This document shows, one piece after another, positions 1 through 64,000 of a stretch of DNA of 64,000 nucleotides. The DNA lies in NCBI RefSeq assembly GCF_041435195.1, contig NZ_CP108106.1:4746501-4810500 (forward strand). The letters are read 5' to 3'. The position numbers and the translations under genes are program-made. Source of the stretch: Streptomyces sp. NBC_00224 (GTDB lineage: Bacteria > Actinomycetota > Actinomycetes > Streptomycetales > Streptomycetaceae). The first letter of the stretch is position 1; every line of letters begins with the position of its first letter. Under the pieces are notes generated by a model, which made no database searches, had not been told where the DNA came from, and saw only the letters and a program-made list of their open reading frames with translations.

Positions 1-1305
1 CGGGTCGGCGCTGTGGGCATGGGCGCGGGCCAGCAGTGCGCCCGTCATGCGGCCGTAGTCGTCCAGCTGGTCGGCGGCCAGGGCCGCGGGGTCGACGCTG
101 CCCTTGCGGTTGCGGAACTGCCGTACCTGGTAGGGACGTCCGTCGACGGTGGTCCAGCCGAGCAGGATGTCGCTGACGACCTGCATCCGCTTCTGGCCGA
201 GAACCACGCGGCGGCCCTCGTGGCCCGCGTCCGGGGCGTGGAAGCCTGCCTTGGCCAGGTGCGGCAGCAGGGCGGAGGCGCGGGCCTCCTTGACCTGGAG
301 CACCAGCGGCTCGCCGCGGTGGTCGAGGAGCAGCACCACGTACGACCGTGTTCCGACGCTGCCGGTGCCGACGACCCGGAAGGCCACGTCGTGTATCGCG
401 TACCGCGCGAGCAGCGGGAGGCGGTCTTCCGAGAGGGTTTCCAGGTAGGGGCCGAGCGAGGCGGCCACTGCGGTCGCCTCGGCGTCGGGCACCCGGCGCA
501 GCACCGGCGGGGCGTCGACGAAGCGGCGGTGCCCGTCGGCTATCTGCTCGGTGGCCTTGGCGGCGAAGCGGGCGCTGGTGTTGTTTCGGGCCTTGGCCGA
601 CACCCGCTCCAGGGTGCCGAGCAGGTCTCGCGCGTCGGTGTGGGAGACGAGCTCCTCGTCGGCGATCGCGTTCCAGGCGTCCAGCACAGGCAGTTTCGCG
701 AGGAGCCGCATCGTCCGCCGGTAGGCGCCGACCGTGTCGTAGGCCGCGGCCCGGCAGGTGTCCTCGTCGGCGCCCGCTGCACGGCCGGCCAGGATCAGGG
801 AGGCGGCGAGGCGCTTGAGGTCCCATTCCCAGGGGCCGTGCACGGTCTCGTCGAAGTCGTTCAGGTCGATGACGAGTCCGCCGCGCGCGTCGCCGTAGAG
901 GCCGAAGTTCGCCGCGTGGGCGTCGCCGCAGAGCTGGGCGCCGATTCCGGTGACGGGGGTGCCGACGAGGTCGTGGGCCATGAGTCCGGCGGCGCCGCGC
1001 AGGAAAGCGAACGGGGAGGCCGCCATGCGGCCCACGCGGATCGGCGTGAGCTCCGGCACGCGGCCCAGGTTGGACTCCTCGACGGCCCGGACCGCGTCGG
1101 GCCGGTCGGTGGAGAGGATGAGCGAGTCGTGCGACGAGCGGGGTACGCGGTCGCGCAGTGCTTTGCCGTCGCTCTTCGGCGAGCCGGCCGTATGGCCCGG
1201 TCCCCGGCCGTGGTGGTGTCGGAAGCCCGACACCTCGGGGATCCGGATCTGCCCGTCGTCGGGCACCGCTCGCAGGACCGGAATCACCGCCTCGACATCG
1301 CTCAT
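1..1305 (-). CDS. DUF2252 family protein (3' end outside window)
   Basis: Open from an ATG at 1305 leftward to the window edge, 435 codons without a stop, so the C-terminus is missing. A GGGAGG ribosome site lies about ten bases before the ATG. The protein has the DUF2252 layout: a short N-terminus, the segment RMAASPFAFLRGAA, then CGDAHAANFGLYGD followed by a DLNDFDET motif. The last two resemble the HxDxxxxN and D-type catalytic motifs of aminoglycoside-phosphotransferase-like kinases, to which DUF2252 is distantly related. The family's substrate is unknown to me. No signal peptide or membrane segment is visible, so it is probably cytoplasmic. It lies downstream of a long inverted repeat and appears to be its own transcription unit. 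Confidence 0.85.
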   Translation of the reverse strand, partial: MSDVEAVIPVLRAVPDDGQIRIPEVSGFRHHHGRGPGHTAGSPKSDGKALRDRVPRSSHDSLILSTDRPDAVRAVEESNLGRVPELTPIRVGRMAASPFAFLRGAAGLMAHDLVGTPVTGIGAQLCGDAHAANFGLYGDARGGLVIDLNDFDETVHGPWEWDLKRLAASLILAGRAAGADEDTCRAAAYDTVGAYRRTMRLLAKLPVLDAWNAIADEELVSHTDARDLLGTLERVSAKARNNTSARFAAKATEQIADGHRRFVDAPPVLRRVPDAEATAVAASLGPYLETLSEDRLPLLARYAIHDVAFRVVGTGSVGTRSYVVLLLDHRGEPLVLQVKEARASALLPHLAKAGFHAPDAGHEGRRVVLGQKRMQVVSDILLGWTTVDGRPYQVRQFRNRKGSVDPAALAADQLDDYGRMTGALLARAHAHSADP

Positions 1306-1389
1306 CGCGTGCCGCCTCCCCCGTGCTCGTTCAACATCAACAGCTCGAATGCCATGACGGTACCGTCGGCGGCCGACACCCGTCTCCCC

Positions 1390-1447
1390 CTGTGGATAAC
1401 TCCCGGCGGTGGCCATCGGGCAAGCCACCGCCGGGAGTTATCCACAG
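1390..1447. repeat. Perfect 24-bp inverted repeat carrying two DnaA boxes
   Basis: The arms are 1390-1413 and 1424-1447, identical as reverse complements over 24 bases, with a 10-base loop. Each outer arm carries an exact TTATCCACA box: 1391-1399 on the minus strand and 1438-1446 on the plus strand. The repeat sits between the leftward membrane-protein gene ending at 1480 and the leftward DUF2252 gene starting at 1305. It could therefore be the terminator of the first gene, although no T-run follows the stem. The DnaA boxes are seen directly; binding is inferred. Confidence 0.8.
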
Positions 1448-1479
1448 CCGGACAATCGAGGTCGGGGAGACGATCGAGG

Positions 1480-2616
1480 TCAGACGCCGACCGCTTCCTC
1501 CAGCTCCTCCTCCAGTTGCTCCTCCAGTTGCTCTTCTTCCTCCCGGCCTTCGCCTCCGGCACCGGCGCCCGTACCGACGTCCGCACCACTCACAGCGCCC
1601 ACACCCACACCCACAGCCGCACCGGCACCCGCCCCCGGAGCCACCGCCCCCCGCCCCCGCTCGGCCAGCGCCGCGATGCCCATCAGAGCGACGCCCGCCA
1701 GGAGCCAGAGCACCAGGACCAGCACGTGGCCGCCGAGGCCGTTGCCCGCGAAGTACACGTGGCTGCGGGCGCCCTCGACGAACCCGGCGCCGTTCCAGAA
1801 GGCGTGCAGGGCGCCGAAGAAGCCGGGCTGGAGTTCGGGCCGGAAGATGCCGCCGGAGCTGGTGAAGTTGAGCATCACGAAGAGGACCATCACGCCGAGC
1901 GTCGTCCACCTCTTGAGGAAGGTGTGCAGCCCGACGCCGATCAGCAGGATCCCGGCCGAGTACAGCCACGCCATGCCCCAGACGCCGCCGAGTCCGGTGT
2001 CGACCAGGTGGAACATCGGGCCTGCGAAGACCGCGCCGATGCCGCTGACCAGGACCGACATGCCCAGCGCCAGCAGCGCCCTGATCCTCAGTGGCAGTAC
2101 GGCACCGGCGCCGCCGATCACCGCGACGGACGCGTACGAGCCGATGCTCAGCGCGACGAGCAGGAAGAAGATGCCCTGGCCGGTCGGGTCGCCCTTGGCG
2201 AGGTCCGTCACGTCGGTCACCTTGAGGGGCGCGTCCTGCGCCGCCGCCACCTTGGTGAAGACCTTCTCGACGGCCGTGGCGCTGGTGTCGGAGGAGGCGG
2301 AGGCAACGAGCAGTTCGGGCTTGGCGCCGGGGATGTAGGCGCCGTACACGTGCTGCTGCTCCAGGCTGTCGACGGCGGTCGCGCGGTCGGGGACGGTACG
2401 GACGTCGAGCGCGCCCGCGCCCTTGTCCTGGAGGGTCTGGGCGAGCACCTGCGCGCTGGGTCCCGAGCCGACGATGTCGACCCGCAGGTCGTGCGGCTGC
2501 GGGTTGTGGAAGGCCCCCAGATACGCGAGGCCCATCCCGACGCACATCAGCAGCGGGGTGAGGAGATGGCTGAGCACATGGCGCAGAGGGCTGGGAGCGG
2601 TACCGGCGGACACCAC
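1480..2616 (-). CDS. Multi-spanning membrane protein, ABC-2/YhgE-like
   Basis: About 378 residues if it begins at the GTG at 2616, which follows GGAG. GTG codons at 2613 and 2670 are alternatives, the last giving 396 residues. One N-terminal membrane segment is followed by an external domain of roughly 130 residues and then five or six hydrophobic segments. This is the layout of ABC-2 type permeases and YhgE/Pip-like proteins. The last 20 residues are a run of Glu and Leu encoded by repeated CTC codons on the opposite strand, after an Ala/Gly-rich stretch. No ATPase gene is adjacent. It lies directly downstream of a two-component system, which may control it through the inverted repeats upstream. 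Function unknown. Confidence 0.7.
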   Translation of the reverse strand: MVSAGTAPSPLRHVLSHLLTPLLMCVGMGLAYLGAFHNPQPHDLRVDIVGSGPSAQVLAQTLQDKGAGALDVRTVPDRATAVDSLEQQHVYGAYIPGAKPELLVASASSDTSATAVEKVFTKVAAAQDAPLKVTDVTDLAKGDPTGQGIFFLLVALSIGSYASVAVIGGAGAVLPLRIRALLALGMSVLVSGIGAVFAGPMFHLVDTGLGGVWGMAWLYSAGILLIGVGLHTFLKRWTTLGVMVLFVMLNFTSSGGIFRPELQPGFFGALHAFWNGAGFVEGARSHVYFAGNGLGGHVLVLVLWLLAGVALMGIAALAERGRGAVAPGAGAGAAVGVGVGAVSGADVGTGAGAGGEGREEEEQLEEQLEEELEEAVGV

Positions 2617-2631
2617 AACTCCAATGGTTGG

Positions 2632-2667
2632 CTTATACAACTCACTCGATATGTTGTACTCTACAAC
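2632..2667 (-). promoter_or_regulatory. AT-rich promoter with repeated TACAAC/GTTGTA dyads
   Basis: In this GC-rich genome a 36-base AT-rich patch stands directly upstream of the membrane-protein gene. It holds TACAAC at 2636-2641 and 2662-2667 and GTTGTA at 2653-2658. The last two form a perfect dyad with a 3-base spacer (2653-2667). A TATAAG hexamer on the minus strand (2637-2632) could be the -10 element. The dyads look like an operator. The adjacent response regulator is a plausible binder, but that is inference. Confidence 0.5.
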
Positions 2668-2784
2668 CACTTCACCGAAATGGCGAACACCCAGATCACC
2701 GCGTTAGACCACCGCGCTAGACCACCGCGTTAAATCAGCGCGTTACGCCAGAGCACCTGGAATCCGCAGCGCGCCGCGCCCGCT

Positions 2785-2800
2785 TGTTTCACGTGAAACA
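2785..2800. promoter_or_regulatory. parS: parS site
   Basis: Exact palindrome GTTTCACGTGAAAC at 2786-2799, extended by T and A on its flanks. This is the known ParB-binding site of Streptomyces. It lies between the response regulator gene and the membrane-protein promoter and is the leftmost of eleven in the window, about 34 kb from oriC. Confidence 0.95.
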
Positions 2801-2879
2801 AGCCCCCCCCAGGCCCCGAGCCTCCAGCCCGCCCCGCCCCATCCCGCCCCTCCGCGTCGCCCCCACCGCGTCGCCCCGC

Positions 2880-3575
2880 CTACAACCCCGCGTCCCGCGC
2901 CAGCAGCGCCGCCTGCACCCTGTTCTCGCACTCCAGCTTCGCCAGGATGCGGCTCACATACGTCTTCACCGTGGCCTCGCTCATATGGAGCCGCTTACCG
3001 GCGTCCGCGTTGGACAGGCCCTCCCCGAGCAGCGCCAGTACGTCCCGCTCCCGCGCGGACAGCACCTCCACCCGGCGCCGCGCCTCCTCGCCCCGGGCCG
3101 CCGCGCGCCCCGTCGCCAGCTGGTCCACGACGTGCCGGGTCGCACCGGGCGACAGATAGGCGTCCCCGGCCGCCGCCGCCCGTACCGCGGCGATCAGCTC
3201 GGCCGGGGCGGTGTCCTTGAGCAGGAATCCGGCGCCCCCGTGCTCCAGCGCGCGCAGCACGTTCTCCCGCTCGCCGAACGTGGTGAGGATGATCACCCGG
3301 GCCGCCGGGGTGCTCCTGCGCAGCTCGGCCAGCGCGGTCAGACCGTCCATCACCGGCATCTGGATGTCGAGCAGCACCACGTCGGCGCCGTGCGCCCGTA
3401 CCGCCTCGATGGCCTCCCGGCCGTTCGCCGCCTCGGCCGCGACCTCGATGGCCGGGTCCGACGTGAGGATCATCCTGATCCCCGCCCTGATCAGCGGCTC
3501 GTCGTCCGCGATCACCACCTTGATCCGCACACCGTGTGCGACCCCCGGACCGAGTGGACCGCCTGGACCCGTCAC
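2880..3575 (-). CDS. NarL/FixJ-family response regulator
   Basis: 231 residues from a GTG at 3575 with AGGAG about nine bases upstream. A receiver domain occupies residues 17-135, with acidic residues ADDE near 23-26, the phosphoacceptor Asp at about 70 in LLDIQMP, and the conserved Lys in FLLKD. A LuxR-type helix-turn-helix follows at about 165-225, with LSARERDVLALL and the recognition segment MSEATVKTYVSRILAKL. It is the partner of the histidine kinase gene upstream, 73 bp away on the same strand. It should bind DNA as a phosphorylated dimer. A likely target is the membrane-protein promoter just downstream, by analogy with LiaR/VraR-type systems. That link is inference. Confidence 0.9.
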   Translation of the reverse strand: MTGPGGPLGPGVAHGVRIKVVIADDEPLIRAGIRMILTSDPAIEVAAEAANGREAIEAVRAHGADVVLLDIQMPVMDGLTALAELRRSTPAARVIILTTFGERENVLRALEHGGAGFLLKDTAPAELIAAVRAAAAGDAYLSPGATRHVVDQLATGRAAARGEEARRRVEVLSARERDVLALLGEGLSNADAGKRLHMSEATVKTYVSRILAKLECENRVQAALLARDAGL

Positions 3576-3648
3576 GCCTGCTCCTGTCCTCGCGCCGCGC
3601 CGACGTGCTCCCGCCGCGCCGCACCACCACTCGACCTCGTACGACGAG

Positions 3649-5394
3649 CTATCGCTCGACCTTGTACGACTTCTTCTCGATCAGCTTGCCGTCCTTGAAG
3701 CAGAACCGGAAAACGGGCTCGGTCTTGGCGCTGTCGCCGAACTCGGACGACATCAGTACCAGGCAGCTCGAACCGGCGGGCGCGGCGGGGCCCTTGCCGG
3801 GCAGCCCCTTCGTCAGGAACGTGTCGCCGTCGGGCAGCCGGTCGCGCACGTCCTGCTCGGTGCTGCCGACCTTGATGTCCTTGTACTCGGCGGGGTCGAT
3901 CATCGCCTTGTCCGCGGACCCGGCGATGAAGAACAGCCCGACGCCCGCGGCCACCGCGAGCAGCACCACCGCCGCGAAGGCGATCCCGCACCCCAGCGCG
4001 ACGCCACCGGCCCTGCTCCTGCTGCTCATGGCCAACTCCCTCTCCGCGACGTTCAGGTCGACGTTCCAGCCGACGTGCCGGCCGGCCTGCTGCCGGCCGG
4101 TCCCCGTCGCACCGGCCGGACCACCGTCGCCGAGCGGGAGGGCGCCCGGCTGCTGCCGGAAGTCGTCCGCCGTATCGACGAAGGTCGTCGCCTCCGCCGC
4201 CCCGTACGGGAGCACCCCGGCCACCCGGAAGCCCCCATCGCCGGTCCGCCCCGTGTGGACCATGCCGCCGACCAGCCGGGCCCGTTCGTGCAGCCCGGTC
4301 AGGCCCTGGCCGCCGCTGACCACTTCGTCCGGCGGGGGCCCGGCCACCGGCCCGTTGACGACCTCGACGACGAGCGAGTCGGGCTCGTAGCGCAGTTCCA
4401 CGCCGATGGGGGCGCCGGGCGCGTGCTTGTACGCGTTGGTCAGCGCCTCCTGGACGATGCGGTACGCCGCGTGGTCGGACGCGGGGGCCAGCTGCCGGGG
4501 CTCCCCCGTCTCGCGCAGCTCCACCGTGGTGCCCGCCGCCCGGGCGGCCGCCACCAGGAGCTCGACGCCTGCCGTGCCGCGGGCGGCACGCTGTGCCTCG
4601 TCCGTGTGGTGGTCCGGTGCCTCGACGCCGTCGCGCAGGATGCCGACGACCGCGCGCAGTTCGTGCATGGCGGCGACCGAGGCCTCCCGCAGTACCCCGA
4701 CGGCCTCGCGCTGGCGGCCCGTCAGCGCCGGGTCGACCTCAAGGGCCCCGGTGTGCACGGAGATCAGCGCCAGTTGGTGGCCGAGGCTGTCGTGCATGTC
4801 CTGGGCGATGCGCTGGCGCTCGCGCAGCCGGGCCTGTCCGGCGACCATGGCGCGCTCGCGCAGCAGCTGCGCGTTGCGCTCCTGCATGGTCTGCAGCAGG
4901 GTGCGGCGCTGGTACCAGTAGCGGCTGGCGAGGCCGGGCACCACGGCGATCACCATGAAGAGGAGCGCCGCGATCAGGGCGATGGCGAACAGCGGCATTC
5001 CGCCGGACTCAGTGAGCGCGATACCGACCAGATATCCGGCGAACGCGGCGCAGAAGGCGACCAGGGCCCGTCCCGCCCCGGCGATGCGCCGCCCCGCCGC
5101 GCAGGCCACCAGGAGCAGCAGCAGGGCGGCACCCGCGCTGGCCCCGCTGAGCGCGGCCGTGGCGATGAGCACGCTCGCGGGGAACGTGCGGCGCAGCGGC
5201 GTCAGGACGAGGACGGCGACGGCCACGAGTGCGGGCACCACCAGGCCTCCGCCGGCCAGCAGGCCCGCGCCGCCGGCGGCGGCCAGGGCCAGCAGGAGGG
5301 CGAGGGCCGACTCGCCGAAGGTCCGGCGGCGGGACCAGGGTTCGGGTCCCGCCAGCCGTCGGCGGGCGTCCTGGATCTTCGATGACACATCCAC
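3649..5394 (-). CDS. NarL-type sensor histidine kinase with C-terminal membrane extension
   Basis: 581 residues from a GTG at 5394. Four or five membrane segments fill residues 28-155. The HisKA_3 dimerisation domain follows, with the phosphoacceptor His at about 201 in QDMHDSLGHQ. The HATPase domain has the N-box in ALTNAYKHAPG (about 315-326) and the glycine box in GGQGLTGLHERA. The catalytic part ends near residue 405. The remaining 175 residues are unusual: a linker, another membrane segment (about 468-490), and a small domain with two cysteines ending in KSYKVER. An internal start in MSSRSRAGG could make this tail a separate protein, but the frame is continuous and no stop intervenes. 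The tail would face outside if the topology holds, giving a second sensory module. Confidence 0.88.
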   Translation of the reverse strand: MDVSSKIQDARRRLAGPEPWSRRRTFGESALALLLALAAAGGAGLLAGGGLVVPALVAVAVLVLTPLRRTFPASVLIATAALSGASAGAALLLLLVACAAGRRIAGAGRALVAFCAAFAGYLVGIALTESGGMPLFAIALIAALLFMVIAVVPGLASRYWYQRRTLLQTMQERNAQLLRERAMVAGQARLRERQRIAQDMHDSLGHQLALISVHTGALEVDPALTGRQREAVGVLREASVAAMHELRAVVGILRDGVEAPDHHTDEAQRAARGTAGVELLVAAARAAGTTVELRETGEPRQLAPASDHAAYRIVQEALTNAYKHAPGAPIGVELRYEPDSLVVEVVNGPVAGPPPDEVVSGGQGLTGLHERARLVGGMVHTGRTGDGGFRVAGVLPYGAAEATTFVDTADDFRQQPGALPLGDGGPAGATGTGRQQAGRHVGWNVDLNVAERELAMSSRSRAGGVALGCGIAFAAVVLLAVAAGVGLFFIAGSADKAMIDPAEYKDIKVGSTEQDVRDRLPDGDTFLTKGLPGKGPAAPAGSSCLVLMSSEFGDSAKTEPVFRFCFKDGKLIEKKSYKVER

Positions 5395-5577
5395 GTCCGC
5401 ACCCTAGGCAGCGGCGCGGGCGCCGGACGGCTCTCTTTCGTCGCGCCCCGCCGAGACGAAAGTCTCCGTAGTGCCAGGGTCGACGGCCGGGTCGGCGGCG
5501 GGTGCGCTCGGCCGCCCCGTATGACGGACGTCTCGTGCACGAGGGCGCCGCCGAGTTCTCTCGCGCTTCCGGGAACG

Positions 5578-5615
5578 CGAAAGCCCCGCCGGTCGTTTGA
5601 CCTGCGGGGCTTTCG
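5578..5615 (-). terminator. Terminator of tRNA-Leu
   Basis: A 12-bp perfect stem, with arms CGAAAGCCCCGC at 5578-5589 and its complement at 5604-5615, and a 14-base loop. It lies just beyond the 3' end of the leftward tRNA-Leu gene. Confidence 0.75.
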
Positions 5616-5620
5616 TTCTG

Positions 5621-5703
5621 TGGGCGAGGGGGGATTTGAACCCCCACGTCCCGAAGGACACTGGCACCTGAAGCCAGCGCGTCTGCCGTTCCGCCACTCG
5701 CCC
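5621..5703 (-). tRNA. tRNA-Leu (CAG)
   Basis: Reads on the minus strand as an 83-base class II tRNA with acceptor stem GGGCGAG/CTCGCCC and discriminator A. The anticodon loop TTCAGGT gives anticodon CAG for CTG codons, the dominant Leu codon here. The variable arm is long, around GTCCTTCGGGAC, as required of tRNA-Leu. The T-loop is GGTTCAAATCC. CCA is not encoded, so it must be added by the CCA enzyme encoded at 56.3 kb. Confidence 0.95.
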
Positions 5704-6081
5704 GAGTGGTGTCCGAGGCCTTCGCACCTTTTCGGTGCGCTTGCCTGGCGACGTCGAGAAGATTAGCACGCTGGACAGGGTGGATTCACATCCGTTGTTT
5801 CCGCTGCCCACGGGGGGCAGGAGAGGGGAGGAAGGACGACGTACAGCGACGGTTCGGAGACCCACAGAAACCTCACAGGGGCCCGATGGGAACGAGGAGG
5901 GGCTCCACCCACTCCTCCACGGTGCACCCCGGGTGCGGGACACTGTCAGGAGGCCACCTCTACGATCCGTGTGAGAGGTGACACTCGTCCACCGGTCACA
6001 GAAGGGGAACCAGCCGATTTCCCGACGCGTGGATACGATCAGTAAGCAGTACCAGGACGACATCGACGGAGGAGGTGCCAC
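5704..6081. other. Intergenic region between tRNA-Leu and fhaA
   Basis: 378 bases between divergent genes. A TAATCT hexamer on the minus strand (5765-5760) within GCTAATCTTC is a candidate -10 for tRNA-Leu, about 57 bases ahead of the tRNA. The same GCTAATCTTC string lies upstream of tRNA-Ile. No good -35 match is visible. The promoter of fhaA must lie in the right half but I cannot place it with confidence. No convincing small gene is seen. Confidence 0.4.
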
Positions 6082-6969
6082 ATGGGAGTCATGAAGCGTT
6101 TCGAGCAGCGTCTCGAAGGCCTGGTCAACGGCACCTTCGCGAAGGTCTTCAAGTCCGAGGTCCAGCCCGTCGAGATCGCCGGCGCCCTCCAGCGCGAGTG
6201 CGACAACAACGCGACGATCTGGAACCGCGAGCGGACCGTCGTCCCCAACGACTTCATCGTCGAGCTCAGCGCGCCCGACTTCGAGCGCCTGAGCCCGTAC
6301 TCGGGCCAGCTGGGCGACGAACTGTCCGGCCTGGTCCGCGACTACGCCAAGCAGCAGCGGTACACGTTCATGGGGCCGATCAAGGTCCATCTGGAGAAGG
6401 CCGAGGATCTCGACACCGGCCTGTACCGGGTGCGCAGTCGTACGCTCGCCTCCAGCACCGACCAGCAGGACCAGCACAGCCAGCAGGAGCAGCACGGCAG
6501 GCCTCCGGGTCCGGCCCGTCCCGCTCCCGCCGCATCGCCGCAGTCCCCCCAGGGCCGCGGCGGCTACGGCTATCCGCCCGCCGCGGCACCGCCGATGCCG
6601 GCCGCCCCGCCCCCCGGTGGGAACGGCGGCCCCGGCCGCCCCGGCGCGGACCGCCGTCCGACGGCTCCCGGCCCCATGCCGGGCTCCCAGGTGCGGCGCT
6701 GGATCGAGATCAACGGCACCCGCCACCAGATCTCCCGCCCGACGCTGGTGCTGGGTCGCAGCACCGACGCCGATGTGCGGATCGACGACCCCGGCGTCTC
6801 GCGCCGGCACTGTGAGATCCGGACCGGAACGCCCTCGACGATCCAGGATCTCGGGTCCACCAACGGCATCGTGGTGGACGGGCAGCACACCACCCGCGCT
6901 ACGCTCCGCGACGGCTCGCGGATCGTCGTGGGCAGCACCACCATCGTTTACCGGCAAGCCGAAGGGTGA
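6082..6969 (+). CDS. fhaA: FhaA: DUF3662 and FHA-domain protein
   Basis: 295 residues. The ATG is preceded by GGAGGAGGTG. The N-terminal DUF3662 domain (about 1-125) begins MGVMKRFEQRLEGLVNG. A Gln/Pro/Gly-rich linker spans about 130-215. The C-terminal FHA domain binds phosphothreonine, with LGRSTDADVRI, SRRHCEI and DLGSTNG carrying the conserved Gly-Arg, Ser-His and Asn residues. The mycobacterial homologue binds the phosphorylated pseudokinase partner of MurJ and helps regulate peptidoglycan synthesis. Both a pseudokinase gene and murJ occur in this window near 50-54 kb. It is the first gene of the rightward cluster running to pknB. Confidence 0.93.
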   Translation: MGVMKRFEQRLEGLVNGTFAKVFKSEVQPVEIAGALQRECDNNATIWNRERTVVPNDFIVELSAPDFERLSPYSGQLGDELSGLVRDYAKQQRYTFMGPIKVHLEKAEDLDTGLYRVRSRTLASSTDQQDQHSQQEQHGRPPGPARPAPAASPQSPQGRGGYGYPPAAAPPMPAAPPPGGNGGPGRPGADRRPTAPGPMPGSQVRRWIEINGTRHQISRPTLVLGRSTDADVRIDDPGVSRRHCEIRTGTPSTIQDLGSTNGIVVDGQHTTRATLRDGSRIVVGSTTIVYRQAEG

Positions 6970-6979
6970 AGCGGGGGCA

Positions 6980-7513
6980 ATGTCAGAGCTGACCCTCACG
7001 GTCATGCGGTTGGGTTTCCTCGCCGTACTGTGGCTGTTCGTCATCGTGGCCGTTCAGGTCATTCGTAGCGACCTGTTCGGCACCCGGGTCACCCAGCGCG
7101 GTTCGCGCCGGGGTGGCGACACGGGCCGCCAGCAGACCGGCCGGCAGGCCGCCGCCGCTGCCGCGCCGCCGCAGCAGCGCGGCCAGCAGGCCCCGTCCGG
7201 CGGCCGCCAGCGCCGGGGCGCGCCCACCAAGCTGGTGGTGTCCGAGGGCACCCTCACCGGCACGACGGTGGCGCTGCAGGGCCAGACCGTCACGCTGGGC
7301 CGGGCGCACGACTCGACGATCGTCCTGGACGACGACTACGCATCGAGCCGCCATGCCAGGATCTACCCGGACCGCGACGGCAACTGGATCGTCGAGGACC
7401 TGGGTTCCACCAACGGCACCTACCTGGACCGGACGCGGCTCACCACCCCGACCCCGATTCCGCTGGGCGCGCCGATCCGCATCGGCAAGACCGTCATCGA
7501 GCTGCGGAAGTAG
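6980..7513 (+). CDS. fhaB: FhaB: membrane-anchored FHA protein
   Basis: 177 residues. The ATG at 6980 follows GCGGGGGC, ten bases after the fhaA stop. One N-terminal membrane helix (about 5-27) is followed by a Gln/Arg-rich linker and an FHA domain from about 88 to the end, with LGRAHDSTIVL, SSRHARI and DLGSTNGTYLD. It is the FipA/FhaB type of FHA protein encoded beside the PknB kinase in actinobacteria. The kinase phosphorylates it, and it links the kinase to division proteins such as FtsZ and FtsQ. It is probably cotranscribed with fhaA and the phosphatase. Confidence 0.93.
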   Translation: MSELTLTVMRLGFLAVLWLFVIVAVQVIRSDLFGTRVTQRGSRRGGDTGRQQTGRQAAAAAAPPQQRGQQAPSGGRQRRGAPTKLVVSEGTLTGTTVALQGQTVTLGRAHDSTIVLDDDYASSRHARIYPDRDGNWIVEDLGSTNGTYLDRTRLTTPTPIPLGAPIRIGKTVIELRK

Positions 7514-7645
7514 TACGACAATGAGCGAGCGGAGCGAGCGAGCCGCGGCGGTCCGGACGACGGACCGGGACGGGCTCCCGACCGGAGGGTGGGCAGTGTG
7601 GCTCGACATGACCGGCTGTACCCCGAGCCGACAGGCGAGGTGGGT

Positions 7646-9112
7646 ATGAGTCTCTCCCTGCGCTTCGCCGCCGGATCCCACAAGGGCATGATCCGCGAGG
7701 GCAACGAGGACTCCGGTTACGCGGGTCCGCGCCTCCTCGCCATCGCCGACGGCATGGGCGGCCAGGCCGCCGGTGAGGTCGCCTCCTCCGAGGTGATCTC
7801 CACCCTGGTCACGCTCGACGACGACGTGCCCGGCTCCGACATCCTCACCTCGCTCGGTACGGCGGTGCAGCGCGCCAACGACCAGCTGCGCATGATGGTC
7901 GAGGAGGACCCCCAGCTGGAGGGGATGGGCACCACGCTCACCGCTCTGCTGTGGACGGGCCAGCGCCTCGGGCTTGTGCACGTGGGCGACTCGCGCGCGT
8001 ATCTGCTGCGCGACGGCGTGCTCACCCAGATCACGCAGGACCACACCTGGGTGCAGCGGCTCGTGGACGAGGGCCGCATCACCGAGGAGGAGGCGACGAC
8101 GCATCCGCAGCGCTCGCTGCTGATGCGCGCGCTCGGCAGCGGCGACCACGTCGAGCCGGACCTGTCGATCCGCGAGGTGCGGGCGGGCGACCGCTATCTG
8201 ATCTGCTCCGACGGCCTGTCGGGGGTGGTGTCCCACCAGACGATGGAGGACACCCTCGCCAGCTACCAGGGCCCGCAGGAGACGGTGCAGGAGCTGATCC
8301 AGCTCGCGCTGCGCGGCGGCGGCCCGGACAACATCACGGTGATCGTGGCGGACGTCCTGGACGTCGACTCCGGCGACACGCTGGCCGGGCAGCTCAGCGA
8401 CATCCCGGTGATCGTGGGCGCGGTCGCCGAGAACCAGCTCCAGCTCAACGACGACGGGGCGATGCAGACCCCGGCGGGCCGCGCCTCGGGCCTCGGCCGT
8501 CCCACCCCGCCGCAGGGGGGCTTCGGCCCGCCCGGCAGCGGTGAGGACTCCGGCTACGGCGCCCCGCCCGAGGGCTCCTTCGGCGCCTACACGGACGAGG
8601 ACTTCGTCAAGCCGCGGCGCGGCAGGTGGCTGAAGAGATCCGCCTACATCGTGCTCGCGCTGGCCGTGCTCGGCGGCGGGCTGTACGGCGGCTACCGCTG
8701 GACGCAGACCCAGTACTTCGTCGGTACCAAGGACGAGCACGTCGCGCTCTACCAGGGCATCAGCCAGGACCTGGCCTGGGTGAAGCTGTCGAAGGTGGAG
8801 ACCGACCACCCCGAGGTCGAACTCAAGTACCTGCCGCCGTACCAGCGCAAGCAGGTCGAGGCGACGATCGCGGAGAGCAGTCTCTCCAAGGCCCAGGCCA
8901 AGATCATCGAACTGTCCACGCAGGCGTCGGCGTGCAAGAAGGACGAGCAGCGGCGCGCCGCCGAGAGCCAGAACCCGCCGAAGACCGGTACGACGGCGTC
9001 ACCGTCGCCGTCCGGCAAGACCGGTTCCACCAAGACCACCGCCACTCCCACGCCCGGCCCCAGCCTCTCGGAGGAAGAGCAGAAGCTGGTCCCGCAGTGC
9101 GGTAAGCAGTAG
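7646..9112 (+). CDS. pstP: PP2C-family Ser/Thr phosphatase (PstP type)
   Basis: 488 residues from the ATG at 7646, which follows GAGGTGGGT and where the PP2C fold begins (MSLSLRFAAG). A GTG at 7598 with GGAGG nine bases upstream is a credible alternative adding 16 residues. Metal ligands are visible: Asp22 in EGNED, Asp35-Gly36 in DGMGG, Asp in CSDGLS, and GGPDNIT near 228. The catalytic domain ends near 240. A Gly/Pro-rich linker leads to a membrane helix at about 331-351 and an external domain ending in a Ser/Thr/Pro-rich tail. It should dephosphorylate PknB and its substrates at the membrane, giving an opposed kinase and phosphatase in one cluster. Confidence 0.92.
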   Translation: MSLSLRFAAGSHKGMIREGNEDSGYAGPRLLAIADGMGGQAAGEVASSEVISTLVTLDDDVPGSDILTSLGTAVQRANDQLRMMVEEDPQLEGMGTTLTALLWTGQRLGLVHVGDSRAYLLRDGVLTQITQDHTWVQRLVDEGRITEEEATTHPQRSLLMRALGSGDHVEPDLSIREVRAGDRYLICSDGLSGVVSHQTMEDTLASYQGPQETVQELIQLALRGGGPDNITVIVADVLDVDSGDTLAGQLSDIPVIVGAVAENQLQLNDDGAMQTPAGRASGLGRPTPPQGGFGPPGSGEDSGYGAPPEGSFGAYTDEDFVKPRRGRWLKRSAYIVLALAVLGGGLYGGYRWTQTQYFVGTKDEHVALYQGISQDLAWVKLSKVETDHPEVELKYLPPYQRKQVEATIAESSLSKAQAKIIELSTQASACKKDEQRRAAESQNPPKTGTTASPSPSGKTGSTKTTATPTPGPSLSEEEQKLVPQCGKQ

Positions 9113-9138
9113 GCAGCCGTAGGGGGCCTTTCCACACC

Positions 9139-10560
9139 ATGAGCGTTGTCACCAACACGACCACCATCGGCGCGATCGACGCACCGAGCCGTCGCAACAC
9201 CGAGCTCGCGCTGCTCGTCTTCGCCGTCGCCATCCCGGTGTTCGCGTACGCCAACGTGGGCCTGGCCATGACCGGCAAGCTGCCTTCCGGCATGCTCGGT
9301 TACGGTCTGGGCCTCGGGCTGCTCGCGGCCGTCGGGCACCTCGTGGTGCGCAAGTTCGCCCCGTACGCGGACCCGCTGCTGCTGCCGCTGGCGACGCTGC
9401 TGAACGGGCTGGGCCTGGTGATGATCTGGCGCCTGGACCAGTCACCGCGCCTGATCCAGAGGGCCAAGAGCGCCTTCGGCGCCTTCCACCCGGACGCGCC
9501 CAAGCAGATGCTGTACACGGCGATCGGCGTGGCGCTGTTCATCGGCGTGCTCATGCTCCTGAAGGACCACCGGATCCTCCAGCGCTACACGTACATCTCG
9601 ATGGCCGCCTCGCTGTTCCTGCTGATCCTGCCGATGTTCTTCCCGGCAGTGAACGGCGCCAAGATCTGGATCTCCATCCCCGGCTTCGGCACCATCCAGC
9701 CCGGCGAGTTCGCGAAGATCATCATCGCGGTGTTCTTCTCCGGCTACCTCATGGTCAAGCGGGACGCGCTGGCGCTCGCCAGCCGCCGCTTCATGGGCCT
9801 GTACCTGCCGCGCGGCCGTGACCTCGGTCCGATCCTCGTGGTGTGGGGCGTCTCGATCCTCATCCTGGTCTTCGAGACCGACCTGGGCACCTCGCTGCTC
9901 TTCTTCGGCCTCTTCGTGATCATGCTGTACGTGGCCACCGAACGCACCAGCTGGATCGTCTTCGGTCTGCTGATGTCGGCGGCCGGCGCGGTCGCCGTGG
10001 CCTCCTTCGAGCCGCATGTGCAGTCCCGGGTGAACGCCTGGCTCGATCCGTTCGCCTGCTACAAGACCGACAAGACCGGCGCCTGCGAGCAGATCGGCCA
10101 GGCGATCATGTCGTTCGGCTCGGGCGGCACGCTCGGCACGGGCCTGGGCCAGGGCAACTCCGACCTGATCGGCTTCGCCGCCAACGCCGACTTCATCCTC
10201 TCCACCGTCGGCGAGGAGCTGGGCCTGGCCGGGATGATGGCGATCCTGCTGATCTACGGCTTGATCGTGGAGCGGGGCGTGCGCACCGCGCTCGCCGCCC
10301 GCGACCCGTTCGGCAAGCTGCTGGCCATCGGCCTCTCGGGCGCGTTCGCGCTCCAGGTCTTCGTGGTCGCCGGCGGTGTCATGGGTCTCATCCCGCTGAC
10401 CGGTATGACCATGCCGTTCCTCGCACAGGGCGGCTCCTCGGTCATCGCCAACTGGGCGCTGATCGGCATCCTCATCCGGATCAGCGACACCGCGCGCCGC
10501 CCGGCGCCCGCCCCTGCCCCATCCCCCGACGCCGAGATGACCCAGGTGGTCCGACCGTGA
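9139..10560 (+). CDS. FtsW/RodA/SpoVE-family SEDS glycosyltransferase
   Basis: 473 residues with about ten membrane segments. SEDS proteins polymerise lipid II glycan chains together with a class B PBP. Family marks include GAKIWISIPGFGTIQPGEFAK, the acidic motif FETDLGTSLLFFG near 240, STVGEELGLAG, and the C-terminal PLTGMTMPFLAQGGSS. The next gene is a class B PBP whose GTG overlaps this stop by four bases, so the two are translationally coupled partners. The cluster matches the rodA-pbpA pair beside pknB in mycobacteria. A family name of FtsW or RodA is justified, but the exact choice is not. Confidence 0.92.
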   Translation: MSVVTNTTTIGAIDAPSRRNTELALLVFAVAIPVFAYANVGLAMTGKLPSGMLGYGLGLGLLAAVGHLVVRKFAPYADPLLLPLATLLNGLGLVMIWRLDQSPRLIQRAKSAFGAFHPDAPKQMLYTAIGVALFIGVLMLLKDHRILQRYTYISMAASLFLLILPMFFPAVNGAKIWISIPGFGTIQPGEFAKIIIAVFFSGYLMVKRDALALASRRFMGLYLPRGRDLGPILVVWGVSILILVFETDLGTSLLFFGLFVIMLYVATERTSWIVFGLLMSAAGAVAVASFEPHVQSRVNAWLDPFACYKTDKTGACEQIGQAIMSFGSGGTLGTGLGQGNSDLIGFAANADFILSTVGEELGLAGMMAILLIYGLIVERGVRTALAARDPFGKLLAIGLSGAFALQVFVVAGGVMGLIPLTGMTMPFLAQGGSSVIANWALIGILIRISDTARRPAPAPAPSPDAEMTQVVRP

Positions 10561-12011
10561 ACAAGCCCTTGCGACGGATCGCGATCTTCTGCGGGCTGCT
10601 GATCATGGCCCTGATGATCCGCGACAACTGGCTCCAGTACGTGCGCGCCGACGAGCTGAACGCGCACAAGTACAACCGCCGGGTCCAGATCGAGCGGTTC
10701 GCCCACGAGCGCGGCAACATCATCACGGCCGACGGCCAGCCGATGACCTCCTCCAAGGAGACCTCGGGCAGCGACTTCAAGTTCAAGCGGACCTGGAACA
10801 ACGGCACCCTCTGGTCGCCGGTGACCGGCTTCAACTCGCAGGCCTTCGACTCCTCGCAGCTGGAGAACATCGAGGACAAGATCCTCTCCGGCAACGACGA
10901 CCGGCTCTTCTTCGACCGCACCCTGTCGATGTTCACGGGTGAGAAGAAGCAGGGCGGCAACGTCGTCACCACTCTCAACAGCGCGGCCCAGAAGGCTGCC
11001 TTCGAGGGGCTCGGCGGCAAGAAGGGCGCCGTCGCCGCGATCGACCCGCGCACCGGCGCGATCCTGGCACTGGCCTCGACGCCGTCGTACGACCCGTCGG
11101 TCTTCGCGGGCAACACCAATGCCGACACCAACGCCCGCCAGAAGCTGCTCAACGACAAAGACAAGCCCATGCTGAACCGGGCGCTGCGCGAGACCTACCC
11201 GCCCGGCTCCACGTTCAAGGTGGTCACCGCGTCGGCGGCGCTGGAGAACGGGCTGTACACCAGCATCGACGAGCCGACCCGCTCACCGGTGCCGTACCCG
11301 CTGCCGCAGTCGACGACCCCGCTGAAGAACGAGGGCAACATCCCCTGCGAGAACGCCAACCTCAAGGTGGCGCTCCAGTGGTCCTGCAACACCGTCTTCG
11401 GCAAGATCAGCGATGACCTCGGCAACAAGAAGATGATCGACGAGGCCAACAAGTTCGGCTTCAACGACGAGGTCTTCACCCCCGTCCGGGCCGACGCCAG
11501 CGTCTACCCCAAGGACAACCGGCCGCAGAACGCGATGGCCGGCATCGGCCAGGCCTCCAACCGCGCCACCCCGCTCCAGATGGCCATGGTCGCCGCCGCC
11601 GTCGCCAACGACGGCAAGCTGATGAAGCCGTACATGGTCGACCAGCTCCAGGCGCCGAACCTCGACGTCCTCTCCAAGACCCAGCCGGAGAAGATGAGCC
11701 AGCCGCTGTCGGCGGCCAACGCCCAGAAGGTCCAGGCGCTGATGGAGAACGTCGTCACGGACGGTACGGGCAAGAGGGGCGCCATCGACGGCGTCACCGT
11801 CGGCGGCAAGACCGGTACCGCCCAGCACGGCCTCAACAACAGCGAGAAGCCGTACGCCTGGTTCATCTCGTACGCCAAGACCGACCAGGGCTCCCCGGTC
11901 GCGGTCGCCGTGGTCGTCGAGGACGGCGACGCCAACCGCGACGACATCTCCGGCGGCGGTCTGGCCGCCCCCATCGCCAAGGCTGTGATGAAGGCGGTGC
12001 TCAAGAAGTAA
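10557..12011 (+). CDS. pbpA: Class B penicillin-binding protein PbpA
   Basis: 484 residues from the GTG at 10557, which overlaps the upstream stop as GTGA. A short cytoplasmic N-terminus and one membrane helix (about 8-22) lead to the PBP dimerisation domain and then the transpeptidase domain. The catalytic motifs are all present: S218-T-F-K221, S276-C-N278 and K418-T-G420. It cross-links peptidoglycan outside the membrane, with the SEDS protein encoded just upstream as polymerase partner. The mycobacterial PbpA in the same context is a PknB substrate. Two parS sites follow immediately after the stop. Confidence 0.93.
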   Translation: MNKPLRRIAIFCGLLIMALMIRDNWLQYVRADELNAHKYNRRVQIERFAHERGNIITADGQPMTSSKETSGSDFKFKRTWNNGTLWSPVTGFNSQAFDSSQLENIEDKILSGNDDRLFFDRTLSMFTGEKKQGGNVVTTLNSAAQKAAFEGLGGKKGAVAAIDPRTGAILALASTPSYDPSVFAGNTNADTNARQKLLNDKDKPMLNRALRETYPPGSTFKVVTASAALENGLYTSIDEPTRSPVPYPLPQSTTPLKNEGNIPCENANLKVALQWSCNTVFGKISDDLGNKKMIDEANKFGFNDEVFTPVRADASVYPKDNRPQNAMAGIGQASNRATPLQMAMVAAAVANDGKLMKPYMVDQLQAPNLDVLSKTQPEKMSQPLSAANAQKVQALMENVVTDGTGKRGAIDGVTVGGKTGTAQHGLNNSEKPYAWFISYAKTDQGSPVAVAVVVEDGDANRDDISGGGLAAPIAKAVMKAVLKK

Positions 12012-12020
12012 CCTCGGGAC

Positions 12021-12034
12021 GTTTCACGTGAAAC
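12021..12034. promoter_or_regulatory. parS: parS site (left of a pair)
   Basis: Exact GTTTCACGTGAAAC nine bases after the pbpA stop. Its start is 21 bases from that of the second copy, about two helical turns, so two ParB dimers would load on the same face. Confidence 0.95.
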
Positions 12035-12041
12035 AGTCCTC

Positions 12042-12055
12042 GTTTCACGTGAAAC
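12042..12055. promoter_or_regulatory. parS: parS site (right of a pair)
   Basis: Exact GTTTCACGTGAAAC in the pbpA-pknB gap, about 150 bases ahead of pknB. Together with the 12021 copy it forms a tandem pair inside the cell-wall cluster. Confidence 0.95.
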
Positions 12056-12200
12056 GTCTCTCGCGACCTGTACCGGTCCGGTATCAGCTGACGGTCACGG
12101 ACAGATCCGCTACCGGTGCCCGGTAGCGTATGCGCGAACAGCACACCGCCGGACCACACACACGGGTGCGGTCGGGACTGACGGAGAGGGCTGGAACGTT

Positions 12201-14204
12201 ATGGAAGAGCCGCGTCGCCTCGGCGGCCGGTACGAGCTGGGCCAGGTGCTCGGCCGTGGTGGCATGGCGGAGGTCTACCTCGCGCACGACACCCGGCTCG
12301 GCCGCACCGTCGCTGTGAAGACGCTGCGGGCCGACCTCGCCCGCGACCCGTCCTTCCAGGCCCGGTTCCGCCGTGAGGCCCAGTCCGCCGCCTCGCTCAA
12401 CCACCCGGCGATCGTCGCGGTCTACGACACCGGCGAGGACTACGTCGACAACATCTCCATCCCGTACATCGTGATGGAGTACGTCGACGGATCCACCCTG
12501 CGTGAGCTGCTTCACTCCGGGCGCAAGCTGCTGCCCGAGCGCACGCTGGAGATGACGGTCGGCATCCTCCAGGCCCTGGAGTACTCCCACCGCGCCGGAA
12601 TCGTCCACCGCGACATCAAACCGGCCAACGTCATGCTGACGCGCACCGGCCAGGTCAAGGTCATGGACTTCGGCATCGCGCGGGCCATGGGCGACTCCGG
12701 CATGACGATGACGCAGACCGCGGCCGTCATCGGCACCGCCCAGTACCTCTCCCCGGAGCAGGCCAAGGGCGAGCAGGTCGACGCCCGCTCCGACCTGTAT
12801 TCGACGGGCTGCCTCCTCTACGAGCTGCTGACCGTCCGGCCGCCGTTCGTGGGCGACTCGCCGGTCGCGGTCGCCTACCAGCACGTACGGGAAGAGCCGC
12901 AGCCGCCGAGTAACTTCGACGCTGAGATCACGCCCGAGATGGACGCCATCGTCCTGAAGGCGCTGGTCAAGGACCCGGACTACCGCTACCAGTCGGCCGA
13001 CGAGATGCGCGCCGACATCGAGGCCTGTCTGGACGGCCAGCCGGTCGCCGCGACCGCCGCCATGGGCGCGGCCGGCTACGGCGGCTACGACGCCTACACC
13101 TCGGGCCCCCAGGACCAGCCGACGACCGCGCTGCGCCCCACGGACGCGGCAGGCCAGACGTCCATGATGCCCCCGGTCAGCCCGGACGAGGGCGGCTACG
13201 GCTACGACGACCGCCCCGGCCGCCGCCGCCAGAAGAAGTCGCACACCTCGACGATCCTGCTGGTGCTCGCCGGTGTGCTGGTGCTCGTCGGAGCCATCCT
13301 GATCGGCAAGTCGGTCTTCGGCGGGGGCGGCGACAGCGGCCAGGTGCCGGTGCCGCAGCTGGTCGGCGAGACCCAGAAGTCCGCCGAGACCCTGACGGCG
13401 AACGTCGGCCTCAAGCTGACCGTGTCCAAGACCGAGCCCTGCGCCGACCAGCCCAAGGGCAGCGTCTGCAGCCAGAGCCCGACCAGCGGCAAGCTGAACA
13501 AGGGCGACGCCGTCTCGGTCGTCGTCTCGGCCGGCGCGCCCAAGGTCGAGGTCCCGGACGTCAAGGAGAAGAAGAAGGACAGCGCGACCCAGCTCCTCCA
13601 GGACAAGGGCTTCACCTTCAAGACGACCACCGTCGAGTCCGACCAGGAGGAGGGCACGGTCGTCAGCCAGAGCCCCGAGGGCGGCACCCAGGCCGAGAAG
13701 GGCTCCGAGGTCACGCTCACCATCGCCAAGAAGAAGACGTCCAAGCTCCCCGACGTCACGGGCACCGACTACAACGCGGCGGTGGCGCAGCTCAGCACGC
13801 TCGGATACGTCAATGTGTCCCGCCAGGACGTCGACTCGACCAAGCCCGCGGGCCAGGTCGTCGACCAGACGCCCAAGGGCAACACCAACCAGACCAAGGA
13901 CGTCCAGATCGTCCTGAAGGTCTCCAAGGGCCCGCAGACGCCCACGCTGGTCCCGGTGCCCGGTCTGTTCGGGCTGACCGTGAAGCAGGCCACCGAGAAG
14001 CTCAACGCGGCCGGATTCAGCAACATCCAGTTCGCGCCGGGCAGCTCCAGCGACGAGAAGGCCCGGGTCACCACGCAGACCCCGGCGGCCAACACCCCGT
14101 CCGACCCGGCCACCACGGCGATCGTCCTGACGACGATCGGCGGCGGCGGGAACCAGGGCCAGGACGGCGGGAACTTCCCGTTCGGCGGCCCGTCCGGCGG
14201 CTGA
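12201..14204 (+). CDS. pknB: PASTA-domain Ser/Thr protein kinase PknB
   Basis: 667 residues; the ATG is preceded by GGAGAGGG. The kinase domain (about 8-275) is complete: GRGGMAEVY glycine loop, Lys40 in VAVK, catalytic Asp138 in HRDIKPAN, and DFG at 156-158. A juxtamembrane linker leads to a membrane helix at about 350-370, then four PASTA repeats (about 380-650) that recognise muropeptides or lipid II outside the cell. It is the regulator of the upstream cluster; FhaA, FhaB, PbpA and the phosphatase are expected partners. A 190-base gap with two parS sites separates it from pbpA, so it may have its own promoter. Confidence 0.95.
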   Translation: MEEPRRLGGRYELGQVLGRGGMAEVYLAHDTRLGRTVAVKTLRADLARDPSFQARFRREAQSAASLNHPAIVAVYDTGEDYVDNISIPYIVMEYVDGSTLRELLHSGRKLLPERTLEMTVGILQALEYSHRAGIVHRDIKPANVMLTRTGQVKVMDFGIARAMGDSGMTMTQTAAVIGTAQYLSPEQAKGEQVDARSDLYSTGCLLYELLTVRPPFVGDSPVAVAYQHVREEPQPPSNFDAEITPEMDAIVLKALVKDPDYRYQSADEMRADIEACLDGQPVAATAAMGAAGYGGYDAYTSGPQDQPTTALRPTDAAGQTSMMPPVSPDEGGYGYDDRPGRRRQKKSHTSTILLVLAGVLVLVGAILIGKSVFGGGGDSGQVPVPQLVGETQKSAETLTANVGLKLTVSKTEPCADQPKGSVCSQSPTSGKLNKGDAVSVVVSAGAPKVEVPDVKEKKKDSATQLLQDKGFTFKTTTVESDQEEGTVVSQSPEGGTQAEKGSEVTLTIAKKKTSKLPDVTGTDYNAAVAQLSTLGYVNVSRQDVDSTKPAGQVVDQTPKGNTNQTKDVQIVLKVSKGPQTPTLVPVPGLFGLTVKQATEKLNAAGFSNIQFAPGSSSDEKARVTTQTPAANTPSDPATTAIVLTTIGGGGNQGQDGGNFPFGGPSGG

Positions 14205-14220
14205 CCGAAAGCACAGCGCG

Positions 14221-14253
14221 AAGCCCCGGTCCCCTTCACAGGGGGCCGGGGCT
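14221..14253. terminator. Bidirectional terminator between pknB and srtE2
   Basis: A GC-rich hairpin with arms beginning AAGCCCCGG and ending CCGGGGCTT, a short loop, and TTTT on the plus side. It separates rightward pknB from the leftward sortase gene ending at 14297. Confidence 0.8.
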
Positions 14254-14296
14254 TTTCCGTACGCACGCCGTGTACGCGGAGGCCGGGCAGGGGGTG

Positions 14297-15031
14297 CTAG
14301 CGCAGCTCCACGGGCTTCGTGCGCTTCTCGTCGACCTTCTGGGTGCGCACCAGCTCGCCCCACACGACGTAGCGGTAGTCGGAGGTGTAGACGGGCGTGC
14401 ACGTTGTCAGCGTGATGTAGCGGCCCGGCTTCTTGGCGCCCGACTCCTTCGGCACCGGCTTGAGGACGTCGACGTTGTACTTCGACGTCTCCTTGAGCTC
14501 CGCGTACGTCTTGTAGACGTACCAGGTGTCCTTCGTCTCGAAGACGATCGGGTCGCCGGTCCTTATCTTGTCGATGTTGTGGAACTTCGCACCGTGGCCG
14601 TCGCGGTGCGCGGCCAGCGTGAAGTTGCCCTTGGTGCCGCTCTCGGGCAGGGCCGCCTTCAGCGGGTCGGTGTAGTAGCCCGCGACGCCGCCGTTGAGCA
14701 CCTTGGTGTCGGTGCCCCGCTTGACCAGCACCTCGCCGTTCTTCATGGCGGGGACGTGCAGGAAGCCGATGCCGCCCTTGGTGTCGAGGGCGCCGGGGCC
14801 GCTGTTCGCCCAGTCGCGGCGGACGTCCTTGCCGTCCTTGGCCGCCTCGCGGTCCGCTATGACGTTGGTCCACCACAGCGAGTAGACGACGAAGAGGCCG
14901 AGCACCAGCCCGGCCGTGATCAGCAGCTCGCCGATGACGCTGACGACGCCGGCGACCACACCGCGGCGGCGCGGGCGCGGCGGGACGGGGGCGTCGGTCT
15001 GCTGCTCGTCGTGCTCGGTCCTCACTGCCAC
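14297..15031 (-). CDS. srtE2: Class E sortase (SrtE2 type)
   Basis: 244 residues from a GTG at 15031; a GTG at 15025 is an alternative. One N-terminal membrane helix follows a short Arg/Pro-rich cytoplasmic tail. The sortase fold then shows the catalytic His in AAHRDGHG (about 141), Cys at about 211 in TLTTCTP, and Arg at about 220 in DYRYVVWG. Class E sortases of streptomycetes recognise LAXTG signals and anchor long chaplins to peptidoglycan, which is needed for aerial growth. The position next to pknB matches S. coelicolor SrtE2. It lies 20 bases after the next sortase gene, so they are probably one operon. Confidence 0.88.
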   Translation of the reverse strand: MAVRTEHDEQQTDAPVPPRPRRRGVVAGVVSVIGELLITAGLVLGLFVVYSLWWTNVIADREAAKDGKDVRRDWANSGPGALDTKGGIGFLHVPAMKNGEVLVKRGTDTKVLNGGVAGYYTDPLKAALPESGTKGNFTLAAHRDGHGAKFHNIDKIRTGDPIVFETKDTWYVYKTYAELKETSKYNVDVLKPVPKESGAKKPGRYITLTTCTPVYTSDYRYVVWGELVRTQKVDEKRTKPVELR

Positions 15032-15051
15032 CGCACCTGTCTGTCGTTCCG

Positions 15052-16215
15052 TCAGCCGGAGAGCGCGTCGGGCACGCCCTTGCTGCGCGGTCGTTCGTCG
15101 ACCATCTTGCCCCACACGATCATTCGGTACGTACTCGTGAATTCGGGGGTGCAGGTCGTCAGCGTCATGTAGCGGCCCGGCCGGGTGAACCCCGAGCCGA
15201 CCGGGACCGGCTTGAGCACCGAGACGTTCCTGGGGCTGGTCGACGGGAGCGTGCTGGTGATCGCGTACGTGTAGTACGCCTGCTGGGTCTCCACGATCAC
15301 CAGATCGCCCGGCTTGAGCCGGTTGATGTAACGGAAGGGCTCGCCGTGCGTGTTGCGGTGCCCGGCGACCGCGAAGTTGCCGGTCTTGTCGCCCGGCATC
15401 GCGGTCTTCAGGCTCCCCTGGCCGTAGTGGCCGACCATGCCCTTGTCGAGGACCTTGTGCTTGTTGATGCCCTCGGCGACGGGGACGACCACGTCCAGCT
15501 TGGGGATGTGCATGATGGCGAAGCCCTTGCCGGGCGCGAAGACGCCGGGGGCCTTCTTGCCGCTGGCCCAGTCGTGCGTGATCTTCTTCGCCTCGCTGCC
15601 CGCCTGCTGATGGGCGCGGATGTTGGTCCACCACAGCTGGTACGTGACGAACAGCAGCATCATCACGCCGAGCGTGATGAACAGTTCACCGATGACGCGG
15701 CTGGCCACCACGGCCGCGCTGTCCTTGCGCGCCTTGGCGGCGCGGCGCGCCTCGGCGCGGGTCGGCGGACGGCCGCTCACCACGGGCTCGGCGGACGCGG
15801 CCGGGGCCCGGTGCCCCCGTGCCTTGGCGGCCCGGCGCCGCTCGGCCCGCCCACCGGTGGGGGGTGCGGGCGTCTCGGCTATTCGCTTGAGCGCCATGGT
15901 CGCGTCGTCGAAGGGGACGACGTCGGTCTCGGGCCCAGGCTCCGGCTCTGGCTCGGGGAGAGGCGGACCGGGGTCCGCGGCGGGCTCCGCGTACCACTCC
16001 TGCACGGGCGCAGCCGCCGCTTGCGCCACGCGCGCGTAGGCATCGCCCGGCATCTGAGCCTGGGCTTGTACCTGGACCTGGGGCTGAGCCTGGTCCAGGG
16101 GCTGAGCCTGGTCCTGCGGGATGTTGTCCGCCCTGAACCACGGCGACCCGTGACCACCCGCCGGTAGGGGGTCCGTCAGCGGGTCGTACTCGTGCTCGGG
16201 CCGGACGGCCGTCAC
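15052..16215 (-). CDS. srtE1: Class E sortase (SrtE1 type) with long N-terminal tail
   Basis: 387 residues from a GTG at 16215 that overlaps the pabA stop as GTGA. About 180 residues precede the membrane helix: a Gln/Ala-repeat stretch, a Pro/Glu-rich stretch (PEPEPEPGPE), and a basic stretch just before the helix. The catalytic domain has His at about 286 in AGHRNTHG, Cys at about 355 in TLTTCTPEF and Arg at about 364. It anchors LAXTG proteins outside the membrane. The position matches S. coelicolor SrtE1. The long cytoplasmic tail is low-complexity and unlike the two neighbouring sortases. Confidence 0.88.
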   Translation of the reverse strand: MTAVRPEHEYDPLTDPLPAGGHGSPWFRADNIPQDQAQPLDQAQPQVQVQAQAQMPGDAYARVAQAAAAPVQEWYAEPAADPGPPLPEPEPEPGPETDVVPFDDATMALKRIAETPAPPTGGRAERRRAAKARGHRAPAASAEPVVSGRPPTRAEARRAAKARKDSAAVVASRVIGELFITLGVMMLLFVTYQLWWTNIRAHQQAGSEAKKITHDWASGKKAPGVFAPGKGFAIMHIPKLDVVVPVAEGINKHKVLDKGMVGHYGQGSLKTAMPGDKTGNFAVAGHRNTHGEPFRYINRLKPGDLVIVETQQAYYTYAITSTLPSTSPRNVSVLKPVPVGSGFTRPGRYMTLTTCTPEFTSTYRMIVWGKMVDERPRSKGVPDALSG

Positions 16216-16850
16216 GCCGCGGCCTTGCCCACCACCGGTGCCAGGCCTGCCGACCGCTCGACGGCTCCCGTGTCCCCGCACCGCACCAGCCAGTTGGCGA
16301 GCATCAGATGGCCGTGTTCGGTCAGGACGGACTCGGGGTGGAACTGGACGCCCTCCACGGGCAGTTCCCGGTGGCGCAGCCCCATCACGATGCCGTCGGC
16401 CGTCCAGGCGGTGACCTCCAGCTCCGCGGGGAGCGTGGCGGGCTCGGCGGCCAGCGAGTGGTACCGGGTCGCGGTGAACGGCGAGGGCAGCCCCTGGAAG
16501 ACCCCTGCGCCCTCGTGCAGGACCGGTGAGGTCTTGCCGTGCAGCAGCTCGGGCGCCCGGTCGACCACACCCCCGTACGCGACCATCATCGACTGCATCC
16601 CGAGGCAGACACCGAAGACCGGCACCCCGGTCGCCGCGCAGTGGCGCACCATGTCGATACAGACACCGGCCTGCTCGGGCGCGCCCGGGCCCGGTGAGAG
16701 CAGCACTCCGTCGAAGCCGTCCTGGGCGTGCTCCAGGGACACCTCGTCGTTGCGTACCACCTCGCACTCGGCGCCCAGCTGGTACAGGTACTGGACCAGG
16801 TTGAAGACAAAGCTGTCGTAGTTGTCCACGACGAGAACGCGTGCGCTCAT
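16212..16850 (-). CDS. pabA: Glutamine amidotransferase, PabA/TrpG family
   Basis: 212 residues from an ATG at 16850. This is a class I glutamine amidotransferase: VVDNYDSFVFNLVQYL at the start, the oxyanion motif SPGPGAPEQAG, the nucleophile Cys at about 80 in GVCLGMQ, and the His-Glu pair in FHPES. It would supply ammonia to aminodeoxychorismate synthase (folate) or anthranilate synthase (tryptophan). No pabB or trpE is adjacent, so the choice rests on the usual annotation of this locus. It overlaps its neighbours by four bases on both sides, giving strict translational coupling inside a sortase operon, although its job appears unrelated. Confidence 0.9.
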   Translation of the reverse strand: MSARVLVVDNYDSFVFNLVQYLYQLGAECEVVRNDEVSLEHAQDGFDGVLLSPGPGAPEQAGVCIDMVRHCAATGVPVFGVCLGMQSMMVAYGGVVDRAPELLHGKTSPVLHEGAGVFQGLPSPFTATRYHSLAAEPATLPAELEVTAWTADGIVMGLRHRELPVEGVQFHPESVLTEHGHLMLANWLVRCGDTGAVERSAGLAPVVGKAAA

Positions 16851-17023
16851 CGGGTCGCTCCCCTGCCCTGGTCGACGGTGACGTCGTTGAACGGCAGCAG
16901 CGGCTCCGCCCACGGGAAGATGTACTGGAAGAGCACATAGACAATCGCCAGTACCAGTACGAGCGAAGTGAACGCCCGTACCCACGCGTTGCCCGGCAGA
17001 TGCCGCCAGATCCAGCCGTACAT
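16847..17023 (-). CDS. Small conserved membrane protein, 58 residues
   Basis: An ATG at 17023 opens a 58-residue protein whose TGA overlaps the ATG of pabA. It starts MYGWIWRHLPGNAW, has one strong membrane helix (about 16-36, Leu/Val-rich), and ends with a short polar tail. The four-base overlap with pabA, the coupled chain pabA-srtE1, and ordinary codon use support a real gene. Function unknown. Its place between sortase genes suggests a membrane partner, but that is only inference. Confidence 0.8.
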   Translation of the reverse strand: MYGWIWRHLPGNAWVRAFTSLVLVLAIVYVLFQYIFPWAEPLLPFNDVTVDQGRGATR

Positions 17024-17090
17024 GCTGTCCGCTGTCCCTTCCGACGATCGTTACCGCACCAGACTAAGGGGCGGCGCTGTGGACAGGGGC

Positions 17091-17789
17091 TCAGCCGGTC
17101 AAAGCTTGGGGCTTGCCCTTGGCCACCGGCTGGGTGGAGTCGAGGTGGCTCCAGGCGATCAGCCGATGGCTGCTGCCCCATTCCGGATCGCAGGTGGTGA
17201 GGGTCAGATAGCGGCCGGGGGAGCGGAACGGCGACTTGGCGGGGACCGGATCAATGACCCCTGTGTCGCTCGGCACGGTCCGGTAGGGCTTGTTGTCGAC
17301 GCGGTAGGTGAACCAGGTCGTCCCGTCGGTGAGCACCACCGCGTCGCCGGGCCGCAGCTCGGGGAAGTCCTTGAACGGGTCGCCATAGGTGCGCCGGTGT
17401 CCGGCCACCGAGAAGTTGCCCTGCTGCCCCAGGCGCGTGGTGGTGGCGTAGTGCCCGAGGCCCTTCTGGAGGTCCTTGACCCCGGTCCCCTCCAGCACGG
17501 GCTTGTGCCAGTCCTTGCCCAGCCTGGGGATGTACATGACGGCGAAGGACTTTCCCTCGGTGTACGGGGCGGGGGCGGGCGGTGCGGTCCGCTCGGGCGC
17601 GCTCGCGGCGGGGGTGCGCGCCCACTGGTGGTGCAGGTCGGATATCTGGCCGGCGGCGGCGCTGTCCGCCTTCACCCCGGTCCAGTACAGGATGTATGCG
17701 ACGAAGAGGACGATCAGGGCGCCGGCCGTGATGCACAGCTCGCTGAACGTCCGGACGACCAGCCGAACCGAGACAACAGGCACAGGCAT
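17091..17789 (-). CDS. Class E sortase, third of the cluster
   Basis: 232 residues; the ATG at 17789 follows GGGAGGGGGC. A very short cytoplasmic N-terminus leads to a membrane helix (about 14-36) and the sortase domain, with His in AGHRRTYG, Cys at about 200 in TLTTCDPEW and Arg at about 209. The signature has CDP where the other two sortases have CTP, so substrate or activity may differ. It is 67 bases upstream of the small membrane protein gene on the same strand. It is probably the first or second gene of the leftward operon. Confidence 0.9.
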   Translation of the reverse strand: MPVPVVSVRLVVRTFSELCITAGALIVLFVAYILYWTGVKADSAAAGQISDLHHQWARTPAASAPERTAPPAPAPYTEGKSFAVMYIPRLGKDWHKPVLEGTGVKDLQKGLGHYATTTRLGQQGNFSVAGHRRTYGDPFKDFPELRPGDAVVLTDGTTWFTYRVDNKPYRTVPSDTGVIDPVPAKSPFRSPGRYLTLTTCDPEWGSSHRLIAWSHLDSTQPVAKGKPQALTG

Positions 17790-17808
17790 CGGGCCGCCCC
17801 CTCCCGCG

Positions 17809-18597
17809 CTATCCCACCGGCTTCGCGTAGTGGAGATCCACTGTGCCCGAGTAGCCGGGCAGAGTCATCGCCTTGTGCTCGTCGACTTTCCAGCCGAGCC
17901 CGTACGCCTTCACATACAGCTGGTAGTTCTGGATCGCCCGGGAGTCCGTGAGCGCCTGGCGCAGCTTCCCGGGGTCGCCCACCGCGCTGATCTTGTACGG
18001 GGGCGAGTAGACGCGGCCCTGGAGGATCAGGGTGTTGCCGACGCAGCGCACGGCGCTGGTGGAGATGAGCCGCTGGTCCATGACCTGGATGCCCTGGGCG
18101 CCGCCCTGCCACAGCGCGTTGACCACGGCCTGGAGGTCCTGCTGGTGGATGACCAGGTCGTTGGGCTGCGGGGCGGGGTAGCCGGGGGCGGCCGTGGCGT
18201 TGGGCGGGGCGTCGTTGAGGGTGACGCTGAGCGCCTTGCCGGCGACCTTCTCGGTGCCGGCCGCGTCCTTGAGGGCGGCGAGCTGCTGGTCCTGTGCCTT
18301 GGTGGAACCGTTGTCGCGCTGGGCGAGGGCGTCGACGTCGTTGCGGACGGTGGCGGTGGACTGGTCGAGCTCGGCGTTCTTGCGGCTGCGCTGCTGGATC
18401 AGGTCGGAGAGCTTCAGCAGCGAGGCGTCGGTGCGGATATTGGTGCCCTTGGCAGTGTTGAAGCTGGTGACGAAGATGAGTCCGGCCAGGGCGAAGACGG
18501 CGGCGGAGAGCAGCCGGACGGGGCGGGCGCGAAAGCGGCGGCCCGGGCCGGCGGGCTCGTCGGGGAGCCCTTCGGGGGAGTCGGCGGAATTGCTCAA
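17809..18597 (-). CDS. DUF881 family membrane protein
   Basis: 262 residues from a TTG at 18597 with AAGGG upstream. A basic cytoplasmic stretch ([11 protein letters not shown]) precedes one membrane helix (about 29-46), a coiled-coil-prone segment (about 60-100), and the DUF881 domain with [25 protein letters not shown] and a C-terminal [14 protein letters not shown]881 proteins sit near crgA and division genes in actinobacteria and resemble YlxW/YlxX. A role in division or the cell envelope is likely but not proven. It lies 19 bases before the third sortase and diverges from crgA. Confidence 0.9.
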
Positions 18598-18739
18598 CGT
18601 ACCCTTATCTCCTTCGGCGCCACGGAAGCACTACGCTAACGGACGCCTGGGGGCAGCAGTGATCCCCCGTTGCCCCTCCGCCGCCGCCCAGCCACAGTTC
18701 CCTGCGCGGTCACGCAGCGCATCGACAGGAGTGTTCCTC

Positions 18740-18997
18740 GTGCCGAAGTCACGTATCCGCAAGAAGGCCGACTTCACGCCGCCACCGGCGGCGAAGCAGG
18801 CCACCGCCATCAAGCTGGGCAGCCGGAGCTGGGTGGCCCCGGTGATGCTGGCGTTCTTCCTGATCGGGCTCGCCTGGATCGTCCTCTTCTATGTGACCGA
18901 GGGCGATCTGCCGCTGCAGTCCTTCGGGAACTGGAACATCGTGGTCGGCTTCGGCTTCATCGCCGGCGGCTTCGGTGTCTCCACGCAGTGGAAGTAG
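18740..18997 (+). CDS. crgA: Cell division regulator CrgA
   Basis: 85 residues from a GTG at 18740 with ACAGGAG about ten bases upstream. CrgA is a small membrane protein that in Streptomyces restrains FtsZ-ring formation and coordinates aerial growth and sporulation septation. In mycobacteria it bridges FtsZ, FtsQ and PBPs. A basic N-terminus ([15 protein letters not shown]) precedes two membrane helices (about 31-50 and 60-80), the second Gly-rich, and the protein ends QWK. The length matches the family. The DUF881 gene diverges from it across a 142-base promoter region. Confidence 0.95.
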
Positions 18998-19034
18998 CCC
19001 CTCCACAGCCTCCTCGTCAAGCCTTGCCCACGGG

Positions 19035-19234
19035 TTATCCACAACGCTATCCACACTGGGGAAAAGGTCAGACGATCTGTGGATAACCTCCGCCGTGTTG
19101 ACGCCGGTGTGACTGCACCCTCCCACACCGGCCCACGGCCCGCCCCTTGTCTCTGCTGGGAAAACCCAGGTCAGCGACAAGGGGCACAGCTGTTCCCCAC
19201 CGGATGCACAAGATCCGGCACACACTGTGGACAA
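19035..19234. promoter_or_regulatory. DnaA-box cluster downstream of crgA
   Basis: Three exact boxes lie within 200 bases: TTATCCACA at 19035-19043, its complement at 19079-19087, and TGTGGACAA (TTGTCCACA on the minus strand) at 19226-19234. A CTATCCACA with one mismatch is at 19047-19055. The cluster lies between convergent crgA and the rhomboid gene, about 18 kb from oriC. Clusters of DnaA boxes outside oriC are known in S. coelicolor, where one of them lowers initiation frequency. This may be an equivalent. Confidence 0.75.
19142..19185. terminator. Long hairpin between crgA and the rhomboid gene
   Basis: GCCCCTTGTC at 19142-19151 pairs with GACAAGGGGC at 19176-19185. The stem continues inward with CTG/CAG and CTGGG/CCCAG around an AAAA tetraloop. 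It is a near-perfect stem of about 18 pairs between convergent genes and so is probably a bidirectional terminator. It has no T-run. Confidence 0.65.
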
Positions 19235-19286
19235 CCTTGGGGGAAAGCCCGACTCCGCGTGCCCGCCCAGCTGGGGGTCCGCCGGT

Positions 19287-20156
19287 TCAGGTGAGCGCGG
19301 CGGTGCGGGCTATCACGATGACCACGACGGCCAGCAGGACCACCGCGCACGTCCCCCACTGGATCAGCGCCCGGCGCTCGCGAGGTGCGTGGACCATGGC
19401 GTACGCGATCGCCGTGCCGCCCACCAGACCGCCGATGTGGGCCTGCCAGGCGATCCCGCCCCACGGGTTGAACGTGATCACCAGGTTGATCACCAGGAGC
19501 GCGATCAGCGGCCGCATGTCGTAGTTCAGCTTGCGCATCAGCACGGCGGTGGCGCCGAAGAGTCCGAAGATCGCTCCGGAGGCGCCGAGCGAGGGCTGGT
19601 TCTGGGCGGCGAGCCAGTACGTCAGCGCGCTTCCGGCGAGCCCGGAGACGAAGTAGAGCGCCAGATAGCGCACCCGGCCGAGCGCCGCCTCCAGCGGCCC
19701 GCCGATCCACCACAGGCTGAGCATGTTGAACGCGATGTGCATGACACCGCCGTGCAGGAACATCGACGTCACCAGGCGGTACCACTGCCCCTCGGCGACG
19801 CCCTGGAGCGAGTCGAACCCGGGCACGAAGGCCCGGCCCAGCATTTCGTACCCGTACTCGAACTTGTCCCCGAGCACCTGCTGGAGCAGATAGCCGACGA
19901 GATTGAGCCCGATGAGGACCTTGGTGAGCAGATGGGGGTCGCCGGGCGCGAGCGCGGCGCCCGCCATCGTGCGCGGCTGGTTGGCCGTCGGCGCGTGGCC
20001 GGTGCCCGAGCCACCGCGGACGCACTCCGGGCACTGGAATCCGACCGAGGCGCTGACCATGCACTCCGGGCAGATCGGGCGCTCGCAGCGGGTGCAGGTG
20101 ATGCCCGTCTGCACGCCCGGGTGCCGGTAGCAGCTCGGCAGGCTCGCCTGGTCCAT
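19287..20156 (-). CDS. Rhomboid-family intramembrane serine protease with zinc-binding N-terminus
   Basis: 289 residues. Residues 9-46 hold a Cys/His-rich zinc-binding segment (CYRHPGVQTGITCTRC, CPECM, CPECV), a B-box-like module common on actinobacterial rhomboids. Six membrane segments follow. The catalytic serine is Ser193 in GASGAIFG, the partner His240 is in AHIGG, and His135 and Asn144 lie in HGGVMHIAFN. It should cut substrates within the membrane; these are unknown. The ATG is at 20156, with candidate ribosome site GGAG just upstream. It converges with crgA. Confidence 0.92.
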   Translation of the reverse strand: MDQASLPSCYRHPGVQTGITCTRCERPICPECMVSASVGFQCPECVRGGSGTGHAPTANQPRTMAGAALAPGDPHLLTKVLIGLNLVGYLLQQVLGDKFEYGYEMLGRAFVPGFDSLQGVAEGQWYRLVTSMFLHGGVMHIAFNMLSLWWIGGPLEAALGRVRYLALYFVSGLAGSALTYWLAAQNQPSLGASGAIFGLFGATAVLMRKLNYDMRPLIALLVINLVITFNPWGGIAWQAHIGGLVGGTAIAYAMVHAPRERRALIQWGTCAVVLLAVVVIVIARTAALT

Positions 20157-20193
20157 CGGGCTCCTTGTACTCGGTGCGGGGGCGGCAACCGCG

Positions 20194-20231
20194 CCGCCCC
20201 GCTCGTCACGTCATACGGACGAGCGGGGCGG
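20194..20231 (-). terminator. Terminator downstream of the cyclophilin gene
   Basis: A 14-bp perfect stem, with arms CCGCCCCGCTCGTC at 20194-20207 and its complement at 20218-20231, and a 10-base loop. It lies between the cyclophilin stop at 20317 and the rhomboid start. Confidence 0.75.
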
Positions 20232-20316
20232 TTTGGTTCCCCTCTAACGGGTGCCGTCGGTGGTGTCGCTTCCTCGCGGGCTCGCGGTGACCCGCCGGGC
20301 CCGGCGCGCGCGGGGC

Positions 20317-20850
20317 TCAGCCCTCGCGGGACTCGATGACGACCGACTCGATGACCACGTCCTGGACGGGGCGGTCGGTGCGCGGGTTGGTCTGGGCGCT
20401 CGCGATGGCGTCCACGACCTTCTTGCCCGCCTCGCCGGCGACCTCGCCGAAGATCGTGTGCTTACGGGTCAGCCACGCGGTGGGGGACACCGTGATGAAG
20501 AACTGGGAGCCGTTGGTGCCCGGCCCGGCGTTCGCCATGGCCAGCAGGTACGGCTTGTCGAAGCCCAGCTCCGGGTGGAACTCGTCGGCGAACTCGTAGC
20601 CGGGGCCGCCGGTGCCGTTGCCCAGCGGGTCGCCGCCCTGGATCATGAAGCCGCTGATCACCCGGTGGAAGACCGTGCCGTCGTAGAGCGGGTCCGTGGA
20701 CTGCTTGCCGGTCGCCGGGTGCGTCCACTCGCGCTCGCCCTTGGCCAGCTCGACGAAGTTCCTGACCGTCTTCGGGGCGTGGTTCGGCAGGAGCCGGATC
20801 TCGATGTCCCCTTGGTTGGTCTTCAGGGTGGCGTAAAGCTGCTCGGCCAC
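20317..20850 (-). CDS. Peptidyl-prolyl cis-trans isomerase (cyclophilin)
   Basis: 177 residues from a GTG at 20850 after AAAGGAAGG. The cyclophilin fold is clear: FHRVISGFMIQGGDP, GTNGSQFFIT and GEV near the end, with the catalytic Arg in FHRV. No signal peptide is visible, so it is a cytoplasmic PpiA-type folding catalyst for Xaa-Pro bonds. It is a single-gene unit, since a terminator hairpin follows it. Confidence 0.95.
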   Translation of the reverse strand: MAEQLYATLKTNQGDIEIRLLPNHAPKTVRNFVELAKGEREWTHPATGKQSTDPLYDGTVFHRVISGFMIQGGDPLGNGTGGPGYEFADEFHPELGFDKPYLLAMANAGPGTNGSQFFITVSPTAWLTRKHTIFGEVAGEAGKKVVDAIASAQTNPRTDRPVQDVVIESVVIESREG

Positions 20851-21187
20851 GGTCTGCCTTCCTTTGGTCTGCACTGACGTCCCACGATCCTCGCACGGAG
20901 TGCCCCGCGGCAAGGAAACGCCGCCGAGTGCCGCCGATCCCCGCCGAACAGGCGCGCCCCGGGCCGAACCGTGGCATCGTCGAACGCGAGCTCCTCTCGC
21001 GCCGCCCTCGCGCCCTCGTGCCGCGCGTCGACCGAAGTCGCCCCGCATGACCCGGATGCCTTTCCTCGCATGCCGGGTACCCGTCGGACAGGCATGATTT
21101 CGAGATGGGTGGAAAGGCGACACTGTGCTCATTCCGGCGACAACCCACCGGACCGCCCTGAACCCCGCCACCAAGGAGGAGGATCAC
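20851..21187. other. Divergent intergenic region, cyclophilin / DUF5324
   Basis: 337 bases between divergent genes, holding both promoters. I could not place convincing -35/-10 pairs. No small gene, hairpin or repeat stands out. Confidence 0.4.
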
Positions 21188-21880
21188 GTGACCCGCATGG
21201 ACAGCGTGCGCGCCGCGACCGGCTCGGCGAAGGAGAGCGTGCTGCACGCCGCGGAAGTGGTGGCGCCCTACGCCGACTCGGCCAGGAGTCAGGCCGCGCA
21301 CTACGCGCACGAAACCCGCGTACGACTCGCGCCCAAGGTGGCCAAGGCCGCCCAGCAGGCCCGCAGCCAGGCGCATCTCCAGTACGACTCGTATCTCGCG
21401 CCGCACGTGCCGCCGAAGGTCGACGAGGTGGCCCGGGAGGCCGCCGCCCGCTCCCGCCGCGCCGCCCGCCAGGCAGCCGACTACACGGCGCCCCGAGTCA
21501 GCCAGGCGGTCGCCGCCACCCAGCCGGTCCGCGAGGAGGCCATGGCCCGCTCCACGGCCGCCCTGGCGGCGCTGCGCGGCCAGATCTCCCCGCGCCAGAT
21601 CGAGAAGCTGGCGAAGAAGCAGCGGCGCCGGGCCCGGGCCGGACGCGTCGCCAAGGGCCTCGCGGTCGTCGGCATCCTGGCGGGCGGCGCCGTCGCCGCG
21701 TGGAAGTGGTGGGACAAGCAGGCCAACCCTGACTGGCTGGTCGAGCCCCCGGCCCCCACCGAGGTCGCCGAGCGGACCCCGCTGAGCTCGGTCGACGGCA
21801 GCGGCTCCCTCGACCCGGAGGTCCAGGCCAAGGAGGCCGAGGAGGCCGAATACGGCGACGAGCGCGGCGGCGGCCACTGA
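21188..21880 (+). CDS. DUF5324 family protein
   Basis: 230 residues from a GTG at 21188 with AAGGAGGAGG nine bases upstream. Residues 1-150 are Ala/Arg/Gln-rich and likely helical, with repeated SARSQAAHYA-type heptads. A stretch of basic residues (KKQRRRARAGR) precedes one membrane helix (about 155-172) and the motif AAWKWWDKQANPDWL. The C-terminus is acidic. It resembles apolipoprotein or phasin-like helical proteins in composition. The family is known from Streptomyces with no assigned role. A strong terminator follows. Confidence 0.85.
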   Translation: MTRMDSVRAATGSAKESVLHAAEVVAPYADSARSQAAHYAHETRVRLAPKVAKAAQQARSQAHLQYDSYLAPHVPPKVDEVAREAAARSRRAARQAADYTAPRVSQAVAATQPVREEAMARSTAALAALRGQISPRQIEKLAKKQRRRARAGRVAKGLAVVGILAGGAVAAWKWWDKQANPDWLVEPPAPTEVAERTPLSSVDGSGSLDPEVQAKEAEEAEYGDERGGGH

Positions 21881-21911
21881 CCCCGGGCCACCGGCCGTAC
21901 GTAACGAAGCG

Positions 21912-21946
21912 GCGGGTGCCGTGGACCATCGGTCCACGGCACCCGC
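21912..21946. terminator. Bidirectional terminator
   Basis: A 16-bp perfect stem (GCGGGTGCCGTGGACC at 21912-21927, complement at 21931-21946) with a 3-base loop. It lies between convergent DUF5324 and tRNA-Ala. Confidence 0.85.
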
Positions 21947-21959
21947 CGTCGTCGTGCTG

Positions 21960-22032
21960 TGGAGCCTAGGGGAGTCGAACCCCTGACATCTGCCATGCAA
22001 AGACAGCGCTCTACCAACTGAGCTAAGGCCCC
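21960..22032 (-). tRNA. tRNA-Ala (TGC)
   Basis: 73 bases on the minus strand with acceptor GGGGCCT/AGGCTCC (one G-U pair) and discriminator A. The D-arm is GCTCAGTTGGTAGAGC, the anticodon loop TTTGCAT gives TGC, and the T-loop is GGTTCGACTCC. CCA is not encoded. Confidence 0.95.
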
Positions 22033-22183
22033 GGAAAGGTGATGCGCAGACCAGAGTACCGGGTGGAACCGGGTATCCCGCAAAAGGATTGGGACTCCCG
22101 ATAGACGACCACTCTCCGTAAGATGCTCGTCGGGGTTCGCGACAGCGAAGCGCCTCGATGGGGAAGCGATGGGGAGACGCGCA

Positions 22184-22732
22184 ATGGACGCAACGCAGCA
22201 AGAAGCGACCGCAAGAGCGAGGGAGCTTCAGCGGAGCTGGTACGGAGAGCCTCTGGGGGCGCTCTTCCGCCGGCTGATAGACGATCTCGGCCTGAACCAG
22301 GCCAGGCTCGCCGCCGTCCTCGGCCTGTCGGCGCCCATGCTGTCCCAGCTGATGAGCGGTCAGCGCGCCAAGATCGGCAACCCGGCCGTCGTCCAGCGCG
22401 TCCAGGCCCTGCAGGATCTGGCGGGCCAGGTCGCCGACGGCAGCGTCAGCGCCGCCGAGGCCACCGACCGGATGGACGAGATCAAGAAGTCCCAGGGCGG
22501 CTCCGTCCTCACCAACACCGGCCAGACCACGACGAGTTCGGGCGCTCCGACCGTGCGCCGCGTGGTGCGCGAGATCCAGTCGCTGCTCCGCTCGGTCGCC
22601 GCCGCCGGGGACATCATCGACGCCGCCGACACCCTCGCCCCGGCCCACCCCGAGCTGGCAGAGTTCCTCCGGGTGTACGGCGCCGGACGCACCGCGGAGG
22701 CGGTCGCCCACTACGAGGCGCACCAGAGCTGA
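22184..22732 (+). CDS. Helix-turn-helix DNA-binding protein
   Basis: 182 residues from the ATG at 22184 with GGAG ten bases upstream; an in-frame ATG at 22169 is less well placed. Residues 24-75 form an XRE-like helix-turn-helix: LFRRLIDDLGLNQARLAAVLGLSAPMLSQLMSGQRAK. A Gly/Thr-rich linker follows, then a C-terminal helical domain with VVREIQSLLRSVAAAGDII and PELAEFLRVYGAGRTAEAV. The protein kinase gene starts 24 bases downstream, so it may be the kinase's substrate or regulator. Targets unknown. Confidence 0.85.
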   Translation: MDATQQEATARARELQRSWYGEPLGALFRRLIDDLGLNQARLAAVLGLSAPMLSQLMSGQRAKIGNPAVVQRVQALQDLAGQVADGSVSAAEATDRMDEIKKSQGGSVLTNTGQTTTSSGAPTVRRVVREIQSLLRSVAAAGDIIDAADTLAPAHPELAEFLRVYGAGRTAEAVAHYEAHQS

Positions 22733-22756
22733 CGGCCATGGGGGCGGGGATGTCGG

Positions 22757-24151
22757 GTGGGTGAGGTCTTCGCCGGTCGGTACGAACTCATCGACCCGAT
22801 CGGCCGTGGTGGCGTCGGCGCCGTCTGGCGCGCCTGGGACCACCGCCGCCGCCGCTGCGTGGCGGCGAAGGTCCTCCAGCAGAGCGACGCGCACACCCTG
22901 CTGCGCTTCGTCCGCGAGCAGGCCCTGAGGATCGATCATCCTCATGTGCTGGCCCCGGCGAGCTGGGCCGCCGACGACGACAAGGTCCTGTTCACCATGG
23001 ACCTGGTGACCGGCGGCTCGCTGGCCCATCTGATCGGGGACTACGGGCCGCTGCCGCCCCGGTTCGTCTGCGTCCTGCTCGATCAGCTGCTCGCCGGACT
23101 CGCCGCGGTGCACGCCGAGGGGGTCGTCCACCGCGACATCAAGCCGGCCAACATCCTCCTCGAAGCCACCGGAACCGGGCGGCCGCATCTGCGGCTGTCC
23201 GACTTCGGCATCGCGATGCGCAAGGGCGAGCCACGGCTCACCGAGACGAACTACGTGATGGGGACGCCGGGGTACTTCGCGCCCGAGCAGATCATGGGCG
23301 CGGACCCGGACTTCCCGTCCGACCTGTTCGCGGTCGGCCTGGTCGCGCTGTATCTGCTGGAGGGTCAGAAGCCGGACGCCAGGGCCCTGGTGGAGTACTT
23401 CACCACCCACGGCACACCCGGGGCGCCACAAGGCGTCCCGGAGCCGCTGTGGCAGGTCCTGGCGGGCCTTCTGCAGCCCGACCCGCACGTCCGGTTCCGG
23501 ACGGCCACGGGCGCGCGCAAGGCGCTGGCCTCGGCCGTAGAGCTGCTCCCGGATGCCGGGCCCGACGAGGAGCCCGTCGAGGTCTTCGACCAGATCGGCC
23601 CGCTTCCCGACGGGTTCGTGCCGCGCGAGCTCCCCCCGGTCCTGCGGCACCCGCAGACGTCCGGGACGCCACAGCCATCGGCTCACCTCGCGCATGAGCC
23701 GGACCAGAGCCAGAGCCAGAGCCAGGGTCAGAGCCATGGCCAGGGTCAGGGTCAGAGCCATGGCCAGAGCCACGGCCATGGCCAGGCACGCCAACAACCT
23801 CCCCCTGCCCACCAGTTGCCCACCCCGCCCACGGCCGACGGATTCCATCCGATCCCGCCCCCCTATCCGCCCTCGTACACACCCACCCCTGTCACTAAGA
23901 GGTACACCGGCCAAAGCGCGCAGGTTCCCACTCCGGCGCCACCGGTTTCCGGGCCGAGCGCACCACCGGTTCACGAGCCCGTCGCGCCACCGGTTTCCGG
24001 CCCCGCGCACAGCCCGGCTCCCGGCCCGGCCACCCCTGCGCCCGCCGCCCGGCACAAGCGACCGGGACCGCCCCCGAAGGTGACGGTCCCGGTGCTGATC
24101 CTCGCCCTGCTCTGCTTCGCTGTCGGCTTCTGGGCGCTCAGCCAGATCTGA
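22757..24151 (+). CDS. Ser/Thr protein kinase, membrane-anchored, no PASTA domains
   Basis: 464 residues from a GTG at 22757. The kinase domain (about 5-270) is complete: IGRGGVGAVW, Lys38 in AAK, Asp127 in HRDIKPAN, and DFG at 149-151. A Pro-rich linker follows, containing a tandem run of Gln-Ser, Gln-Gly and His-Gly dipeptides (about 316-345, bases 23701-23790) and three PPVSGP/APPV repeats. The C-terminus is a membrane helix (about 445-462) with almost nothing beyond it, so it senses no large external ligand. It is paired with the upstream HTH gene, and its substrate is unknown. Confidence 0.92.
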   Translation: MGEVFAGRYELIDPIGRGGVGAVWRAWDHRRRRCVAAKVLQQSDAHTLLRFVREQALRIDHPHVLAPASWAADDDKVLFTMDLVTGGSLAHLIGDYGPLPPRFVCVLLDQLLAGLAAVHAEGVVHRDIKPANILLEATGTGRPHLRLSDFGIAMRKGEPRLTETNYVMGTPGYFAPEQIMGADPDFPSDLFAVGLVALYLLEGQKPDARALVEYFTTHGTPGAPQGVPEPLWQVLAGLLQPDPHVRFRTATGARKALASAVELLPDAGPDEEPVEVFDQIGPLPDGFVPRELPPVLRHPQTSGTPQPSAHLAHEPDQSQSQSQGQSHGQGQGQSHGQSHGHGQARQQPPPAHQLPTPPTADGFHPIPPPYPPSYTPTPVTKRYTGQSAQVPTPAPPVSGPSAPPVHEPVAPPVSGPAHSPAPGPATPAPAARHKRPGPPPKVTVPVLILALLCFAVGFWALSQI

Positions 24152-24173
24152 ACGTGGTTTCTGGGCCCTGCTC

Positions 24174-25484
24174 TCAGCCGGGCCTGACCGGCCGCGCCCG
24201 TCGGCGGGCGACCAGCGTCCGCACCCCGAGCCACAGCACCAGCAGCGTGCCCGTCCCGATCCCGGCCGCCGCGAGCAGCCGCATCTTCGTCGAGCCGCCG
24301 TCGTGCCCGGGCGGGGCCGCGGCCGGGGCGTGGGTGGTGCCCCGGCCGGTGGCCGCGAAGTCGGGCGCGGCCCCTTCGTACGCGGGCGCCGGCTTCGCCT
24401 CTCCCCGCACGCCCACCCGCAGCGTGACGGGGTACGTCCCCGGGCCGAGCGTCCGGGCGACCTGGGGGCTGAGGCTGACCGCCAGATAGTGGTCGCCCCC
24501 GAACCGCAGCGCGCCGACCGGGCCCGAGGTGGAGTAGCGGTTCTCGTATGCCACCGGCGCCAGCGGCTGGAAGGCGACGGACGCGGGCTTCCCGTCGTAC
24601 CCCGTGTACACGTCAGCGACCGGGCCGAGTGCCGGGTTGTAGAGCTGGAGGTCGATGGCCTGGGCCACGTATCCGCTTCCGCCGGCACGGCCCAGTTCGG
24701 CGGTGGCGGACACCTGCTGTCCCCAGCCGACCGGGACGCGGTAGAAGAGCGTGGCGCCCGGCCGCAGCGTGTCGCGCCACGCGCCGCCGCTCAGCCGGGG
24801 CGCGTCGGCGAAGCCCGTACCGCCGTGGACCGTGCGCGCGGCCGAGGAGGGCGCGGGCGGCGTGGCGGTCGCCCAGTGCGTGGGCGCGTTCGTCGGGGCG
24901 TCGGCCGTGAGCCTCGGCTCCCTCGTGTGCCGCAGCTCCAGTCCCCAATCGCCGGGCGCGGAGGCGGCGTCCCCGATCCGCTGGACCAACACGTGGTACG
25001 GGCCCGCCGTCTGACAGGACGTCCGATTGCGGGTCAGGCCCCGTGAGACGTACGCGGCGATCGGCCTCGGGTACTCGGGCGGGCCGAAAACCGCGCGGCT
25101 TGTGTCGCAGGTGTTGCCGTCGCGGTCCTGGAGCGTGAGCTCGATGCCGTCGCCGAAGGCGACCTTGGTGTCCGGCTTCGGTACGGCCACGGCCGACACA
25201 TAGGCGTCTCCGGTGCCGCCCAGGTCGACCTGGAAGTAGGCCTTCGTGCCAGGCCCGACGGCCGACCGGTACACGGCTCCCGGCGCCAGCCGCGGCGCAC
25301 TCTGGCCGGTGGCGGCTCCTGTTACGGGCTGGGCGTGAGGGTCGTATCGGTAGGGGGCGTCAGCGCGGTACGGGCGGTGCTGCTGGCCGTTCGCGGCTTC
25401 CGCCCCCTGGCCCTGGAGGGCCGCCAGCGTGCACAGTGCGGCCACGGCGGCTGCGGCCCGGCCCTTCCCACGCTGGTTCGTCAT
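24174..25484 (-). CDS. Secreted, C-terminally membrane-anchored protein of unknown function
   Basis: 436 residues from an ATG at 25484. A signal peptide (about 1-30, AAAAVAALCTLAALQGQGAEA) is followed by a large external region rich in Gly, Pro and Tyr, with repeated beta-type segments such as YFQVDLGGTGDAYVSAVAV and LFYRVPVGWGQQVSATAELG. A His/Gly linker leads to a C-terminal membrane helix (about 404-424) and a basic tail. The two similar halves suggest a duplicated carbohydrate-binding-like fold. I do not recognise the family. It converges with the kinase gene. Confidence 0.75.
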   Translation of the reverse strand: MTNQRGKGRAAAAVAALCTLAALQGQGAEAANGQQHRPYRADAPYRYDPHAQPVTGAATGQSAPRLAPGAVYRSAVGPGTKAYFQVDLGGTGDAYVSAVAVPKPDTKVAFGDGIELTLQDRDGNTCDTSRAVFGPPEYPRPIAAYVSRGLTRNRTSCQTAGPYHVLVQRIGDAASAPGDWGLELRHTREPRLTADAPTNAPTHWATATPPAPSSAARTVHGGTGFADAPRLSGGAWRDTLRPGATLFYRVPVGWGQQVSATAELGRAGGSGYVAQAIDLQLYNPALGPVADVYTGYDGKPASVAFQPLAPVAYENRYSTSGPVGALRFGGDHYLAVSLSPQVARTLGPGTYPVTLRVGVRGEAKPAPAYEGAAPDFAATGRGTTHAPAAAPPGHDGGSTKMRLLAAAGIGTGTLLVLWLGVRTLVARRRARPVRPG

Positions 25485-25574
25485 GCCGCCGCGCCCCCTT
25501 CAATTTCGCTTCTGCAAGCCATTGATTTGCGCAGGTGAATCCGTGGGGACGACTGCCCCGGGCACATGACAGCA

Positions 25575-25608
25575 CAGAGCCCCGGCCGCATCGGCGGCCG
25601 GGGCTCTG
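25575..25608 (-). terminator. Terminator downstream of the DLW-39 gene
   Basis: A 15-bp perfect stem (CAGAGCCCCGGCCGC at 25575-25589, complement at 25594-25608) with a 4-base loop, 19 bases past the DLW-39 stop. Confidence 0.8.
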
Positions 25609-25627
25609 CAACTGGACTCTGTGGGGC

Positions 25628-25762
25628 TCAAACACCCGAACCTGCGGGCACGGAGTCGGTCGCCTCCGTCCACAGGTCCTGCTCGGCGCGATCCGCCTGG
25701 ATCTGGCGGTACACGAGGAGCCCGCCGATGGCGGCCAGTGCGACCAGGAGGAGCTTCTTCAC
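25628..25762 (-). CDS. DLW-39 family small membrane protein
   Basis: 44 residues from a GTG at 25762 with GAGG upstream. It starts VKKLLLVALAAIGGLLVYRQ, a single membrane helix, and continues into AEQDLWTEATD, which holds the Asp-Leu-Trp that names this actinobacterial family. In many actinobacteria it lies near DUF3566 and gyrA, as here. No function is known. A dyad (CACCGAT at 25816-25822, ATCGGTG at 25831-25837) lies upstream in its presumed promoter region. Confidence 0.88.
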   Translation of the reverse strand: MKKLLLVALAAIGGLLVYRQIQADRAEQDLWTEATDSVPAGSGV

Positions 25763-25972
25763 CGCGCGACCTCGTCTTTCCTTGACGTAAGGGACCTCTG
25801 TCGCCCGACTATACACACCGATCGATACCAATCGGTGATGGTCCATCCGAGTGCAGTTCATCGGAAGATCCGCCCATAACGGTGCGTCGCTCCCTCGCCC
25901 TCCGCCGCTCGTACACATCATGAGATACAACGCAAATCGGGCAACCCGGAACGGCACAGAAGCGAGGAAGTC

Positions 25973-26347
25973 ATGGCAACCAGCAAGCTCACGACGTGGT
26001 GGACCGCACTCATCGGCGCGCTCGTCGCACTCCTCGCCTTCCTCGGCCTGGCCGGTCAGGCCACCGCCGCCGCTTCCGTACCCCAGCAGGGCGCCGCGCA
26101 CCACCGGGGCGAAAACCTGGCCCCCGAGACGCCGAACGTGCGATGGGCCCTGCCCAGCGCCTCGGCGCTGCCGCCCACGATGAAGCAGCGCATCCGCGCC
26201 GAGGCCCACGGCTCCTCGCCCTCGACCCGGCACCTGCCCGGAGCCCACGACGAGATCGAGGGCGGCGACGGGGCACAGGGCTCCGCGCCCGACGACACCG
26301 CCGAAACGCCTTCCCTGGACGATGGGGCCCCGACCCCGTCCTCCTGA
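25973..26347 (+). CDS. Small secreted or membrane protein of unknown function
   Basis: 124 residues from an ATG at 25973 preceded by GAGGAAGTC. A signal peptide or membrane helix (about 8-33: WWTALIGALVALLAFLGLAGQATAA) is followed by a polar region with ENLAPETPNVRWALP and an acidic Ser/Thr/Pro-rich C-terminus. It may belong to one of the small Streptomyces DUF families (DUF6344 is a possibility), but I cannot confirm this. A hairpin follows. No functional neighbour is evident. Confidence 0.65.
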   Translation: MATSKLTTWWTALIGALVALLAFLGLAGQATAAASVPQQGAAHHRGENLAPETPNVRWALPSASALPPTMKQRIRAEAHGSSPSTRHLPGAHDEIEGGDGAQGSAPDDTAETPSLDDGAPTPSS

Positions 26348-26382
26348 CCCCTCCCAGCTCCTGCCCGAGCTTGCGAGCACGA

Positions 26383-26410
26383 GCCCGGCGACTCCCCCGA
26401 GTTGCCGGGC
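26383..26410 (+). terminator. Terminator after the small secreted protein gene
   Basis: An 11-pair stem (GCCCGGCGACT at 26383-26393, AGTTGCCGGGC at 26400-26410) with one G-T pair, followed by TTCTTCAT. Confidence 0.7.
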
Positions 26411-26419
26411 TTCTTCATG

Positions 26420-26444
26420 TGCGTACGTACGTAGTACGTACGCA
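26420..26444. repeat. Perfect 11-bp dyad of CGTACG type
   Basis: TGCGTACGTAC at 26420-26430, spacer GTA, and GTACGTACGCA at 26434-26444. It is made of alternating purine-pyrimidine steps and lies between a terminator and the tRNA-Ile terminator, with no gene start nearby. It may be an operator or a simple-sequence palindrome. Confidence 0.6.
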
Positions 26445-26507
26445 GCAGGACCCGCACCGGGAACCGGCACACGGACGACCGGCATCGACGTCCACGGCAC
26501 AACGAAA

Positions 26508-26536
26508 AGGTCCCCGGACTCTCGTCCGGGGACCTT
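26508..26536 (-). terminator. Terminator of tRNA-Ile
   Basis: A 12-bp stem (AAGGTCCCCGGA at 26508-26519, complement at 26525-26536) just past the 3' end of the leftward tRNA-Ile. Confidence 0.85.
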
Positions 26537-26544
26537 CTGCACTG

Positions 26545-26618
26545 TGGGGCTAACAGGATTTGAACCTGTGGCCTCATCCTTATCAGGGATGCGCTCTAAC
26601 CAACTGAGCTATAGCCCC
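26545..26618 (-). tRNA. tRNA-Ile (GAT)
   Basis: 74 bases on the minus strand with acceptor GGGGCTA/TAGCCCC and discriminator A. The D-arm is GCTCAGTTGGTTAGAGC, the anticodon loop CTGATAA gives GAT, and the T-loop is GGTTCAAATCC. A GCTAATCTTC string upstream (agatta at 26660-26665 on the plus strand) may be its -10 region, as for tRNA-Leu. Confidence 0.95.
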
Positions 26619-26729
26619 GCCGCGCTCTGCGGGGTGTCCCCCCGTGCGCTGACCTCTGAAGATTAGCGCACGTGGGGGCCAGTCCCAAAATCGATGGCCG
26701 CCCCCGGTTTGAACTGCGGCAACTCGCGC

Positions 26730-27401
26730 TTACTCGTCCTCGGCCAGCGTGAGCTCGACGCCGCCCACGAAACCGGCCGAGAGGTTGTAGATGAACGCGC
26801 CGAGCGTCGCCAGCGCGGTGGCGAGCACCACGTCGATGACCGCGATCACCGAGGTGAAGATCAGCACACGCGGCAGCGACAGGAAGGACTGCAGGTCGAA
26901 GCCGTTGGACTCGTTGGAGCCGGTGGCCTCGCTGATGGTCCCGCCCACCGACGAGAAGACGCCCATGGCGTCCATGACCATCCACAGCACTGCCGCCGCC
27001 ACCACCGTGCACACGCCCAGCGCGATGGAGAGCAGGAAGCTGACCTTCATCACCGACCACGGGTCGGCCTTCGCCACCCGCAGCCGTGCCTTGCGCGTAC
27101 GCGGTGTCGTACGCGCCCCTGTGCGGGGGCGGCGGATGGCGGCGGACGACGAGCCGCCGCCGCGCTGCTGGCCGCCCTGGGTCCCGTTCTGGGACGGCGG
27201 GTAGGCCTGCGGCGGGTGGTACGGCTGCGCGGGGCCCGAAGCGGGCTTCTCGCGCTCGCCGGGGAGCGCCCCGGCGGCGTAGTCGGACCGGGCCTGTGGC
27301 CCGCGGGTGTCGGTCACCGTTACCCCCTGGGAGTCCGCGGCAGGGCCACGGGCACCGTTCGCTCCGGAAGCGGCCGATCCGGCGCCCGTGGATCCACTCA
27401 C
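26730..27401 (-). CDS. DUF3566 membrane protein
   Basis: 223 residues from a GTG at 27401, three bases after the gyrA stop, so it is very likely cotranscribed with gyrA. The N-terminal 105 residues are disordered (Gly, Ala, Pro, Gln). The DUF3566 domain follows with RKARLRVAKADPWSVMKVSFLLS, two membrane helices (about 120-140 and 180-205), and an intervening segment SNESNGFDLQSFLSLPRVL. This family lies directly after gyrA across actinobacteria. Its function is unknown; the mycobacterial homologue (CwsA neighbour region) is near division genes. Confidence 0.9.
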   Translation of the reverse strand: MSGSTGAGSAASGANGARGPAADSQGVTVTDTRGPQARSDYAAGALPGEREKPASGPAQPYHPPQAYPPSQNGTQGGQQRGGGSSSAAIRRPRTGARTTPRTRKARLRVAKADPWSVMKVSFLLSIALGVCTVVAAAVLWMVMDAMGVFSSVGGTISEATGSNESNGFDLQSFLSLPRVLIFTSVIAVIDVVLATALATLGAFIYNLSAGFVGGVELTLAEDE

Positions 27402-27404
27402 GCT

Positions 27405-30017
<2,613 letters not shown>

Positions 30018-30061
30018 TGCTGGTTCTCAAGTCCTTTCGAAGCGGTCAGCGACAGACCGAC

Positions 30062-32538
<2,477 letters not shown>

Positions 32539-33090
32539 TCACCCGTACGTGTCGCCCGGCCCTGTGCTCCCCGGGGCCCGCAGGCGCCCGTACCGCGTGG
32601 GCGGGCCGCCCGGCCCCAGAACCTTGATCATCCGAACCGTGCCGTGGCCCAGATCCGCGTTCAGCCGGGCCACCAGCTGGGGCGCGAGCAGGCGCAGCTG
32701 CGTCGCCCACGCCGTGGAGTCGCACTGCACCGTGAGCACGCGCTCGTCGGGGTCCTCGTCGTAGCGCAGCGGAACGCAGTGCTTGGCCAGGTCGTCGCCG
32801 ACGATCTCCGGCCAGCGGCCCATCACTCCACCCACCGCGGCCGGGGTCTCCCAGCCGCGCTCGGTGATCAGCCGGTTGATCGCGGCGCCCAGCGGCTGCG
32901 GGTCGCGTCCGTCCGCCCGTGCGCCCGAGCGCAGGCCGCCGCCCCGGCGGGCCTGCTTCTTCTGCTGGGCGGCGGCGCCCCGCGCCTTGGCCTGCTCCTT
33001 GGCGGCGCGCAGCGCCACGCGCGCGAGGTCGACGCCGGAGGACTCGGGAACCTTGGGCGCCGGCGTCTCGTTACCGGAGTGCTCGCTCAT
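32539..33090 (-). CDS. DUF721 (DciA-like) family protein
   Basis: 183 residues from an ATG at 33090 that overlaps the recF stop by four bases. A basic N-terminal stretch ([19 protein letters not shown]) precedes the DUF721 domain with [32 protein letters not shown] and [26 protein letters not shown]. DciA, the founding member of this family, is the ancestral loader of the replicative helicase in bacteria lacking DnaC/DnaI. Actinobacteria lack those loaders, and this position next to recF and dnaN is conserved. A helicase-loading role is therefore likely. Confidence 0.9.
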
Positions 33091-34208
33091 ACCCGCGCCA
33101 CCTCTCCCGCGGCGACCTCGTACCGCGCCCCCGCGAGGACGCCCGGCACATCGTCGTCCACGGCCGCCGTCACCAGCACCTGCTCGCCCGGAGCCACCAG
33201 CTCCGCCAGCCGTTCGCGGCGCCTGGCGTCCAGCTCCGCGAAGACGTCGTCCAGGACCAGGACCGGCTCGTTGCCCTCGGCCCGCAGCAGGTCGTACGAG
33301 GCGAGCCGCAGCGCCAGTGCGTACGACCAGGATTCGCCGTGGCTGGCGTACCCCTTGGCCGGGAGCTGGCCCAGCTTGAGCAGCAGGTCGTCGCGGTGCG
33401 GCCCGACCAGCGTCACGCCCCGCTCGATCTCCTGCTTGCGCACCTCCGCGAGCGCGGCCATCAGCTGCCCGTACAGGTCCTCACGGGTGGCAGCCGCGCC
33501 CTGCGCCGAGGGGCGGTACTCCAGCGCCACCGGACCGCCGCCGGGCGCCAGCTGCTCGTAGGCCTTGTCGGCGAGCGGCTGGAGCGTCGCGATCAGGTCG
33601 AGCCGCTGGGCGAGCAGCTCGGCGCCCACCTGCGCCAGATGCTGGTCCCACACGTCGAGCGTCGACAGGTCCATGCCACGGCCGCCGTGGCGCCGGGCCA
33701 TCGCGGCCGACTTCAGCAGGGTGTTGCGCTGCTTGAGGACGCGGTCGTAGTCGGAGCGGACGGCCGCCATGCGCGGGGAGCGCGCGGTGACCAGCTCGTC
33801 CAGGAACCTGCGGCGCTCGCCGGGGTCGCCCTTGACCAGCGCCAGATCCTCCGGCGCGAAGAGGACGGTCCGCACTATCCCCAGCACGTCACGTGGTCTG
33901 ACCTGCGAGGATCGATTGATTCGGGCCCGGTTGGCGCGGCCCGGGTTCAGCTCCAGCTCGATCAGCTGGGAGCGCTCGCCCTGGGTCACGGCCGCGCGGA
34001 TGACCGCCCGGTCGGCGCCCATGCGCACCAGCGGCGCGTCCGAGGAGACCCGGTGGCTGCCGAGGGTCGCGAGATAGCCGACCGCCTCGACGAGATTGGT
34101 CTTGCCCTGGCCGTTGGCCCCGACGAAAGCGGTGACGCCCGGGTCGAGCGGAACCTCGACCCGGGCGTACGAGCGGAAGTCGGCCAGCGAGAGATGCGTG
34201 ACGTGCAT
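33087..34208 (-). CDS. recF: DNA replication and repair protein RecF
   Basis: 373 residues from an ATG at 34208. An SMC-like ATPase with Walker [11 protein letters not shown] at about 30-39, LSPGERR-type signature region, and Walker [13 protein letters not shown] near 310. RecF with RecO and RecR loads RecA at gaps behind stalled forks. The dnaN-gnd-recF-DUF721 order is typical of Streptomyces. It is translationally coupled to the DUF721 gene. Confidence 0.97.
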
Positions 34209-34251
34209 GGTGGTGCGCCGACCTCCCCCGGCCCTGCCAACAGCCTGTGGA

Positions 34252-35130
34252 TTACTTCTTGGACTCGACCGCGTGGCCGCCGAACTGGTTGCGCAGCGCC
34301 GCGATCATCTTCATCTGCGGGGAGTCGTCCTGACGGGACGCGAACCGCGCGAACAGCGACGCGGTGATCGCGGGCAGCGGCACGGCGTTGTCGATGGCCG
34401 CCTCCACGGTCCACCGGCCCTCGCCGGAGTCCGCGGCGAAGCCACGCAGCTGGTCGAGGTGCTCGTCGTCGTCGAGGGCGTTGACCGCCAGGTCCAGCAG
34501 CCAGGAACGGATGACCGTGCCCTCCTGCCAGCTGCGGAAGACCTCGCGGACGTCGGTGACGGAGTCGACCTTCTCCAGGAGCTCCCAGCCCTCGGCGTAC
34601 GCCTGCATCATCGCGTACTCGATGCCGTTGTGGACCATCTTGGCGAAGTGGCCGGCGCCGACCTTGCCCGCGTGGACCGAGCCGAACTCGCCCTCGGGCT
34701 TCAGCGCGTCGAAGACCGGCTGGACCTTCGCCACGTTCTCGGCGTCGCCGCCGTACATCAGCGCGTAGCCGTTCTCCAGGCCCCAGACGCCGCCGGAGAC
34801 ACCGCAGTCGACGAAGCCGATGCCCTTGAGGCCCAGCTCGACGGCGTGCTTCTCGTCGTCGGTCCAGCGGGAGTTGCCGCCGTCGACGACCACGTCGCCG
34901 GGGGAGAGCAGCTCGGCCAGCTCGTCGATGGTCGACTGGGTCGCGGCACCGGCCGGGACCATCACCCAGACCACCCGCGGGCCCTTGAGCTTGCCCACAA
35001 GCTCTTCGAGGCTGTGGACATCGGCGACGTCCGGGTTGCGGTCGTAACCGATGACGGTGTGGCCTGCGCGGCGAATCCGCTCGCGCATGTTGCCGCCCAT
35101 CTTGCCGAGGCCGACGAGACCGAGCTCCAT
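34252..35130 (-). CDS. gnd: 6-phosphogluconate dehydrogenase, decarboxylating (short form)
   Basis: 292 residues from an ATG at 35130 after AAAGGATC. The NADP/NAD Rossmann fold starts [21 protein letters not shown] and [23 protein letters not shown] carry the substrate-binding residues, and [18 protein letters not shown] holds the catalytic Lys. The short, roughly 300-residue form is the GndA/YqeC type, often NAD-preferring, rather than the 470-residue classical enzyme. It oxidises 6-phosphogluconate to ribulose 5-phosphate and CO2. Metabolic gene placement between dnaN and recF is a Streptomyces trait. Confidence 0.95.
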
Positions 35131-35161
35131 CACATGATCCTTTGACGTTGTGGCGTTCGTA

Positions 35162-35191
35162 CCCGTGTCCGAGCCTACGCCGGGACACGGG
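35162..35191 (-). terminator. Hairpin between dnaN and gnd
   Basis: Arms CCCGTGTCC at 35162-35170 and GGACACGGG at 35183-35191 with a 12-base loop, in the gap after dnaN. A weak terminator or attenuator is possible. Confidence 0.5.
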
Positions 35192-35251
35192 CACACACCT
35201 GTGGGGTCGGCCGCTCAGACGAACGTGCCCCGCGCAGGTCAGCCGGGTGGA

Positions 35252-36382
35252 TCAGCCGGAGAGACGCACCGGCATGATCAGGTACTTGTACGCGTCGTCC
35301 GCCTCGGCGTCGAGCGCGGGCTTGCCGCTCAGCAGCGCCGGCTTGGTCGAGGTGGTGAAGGAGAGCTGGGCGACCGGGGAGTCGATGGCGCTCAGGCCGT
35401 CGAGCAGGAAGGTCGGGTTGAAGGCGATCGAGATGTCGTCGCCCTCCAGGTTGGCGTCGACCCTTTCCACAGCCTGTGCGTCGTCGCTGGAACCGGCCTC
35501 CAGGATGAGCACGCCCTGCTCGAAGCTGAGGCGGACCGGAGTGTTGCGCTCGGCGACCAGGGAGACGCGCTTGACGGCCTCGACGAAGGGCGCGGTCTCG
35601 ATCACCGCGACCGAGTTGAACTCGGTGGGGAACAGCGTCCGGTACTTCGGCAGGTCGCCTTCGAGCAGCCGGGTGGTGGTGCGCCGGCCGGCGCCCTCGA
35701 AGCCGATCAGGCCCTCGCCGGCGCCCGAGCCCGACAGCGCGAGGGTGACGGTGTCACCGCTGGTCAGGGCCTTGGCGGTGTCCAGGAGCGTCTTGGCGGG
35801 CACCAGGGCGACCGCGGAGGCGTCCGGGTTCTCCGGCTTCCACAGGAACTCGCGGACCGCGAAGCGGTAGCGGTCGGTCGAGGCCAGGGTGACCGTGTCG
35901 CCCTCGATCTCGATCCGGACGCCGGTCAGCACCGGCAGGGTGTCGTCGCGTCCGGCGGCGATGGCGACCTGGGCGGCGGCGGAGGCGAAGACCTCACCGG
36001 GAACGGTGCCGGTCGCGGTCGGCATCTGCGGCAGCGCCGGGTACTCCTCCACAGGCAGGGTGTGGAGGGTGAAGCGGGAGGAGCCGCAGACCACCGTCGC
36101 CCGTACACCGTCTGTGGAAATCTCCACCGGGCGGTTGGGCAGGGCGCGGCAGATGTCGGCGAGCAGGCGGCCGGAGACGAGCACCGTGCCGTCCTCGTCG
36201 ACCTCGGCGTCGACCGAGACCCGCGCCGAGACCTCGTAGTCGAAGCTGGAGAAGCTGAGGGCGCCGTTCTCCGCCTTCAGAAGAAGGCCCGCGAGCACCG
36301 GCGCGGGCGGACGGGCCGGGAGGCTGCGGGCCACCCACGCCACCGCCTCCGCGAGAACATCGCGCTCCACCCGGATCTTCAC
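35252..36382 (-). CDS. dnaN: DNA polymerase III beta sliding clamp
   Basis: 376 residues from a GTG at 36382 with GGAGGCGG upstream. An open frame continues about 330 bases further into oriC but is not coding. Three topologically similar clamp domains are seen, beginning VKIRVERDVLAEAVAWVARSLPARP and ending YKYLIMPVRLSG, the usual C-terminal MPVR motif. It forms a ring dimer that tethers DNA polymerase. It is the first gene left of oriC, and its promoter lies within or beside the origin. Confidence 0.98.
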   Translation of the reverse strand: MKIRVERDVLAEAVAWVARSLPARPPAPVLAGLLLKAENGALSFSSFDYEVSARVSVDAEVDEDGTVLVSGRLLADICRALPNRPVEISTDGVRATVVCGSSRFTLHTLPVEEYPALPQMPTATGTVPGEVFASAAAQVAIAAGRDDTLPVLTGVRIEIEGDTVTLASTDRYRFAVREFLWKPENPDASAVALVPAKTLLDTAKALTSGDTVTLALSGSGAGEGLIGFEGAGRRTTTRLLEGDLPKYRTLFPTEFNSVAVIETAPFVEAVKRVSLVAERNTPVRLSFEQGVLILEAGSSDDAQAVERVDANLEGDDISIAFNPTFLLDGLSAIDSPVAQLSFTTSTKPALLSGKPALDAEADDAYKYLIMPVRLSG

Positions 36383-37289
36383 CGGAACCGCCTCCTGCTG
36401 TTGCTGGCTCGCCCTGCTGGCTTTCGTCGTCGGCTGTATCGCCGGGGACCAGTCTGACGTACGCCGCTGACACTCGGTGCGAGTCGGGGTCAAGTCGTGC
36501 CGAGAGGTCCGGGAGCCACCGGGCTCAAGTTGTGCACAGGCCCCACTTCGAAGCGGAATCCGAGCTAACTCTAAGTGGAAGTAGTAGTAGGGCCTGTGGA
36601 AACGGTGGATAACCCCGTTTTCGCAGGTCAGGCCCACTTTTTTGTCCACCGCGCCTGTGGGTGGAGCCGGTGGACAACTCACCGGTTCTGTGGACACCCG
36701 AAAGTTCTGCACACCCGATGCACAGGCAGGGCCGACTTCTCCCCAGGGCTGTCCCCAGCTTTACCCACGTTCCCCACAGCCCAACCGGCCTCGTTGGTGT
36801 GACGCCTTTCACTCGACCCGGTGATGAGGGGTGTTGCGTTGCCGAACAGTGGACAGCGCTGTGGAGAAGCTGTGGGCAATGGGCCCCAGCCTGTGGGCCG
36901 CCGGTGGACAACTTTGACCACAGGCTGTGGACAGAGAATTCGTCCACAGCCTGTGGAGGACGCTCGCGCACAAATCCACAAGTATCTGACCTGGGGTGAT
37001 GGAGTATCAGGGCGTCGGCCTGTGGAAGCAATCTGGACAACTGAACAGTCCCCAGGGTGTGGACGGGGAAAAGTGCCCGGATCTGTGGAGAACCCCCTCT
37101 GACCGGCGCGTATTCGAACACCGGGGGCCGGGACGAGCCGTACGGACCGGCCGCGGCGAGCCGTACACAGGGGCGGGAACGACGCCGTACGTACGGATGC
37201 GGCGGCCGTACGAGGGCTCGTGGGCAACGCGAAGGGCGCCCGGGACAGGTGTGTCCCGGGCGCCCTGAGAGGCTCTGCGAGCGGTCCGC
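36383..37289. other. oriC: Replication origin oriC
   Basis: 907 bases between dnaN and dnaA with many DnaA boxes in both orientations. Boxes one mismatch from TTGTCCACA start at 36530, 36642, 36669, 36689, 36860, 36871, 36903, 36914, 36926, 36940, 37032 and 37084. Weaker ones are at 36595, 36604, 36848, 36952 and 37058. They fall into two main groups (36.5-36.7 and 36.85-37.1 kb) separated by a gap of about 150 bases. I found no box with the exact consensus. Strings of T (TTTTTTGT near 36640) and AT-richer stretches near 36550-36590 may be where strands open. Confidence 0.95.
37234..37265 (-). terminator. dnaA terminator at the oriC border
   Basis: A 14-bp perfect stem (GGGCGCCCGGGACA at 37234-37247, complement at 37252-37265) with loop GGTG, 25 bases past the dnaA stop. 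It separates dnaA transcription from oriC. Confidence 0.85.
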
Positions 37290-39068
37290 TCAGCCGTTCT
37301 TGATGCGGTTGGTGAGCTCGGTGACCTGGTTGTAGATGGAGCGCCGCTCGGCCATCAGCGCGCGGATCTTCCGGTCGGCGTGCATCACCGTCGTGTGGTC
37401 GCGGCCGCCGAACTGCGCCCCGATCTTCGGCAGCGAGAGGTCGGTGAGCTCGCGGCACAGGTACATCGCGATCTGGCGGGCCGTCACCAGGACCCGGCTG
37501 CGCGAGGATCCGCACAGGTCCTCGACGGTAAGCCCGAAGTAGTCGGCGGTCGCCGCCATGATCGCGCCGGCCGTGATCTCGGGCGCCGAGTCCTCGCCGC
37601 CGGGGATCAGGTCCTTCAGCACGATCTCGGTGAGCCCCAGGTCCACCGGCTGCCGGTTGAGCGACGCGAACGCCGTCACCCGGATCAGCGCGCCCTCCAG
37701 CTCACGGATGTTCCGCGAGATCCGGGACGCGATGAACTCCAGCACCTCCGGCGGGGCGTTGAGCTGCTCCTGCACCGCCTTCTTACGGAGGATCGCGATG
37801 CGCGTCTCCAGCTCCGGCGGCTGCACATCGGTGGTCAGACCCCACTCGAAACGGTTCCTCAGCCGGTCCTCAAGCGTCATCAGCTGCTTGGGCGGCCGGT
37901 CGGAGGAGAGCACGATCTGCTTGTTGGCGTTGTGGAGCGTGTTGAAGGTGTGGAAGAACTCCTCCTGCGTCGACTCCTTGCTCGCCAGGAACTGGATGTC
38001 GTCGACCAGGAGGATGTCCACGTCCCGGTACCGCTTGCGGAAGGTGTCGCCCTTGCCGTCGCGGATCGAGTTGATGAACTCGTTGGTGAACTCCTCGGAG
38101 CTCACGTAGCGCACGCGGGTGCCCGGGTAGAGGCTGCGGGCGTAGTGCCCGATGGCGTGCAGCAGATGCGTTTTGCCAAGGCCCGACTCCCCGTAGATGA
38201 AGAGCGGGTTGTACGCCTTGGCCGGCGCCTCGGCGACGGCGACGGCCGCCGCGTGCGCGAACCGGTTCGAGGAACCGATGACGAACGTGTCGAAGAGGTA
38301 CTTGGGGTTGAGGCGTGCCTGCGGCTCGCCGGGGCCGCCGGGCTGGGCCGCCGAGGACGACGAGGGGCCGCCCATCGGACGCGGGGCGCCGCCGCCCTGC
38401 GGGCCGCCGTGGTGCTGCTGGGACTGCGGCTCGGAGAGGTCGTGGCGGTCGTGGCGCTCCGGTCGCTGCTGCTGCTCGTACGGCTGCCCCTGCTGCTCGT
38501 ACTGCGGGCGCTCGGGCATCTGCGGCTGCCGGTAGTCGTGCTGCGGCTGCTGCGGGCGGGCGGTCGCGTACGGGTCGCGCTCCTGGAAGCCGCCGAGGCG
38601 GGGCTGCTGCCAGGACAGGTCCTCCTGGGCGCGCGGCCAGGCGCCGGGCTCGGGGCGCTGCTGCTGGTAGTCCGGGTAGGCGGGGCGCACGGTCGGCAGG
38701 CCGTCGTCGGCCGGGCGGCCGTAGGCGTCCTCCTGGTAGCGCGGGGGCTGCTGCTGGGGCGGCGCGGACTGCGGGCCGCCGCCCGGGGGCTCGCCCACGG
38801 AGTCGTCGACGGTGATCGCGATCCGGATCGGGCGGCCGCACTCACGGCTGAGCGTGTCGCTGATCAGCGGGGCCAGGCGGCCCTCCAGGACGCGCTTGCC
38901 CCACTCGTTGGGGACGGCGAGCAGCGCCGTGTCGGCGACCAGGGCGAGCGGCTGGCAGCGCTCGATCCACTGCTTGTCCTTGGGCTCGATGCCCTGCTGG
39001 CCCTCCCCGAGGAGCTGCTCCAGCACTCGTGGCCACACTGCGGCAAGATCGGCAGGTACGTCAGCCAC
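37290..39068 (-). CDS. dnaA: Chromosomal replication initiator DnaA
   Basis: 592 residues from a GTG at 39068; the open frame extends to 39164, but DnaA similarity begins at [20 protein letters not shown]. Domain I is about 1-90. Domain II (about 95-250) is a long Gln/Pro/Arg-rich linker typical of Streptomyces DnaA. The AAA+ domain has Walker [10 protein letters not shown] at 293-301 and Walker [10 protein letters not shown]. Domain IV ends with the DnaA signature [16 protein letters not shown]. It binds DnaA boxes and opens oriC. An exact DnaA box upstream of the gene suggests autoregulation. Confidence 0.98.
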
Positions 39069-39451
39069 AAGGCACGCTCTCTCGCAGGTCCCACGAATGT
39101 GTGGTTCTCGGGACGGGATGGAAGGACAGGCACGGACAGAAAGGAAAGGTCGGGGTCGAGCCACGGTAGTCGCGGCGGCTGACGTGGTTCAAGTTGTTGT
39201 CCACAGGCTGTGCACAGTGGGCCCCGCGAAGACGCGGGTTTGACCAGATGGCGTAGCCGCGCGTACCGTAACCAGGTCGAGTTGTCGATGGCTGCTGCCG
39301 CCTGCCTCCGATGGGCAAAGATCACGGTCTGTGATCGTGAAGCGGTGCACTCGGGCGTATTGCGAGCTTCGCGAATTGCGAGCTTCTCGTGGGCGCACGG
39401 TGACAGCCAGGCGATGTCCCGCCACCACCGAATCATTTCTGGAGCCCCCGA
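39069..39451. promoter_or_regulatory. dnaA/rpmH divergent promoter region with DnaA box
   Basis: 383 bases between divergent dnaA and rpmH. An exact TTGTCCACA lies at 39197-39205, with a weaker TGTGCACAG at 39209-39217. In S. coelicolor two DnaA boxes in this region mediate DnaA autorepression, so this is probably the dnaA operator. The rpmH promoter must lie in the right part; I could not fix its hexamers. Confidence 0.75.
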
Positions 39452-39589
39452 GTGAGCAAGCGCACCTTCCAGCCGAACAACCGTCGTCGCGCCAAGACCC
39501 ACGGCTTCCGCCTGCGGATGCGGACCCGTGCCGGTCGCGCCATCCTCGCGAACCGTCGTGGCAAGGGCCGCGCCAGCCTGTCCGCCTAA
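39452..39589 (+). CDS. rpmH: 50S ribosomal protein L34
   Basis: 45 residues from a GTG at 39452 with GGAG about eight bases upstream. The sequence [20 protein letters not shown] is the L34 signature. It is the first gene of the rpmH-rnpA-yidD-yidC-jag-rsmG order that flanks dnaA in most bacteria. Confidence 0.98.
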
Positions 39590-39607
39590 TCGCATACAGG
39601 TCATGAC

Positions 39608-39979
39608 GTGCTGCCTACCGAGAATCGGCTGAGGCGGCGCGAAGAATTCGCGACCGCGGTACGCCGAGGACGCCGGGCCGGTCGCCCGCTCCTTGTCGTC
39701 CATCTACGCAGCGGTGCAACGGACCCGCACGCGCCTGGGGAGAGCGCTCCCCCGACGCGTGCGGGTTTCGTCGTCAGCAAGGCCGTGGGTGTGGCGGTCG
39801 TCCGCAACCTGGTGAAGCGAAGGCTTCGCCATCTGATGCGCGATCGGCTGTCCCAGCTGCCCCCCGGTAGCCTGGTGGTCGTACGAGCATTGCCCGGCGC
39901 GGGCGATGCCGATCATGCACATCTGGCCCGAGACCTGGACGCCGCCCTTCAGCGGCTGCTGGGAGGGGGTGCGCGATGA
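39608..39979 (+). CDS. rnpA: Ribonuclease P protein component
   Basis: 123 residues from a GTG at 39608. It binds the RNase P RNA and aids removal of tRNA 5' leaders. [13 protein letters not shown] at the N-terminus and the basic [13 protein letters not shown] motif near 60 identify it. It is 18 bases after rpmH and overlaps yidD by four bases. Confidence 0.97.
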
Positions 39980-40311
39980 AGTACCCGCTGCTGGCCCTGA
40001 TCAAGCTGTACCAGTGGACGATCAGCCCGCTGCTCGGGCCCGTCTGCAGGTACTACCCGTCGTGTTCCCACTACGGATTCACGGCCATTGACCGGCATGG
40101 CGCGGTGAAGGGCACGGCACTGACCGCCTGGCGCATTCTGCGGTGCAATCCGTGGTCACCGGGCGGCGTGGACTACGTCCCCGAACGCAAGCGCCCTCGT
40201 TGGCACGAGGCGCTGCGCAACGCCTGGCGCGGCACCAAGGGCGGGCACTTTGCCGCAGAGACCGAGCCCAGCCCGGCCGCAGAGACCTCGCCCAATGCTC
40301 AAGGAGCCTGA
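39976..40311 (+). CDS. yidD: Membrane protein insertion efficiency factor YidD
   Basis: 111 residues from an ATG at 39976 overlapping the rnpA stop. It shows [27 protein letters not shown] with the family's two conserved cysteines, then [19 protein letters not shown]. The charged C-terminal tail is longer than in E. coli. It helps YidC insert membrane proteins. It is coupled to rnpA and lies three bases before yidC. Confidence 0.96.
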
Positions 40312-40314
40312 TTA

Positions 40315-41601
40315 GTGGACACGATTGCCAGTCTGTTCAGCTTTATCACCTGGCCTGTTTCCTGGGTCATTGTCCAGTTCCACAGGTTGTACGGCGCGAT
40401 CTTCGGGCCGGACACGGGCTGGGCCTGGGGCCTGTCGATCGTGTCCCTCGTGGTGCTGATCCGTATCTGCCTGATCCCGCTCTTCGTGAAGCAGATCAAG
40501 TCGACCCGGAACATGCAGGCGCTCCAGCCGAAGATGAAGGCGATCCAGGAGCGCTACAAGAGCGACAAGCAGCGACAGTCCGAAGAGATGATGAAGCTGT
40601 ACAAGGAGACGGGCACCAACCCGCTCTCCTCGTGTCTTCCCATCCTGGCGCAGTCGCCGTTCTTCTTCGCGCTCTACCACGTGCTGTCGGGCATCGCGAG
40701 CGGCAAGACCATCGGCGTCATCAACCAGCCGCTGCTTGAGAGCGCCCAGAAGGCGCACATCATGGGCGCCCCGCTGGCGGCCAAGTTCACGGACAGTGCC
40801 TCCAAGGTCGAGAGCCTGGGCGCCACGCTGACCGACGTCCGCGTCGTGACCGCGATCATGATCGTGATGATGTCCGCCTCGCAGTTCTTCACCCAGCGCC
40901 AGCTGATGACGAAGAACGTGGACCTCTCGGTGAAGACGCCGTTCATGCAGCAGCAGAAGATGCTGATGTACGTCTTCCCGGTCATGTTCGCCGTGATGGG
41001 AATCAACTTCCCCGTCGGCGTCCTCGTCTACTGGCTGACCACCAACGTGTGGACCATGGGCCAGCAGATGTACGTGATCAGCCAGAACCCGACGCCGGGC
41101 TCGAAGGCGCAGGCCAGCTACCTGGAGCGGCTGAGCAAGAGCATCGCCGCCCACAGTGACGTCCGTGGCAAGCGCCGTCGCGCGGTGGTCCAGGCGATCG
41201 TGGCCAAGGGCCCGGACCGCAACGACAACGAGCGCAAGTTCATCAGCGGCCTGGCCAAGCAGGGCTTCGCGGCCCAGACCGACGGCTCCGTGGCCAAGAG
41301 CGAGACGGCCGTGGCCGAGGCGGAGGGCGGCGGGCCCAAGCGGCAGCAGCCCAAGCGCCAGACCAAGGCTCAGCGCCAGTCCGCTGCGACCGCCGCGCAG
41401 GGTGGCGGCGACGGTGAGGAGCCGGCGAAGACCTCGCTGGACAAGGGCACGTCGGACGAGGACTCCGCGGAGAAGCAGGACGCGCCGCAGAACGCCAAGT
41501 CCAAGACGGCGGGCAAGCCCGCCTCCGGTACCGCACGCAGCAAGGCCCAGTCCGGACAGCGCAAGGGTCAGCAGCGGCCCAAGCACCCGTCCAAGAAGTA
41601 A
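40315..41601 (+). CDS. yidC: Membrane protein insertase YidC
   Basis: 428 residues from a GTG at 40315, three bases after the yidD stop. The Oxa1/YidC core has five membrane helices, and the Arg of the hydrophilic groove lies in [17 protein letters not shown]. The last 160 residues are a Lys/Ala/Glu/Gln-rich basic tail, much longer than in E. coli and likely to contact the ribosome, as in other Gram-positive YidC proteins. It lacks the large periplasmic domain of Gram-negative homologues. Confidence 0.97.
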
Positions 41602-41615
41602 GAAGGAGTCCATCC

Positions 41616-42125
41616 GTGACGGAAGGCACCATCCCGGCCGCCGAGGGTGTCGACACCCTGTCCCGCCTGGAGCAGGAGGGGGAGATCGCCGCCGACTACC
41701 TTGAGGGCCTGCTCGACATCGCCGACCTGGACGGCGACATCGACATGGACGTCGAGGCGGACCGTGCCGCGGTTTCGATCATCAGCGACGCCAACAGCCG
41801 TGACCTGCAGAAGCTCGTCGGCCGTGACGGTGAGGTGCTGGAGGCGCTCCAGGAGCTGACGCGACTGGCCGTGCACCGGGAGACCGGCGACCGCAGCCGT
41901 CTGATGCTCGACATCGCGGGCTTCCGGGCCAAGAAGCGCACGGAACTGTCCGAGCTGGGTGCCAAGACCGCGGACGAGGTCAAGGACTCCGGCCAGCCGG
42001 TGAAGCTCCAGCCCATGACGCCGTTCGAGCGCAAGGTCGTGCACGACGCGGTCGCCGCCGCCGGTCTGCGCAGCGAGTCCGAGGGCGAGGAGCCGCAGCG
42101 CTTCGTCGTCGTGCTCCCCGCCTGA
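41616..42125 (+). CDS. jag: Jag/KhpB family RNA-binding protein
   Basis: 169 residues from a GTG at 41616 with AGAAGGAG upstream. A KH domain (about 45-100) holds LVGRDGEVLEALQELT, and an R3H domain follows with RLMLDIAGFRAKKRTEL, MTPFERKVVHDAV and RFVVVLPA at the end. The Jag-N domain of Firmicutes is absent and replaced by a short acidic N-terminus. KhpB binds RNA and affects cell division in Gram-positive bacteria. A terminator follows. Confidence 0.95.
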   Translation: MTEGTIPAAEGVDTLSRLEQEGEIAADYLEGLLDIADLDGDIDMDVEADRAAVSIISDANSRDLQKLVGRDGEVLEALQELTRLAVHRETGDRSRLMLDIAGFRAKKRTELSELGAKTADEVKDSGQPVKLQPMTPFERKVVHDAVAAAGLRSESEGEEPQRFVVVLPA

Positions 42126-42142
42126 GCGGTTCCTTGCTTGTT

Positions 42143-42170
42143 CGGCCCCGTCTGTTCGCAGGCGGGGCCG
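42143..42170 (+). terminator. Terminator between jag and rsmG
   Basis: CGGCCCCG at 42143-42150 and CGGGGCCG at 42163-42170 with an inner CTG/CAG, followed by ATCTTTGTC. rsmG thus probably has its own promoter in the following 60 bases. Confidence 0.75.
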
Positions 42171-42234
42171 ATCTTTGTCAGCCTGATATCAGCCACCCCA
42201 GCGCGGGAAGCGCGGTACGGAAGGACGGTCCCCC

Positions 42235-42954
42235 GTGACGGAGGCAGCAGCAGAGCTTCCCCAGGCGCCCGAAGAGGCGCGCGCGGTATTCGGCGAGTAC
42301 TTTCCGGAAGCCGTCCGGTACGCCGAGCTGCTCGCGGACGCGGGAGTCAAGCGCGGCCTGATCGGCCCGCGCGAGGTGCCCCGCCTCTGGGAGCGCCACC
42401 TGCTCAATTGCGCCGTGCTCTCCGAGGTCGTTCCCGAGGGCGTCACGGTCTGCGATGTCGGCTCCGGTGCCGGTCTGCCCGGTATCCCGCTGGCGCTGGT
42501 GCGCCCGGATCTGAAGATCACGCTCCTTGAGCCGCTGCTGCGGCGCACCAATTTCCTCCAGGAGGTCGTGGAGCTGCTGGGCCTGGACCATGTGACCGTG
42601 GTGCGCGGCCGGGCCGAGGAGATGCTGGGCAAGGTGCAGCCGGTGCATGTGGTCACGGCCCGGGCGGTGGCTCCGCTGGACCGGCTGGCCGGGTGGGGCG
42701 TGCCCCTGCTGCGCCCTTACGGCGAGATGCTGGCGCTCAAGGGCGACACCGCCGAGGAGGAGCTCCAGAGCGCGCGGGCAGCGCTGAGCAAGCTCGGTGT
42801 GGTGAACACCTCAGTGCTGCATGTCGGCGAGGGCATCGTGGACCCGCTTTCCACGGTGGTGCGGGTCGAGGTCGGGGAGAGCCCGGGCGGTGTGCGGTTC
42901 GCCGCCAAGCGCGCCAAGGCCGCCAGGACCGGCCGTACCAGGCGCCGCCGCTGA
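42235..42954 (+). CDS. rsmG: 16S rRNA (guanine527-N7)-methyltransferase RsmG
   Basis: 239 residues from a GTG at 42235. It methylates G527 of 16S rRNA with S-adenosylmethionine. The Rossmann motif VCDVGSGAGLPGIPLAL and the ARAVAPLDRLAGWGVPLL motif identify it. The C-terminus is a basic tail (KRAKAARTGRTRRRR). Loss of RsmG confers low-level streptomycin resistance and antibiotic overproduction in S. coelicolor. The gene precedes parA by 280 bases. Confidence 0.97.
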   Translation: MTEAAAELPQAPEEARAVFGEYFPEAVRYAELLADAGVKRGLIGPREVPRLWERHLLNCAVLSEVVPEGVTVCDVGSGAGLPGIPLALVRPDLKITLLEPLLRRTNFLQEVVELLGLDHVTVVRGRAEEMLGKVQPVHVVTARAVAPLDRLAGWGVPLLRPYGEMLALKGDTAEEELQSARAALSKLGVVNTSVLHVGEGIVDPLSTVVRVEVGESPGGVRFAAKRAKAARTGRTRRRR

Positions 42955-43052
42955 CCCGCAGGGCCCGTCGAGGGGCGGATGCTCCATAGAAGGTGCGATA
43001 CGTACGCATTTCGGAGTGTCGTGACGATCTGACCGCAGGGCGCGTGCATCGT

Positions 43053-43066
43053 GTTTCACGTGAAAC
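43053..43066. promoter_or_regulatory. parS: parS site upstream of parA
   Basis: Exact GTTTCACGTGAAAC in the rsmG-parA gap, 167 bases before the chosen parA start. If translation began at the GTG at 43051, it would encode FHVK near the N-terminus of ParA. Confidence 0.95.
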
Positions 43067-43170
43067 GTCGCTCTCTGCTGCATGGAATCATCAGCCGCGG
43101 CCGTAATGCCGCGCCGCGCGACCGCAAGCCCTTGGGCGGGGCCCTGGAGTCCCCTTCACGGGCTACGGAG

Positions 43171-43179
43171 TTGTCCACA
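43171..43179 (+). promoter_or_regulatory. Exact DnaA box upstream of parA
   Basis: TTGTCCACA at 43171-43179, the Streptomyces consensus, with a second weaker TCATCCACA at 43189-43197. Both lie in the parAB promoter region. Confidence 0.7.
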
Positions 43180-43233
43180 GAGGTGGATTCATCCACAGAA
43201 GAACGGGCCTCGCTGGTTCACGACCCCGAAAGC

Positions 43234-44310
43234 ATGGCAGGCTCTGTGCATTGCGAGCCTGAAGTCGAGGAGAGTGAATCCTTGCGGTCCGACGCCAACA
43301 TCGCGGGACCGATGACCGACCCGGTCCCCGGTCCCCGTACCGAATCGGCGGGGGAGGATGTTTCACGTGAAACACCGCCCCCGATGGACGACACCCCCAT
43401 CGGTCGTGCTGCCCAGCTGGCGGTGGAAGCTCTCGGCCGTGCCGGCGAGGGCCTGCCCCGGCCGGAGCAGACACGCATCATGGTGGTCGCCAACCAGAAG
43501 GGCGGCGTGGGAAAGACCACTACCACGGTCAATCTCGCCGCCTCCCTGGCGCTGCACGGTGCCCGGGTTCTGGTGGTCGACCTCGACCCGCAGGGCAATG
43601 CCTCCACCGCGCTGGGGATAGACCACCATGCCGATGTCCCCTCGATCTATGACGTCCTGGTGGAGAGCAGACCGCTCTCCGAGGTCGTCCAGCCGGTCCG
43701 GGACGTGGAGGGCCTCTTCTGTGCCCCGGCCACGATCGACCTGGCCGGTGCGGAGATCGAGCTGGTGTCCCTGGTGGCACGGGAGAGCCGTCTGCAGCGC
43801 GCCATCCAGGCGTATGAGCAGCCGCTGGATTACATCCTGATCGACTGCCCGCCGTCCCTGGGGCTCCTCACCGTCAACGCGCTCGTCGCCGGTGCCGAGG
43901 TCCTGATCCCCATCCAGTGCGAGTACTACGCGCTGGAGGGGCTGGGCCAGCTGCTGCGGAACGTCGACCTGGTGCGAGGGCATCTGAACCCCACGCTGCA
44001 TGTCTCGACGATCCTGCTCACCATGTACGACGGCAGGACCAGGCTCGCCTCCCAAGTGGCCGACGAGGTGCGCAGCCACTTCGGCCACGAGGTCCTGCGG
44101 ACGAGCATCCCGCGATCAGTACGTATCTCGGAGGCTCCGAGCTACGGCCAGACGGTGCTCACCTATGACCCGGGCTCCAGCGGCTCGCTCTCGTATCTCG
44201 AAGCCGCCCGCGAGATCGCACTGCGCGGGGTCGGCATCAACTACGACCCGACGCACATCCCCGTGGGCAGTCAGAACAACCAGCACAGCATGTCGGAGGG
44301 GATCCAGTGA
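43234..44310 (+). CDS. parA: Chromosome-partitioning ATPase ParA
   Basis: 358 residues from the ATG at 43234. An open frame reaches back to a GTG at 43051 and would add 61 residues, mostly of unlikely composition. The deviant Walker [10 protein letters not shown] follows [10 protein letters not shown] at about 90, then DLDPQGNAS and [14 protein letters not shown]. The first 85 residues are a polar, acidic extension typical of Streptomyces. It contains a parS site at 43360-43373, read as VSRET. ParA polymerises along sporogenic hyphae and places ParB-origin complexes. The stop overlaps parB by four bases. Confidence 0.95.
43360..43373. promoter_or_regulatory. parS: parS site inside parA
   Basis: Exact GTTTCACGTGAAAC within the N-terminal linker of parA, encoding VSRET. 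Confidence 0.95.
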
Positions 44311-45410
44311 GTGAGCGACGTAGAGGTCTGGGGCGCGGGCTCGGTGCGCTGATCCCCGCCGCCCCGCAGGAGAAGCCCGTGCCCTCGGTGGGGACGGCTT
44401 CCACGTCCCCGGCGGCGGTGCCGGTGCTGACCGCGGAGCGCGGGGTGGCGGCGGCGAAGGTTGCCACGCTCGCGGCGCCCTCTGTTTCACGTGAAACACC
44501 GGTGCCGGTCCAGGCACACGAGCCGACGGTGTCGCAGCTGAAGGCGCCTGCGGGGGCGTACTTCGCGGAGCTGCCGCTGGACGCCATCACGCCCAACCCG
44601 CGCCAGCCGCGTGAGGTGTTCGACGAGGACGCCCTCGCCGAGCTCATCACCTCCATCAAGGAAGTCGGGCTTCTCCAGCCCGTCGTCGTCCGGCAGCTGA
44701 CGCCCGAGCGCTTTGAGCTCATCATGGGCGAGCGGCGCTGGCGGGCCTGCCGCGAGGCGGGCCTGGAGCGGATCCCCTCGATCGTGCGGGACACGGACGA
44801 CGACAAGCTGCTCCTGGACGCACTCCTGGAGAACCTGCACCGCTCCCAGCTGAACCCGCTGGAAGAGGCTGCGGCGTACGACCAGCTGCTGAGGGACTTC
44901 GAGTGCACGCATGACCAGCTGGCCGACCGCATCGGCCGATCGCGCCCGCAGGTCTCCAACACCCTGCGCCTGCTGCGGCTCTCGCCGCCGGTTCAGCGCA
45001 GGGTGGCGGCCGGGGTCCTCTCGGCGGGCCACGCCCGGGCGCTGCTCTCCGTCGACGACTCGGACGAGCAGGACCGGCTGGCGCACCGCATCGTGGCCGA
45101 GGGGCTTTCGGTGCGAGCGGTCGAGGAGATCGTGACCCTGCTGAACTCGGAGCCCAAGAGCGCTGCCAAGGCGAAGGGCCCGCGCGCCGGGACCCGGCTG
45201 GCGCCGGCGCTCTCCGATCTGGCCTCCCGGCTCTCGGACCGCTTCGAGACGCGGGTGAAGGTCGACCTCGGCCAGAAGAAGGGAAAGATCGTCGTCGAGT
45301 TCGCGTCGATGGACGATCTGGAGCGGATCCTCGGCACCCTCGCCCCGGGCGAGGGTCGGGTCCTCAACAAGGGCCTCGCCGAGGAGTCCGAGGAGGGCGA
45401 CGAAGCCTGA
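44307..45410 (+). CDS. parB: Chromosome-partitioning protein ParB
   Basis: 367 residues from a GTG at 44307 overlapping parA. The N-terminus [14 protein letters not shown] is the ParA-interacting motif. An Ala-rich linker containing VSRET (parS at 44484-44497) leads to the CTPase/ParB N domain, with [23 protein letters not shown] and [13 protein letters not shown]. The HTH domain then reads [31 protein letters not shown]-terminal dimerisation region closes it. It clamps onto DNA at parS using CTP and spreads. A strong terminator follows. Confidence 0.97.
44484..44497. promoter_or_regulatory. parS: parS site inside parB
   Basis: Exact GTTTCACGTGAAAC in the linker between the N-terminal motif and the CTPase domain of parB, encoding VSRET. 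Confidence 0.95.
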
Positions 45411-45452
45411 GCCGGTGAGCTGCTCACCTTCTGAGCCACGGCAGTTGTCGTG

Positions 45453-45498
45453 AAGGGCGGGCTGTGTTCCGATGCATACGGGAACACAGCCCGCCCTT
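45453..45498. terminator. Strong terminator after parB
   Basis: An 18-bp perfect stem (AAGGGCGGGCTGTGTTCC at 45453-45470, complement at 45481-45498) with a 10-base loop and short T tail. Confidence 0.85.
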
Positions 45499-45595
45499 TG
45501 CTGTTGTGCGGTATCCGCACTGGCGTTGGGTGGATACGATGCGTTCTGGTATGGCACATCCACCTTGGGCCACTTCGGAGGGAGGGCGGGGAGCC

Positions 45596-45853
45596 ATGCG
45601 AACGGTGAGCCGTACCCGACTGGTGACAGCGGGGCTGGGCCTCGGGGCGGTCGGCGGGTTCGTCGGCAGTCTCCTCCGGGAACGGAGTGCACTGGCAGCC
45701 GCCCACGGGGCGGCAGGCGAGGGAAGCGAGGAACAGCCTTCATGGGGCGTCGGCTTGCACCGCTCACGCTGGACAACCTTCCGGACCTCCCCAAGCGCTG
45801 CCGCGCCTGTGTCTTCTGGGAACTTGACCCAGTCAGCGGAGAGGCCGCGATAA
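45596..45853 (+). CDS. Possible small exported protein overlapping the acetyltransferase gene
   Basis: An ATG at 45596, preceded by GGAGGGAGGGCGGGGAG, opens 85 codons. The first 35 residues look like a signal or membrane segment (LVTAGLGLGAVGGFVGSLLRE). The frame runs 112 bases into the acetyltransferase gene in another frame, where composition becomes Ser/Arg-rich and uncoding-like. The strong ribosome site and hydrophobic start argue for a real gene, while the long overlap argues against. It may instead be a leader whose translation affects the downstream gene. Confidence 0.35.
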   Translation: MRTVSRTRLVTAGLGLGAVGGFVGSLLRERSALAAAHGAAGEGSEEQPSWGVGLHRSRWTTFRTSPSAAAPVSSGNLTQSAERPR

Positions 45854-46359
45854 AGGCGGGGACGCCCGAGCTCGAAAAAGAAGCCTGGATATCGGCCGTG
45901 CTCCTGGAGTGGGGCTCGTGCGGCCGGGTCGTCTACGTCGACGAGGTGCCGGTGGGCTTCGTGCTCTACGCCCCACCCGCGTATGTGCCGCGCGCCACGG
46001 CCTTCCCCACCAGCCCGGTGTCCCCCGACGCGGTGCAGCTGATAACGGGGTGGATCATGCCCGGGTATCAGGGCCAGGGGCTGGGGAGAGTGATGGTGCA
46101 GACGGTTGCCAAGGATCTGCTGCGCCGGGGCTTCAAGGCCATCGAGGCGTTCGGGGACGCCCGCTGGCACGAGCCCGCGTGTGTGCTGCCCGCCGACCAT
46201 CTCCTGGCGGTGGGCTTCAAGACCGTACGGCCGCATCCCCGGTATCCCCGGCTGCGGCTGGAGCTGAGGACGACGCTCTCCTGGAAGGAAGACGTCGAAC
46301 TGGCCCTGGACCGGCTGCTGGGAGCCGTCCAGAAGGAACCCGCCCTGCGGCCGCTGTAG
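45742..46359 (+). CDS. GNAT-family N-acetyltransferase
   Basis: 205 residues from an ATG at 45742 with GAGGAAC upstream. The acetyl-CoA-binding motif is GYQGQGLGRVMVQ (about 108-120), preceded by the beta strand LITGWIMPG, and followed by AIEAFGDARWHEP. The N-terminal CRACVFWELDP motif is typical of this parB-adjacent Streptomyces family. Its substrate is unknown. The same gene sits between parB and trxA in S. coelicolor, so it is core rather than acquired. Confidence 0.88.
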   Translation: MGRRLAPLTLDNLPDLPKRCRACVFWELDPVSGEAAIKAGTPELEKEAWISAVLLEWGSCGRVVYVDEVPVGFVLYAPPAYVPRATAFPTSPVSPDAVQLITGWIMPGYQGQGLGRVMVQTVAKDLLRRGFKAIEAFGDARWHEPACVLPADHLLAVGFKTVRPHPRYPRLRLELRTTLSWKEDVELALDRLLGAVQKEPALRPL

Positions 46360-46411
46360 AACATCACGCCACTCGCGGAACGCTACGGCCGTCGGGCGTC
46401 CGGAAAATGCG

Positions 46412-46447
46412 AACGGGCCCGGCCCTCTGATGAGGGTCGGGCCCGTT
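46412..46447. terminator. Bidirectional terminator between acetyltransferase and trxA
   Basis: A 16-pair stem (AACGGGCCCGGCCCTC at 46412-46427 with GAGGGTCGGGCCCGTT at 46432-46447), one G-T pair, 4-base loop. It lies between convergent genes, seven bases before a parS site. Confidence 0.85.
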
Positions 46448-46453
46448 CACGCT

Positions 46454-46467
46454 GTTTCACGTGAAAC
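46454..46467. promoter_or_regulatory. parS: parS site between acetyltransferase and trxA
   Basis: Exact GTTTCACGTGAAAC, 15 bases from the trxA stop and next to a terminator hairpin. Confidence 0.95.
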
Positions 46468-46481
46468 AGCGCGGCTGGGAC

Positions 46482-46814
46482 TTACTCGCCGATGAAGCCG
46501 TCGAGGTCGCGCAGAAGAGCGGCCTTGGGCTTGGCGCCGACGATGGTCTTGGCGACCTCGCCACCCTGGTAGACGTTCAGGGTCGGGATGGACATCACGC
46601 CGTACTTGGCGGCAGTGGCCGGGTTCTCGTCGATGTTGAGCTTGACGATCTCGATCTGGTCGCCGTGCTCCGCCGCGATGGCCTCCAGGGACGGGGCGAT
46701 CTGGCGGCACGGACCGCACCACGCCGCCCAGAAGTCCACGAGTACGGGCTTGTCGCTCTTGAGGACGACCTCGTCGAAGTCGGCGTCGGTCACGTTCTTC
46801 AGGGTGCCGGCCAC
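46482..46814 (-). CDS. trxA: Thioredoxin
   Basis: 110 residues from a GTG at 46814 after AAGGAGG. The active site is Cys33-Gly-Pro-Cys36 in [14 protein letters not shown], with cis-Pro in SIPTL. It reduces protein disulfides using electrons from the thioredoxin reductase encoded 53 bases upstream. In Streptomyces this pair also controls sigma-R through RsrA. Confidence 0.97.
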
Positions 46815-46867
46815 GGCAGCCTCCTTGCGGGTGTGGGGTGAGGGGGTGGGGAGGGAGGTCAGATGGT

Positions 46868-47830
46868 TCAGACGGCGGCCGCGGCGGCCTTCTCGTCGTC
46901 GGCGAGCGCGGCCAGGAAGCGCTCGGCGTCGAGAGCGGCGGAGCAGCCCGTACCGGCGGCGGTGATCGCCTGGCGGTAGGTGTGGTCCACCACGTCACCG
47001 GCGCCGAAGACACCGGTCAGGTTGGTGTGGGTGGAGGGCGCGGCGACCTTGAGGTAGCCCTCGTCGTCCAGGTCGAGCTGGCCCTTGAAGAGCTCGGTGC
47101 GCGGGTCGTGGCCCACAGCGATGAAGAGGCCGGTCACCGCCAGCGCGGAGGTCTCGCCGGTCTTGGTGTTGCGCAGGGTCAGACCGGAGAGCTTCTGGTC
47201 GCCGTGGATCTCGGCGACCTCGCTGTCCCAGGCGAACTTGATCTTCGGGTCGGCGAAGGCGCGCTCCTGCATCGCCTTGGAGGCGCGCAGGCTGTCCCGG
47301 CGGTGGACGATGGTGACCGACTTGGCGAAGCGCGAGAGGAAGGTCGCCTCCTCCATCGCGGTGTCGCCGCCGCCGACCACGGCGATGTCCTGGTCCTTGA
47401 AGAAGAACCCATCGCAGGTGGCGCACCAGGAGACACCGCGCCCGGAGAGCTTGTCCTCGTTCGGCAGCCCGAGCTTGCGGTGCTGGGAGCCGGTCGTGAC
47501 GATCACGGCCTTGGCGCGGTGGACGGTGCCGGCGGTGTCCGTGACGGTCTTGATGTCGCCGCTGAGGTCGACGGCCACGACGTCGTCGGGGACCAGCTCG
47601 GCGCCGAAGCGCTCGGCCTGCGCCCGCATGTTGTCCATGAGGTCGGGACCCACGATTCCGTCGCGGAAGCCGGGGAAGTTCTCCACCTCGGTGGTGTTCA
47701 TCAGCGCGCCACCGGCGGTGACGGCGCCCTCGAACACCAGCGGCTGAAGCGACGCACGCGCGGTGTAGAGCGCAGCCGTGTAGCCGGCCGGCCCGGAGCC
47801 AATGATGATCACGTTACGGACGTCGCTCAC
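46868..47830 (-). CDS. trxB: Thioredoxin reductase
   Basis: 320 residues from a GTG at 47830 with GAGGAAG upstream. FAD binding is at [15 protein letters not shown], redox cysteines are Cys136 and Cys139 in CATC, the NADPH motif is [12 protein letters not shown], and FAD contacts lie in [10 protein letters not shown]. It is a low-molecular-weight flavoprotein that reduces TrxA with NADPH. It forms an operon with trxA. Confidence 0.97.
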
Positions 47831-47935
47831 GGGTTTCTTCCTCGTCTCTGCGGACTGCCTACTGCCTACCGGGGCCCGGTCCAGGACTCTCACCCCACCC
47901 AACGGATCCTACGGGGCGAGCATTCCCGGAGCGTC

Positions 47936-48907
47936 TCACCGACGGGGATAGGCGTGGGTCAGCAGCAGCTTGCCCTTGGCGTCGGGCGCCGCGGTCTCGC
48001 AGGCCGCGTCGACGACATACGCCTGGACCTGCGAGGTGTCCGTGGGGTGCGGAAGGACGACGAGGTACGCCCGGGTCCCCTGGTACTCGCCGGTTTCGTA
48101 GGCGAGCGGAGTCTCCGAGGTCCGGCCGGTGCCCGCCTGGACGCACGGCGGCACGGTGACGTCGACGCCGAGCTTCGGGGAGTTGGACGTGATGCCGAGG
48201 TCCGGCTTCTTGCCCGACGGGGAGGTCCCGGCGCTCTCCAGTGCGGGCCGGGAAGACAGCAGGGTCTGCACCTGCCCGGCGAGGGAGGCGTCGGAGAAGA
48301 CGTCCCCGTGCTGCTGGGGGGACGCCATGTCGGACTTCTGGGCGTGGTTGTCGTCGGACGGCTGGAGCGTCTGTACCAGGAAGACACTCACCCCGATCGC
48401 CGCGGCGCCGAAGACAGCTCCGAGCACGGCCGTGCGGCGACGCCGAGGTGTGCGGGGGCGACCGGGTCCGGTGGCTGCCCTGGGGCGCCCGGCCGGGCGG
48501 TCTGCCGCGGGAGTGTCGGCAGGGCCGGATCCGAGCGATGTTTCACGTGAAACATGCGCCGCGTCGTCGGCCGTCTCGGCGCTGACGGGCGTTCCCTTGG
48601 TGACGGATACCGCGGTCGCCTCCACGGGTACGGGCGACTCGTTGGGCGCCGTGGCGTCGAGGAGGGCCTCGGCGGCCAGCGCCGCGTCGATCCGGCCCGC
48701 GATGTCGGCGGGCATGCGCGGCGGCCCGGGCAGGGTGCCGAGCAGCTCGCGGATCTCCGCCAAAGAGGCGTGGACGTCCGCGCAGAGGTCACAGGCGTCC
48801 AGGTGCCGGCGTACGTCGGCCGTACGGGAGGGGGGCAGCAGGCCCTCGTGGAGGTCGGAGATCTCCGAGACGTCCGGGTGCTGAGTCATGTCGGCCGTGG
48901 ATGTCAC
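47936..48907 (-). CDS. Zinc-binding anti-sigma factor of the sigM locus
   Basis: 323 residues from a GTG at 48907 with GGAGGTGGG upstream, overlapping the sigM stop by four bases. The N-terminal domain shows His35-x3-Cys39-x2-Cys42, the zinc anti-sigma (ZAS) motif, in RRHLDACDLC. A linker contains VSRET (parS at 48540-48553). One membrane helix (about 157-178) leads to an external domain with PPCVQAG and ACETA cysteines. It should hold the sigma factor at the membrane until a signal is sensed. Coupling, the ZAS motif and the matching mycobacterial pair support this. Confidence 0.87.
   Translation of the reverse strand: MTSTADMTQHPDVSEISDLHEGLLPPSRTADVRRHLDACDLCADVHASLAEIRELLGTLPGPPRMPADIAGRIDAALAAEALLDATAPNESPVPVEATAVSVTKGTPVSAETADDAAHVSRETSLGSGPADTPAADRPAGRPRAATGPGRPRTPRRRRTAVLGAVFGAAAIGVSVFLVQTLQPSDDNHAQKSDMASPQQHGDVFSDASLAGQVQTLLSSRPALESAGTSPSGKKPDLGITSNSPKLGVDVTVPPCVQAGTGRTSETPLAYETGEYQGTRAYLVVLPHPTDTSQVQAYVVDAACETAAPDAKGKLLLTHAYPRR
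48540..48553. promoter_or_regulatory. parS: parS site inside the anti-sigma gene
   Basis: Exact GTTTCACGTGAAAC in the linker of the anti-sigma gene, read on the minus strand as VSRET. Confidence 0.95.
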
Positions 48908-49617
48908 GTGCGCCCACCTCCGCCCTTCACAGCAGCAGGATCATTCGGTCCTGCGTCCCTTGGTCCCGACGCAGGTGGGACGGATGTCCCCGGCGTCCGG
49001 TTCCTTCCCCCACCGGGCTCCTGGCTATCCCCCGTGTCGCCGGCATCACCGCGCAGATGACTGAGCAGGGGTTGCAGCCGCGCCCGGCCCCGGGCGCAGC
49101 GGCTTTTGACGGTTCCCACCGGTACGTCGAGGACCTCCGCCGCCTCCGCCACCGGATAGCCCTGCATGTCGACCAGGACCAGAGCGGCGCGCTGTTCGGC
49201 CGGGAGCGTCCCCAGCGCCTTCACCAGCTGCCGGTGCAGGTCCTGGCGCTCCGCGGGGGCCTCGGCCGACTCGTGGGGCTCCAGGAGCAGCTCCAGGCGC
49301 ACCGCGTCGTCGACCGGCGAGGTCTTGCGGGACGCCGCCTTGCGGGCCCGGTCGAGGCAGGCGTTCACCGTGATGCGGTGCAGCCACGTCGTGACGGCCG
49401 ACTGGCCACGGAAGGTGTGCGCGGCCCGGTAGGCCGACACCAGGGCGTCCTGGACGGCGTCGGCGGCCTCCTCGCGGTCGCCCAGTGTCCGCAGAGCGAC
49501 CGCCCAGAGTCTGTCCCGGTGGCGCCGGACGAGCTCACCGAAGGCGTCGGGGTCACCGTCGACATGGCGGGCCAGAAGGTCCTGGTCGCTCGCGCCGCCG
49601 TATGTGGCGTCGTCCAA
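48904..49617 (-). CDS. sigM: ECF RNA polymerase sigma factor, SigM family
   Basis: 237 residues from a TTG at 49617 after GGGGAGGGGG. Region 2 includes DPDAFGELVRRHRDRLWAVALRTLGDREEAADAVQDALVSAYR, and region 4 includes LPAEQRAALVLVDMQGYPVAEAAEVLDVPVGTVKSRCARGR. The last 45 residues are a disordered Pro/Gly tail. Its ZAS partner is encoded next. The name follows the M. tuberculosis SigM locus; the protein called sigma-M in S. coelicolor elsewhere is a different gene. The coupled pseudokinase and murJ upstream suggest a role in envelope homeostasis. Confidence 0.9.
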   Translation of the reverse strand: MDDATYGGASDQDLLARHVDGDPDAFGELVRRHRDRLWAVALRTLGDREEAADAVQDALVSAYRAAHTFRGQSAVTTWLHRITVNACLDRARKAASRKTSPVDDAVRLELLLEPHESAEAPAERQDLHRQLVKALGTLPAEQRAALVLVDMQGYPVAEAAEVLDVPVGTVKSRCARGRARLQPLLSHLRGDAGDTGDSQEPGGGRNRTPGTSVPPASGPRDAGPNDPAAVKGGGGRT

Positions 49618-49665
49618 CGGTGAGCCCCCTCCCCGCGCTGTCGGATCTTCTGTCGGATTTCCGGA

Positions 49666-51393
49666 TCAGCCGGTGAACTTGACGTCCGTTATGGCCTGCT
49701 TGAAACCGGCGCCGCTGAATTCGTCCTGGGGCGCGTCCGGCAGTGCCGTGAGCCACAGGAGGACATAGCGGGTCTTCACCGGCTTTTTCGCCTTGAGATC
49801 GGCCGAGGTGCTGCTCGTCGTCGTGGTCGCGATCTGCTTCATCGAGCCGACCGGCGTGCTCGGCGACATGGAGTCCGCCGCGTACAGCGCCAGCGTGGTG
49901 TGGTCGCCGCCGTACCGGAGTGCTATCGACGCCGCCGACACGTCCTTCTCGGACCCGAGGTCGTAGACGATGCCCACACCCTGCTTGAAGGGGGCGAGCT
50001 TGGGGCCGCCGATGTAGCTCTTGGAGTTCCAGTACGTGGACGAGTCGCCGTCGTACGTCTTGCCCACCGCCTCGGGCTTCTGCGGCTTGCCGTCCGGGGC
50101 GTACTCCTCCGCGCCCTGGATCCGCAGCGGCACCGGCGCCTTCGGCTTGTCGCCGTCGCTCTTGTTCGGCTGCTGGGACGTCCCGGACTCGCCGGAGCCC
50201 TTGTCGTGGCCCAGGACCTTGTCCGCGAGCTGCCAGCTGCCGAGGCCGAGGGCGGCGATCAGGAGCGCCGAGACGGCCCACTTGATCGCCTTGCCGGTAC
50301 GGCCCTGGAGCGTGGGCGGCGGGGCCGGCACGACCTGGGTGACCGCCGGGTGCGGTCCCGCGGGCGGGCGGCCGTAGGTGCCCTGCTGGTAGGTGGTGCG
50401 CTGGTACTCGGGCGGCGCGGTGAACGCGGGCTCCGGCGGGCGGATCCGCGGCATCGCCGAGACGGCCTTGACCAGCTCGTCCGGTGTGGTGCAGGCCGGC
50501 TCCTGGCGCGACGCGGTGGCGCCGTCGTTGGCCAGCGCCCGCATGGCGAGCTCGGAAAGGCCCCGGTGGACGCCCGCGCGCACCTGGTCGGGAGCGATCA
50601 GGCCGACGCCCTTGGGCAGCCCGTGCAGGCCGTAGGCATCGCTGTCGTACGGCCAGCGCTGGGTCAGCGAGGCGTACAGCAGCGCGCCGATCGCCTCCGT
50701 GTCGGTCCGCTGGGGCGTGTCGGAGGTGATGCCGCGCAGTGCGGCGTTCACCGCGAGCCCGCGGATGCGGTACTGCCCCGAGGAGGTCCGCAGGACCGCG
50801 CCGGGAGTTAGCCGCAGATGCGCGAGGCCCTCGCGGTGGGCCGCCGCCATGGCCTGGGAGATCTGGGTGACCATCTGGTAGGCGTCGTGCGCCTCCAGCG
50901 GGCCGGAGGCCAGCAGCGCGGTCAACTCGGTGGCGTCCGGCAGCCACTCGTGGACCACGTAGACGAGATCGTTCTCCTCCACCGCGTCCAGGACCTGGAC
51001 GAAGCGCGGGTCCCCCAGGAGCGCGGACGAGCGGGCAGCCGCCAGCACGGAACGCGCCCGCGGGTGGTCCGCCGGGAGCAGATGGACCCCGACGGCGCGG
51101 CGCAGCTTTTCGTCGACCGCCCGCCAGCTGCTGAAACCGTCCAGACGGGTGACGCACTCTTCGAGCCGGTAGCGTCTGGCGAGCTTGTGGCCGCTGTGCA
51201 ACTCCGGTGTGGCGATGGAGGGCTCGGCGGGCTTCCGTTCACCGCCCGTGTCGCCGGGGCCCTGCTCCGCCGTGTCTGCCGTATCGATGGATTCCGCCAC
51301 CCCGTCGGTCGTGGTCCCGTCCGCCTTGGCGGTCAGCGGGTTGTCGCCGCTGTTGTCGGCCACGTCGACGGCAGCCGTGCTACGTTCCGCCAC
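49666..51393 (-). CDS. Pseudokinase partner of MurJ
   Basis: 575 residues from a GTG at 51393 with AGGAACGACG upstream; an ATG at 51438 is an alternative. The kinase-like domain (about 70-300) lacks catalytic residues: the VAVK lysine is His104 in VGVH, and HRD is replaced by HLRLTPGAV near 192-200. One membrane helix (about 370-390) leads to an external domain with a discoidin or F5/8-like composition (YWNSKSYIGGPKLAPF, YVLLWLTALP). In M. tuberculosis this pseudokinase is fused to MviN/MurJ and, once phosphorylated, binds FhaA. Here the two are separate adjacent genes. Confidence 0.88.
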   Translation of the reverse strand: MAERSTAAVDVADNSGDNPLTAKADGTTTDGVAESIDTADTAEQGPGDTGGERKPAEPSIATPELHSGHKLARRYRLEECVTRLDGFSSWRAVDEKLRRAVGVHLLPADHPRARSVLAAARSSALLGDPRFVQVLDAVEENDLVYVVHEWLPDATELTALLASGPLEAHDAYQMVTQISQAMAAAHREGLAHLRLTPGAVLRTSSGQYRIRGLAVNAALRGITSDTPQRTDTEAIGALLYASLTQRWPYDSDAYGLHGLPKGVGLIAPDQVRAGVHRGLSELAMRALANDGATASRQEPACTTPDELVKAVSAMPRIRPPEPAFTAPPEYQRTTYQQGTYGRPPAGPHPAVTQVVPAPPPTLQGRTGKAIKWAVSALLIAALGLGSWQLADKVLGHDKGSGESGTSQQPNKSDGDKPKAPVPLRIQGAEEYAPDGKPQKPEAVGKTYDGDSSTYWNSKSYIGGPKLAPFKQGVGIVYDLGSEKDVSAASIALRYGGDHTTLALYAADSMSPSTPVGSMKQIATTTTSSTSADLKAKKPVKTRYVLLWLTALPDAPQDEFSGAGFKQAITDVKFTG

Positions 51394-51522
51394 CGTCGTT
51401 CCTGCCTCCCCATCCGTTGCGTGCTGTCGGCCAGCCATGCAAAGTCCTGCCAATTGTGCCCACAGTCCGGCGCTATGCACGACACACGGCGGCGGACGAT
51501 GGTTGTGCGCGAGAGAACGGAC

Positions 51523-53694
51523 TCAGCGTCCGAGCCGTCCCCGCACCATTCCGACCATGGAGTTGAGCTCCTCGATCCGCATCTTCTTCGCCGCGACGAA
51601 GAAGACACCGAGCAGCACGGTCCCGCCCACCACGAGTGCGACCAGCGAGCCGAGCGCCCCCTGGCCGAGCCCCTTGAGGACGACGTAGCCCAGCGCGCCG
51701 CCGATCGCGGCCGCCGGGACGGCCGCCAGGGACAGCCTCGCGTACGTACGCAGGACGCGCGTGCCGTCCAGGTCGCCGCCCAGACGGTTGCGCAGCCGGC
51801 GCCAGGCCACCCCGACGCCCACGGCGTAGGCCAGACCGTACGCGCCCGCCATCCCCACGACTGCCCACTGGGCGGGCAGGACCACGTAGCAGGCGGCCGA
51901 AACCGCGGCGTTCACTGCGGCCACGATGACCGTGTTGTAGAACGGCGTCCGCGTGTCCTCGTACGCGTAGAAGCCGCGCAGCACGACGTACTGGACCGAG
52001 TACGGGATCAGCCCCAACGCGAACGCCATCAGGATGAAGCCCATGGACCGGCCCGCCTCGACGCCGCTGCTGGAGTACAGCAGGGTGCACATCGGGACGC
52101 CGAGCGCGAGGAACATGAAGGAGACCGGGACGATCGCGACCGCCGAGTTGCGCAGGCCCTGCGAGATGTCGTCGCGGACCGCGCCCGGGTCGTTGTCGTG
52201 CGCGGCCCGGGAGATGCGCGGCAGCAGCGCCGCCATCACCGAGACCGTGATGATCGCCTGCGGCATGCCCCAGATCAGCTGGGCGTTGGAGTAGGCGAGG
52301 AAGCCGGCGCCGTGCTCGCCGGAGGCCTTTCCGGCCGCCGTGGCGAGCTGGGTGACGACGAGCACGCCGGCCTGGTTGGCGAGCACGAACAGTACGGTCC
52401 ACTTGGCGAGCTGGACCGTCTTGCCGAGACCGTGGCCCCGCCAGTCGAAGCGCGGCCGGAAGCGGAAGCCGGTCTCCCGCAGGTACGGGACCATCGCCAG
52501 GGCCTGGACGACCAGGCCGAGCAGGGTACCGAGGCCCAGGAGGCGGATGCCCTCCGGCGGGATCGTCTGCACGCCCATGTGGGACTCGGCCGACGTGCCG
52601 TACACCCAGATGAACAGGCCGAACGTGCCGATCATGACGATGTTGTTGAGGACCGGGGTCCACATCATCGCGCCGAACTTGCCGCGGGCGTTGAGGATCT
52701 GGCCCATCACCACGTGCACACCCATGAAGAAGATCGTGGGCAGGCAGTAGCGGGCGAAGGTGACGGCGACGCTGTTGGCGGCCGTGTCGTCGGAGATGGT
52801 GCCCGACATCAGCTTGATCAGCAGCGGAGCGGCGAAGACGACGATGGCGACGATGGCGCCGAGCGCCACCATGACGAGGGTGAGCAGCCGGTTGGCGTAT
52901 GCCTCGCCGCCGTCCTCGTCGTCCTTCATGGACCGCACCAGCTGCGGCACGAAGACGGAGTTCAGGCCACCGCCGACGGTGAGGATGTAGATCATCGTCG
53001 GCAGGGTGTACGCGATGGTGTACGTGTCGCCCAGCAGCGAGGTGCCCAGCGCCGCGGTGATCACCAGGCTGCGGACGAAGCCGGTCAGGCGCGACACGAG
53101 CGTGCCCGCTGCCATCACGGCGCTCGACTTGAGCAGCCCGGAGGCGCGGCCGCCGGACTTCTGCTGCGGTGCGGCGGGCAGCGGCTCGGGCTCCGGGGTG
53201 GCCGGTGCCGGACCGGACCCCTGCTGGTCGCGGTAGAGATACGCGAAGGCGTCCTGCTCCGGCGGCTCCTCGCCGGCCTGGGTGACCAGGTCGTCGACGC
53301 CCACGAACTGCGTGGTGCCGGCGGTGTCGCCGTACGGCAGATGGCGCGAGGGGCCGTCCGGCTCGGGCGGCGGGGTCTGGGCCCAGATCCGGGGGTCCGG
53401 CGCGTACTGCTGCGCGGGCGGCTGCTGGTAGAGCGGCTGCGGCTCGGCGTAGGTGCCCGGGGGCGGCGGCGGGTGCGCGGCGCGGTCGTACAGCGCCTCG
53501 GTCACCGGGTCCTGGGCGTACAGGTCCTGCGCCCGGTACGGATCGTTGCCGTAGGCGTCCTGGAAGTACGGGTCCGGCACGGGCTGCTGCGGCGGCACCT
53601 GCTCGGCGTAGGGAGGCACCGGAGGCGTGTTGCCGGACGACGCGGAGCCGCCGCCCGCGCCCTGCCCGCGGTCACCGTCGTACGGCGCGTTCAT
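51523..53694 (-). CDS. murJ: Lipid II flippase MurJ (MviN)
   Basis: 723 residues from an ATG at 53694 after GAGGTGGGG. The first 190 residues are a disordered Pro/Gln/Tyr-rich cytoplasmic extension absent from E. coli MurJ. The MATE-like core then starts KSSAVMAAGTLVSRLTGFVRSLVITAALG with about 14 membrane helices. It flips lipid II to the outer face for PbpA and other synthases. The pseudokinase gene follows 130 bases later on the same strand, and DUF6049 precedes it. Confidence 0.94.
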   Translation of the reverse strand: MNAPYDGDRGQGAGGGSASSGNTPPVPPYAEQVPPQQPVPDPYFQDAYGNDPYRAQDLYAQDPVTEALYDRAAHPPPPPGTYAEPQPLYQQPPAQQYAPDPRIWAQTPPPEPDGPSRHLPYGDTAGTTQFVGVDDLVTQAGEEPPEQDAFAYLYRDQQGSGPAPATPEPEPLPAAPQQKSGGRASGLLKSSAVMAAGTLVSRLTGFVRSLVITAALGTSLLGDTYTIAYTLPTMIYILTVGGGLNSVFVPQLVRSMKDDEDGGEAYANRLLTLVMVALGAIVAIVVFAAPLLIKLMSGTISDDTAANSVAVTFARYCLPTIFFMGVHVVMGQILNARGKFGAMMWTPVLNNIVMIGTFGLFIWVYGTSAESHMGVQTIPPEGIRLLGLGTLLGLVVQALAMVPYLRETGFRFRPRFDWRGHGLGKTVQLAKWTVLFVLANQAGVLVVTQLATAAGKASGEHGAGFLAYSNAQLIWGMPQAIITVSVMAALLPRISRAAHDNDPGAVRDDISQGLRNSAVAIVPVSFMFLALGVPMCTLLYSSSGVEAGRSMGFILMAFALGLIPYSVQYVVLRGFYAYEDTRTPFYNTVIVAAVNAAVSAACYVVLPAQWAVVGMAGAYGLAYAVGVGVAWRRLRNRLGGDLDGTRVLRTYARLSLAAVPAAAIGGALGYVVLKGLGQGALGSLVALVVGGTVLLGVFFVAAKKMRIEELNSMVGMVRGRLGR

Positions 53695-53748
53695 GGTTAC
53701 CCCACCTCATCGTCCCCGGCCTGGCCGGCCACGGTGCATAGCGATAGC

Positions 53749-56094
53749 TCAATGCTCCACTTTCTCACCCGTGCCGGGCGAGGCCCCGCTTTCCGGACCG
53801 GTGTCCGGTGTCGGGTCACTCGGCTGCTCGGGATCGTCGCCGCCGTCCGCCTCCGCGCCGTCGCCTTCCCCGGTCTCCCCGGCCGCCTTGCGGGCCGTCG
53901 ACCGCTTGCGCTGGGTGTACATCCTGATGCCCGCGAGGACGAGCAGCAGGACACCGCCGGCGATCACCAGCATCACGGTGGGGGTGATCTCGGAGACCTT
54001 GACCGTGAACTCCATCGGATCGCCGTACGGCGTGCCGTCCTGCGTGTAGAGCCGTGCGGTCACCTGAACGGGGCCGTTGGCGTTCGCGGTGGCCGTGAAC
54101 TTCACCGACTGGCTGTGACCACCGTCGATCTTGACCGGCTGCCCGCCGTTCGCGTCCTCGTTGGTGGTCACCTTCAGGCGGGAGGGGTTGCTCGGCTCCA
54201 GCCGCAGCACCAGATTGCCCACGGGCTGGACCAGCTGGTTCTGCACGGTGACGGCGAGGGTGGCGCTGCGCCCCGACATGGTGGCCGTGGACTTCTGGAT
54301 CAGCCGCACCTCGCCGGTGAGCCCGTCCAGATAGCTCTGCACCCCGGCCCGGTAGATCACGGCCCCTTCGCGGTCGCCGCGCCAGGACGTCGACATCTCG
54401 CGGTTGACGGCGTTGCCGAAGGGCGTGACGACGCGGTCGGGGGCGGTCAGGATGACCTTGAACTTGTCCAGGGTGCCCTGGGTGCTCTTCATGTCCTGGA
54501 ACGCCTGCACCGGCAGTTCCTGCCTGCGCAGCGACCCGGGGTACGAGGAGGAGCCGGGCACCCGGGCGGTGGCGCGCGCGTCCGGCTTGGCCGTGGCGGC
54601 AGCGGTGAGGTCGAGCGGCTCGGTCCAGCGCTGCGTGCTCAGGGCGCGGATGGCGCTCGCCATCGTCTGGGCCTGGCTGGCGGTCGGCATCCGCTGCGGG
54701 GCGACGACGATGCTGCGCTGCTTCTCCGTGTCCTGGAGCGTGATCGCCAGCGTCTGGGCGAGGAACTCCTGGACGGCCGGGGTGGAGTTCCCGGCCCGGG
54801 ACATGTCGCCCTCGAACGCCGTCGAGAGGCGGGCGTCGGAGACCACGGCCGTGGTGCCGCCGCCGATCGGCCGCGCGGCCGACGGCGAGTACAGGAGGCC
54901 GCCGGTCTCGCGGAGGCTGTCGCTGCGGGCGATCACGTTGTGGGCGCCCGCCGAGGTGGCCACGTCGACGATCGAGGGGTCGACCGCGCCCTCCACCGGC
55001 CAGGTGAAGTCGACCGAAGGCGTCACATGGAGGATGGTCTCCACGGTCTTCTCGGCCACCTCGGTGGCCCCCTGCAGATGGCTCAGCGACCCGGAGACGT
55101 CCTTGCCGCGATGGGCGAGCGAGGCCAGGTCCGGGTCGGCGAAGGGCAGCGCGACGACCTTCTCGCCCTGTACCGCGTCCTCAAGCTCGCCCAGCCACTG
55201 CTTGGCCACGTCCTGGTTGGTGCCCGGCACATCGGTGTCGCCGGACTTGACCCGGTAGTTGCGGGTCATCGCGTCGACGGTGGCGAGCAGATCGGGGTCG
55301 ATCACCCAGGTCACCGGCAGCTGACCGCCCAGCGAGACCATCCGCTCCAGCCGGCCGCCGGGCGCGAGCTCTGCGGCCAGCGCGTCGTCGGCGAAGACCG
55401 GGGTCTGCTGCTCGTCCGAGCCCGTCTGGGCGGTGAGGTGGGTCGACGACATCAGCGGCCACATATAGGTGAGCTGCGACTTCTTGCCGTCGACGGCCTC
55501 GGGCTGCCACGGCAGGAAGGTCCGCTGGATGCCCAGGACCTGCTCGTACTGCTGGTTCGCCGTCTGCCCGGACAGGGAGACGCCCAGCTGGTAGACGCCG
55601 TCGCCGCCCAGCCCCAGCTTGCTCACCGGCACCGAGAGGGTGAAGTCCCGGCTGATCCCGGGGGCCAGCTTCGCGAACTTGACCGTGTACTTGTCACCGA
55701 CCTCGGCCGGGTCCAGGCCCGGCGCGTAGCCGCTGCGCTGGGAGGCGTCGTCGATCGCGGTCCGGCCGTTGAGCCGCTGGCCCACCCGCAGACCCACATG
55801 GGCGCCTGTGACGGTCTGCTTGCCCGTGTTGGTGACCGTGCCGGAGATCGTCAGCGTGTCGCTCTTGACGGGGGCGCTGGGCGACATCGAGTCGAGCGTC
55901 ACCTGGACGGTGCGCGAGACAGGCGCCGCTCTGCCCGGTGCGGCCGCCTCGCTGGCGTGGGCCGCCGTGGTGGCGGCCGTGCCGGAGAGCAGACCGGCGA
56001 TCAGGGGAGCGCCGACGAGCAGTGCCGCTGTGCGGCGCAGCCACCGGCGGGCAGGAGAGGAGCCCATCCCCTGAGAATCTGCCGCCTCGGCCAC
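53749..56094 (-). CDS. DUF6049 family secreted, membrane-anchored protein
   Basis: 781 residues from a GTG at 56094 with GAGGGA about ten bases upstream; an ATG at 56157 is an alternative. A signal peptide (WLRRTAALLVGAPLIAGLLSG) leads to a long external region with beta-type repeats, a polysaccharide-deacetylase-like stretch (VTWVIDPDLLATVDAM, VVALPFADPDLASLA), and a C-terminal membrane helix (about 700-720) with an acidic tail. The mycobacterial counterpart lies at the same place between the mviN and pcnA genes. Function unknown, presumably in the envelope. Confidence 0.88.
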   Translation of the reverse strand: MAEAADSQGMGSSPARRWLRRTAALLVGAPLIAGLLSGTAATTAAHASEAAAPGRAAPVSRTVQVTLDSMSPSAPVKSDTLTISGTVTNTGKQTVTGAHVGLRVGQRLNGRTAIDDASQRSGYAPGLDPAEVGDKYTVKFAKLAPGISRDFTLSVPVSKLGLGGDGVYQLGVSLSGQTANQQYEQVLGIQRTFLPWQPEAVDGKKSQLTYMWPLMSSTHLTAQTGSDEQQTPVFADDALAAELAPGGRLERMVSLGGQLPVTWVIDPDLLATVDAMTRNYRVKSGDTDVPGTNQDVAKQWLGELEDAVQGEKVVALPFADPDLASLAHRGKDVSGSLSHLQGATEVAEKTVETILHVTPSVDFTWPVEGAVDPSIVDVATSAGAHNVIARSDSLRETGGLLYSPSAARPIGGGTTAVVSDARLSTAFEGDMSRAGNSTPAVQEFLAQTLAITLQDTEKQRSIVVAPQRMPTASQAQTMASAIRALSTQRWTEPLDLTAAATAKPDARATARVPGSSSYPGSLRRQELPVQAFQDMKSTQGTLDKFKVILTAPDRVVTPFGNAVNREMSTSWRGDREGAVIYRAGVQSYLDGLTGEVRLIQKSTATMSGRSATLAVTVQNQLVQPVGNLVLRLEPSNPSRLKVTTNEDANGGQPVKIDGGHSQSVKFTATANANGPVQVTARLYTQDGTPYGDPMEFTVKVSEITPTVMLVIAGGVLLLVLAGIRMYTQRKRSTARKAAGETGEGDGAEADGGDDPEQPSDPTPDTGPESGASPGTGEKVEH

Positions 56095-56320
56095 GCGTCG
56101 CCCGTCCCTCGTCGTCGTCAGCTGTGTCGGTGGTTGTCGATTCCTGCGTCCACGCATGGTAACGAGGTCGACTGTGGCGAAGTGCCGTGGACTGCTCCAC
56201 ATGATCGGAAGAGTGTGCCAGGGAGCCAGGTGAGGCGGCTTTCCGGGGCCGTGGAGAGCCCGCGAGGACGAGTGAGCCGGGGCGGGCGGAAACGGTGACG
56301 CCCCGGTCGGCCGGGGCACG

Positions 56321-56334
56321 TACCCTTTTCTGTT
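56321..56334 (+). promoter_or_regulatory. Putative promoter for a leaderless cca mRNA
   Basis: TACCCT at 56321-56326 resembles a -10 element and lies only nine bases before the cca GTG, with no ribosome site between. Transcription could start at or next to the GTG. No good -35 is visible. Confidence 0.4.
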
Positions 56335-57777
56335 GTGCCGAACGCCAACGAAGACAACCCCAGCGCCCTGAGCCAGGTGCAGCGCCGCGCGGTCAGCGAA
56401 CTGCTGCGGGTCTCCCCGGTCGCCGACGACCTCGCCCGCCGCTTCCAGGAGGCCGGGTTCTCGCTTGCCCTGGTCGGCGGGTCGGTACGGGACGCGCTCC
56501 TCGGCCGGCTCGGGAACGACCTGGACTTCACGACCGACGCCCGCCCCGAGGACGTGCTGAAGATCGTGCGCCCGTGGGCGGATGCGGTCTGGGAGGTCGG
56601 GATCGCGTTCGGCACCGTCGGCTGCCAGAAGGACGGCTACCTCATCGAGGTGACGACGTACCGCTCCGAGGCGTACGACCGCACCTCGCGCAAGCCCGAG
56701 GTGTCCTACGGCGACTCCATCGAGGAAGACCTCGTCCGCCGCGACTTCACCGTCAACGCGATGGCCGTGGCACTCCCCGAGAAGGAGTTCATCGACCCGC
56801 ACGGCGGCCTGGAGGACCTGGCGGAGCGCATCCTGCGCACCCCCGGCACCCCGGAGGGGTCTTTCTCCGACGACCCGCTGCGCATGATGCGGGCCGCGCG
56901 TTTCGCGGCCCAGCTCGACTTCGAGGTGGCTCCCGAGGTCGTCGCCGCGATGACGTCGATGGCCGAGCGGATCGAGATCGTCTCCGCCGAGCGCGTGCGC
57001 GACGAGCTGAACAAGCTGCTGGTCTCCGTACACCCGCGCAAGGGGCTGCGGCTGCTCGTGGAGACCGGGCTCGCGGACCACGTGCTGCCCGAGCTTCCCG
57101 CGCTGCGGCTGGAGAGTGACGAGCACCACCGGCACAAGGACGTCTACGAGCACTCGCTCACGGTGCTCGACCAGGCCATCGCCCTGGAGAAGGACGGGCC
57201 CGACCTGGTGCTGCGCCTCGCCGCGCTGCTGCACGACATCGGCAAGCCGAGGACGCGCCGGTTCGAGCAGGACGGCCGGGTCTCCTTCCACCACCACGAG
57301 GTGGTCGGCGCGAAGATGACCAAGAAGCGCATGATCGCGCTGAAGTACTCCAACGACATGGTCAAGGACGTCTCGCGCCTGGTGGAGCTGCATCTGCGCT
57401 TCCACGGCTACGGAACCGGCGAGTGGACCGACTCGGCGGTGCGCCGGTACGTACGAGACGGCGGCCCGCTCCTGGCGCGGCTGCACAAGCTGACCCGCTC
57501 GGACTGCACCACGCGCAACAAGCGCAAGGCGACCGCGCTGTCGCGGGCCTATGACGGGCTGGAGGAGCGGATCGCGCAGCTCCAGGAGCAGGAGGAGCTC
57601 GACTCGATCCGCCCGGACCTGGACGGCAACCAGATCCAGGAGATCCTGGGGATCGGGCCGGGCCCGGCGATCGGTCAGGCGTACAAGCACCTGCTGGAGC
57701 TGCGCCTGGAGAACGGGCCGATGGAGCACGACGCGGCCGTAGCGGCGCTCAAGGAGTGGTGGGCCCAGCAGGGCTGA
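56335..57777 (+). CDS. cca: CCA tRNA nucleotidyltransferase with HD domain
   Basis: 480 residues from a GTG at 56335 without a clear ribosome site. The nucleotidyltransferase core has LVGGSVRDALLGRLGNDLDFTTDA, with catalytic Asp residues, and RRDFTVNAMAV. The HD domain has LAALLHDIGKPRTRRF and HHHEVVGA. It adds CCA to tRNA 3' ends. The three tRNAs in this window lack encoded CCA. The homologue is called pcnA in mycobacteria, where it also ends the sigM-mviN block. Confidence 0.95.
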   Translation: MPNANEDNPSALSQVQRRAVSELLRVSPVADDLARRFQEAGFSLALVGGSVRDALLGRLGNDLDFTTDARPEDVLKIVRPWADAVWEVGIAFGTVGCQKDGYLIEVTTYRSEAYDRTSRKPEVSYGDSIEEDLVRRDFTVNAMAVALPEKEFIDPHGGLEDLAERILRTPGTPEGSFSDDPLRMMRAARFAAQLDFEVAPEVVAAMTSMAERIEIVSAERVRDELNKLLVSVHPRKGLRLLVETGLADHVLPELPALRLESDEHHRHKDVYEHSLTVLDQAIALEKDGPDLVLRLAALLHDIGKPRTRRFEQDGRVSFHHHEVVGAKMTKKRMIALKYSNDMVKDVSRLVELHLRFHGYGTGEWTDSAVRRYVRDGGPLLARLHKLTRSDCTTRNKRKATALSRAYDGLEERIAQLQEQEELDSIRPDLDGNQIQEILGIGPGPAIGQAYKHLLELRLENGPMEHDAAVAALKEWWAQQG

Positions 57778-57793
57778 GGTCGGCCACGAGGAC

Positions 57794-57807
57794 GTTTCAC
57801 GTGAAAC
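57794..57807. promoter_or_regulatory. parS: parS site (first of a triplet)
   Basis: Exact GTTTCACGTGAAAC, 17 bases after the cca stop. The next copy starts 24 bases later. Confidence 0.95.
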
Positions 57808-57817
57808 ATGCGCCGAT

Positions 57818-57831
57818 GTTTCACGTGAAAC
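57818..57831. promoter_or_regulatory. parS: parS site (second of a triplet)
   Basis: Exact GTTTCACGTGAAAC in the cca / LppU-family convergent gap. The third copy starts 45 bases later. Confidence 0.95.
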
Positions 57832-57862
57832 ACGGCGACCCGTCGATATGCCGAGGGGCGGT

Positions 57863-57876
57863 GTTTCACGTGAAAC
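57863..57876. promoter_or_regulatory. parS: parS site (third of a triplet)
   Basis: Exact GTTTCACGTGAAAC flanked by GCGGT and ACCGC, which extends the dyad to about 26 bases and could also act as a terminator for the convergent genes. Confidence 0.95.
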
Positions 57877-57901
57877 ACCGCCCCTCAGGTCTCCGCTGGG
57901 A

Positions 57902-58423
57902 CTACTTCTTGTAGTTCTCCAGGCAGAGGGTGAAGTCCTTGCTGCCGCCCGTCTCGGTGTACTCCGAGTACTTGTTGCGGTCGCAGCCGCTGTTGTCGTC
58001 CTTCTTCTGGACAACCTTGTACTTGGCCTTGGAGTCGCCGCAGTCCACGACCTTCAGGTCCGGGTTGGTCGTGGAGTCGGGGTTGCCGATGCTCATGCAG
58101 TCGCCGACCTTGGCGGTGTCGGCGTCATGACGGCTGGTGTACCAGCCGATGGCCGCGGCGATGAGGACGCTCACCACGACGACGATCCGGACGATCTTCT
58201 TGATGTTGCGGCGCGGCGGGGCGGGCGCCGGCGCGTGGGGTATCGGACCGCCCTGGTTGATGTAGGGCGACTGCTGCGGCGGGACTCCCGGCTGACCCGG
58301 CTGCTGACCGTACGGCGCGCCTCCCTGCGGCTGCCCGTACGGGGCTGCGCCCTGCGGCTGTCCGTAGGGAGCGTTGGGCTGCGGCGCGTACGGGTTCTGG
58401 CCCTGGGGCGGCGGAGTGGACAC
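57902..58423 (-). CDS. LppU/SCO3897 family membrane-anchored protein
   Basis: 173 residues from a GTG at 58423 after AAGGGGG. An N-terminal cytoplasmic tail of Pro/Gln/Tyr/Gly repeats (PYGQPQG units, about 1-65) leads to one membrane helix (about 74-93) and a small external domain with four cysteines in GDCMS, VDCGD, SGCDR and TLCLE, probably two disulfides. The family is conserved beside cca in streptomycetes. Function unknown. The preceding 100 bases hold its promoter and the end of the MFS gene. Confidence 0.85.
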   Translation of the reverse strand: MSTPPPQGQNPYAPQPNAPYGQPQGAAPYGQPQGGAPYGQQPGQPGVPPQQSPYINQGGPIPHAPAPAPPRRNIKKIVRIVVVVSVLIAAAIGWYTSRHDADTAKVGDCMSIGNPDSTTNPDLKVVDCGDSKAKYKVVQKKDDNSGCDRNKYSEYTETGGSKDFTLCLENYKK

Positions 58424-58532
58424 TTGGGGGTTCCCCCTTGGTGAAAAACAGATGATGTATGACGCCCGTAAGGTAGCGGGCCCGGCTGACATCCCTGCTA
58501 CCGGAGGGGACTCTGTGGCCCTGATGTGACAC

Positions 58533-59786
58533 TCAGCCGCGCTGAAAGCGGGTCATAAACACCGCTACTGCCGCGTAGATCACAGAGACCGTGACAACCA
58601 GAAGTGCCGACTTTCCGTCAGGCGGCAGCATCAGCGCGGCAACCGCGGCGGCGCCGACGAAGGCGACGTTGAAGAGCACGTCGTACAGCGAGAAGATCCG
58701 GCCGCGGTAGGAGTCGTCCACCGAGGACTGCACCACGGTGTCCGTGGAGATCTTCGCGCCCTGGGTGACCAGCCCCAGGACGAAGGCGGCGACGAGCACC
58801 GGCACGGGGGCGAACGGCAGCCCCAGGGCGGGCTCCAGGACCGCCGCCGTCCCCGCGCACACCGCCATCCAGCGGTAGGGCCCCAGCCGCGCCACCGCCC
58901 CCGGCGTCACCACGGCCGCCGCGAAGAACCCCGCCCCCGAGATGCCCACCGCAAGCCCCAGCAGCGCCAGCCCGTCGGAGGTGCCGTCGGCCCAGGCGTA
59001 CCGGCAGAGCATCAGCACCAGCACGGTGAGCGCCCCGTAGCAGAAGCGCATCAGCGTCATCGCGATCAGCACGTGGGCGGCCGTGCGGCGCTTGTGCAAG
59101 TGACGCAGCCCGTCGGTGAGTCCGCGTGCCGTCGTGCCGATCGCGGAGCGGATTCCGGGCCGCACCGCGTCGGGGTCGGGCCCCAGCAGTCCGTGTGGCA
59201 GGCGCAGCGACCACAGGGCCGCGCACAGATAGAGGAGCGAGCCGAGCAGCACGGTGGCGGCGTCCGCCGGGAGCACCAGACGCAGCCCGAAGGCCAGACC
59301 GCCGCCCGCGGTCGCGGCGAGGGTTCCGGCGGTCGGCGAGAGGGAGTTGGCCATGACGAGCCGCTCCTCGTCCACGACCCGGGGCAGCGCGGCCGAAAGT
59401 CCCGCGAGGACGAAGCGGTTGACGGCCGTGACGCAGAGCGCGGAGGTGTAGAAGAGCACGTCGGGCGCGGAGGTGAGCAGAAGCAGCGCGGTGCAGCCGG
59501 CCAGCAGGGCGCGCAGCAGATTGCCGTACAGAAAGACCTGGCGCCGCTGCCAGCGGTCCAGGAGGACGCCCGCGAAGGGGCCGACGACCGAGTAGGGCAG
59601 CAGCAGAACGGCCATGGCCGAGGCGATCGCCGTGGGCGAGGTCTGCTTCTCGGGGGAGAAGACGACGTGTGTGGCGAGCGCGACCTGGTAGACGCCGTCC
59701 GACGCCTGGGAGAGCAGTCGTACGGCCAGCAGATGCCGGAAATTCCTCAGGCGCAGGAGTACGCGCAGATCACGCACGACAGGCAT
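58533..59786 (-). CDS. MFS transporter
   Basis: 417 residues from an ATG at 59786, where the fold begins (MPVVRDLRVLLRLRNFRHLLAVRLLSQ); a further 14 codons upstream are open. Twelve membrane helices are predicted by eye. Motif A appears as GVLLDRWQRRQVFLYGNLLRA after helix 2, typical of the drug or enterobactin-exporter (EntS-like) MFS group. Substrate unknown. It lies 80 bases after ino1 on the same strand and could be cotranscribed, though no functional link is evident. Confidence 0.9.
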   Translation of the reverse strand: MPVVRDLRVLLRLRNFRHLLAVRLLSQASDGVYQVALATHVVFSPEKQTSPTAIASAMAVLLLPYSVVGPFAGVLLDRWQRRQVFLYGNLLRALLAGCTALLLLTSAPDVLFYTSALCVTAVNRFVLAGLSAALPRVVDEERLVMANSLSPTAGTLAATAGGGLAFGLRLVLPADAATVLLGSLLYLCAALWSLRLPHGLLGPDPDAVRPGIRSAIGTTARGLTDGLRHLHKRRTAAHVLIAMTLMRFCYGALTVLVLMLCRYAWADGTSDGLALLGLAVGISGAGFFAAAVVTPGAVARLGPYRWMAVCAGTAAVLEPALGLPFAPVPVLVAAFVLGLVTQGAKISTDTVVQSSVDDSYRGRIFSLYDVLFNVAFVGAAAVAALMLPPDGKSALLVVTVSVIYAAVAVFMTRFQRG

Positions 59787-59866
59787 GTGTGCAAGCGTCA
59801 CATACGGAGAGGGCCCCTGCGCCGGCACGGCACAGGGACCCTCAACAGTCGGGCGGAAGCCGAGGC

Positions 59867-60949
59867 TTAGCGCTCGACCTCGCCCTTGATGAACTTCTCG
59901 ACGTTCTCAAGGGCCTCGTCGTCGAAGTACTGCACCGGCGGGGACTTCATGAAGTACGAGGACGCGGAGAGGATCGGGCCGCCGATGCCGCGGTCCTTGG
60001 CGATCTTCGCGGCACGCACGGCGTCGATGATGACACCCGCGGAGTTCGGGGAGTCCCACACCTCAAGCTTGTACTCAAGGTTCAGCGGAACGTCACCGAA
60101 GGCGCGGCCCTCAAGGCGCACGTACGCCCACTTGCGGTCGTCCAGCCAGGCCACGTAGTCCGAGGGGCCGATGTGGACGTTGTTCTCGCCCAGCTCGCGG
60201 TCGCGGATCTGCGAGGTGACGGCCTGCGTCTTCGAGATCTTCTTGGACTCCAGGCGCTCACGCTCAAGCATGTTCTTGAAGTCCATGTTGCCGCCGACGT
60301 TCAGCTGCATGGTGCGCTCCAGGCGGACACCGCGGTCCTCGAAGAGCTTCGCCATCACGCGGTGCGTGATGGTGGCGCCGACCTGGGACTTGATGTCGTC
60401 GCCGACGATCGGGACGCCCGCCTCGGTGAACTTGTCAGCCCACTCCTTGGTGCCGGCGATGAAGACCGGAAGGGCGTTGACGAACGCGACCTTGGCGTCG
60501 ATGGCGCACTGCGCGTAGAACTTCGCAGCGACCTCGGAGCCGACGGGCAGGTAGCAGACGAGAACGTCGACCTGCTTGTCCTTGAGGATCTGGACCACGT
60601 CGACCGGGGCCTCGGCGGACTCCTCGATGGTCTGGCGGTAGTACTTGCCCAGACCGTCGTGGGTGTGACCACGCTGGACCGTGACGCCCTTGTTCGGGAC
60701 GTCGCAGATCTTGATGGTGTTGTTCTCGCTGGCGCCGATGGCGTCCGCGAGGTCGAGGCCGACCTTCTTGGCGTCCACGTCGAACGCGGCCACGAACTCC
60801 ACGTCCTTGACGTGGTAGTCGCCGAACTGGACGTGCATCAGACCCGGCACCTTGCCGGCCGGGTCGGCGTCCTTGTAGTACTCGACGCCCTGCACCAGCG
60901 AGGCGGCGCAGTTTCCTACGCCGACGATGGCTACGCGAACCGAACCCAT
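59867..60949 (-). CDS. ino1: Inositol-3-phosphate synthase
   Basis: 360 residues from an ATG at 60949. The NAD-binding start is [18 protein letters not shown]. Family motifs [32 protein letters not shown] and [11 protein letters not shown] are present. It converts glucose 6-phosphate to 1L-myo-inositol 1-phosphate, the first step to phosphatidylinositol and to mycothiol, the main thiol of actinobacteria. The upstream PadR gene, 50 bases away on the same strand, probably regulates it. Confidence 0.97.
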
Positions 60950-60999
60950 TCCGGTTGCTCCCTGTGTGTTCTCGACGAAGTCCTGCGGACGCAGGGCCT

Positions 61000-61683
61000 T
61001 CAGTTGGCGGTGTCCTCGGACGGATCCGGCCGGGTGCTGTCCCGATGCCGGGGCAGGCCGCCCGTCTCTCCTGATGTGTGGTCCTGCTGAGCGGAGCCGG
61101 TGGCGGGGCCGGATCGCTGATCCCGTCCCGCCCGCTCGCTCTCGATGAGCTCGTTCAGCCAGCGCACTTCGCGCTCCACGGACTCCATGCCGTGACGCTG
61201 CAGCTCAAGCGTGTAGTCGTCCAGGCGCTCGCGCGTACGTGCCAGGGAGGCGCGCATCTTTTCGAGGCGCTCCTCCAGCCGGCTGCGACGACCTTCCAGC
61301 ACGCGCATCCGCACCTCGCGCTCCGTCTGCCCGAAAAAGGCGAAACGTGCCGCGAAGTGCTCGTCCTCCCAGGTGTCGGGACCGGTGTGGGAGAGCAGTT
61401 CTTCGAAATGCTCCTTCCCTTCGGCCGTCAACCGGTAGACGATCTTGGCCCGGCGCCCTGCGAGTGAAGCAGCGAGAGCGTCCTCGGGAGCGCTGCCCGG
61501 TTCCTCGATCAACCAGCCGCTCGCGACCAGCGTCTTGAGGCAGGGGTAGAGGGTCCCGTAACTGAAGGCCCGGAAGATCCCCAGTGAGGTGTTGAGCCGC
61601 TTGCGCAGCTCGTACCCGTGCATCGGGGCCTCGCGAAGCAGACCGAGTACGGCGAATTCGAGGATGCCGGAGCGCCTGCTCAA
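61000..61683 (-). CDS. PadR-family transcriptional regulator
   Basis: 227 residues from a TTG at 61683 with GGAGGCGAAGG upstream. The winged-helix domain (about 1-85) has [24 protein letters not shown] and [18 protein letters not shown], the PadR signature. A long helical C-terminal domain (about 105-190) with many Arg/Glu heptads mediates dimerisation. The tail is disordered. It precedes ino1 on the same strand in Streptomyces and may repress both. A palindromic operator lies upstream. Confidence 0.92.
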
Positions 61684-62058
61684 CCTTCGCCTCCTCTGCT
61701 GCCGCGGACCTTTATGCCGTGCTGATGTATCGACTCGATACATCCTGACGATAGAACGGTGTCGCCTCTGCGACAAGAGGGGCCATGGTGAACGGCGTCA
61801 CATCGTCAATTCGTAGGAAGCAAGTTGCCTGATTTGGGGTGAACTTCGGCCCCTGGCTGGTTTTGACCGTGCGTAGTCTGTGCGGCATGCAGACCACCGG
61901 GAGCCGAGTGACGTCAGGGGGCGTCGGCGCGTACCGCGCCATCGGTATACCGGGTGCACGGCGGACGGGCTCGTCGCAGGGCTGGTCCGTCTGTCGGGGG
62001 GACCGGAACTCACCAGTCGCTTTCAGGCGCTCTCGCCTGCCCGAGGAGTAGTCGTTCG
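61684..62058. other. Divergent intergenic region, padR / class A PBP
   Basis: 375 bases. It contains the padR operator at 61724-61744. The right part must hold the promoter of the PBP gene, and a TTGACC string at 61863-61868 is a weak -35 candidate. Short open frames here look random. Confidence 0.45.
61724..61744. promoter_or_regulatory. Palindromic operator upstream of padR
   Basis: GATGTATCG at 61724-61732, spacer ACT, and CGATACATC at 61736-61744 form a perfect 9-bp dyad, 41 bases ahead of the TTG start. It contains ATGT and ACAT ends, the type bound by PadR proteins, and is AT-rich for this genome. Autoregulation is inferred. Confidence 0.65.
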
Positions 62059-64000
62059 ATGAGCGAGCACCGTCGCAAACCGCCGGAGTCGCAAGGTGGC
62101 GGCCGGGCCGCCGCCCGACGGGCTGCCCAGCAGCCCTCCGGCCGCCGCGCGGCCCCCGCCCGGGAGTCCGTCACGGATTCCCCCTCCGGCTCGTACGGAG
62201 AGCAGCGGTCGGCCGGTGGGCGCGCCGAGGCGCGACGGGCCGCCCAGCGGGGCGGACGCAGACGAGCGGCCGAGCCCGGCGGCGGCGGTCCGGCGGGTCC
62301 GGGCGGGCGCCGCGGTGGTACGGGCCCCGGCAACCGGCGGCCCGGCAAGAAGCGCTTCATCGACTACCCGCGCTTCAACAAGCGCGGGTGGCGGCGCTGG
62401 ATGCCTTCCTGGAAGCTCGTCAGCGGGCTGTGTCTGGGCTTCCTCGGCACACTGGTGGTCGTGATCGGCGTCGCCTACTGGATGGTGAGCGTCCCGAACG
62501 TGGCCCAGGCGGCCCAGGCCGAGAACAACGTCTACTACTGGTCCGACGGATCCCAGATGGTCGCGACCGGCGGCGAGATCAACCGCCAGATCATCGCGTA
62601 CGAGAAGATCCCGGCGGCCATGCGGTACGCGGTGATCTCGGCGGAGAACAAGACCTTCGAGACCGACTCCGGCGTCGACCCCCAGGGCATCGCGCGCGCC
62701 CTGGTGAACATGGCCAAGGGCGGCCACACGCAGGGTGGCTCCACGATCACCCAGCAGTACGTGAAGAACGCCCGGCTCGACGACCAGTCGCAGACGATGA
62801 CCCGTAAGTTCAAAGAGCTCTTCATCTCCATCAAGGTCGGCGCGACCAAGAAGAAGAGCGAGATCATGGCGGGCTATCTGAACACCGCCTACTACGGGCG
62901 CGGCGCCTACGGTCTGCAGGCCGCGGCCCGCACGTACTACAGCAAGGACGCCAAGGACCTCGACCCCAGCCAGTGCGCCTTCCTCGCCTCGCTGCTCAAG
63001 GGCGCCACCTACTTCGACCCGGCCGGCGCCACCGAGACCGACCCGGCGGCCACGCCGCAGCAGAACACCAAGAACGCCATGAGCCGGTGGGCCTGGATCC
63101 TCGACGAGGAAGTGAAGGACGGCCACCTCGGCGCGGCGGACCGGGCCAAGTACAAGACCTTCCCGATGCCGGACAAGCCCAAGAAGAACGCGCAGCTCAG
63201 CGGGCAGATCGGCTATCTGGTCAGCCTGTCCAAGGCGTACTTCGTGAACAACAACACCCAGGGCATCAGCTCCGGTGACCTGGACCAGGGCGGCTACGAG
63301 ATCCACACGACCTTCGACAAGAAGAAGGTCCAGGCGCTCGAAGACGTGGTGAAGAAGGTCCGCAAGAAGAACATCGATCCGAAGAAGCGTCCGGAGCACG
63401 ACACGTTCGTCCAGTTCGGCGCGGCGTCGGTGGACACCAAGAGCGGCGCCATCAAGGCGCTGTACGGCGGCGAGGACGCGACCAAGCACTTCACCAACAA
63501 CGCCGACCAGACCGGTGCCCAGGTCGGCTCGACCTTCAAGCCGTTCGTGCTGGCCGCCGCCATGGAGTACGGAAAGCGCGACCCGAAGGGCCCCAAGGAC
63601 CAGGGCGAAACGGATCGGACCCCGGTCTCCCCGAAGAGCATCTACAGCGGCATGAACAAGCTGAAGATCAAGAACTACGACGGGAGCGTGTGGACCAACG
63701 AGAAGGGCGAGCAGTGGCTGCAGACCAACGACGGCAATGAGTCGTACAACAAGCCCAGCTACGCCATCGACCTGCGGTACGCGATGCAGGAGTCGGCGAA
63801 CACGCCCTATGTCCAGCTCGGCATGGACGTCGGCACGGACAAGGTGAGGGACGTCGCCCTCGCCACGGGGCTGCGCAAGGACAGCCTGGCCTCGTCGAGC
63901 GTGCCGTCGTTCTCCATCGGCACCTCCTCCCCCAGCGCGATCCGCATGGCCGGCGCGTACTCCACCTTCGCCACCAGCGGGATGCACCACGATCCGTACT
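62059..64000 (+). CDS. Class A penicillin-binding protein (3' end outside window)
   Basis: 647 codons from an ATG at 62059 with AGGAG about 13 bases upstream, running off the right edge. The first 115 residues are a disordered Arg/Gly/Ala-rich cytoplasmic tail, followed by a membrane helix (about 119-143). The GT51 glycosyltransferase domain has catalytic Glu196 in SAENKTF and GGSTITQQYVKN near 227-238. The transpeptidase domain has Ser491-x-x-Lys494 in GSTFKPF and the SxN motif in ESANTPYVQL. It polymerises and cross-links peptidoglycan. The KTG motif lies beyond the window. Confidence 0.95.
   Translation, partial: MSEHRRKPPESQGGGRAAARRAAQQPSGRRAAPARESVTDSPSGSYGEQRSAGGRAEARRAAQRGGRRRAAEPGGGGPAGPGGRRGGTGPGNRRPGKKRFIDYPRFNKRGWRRWMPSWKLVSGLCLGFLGTLVVVIGVAYWMVSVPNVAQAAQAENNVYYWSDGSQMVATGGEINRQIIAYEKIPAAMRYAVISAENKTFETDSGVDPQGIARALVNMAKGGHTQGGSTITQQYVKNARLDDQSQTMTRKFKELFISIKVGATKKKSEIMAGYLNTAYYGRGAYGLQAAARTYYSKDAKDLDPSQCAFLASLLKGATYFDPAGATETDPAATPQQNTKNAMSRWAWILDEEVKDGHLGAADRAKYKTFPMPDKPKKNAQLSGQIGYLVSLSKAYFVNNNTQGISSGDLDQGGYEIHTTFDKKKVQALEDVVKKVRKKNIDPKKRPEHDTFVQFGAASVDTKSGAIKALYGGEDATKHFTNNADQTGAQVGSTFKPFVLAAAMEYGKRDPKGPKDQGETDRTPVSPKSIYSGMNKLKIKNYDGSVWTNEKGEQWLQTNDGNESYNKPSYAIDLRYAMQESANTPYVQLGMDVGTDKVRDVALATGLRKDSLASSSVPSFSIGTSSPSAIRMAGAYSTFATSGMHHDPY

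Follow-up and report, generated by a model that had tools for sequence, protein, structure and literature searches.

A conserved putative DnaA box at the promoter of Streptomyces DUF2252 genes, overlaid in one clade by a hairpin

Smulczyk-Krawczyszyn is said to have described in 2006 clusters of DnaA boxes in Streptomyces coelicolor, with strong boxes lying outside oriC but near it. DnaA is also a transcriptional activator or repressor, and autoregulation is reported for S. lividans, according to passages of PMC8203912. The passages of PMC4285127 that deal with box sequences name TTATCCACA as the E. coli box and TTGTCCACA as the one with high affinity in S. coelicolor. Among the matches listed in a literature search, no title or opening of an abstract reported a DnaA operator at Streptomyces DUF2252, recA or recD2. 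Judging by the literature surveyed in this way, DnaA is little mapped as a transcription factor in Streptomyces, where replication must match a multicellular life cycle.

We analysed a stretch of 64,000 nucleotides from Streptomyces sp. NBC_00224 (the window). A preliminary description had noted, about 35 kb from oriC, a perfect 24-bp hairpin without a T-run, carrying the strict DnaA consensus in each arm. Reading of the sequence and an inverted-repeat search confirmed the hairpin (1390-1447, no strand): CTGTGGATAACTCCCGGCGGTGGC at 1390-1413 and its exact reverse complement at 1424-1447 enclose a loop of 10 bases (1414-1423). Near the outer end of each arm lies TTATCCACA, in opposite orientations; the copy at 1391-1399 (minus strand) will be called the proximal, and the copy at 1438-1446 (plus strand), inverted relative to it, the distal putative DnaA box. 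The term strict consensus holds for the box listed for E. coli but not for S. coelicolor, for which the same passages of PMC4285127 list TTGTCCACA. The distance to oriC fits the positions of a dnaA-like (37290-39164, minus strand) and a dnaN-like ORF (35252-36712, minus strand), both named by eye.

The window contains four copies of TTATCCACA (1391, minus; 1438, plus; 19035, plus; 19078, minus). Shuffled windows (n = 100) had a mean of 0.03 and none reached four. The whole genome (9.18 Mb) has 20 copies, with 1 for the reversed-pattern control; together with 54 copies of TTGTCCACA this makes 74 strict boxes. A second box group of the window, at 19035-19234, consists of TTATCCACA, CTATCCACA, inverted TTATCCACA and inverted TTGTCCACA, and is found a short way downstream of a gene for a small membrane protein (crgA-like by eye). 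Elsewhere in the genome, some 85 kb from oriC at C1:4868335-4868633 (L012, L013), three strict boxes are flanked by genes that look by eye like serS and pheA; we take them to be perhaps the counterpart of S. coelicolor cluster D78.

The hairpin sits in a 174-base gap that separates two co-directional minus-strand genes. It begins 32 bases past the stop codon of a gene for a YhgE/Pip-like membrane protein (1480-2670; TIGR03062, E 2.6e-4, below the curated cut-off; no Pfam match). On the other side 84 bases, against the roughly 85 described before, separate the stem from the end of the ATG (1303-1305) of a DUF2252 gene (1-1305, truncated by the window start). PF10009 (E 1.8e-128) was the sole Pfam match of the DUF2252 protein and there was no NCBIfam match; a search of solved structures found no sequence relative at E up to 1, and the AlphaFold2 model, being poor (mean pLDDT 48.8), was not used. 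A passage of PMC9758233 places DUF2252 among the families of the Pfam PKinase clan.

The 24-bp repeat ranked first of the 28 inverted repeats of the window, 25 of which were listed. Extended to 29 nt its arms are 93% complementary, and the two longer repeats among those listed (34 and 30 nt) reach just 71-73%. The minus strand from 1375 to 1462 folds with -64 kcal/mol, compared with -35.3 +/- 3.4 for shuffles (z -8.35). Other palindromes of the window, at 12018-12058, 43351-43382 and 57794-57886, contain GTTTCACGTGAAAC, which also occurs upstream of DUF2252 in three relatives (L028, L029, L080) and is presumably the parS type of Streptomyces ParB.

Hairpins lacking T-runs can terminate transcription in Streptomyces. 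The element could thus be an intrinsic terminator of this kind between the co-directional genes, the boxes in its arms being coincidental. Its very stable, GC-rich stem and its place shortly after the YhgE-like stop codon would suit such a function; the T-run of a classical terminator, for which the sequence was read on both sides, is absent in either direction. We consider this explanation very improbable, and the evidence against it comes from the relatives, in which the proximal box is conserved where the stem is absent. The box is therefore not a by-product of the stem.

For this comparison we used 80 named DUF2252 loci, the best 80 of 549 confirmed stretches, a sample biased to close relatives (the best-80 set). 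Of these loci 79 are labelled Streptomyces and one Kitasatospora, and two (L086 and L088) belong to one genome; with the window the set amounts to 81 sequences. Of the 79 loci of the best-80 set with at least 250 bp of upstream sequence, 55 had a strict box (TTGTCCACA or TTATCCACA) on the gene's strand in the 250 bp before DUF2252. Over the 564,001 bases of the best-80 loci, 69 of the 73 forward strict boxes fell within 200 bp before DUF2252; the opposite strand had 3, and the reversed-letter control gave 1. The degenerate box YYNTCCACA occurred within 400 bp upstream in 66 of the 81 sequences and was absent from 15, including L065 and L105, whose upstream sequence is not readable. By the same measure, 28 of the 29 best-80 loci with a YhgE-like gene in the fetched stretch had the box, as did 37 of the 51 in which that gene was not found in the fetched stretch. 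The putative box appears mostly to stay with DUF2252, less often once the YhgE-like neighbour is gone.

The inverted second box behaves differently. It was found upstream of DUF2252 in only 2 of the 81 sequences (window plus best-80 set), the window and L027, its closest relative among the named loci (protein identity 93%), whose stem has mismatches; the other 79 loci of the best-80 set lack the inverted pair. Folding energies of the 64 promoter regions that could be anchored (see below) were -56.4 for the window, -46.2 for L027 and -35.4 for the next best. The preliminary description had named, as evidence against a role of the boxes, relatives that keep the stem and lose the box; the opposite was seen in the best-80 set. 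Its proposals of a cruciform binding two DnaA molecules and of DnaA-dependent termination are without comparative support because the inverted pair is confined to 2 of 81 sequences, and the cruciform was rejected as a general function. Judged from these upstream regions, the putative box is the conserved part and the hairpin a local oddity of the clade of the window and L027.

Genome searches with the inverted pair itself, TGTGGATAAC-N22-50-GTTATCCACA, gave matches in 6 of 295 Streptomyces genomes. Among the six loci (about 3 kb each) DUF2252 was encoded only at the window's own, and the idea of a conserved hairpin family was dropped. A guessed inverted pair of the TTGTCCACAGGG type had 0 matches in the window's own genome. 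In a sister family, DUF2252-like loci (21, from 12 of 14 genomes) had no strict box and one near-box; the arrangement is therefore, as far as sampled, a Streptomyces trait.

Comparison of the relatives revealed a shared order of elements upstream of DUF2252: G-TTGTCCACA-GGG, (A/T)GACG and GGTAC[C/G]GTC. In the window the -10 element is TACCGT (1357-1362, minus strand), and 17 bp from it lies the -35-like element AGACGG (1380-1385, minus strand), of which GACG is conserved; the proximal box starts 37 bp upstream of this -10. To anchor the promoters we used the -10 and neighbouring strings, including GACG, but not the box. In this way 64 of the 81 sequences (window plus best-80 set) were anchored and 17 dropped; four of the dropped ones carry a box, which suggests that box and promoter motif were lost or rebuilt together in some lineages. 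YYNTCCACA starting -38 to -36 from the -10 was found in 62 of the 64 anchored promoters (L043 and L066 lack it), at -37 in 58, -36 in 3 and -38 in 1. The first letters of these 62 proximal boxes are TTG in 35, TTA in 11, TTT in 9 and others in 7. At least one further forward box, most commonly 13, 14, 18 or 23 bp farther upstream, was present in 36 of the 62; the remainder have an inverted second box (2) or a single box (24).

Conservation of the 64 promoters (best-80 set and window) is selective. Mean pairwise identity was 80.8% in the box, 36.4% in the spacer and 30.3% farther upstream; the GGG past the box reached 83.4%, GACG 85.8% and the -10 87.2%. The value for GACG is in part a selection artefact since GACG served for anchoring, as did the -10; the box did not. 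With 23 representatives of the same set less than 65% identical to one another, 22 had the box, and identity was 66.5% in the box against 32.5% in the spacer. The box columns are kept and the spacer hardly, which argues that the box is held by selection and not by general similarity.

The arrangement was also sought in an even sample of the genus, 101 Streptomyces genomes. A strict composite pattern matched in 37 of them, once each (control, 0), and was missed in 64. Thirty of the 37 sites were fetched, and all 30 lie upstream of DUF2252, at 59-223 bp. With three mismatches allowed, 65 of the 101 genomes matched, some repeatedly, and 36 did not; DUF2252 was encoded at 11 of 14 further loci taken from these matches and not at the other 3.

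We favour, with moderate confidence, the reading that the DUF2252 promoter is a DnaA-box promoter, in which a putative DnaA operator occupies an activator-like position and the clade-specific hairpin is overlaid on it. The site is read as a DnaA operator because DnaA can activate or repress (passages of PMC8203912) and because TTGTCCACA is the S. coelicolor box (passages of PMC4285127). From the 9-mer, the binding protein is probably DnaA. Of the earlier proposals, control of the DUF2252 gene by the element gains comparative support, since relatives keep a box at a fixed promoter distance.

With the -10 set at -12 to -7, the proximal box extends from about -49 to -41 relative to the presumed transcription start, directly upstream of the -35-like element, and would be an operator, most likely for DnaA, of the DUF2252 gene. 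An activator bound next to the -35 element can contact RNA polymerase. The position of the box fits an activator and leaves the sign unproven; the bound protein may activate rather than repress. In many relatives the second upstream box forms a direct repeat with the first and could allow cooperative binding. The window species and L027 have an inverted second box, which a long GC-rich stem connects with the first; this stem would be a local addition and may also, despite lacking a T-run, terminate the YhgE-like transcript or insulate DUF2252 from it.

The motif of RecA-NDp (PafBC) promoters is TGTCRGTG-N8-TANNNT. In the window TGTCGG (1373-1378, minus strand) was identified by motif search as a match to the start of its -26 element, and the promoter fits TGTCRG-N10-TANNNTC, not the full TGTCRGTG. 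The genome contains 37 sites of the latter, shorter kind, compared with 3 for the reversed pattern. The conserved string at DUF2252 extends into the GGG and so exceeds a DnaA box; another protein could therefore be the reader, with a motif containing TTRTCCACAGGG, for example in a PafBC-type DNA-damage promoter. As in RecA-NDp promoters, TGTC precedes the -10 by 10-12 bp in the promoters of the window, recA and recD2, in the latter two at -16, and boxes lie upstream of these two. A difference from that class is that TGTCRG at the position of 1373-1378 of the DUF2252 promoters was found in just 3 of 64 (best-80 set and window), and the looser KTCNG in 19 of 64, with at most 2 at shifted positions. 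Furthermore, a box-like 9-mer was present in the upstream stretch examined at only 4 of the 37 RecA-NDp-like sites of the genome, so the box is a separate element and not a regular part of the motif; among these four, a forward box at a spacing of 37 or 49 was found only in DUF2252 and recA. RecA-NDp is the motif of PafBC according to a passage of PMC6789036, and an initial search in S. venezuelae suggested that the PafBC motif of smegmatis is not conserved there (passage of PMC9380542), which argues against reading the TGTC elements as PafBC sites. The 9-mer with G is, moreover, the high-affinity DnaA box listed for S. coelicolor in the passages of PMC4285127. We therefore think it unlikely that a protein other than DnaA reads the box.

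The spacing of the putative DnaA operator at DUF2252 was found at other genes as well. TANNNT stands 36-38 bp after the start of 10 of the 74 strict boxes of the genome; in 156 other 3-wide downstream windows it averaged 0.25, with a maximum of 3. Weaker cases among the 10 are a box that overlaps another one (in the 19-kb group), one for which no 60-aa ORF begins within 300 bases, and one at an M48 peptidase gene, whose first possible start is just 2 bases past the -10. The other seven precede DUF2252, recD2, DUF6397, a TetR regulator, an aldo/keto reductase, an M55 peptidase and a phosphomannomutase-type gene. At the recD2-type helicase gene (C1:3664748, L251; TIGR01448, 459 bits versus a cut-off of 500, protein truncated by the locus end) the box lies 37 bp upstream of the -10 and the start is almost leaderless, an arrangement shared by L264 and L268, which come from other genomes. 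At recA (C1:6598814, L016; TIGR02012) the box lies 49 bp upstream of the -10, and six fetched loci of other Streptomyces genomes have recA with TTGTCCACAGG at 49-50.

Across 41 genomes, with all offsets between 26 and 56 admitted, TASSGTC followed TTGTCCACAGG in 43 cases, of which 25 fell at 36-38, 14 at 49-50 and 4 elsewhere. Thirty were fetched. The 19 at 36-38 precede DUF2252 (14), DUF6397-like (3) and recD2 (2) genes; the 9 at 49-50 precede recA (6) and a similar membrane-protein gene (3), which in L256 has a weak MFS_1 match below the cut-off; 2 are elsewhere. That unrelated promoters share fixed spacings speaks for a regulatory class. We tentatively suggest, as a possibility somewhat short of even, a Streptomyces DnaA regulon with the box 37 or 49-50 bp upstream of the -10 at DUF2252, recD2, DUF6397 and recA, which would tie repair genes and genes of unknown function to the replication state. 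Should the wider pattern be borne out, recA and recD2 would be connected to the initiator. As a separate observation, two copies of TTGTCCACAGG form a direct repeat 18 bp apart directly before an OmpR-type response regulator gene (L189:1022-1050); the pair is similar in L191 and absent in L190.

The neighbourhood of oriC offers another explanation, in which the boxes, like datA or the S. coelicolor box cluster, soak up or inactivate DnaA and delay initiation, the promoter being incidental. Within 120 kb of oriC there are 20 of the genome's 74 strict boxes, against 1.9 expected; several of these 20 form close pairs and are not independent. The dnaA stretch of the window was matched in 10 of 10 genomes, and some 38-79 kb separate DUF2252 from dnaA in the five relatives whose contig numbering leaves little doubt (L027, L074, L078, L085, L094); of these, L094 has no box. 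The enrichment matches the datA-like clusters of S. coelicolor (Smulczyk-Krawczyszyn 2006, as cited in a passage of PMC10950094), and titration thus stays a rival. However, each locus has few boxes, which almost without exception share one strand and keep their distance to the -10, and titration needs neither strand bias nor a fixed distance; we judge it an improbable account of the site. As a putative DnaA operator, conserved and close to oriC, the DUF2252 promoter would be one reporter for whether the level of DnaA shows as gene expression. As the case illustrates, conservation can reside in a simple 9-mer while a conspicuous palindrome is only local.

With the S. coelicolor clusters near oriC (passages of PMC10950094) the DUF2252 site shares strong boxes outside but near oriC, and it differs from them in having few boxes, promoter-locked and strand-biased: there are two strict boxes within several kb of the hairpin, and the boxed promoters (62, best-80 set and window) that are not among the 24 with a single box have mostly one more. 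E. coli datA and the B. subtilis clusters named in the same passages likewise have DnaA boxes away from the origin; the DUF2252 site has fewer, in a fixed promoter geometry. It also resembles the DnaA-regulated promoters of E. coli nrdAB and Streptomyces dnaA (passages of PMC8203912), which have boxes in the promoter, often more than one, and where activation may proceed through RNA polymerase. At DUF2252, too, a strict box lies in the promoter region and its position is conserved relative to the promoter; the differences are the DUF2252 target and the fixed -37 position of the putative DnaA box.
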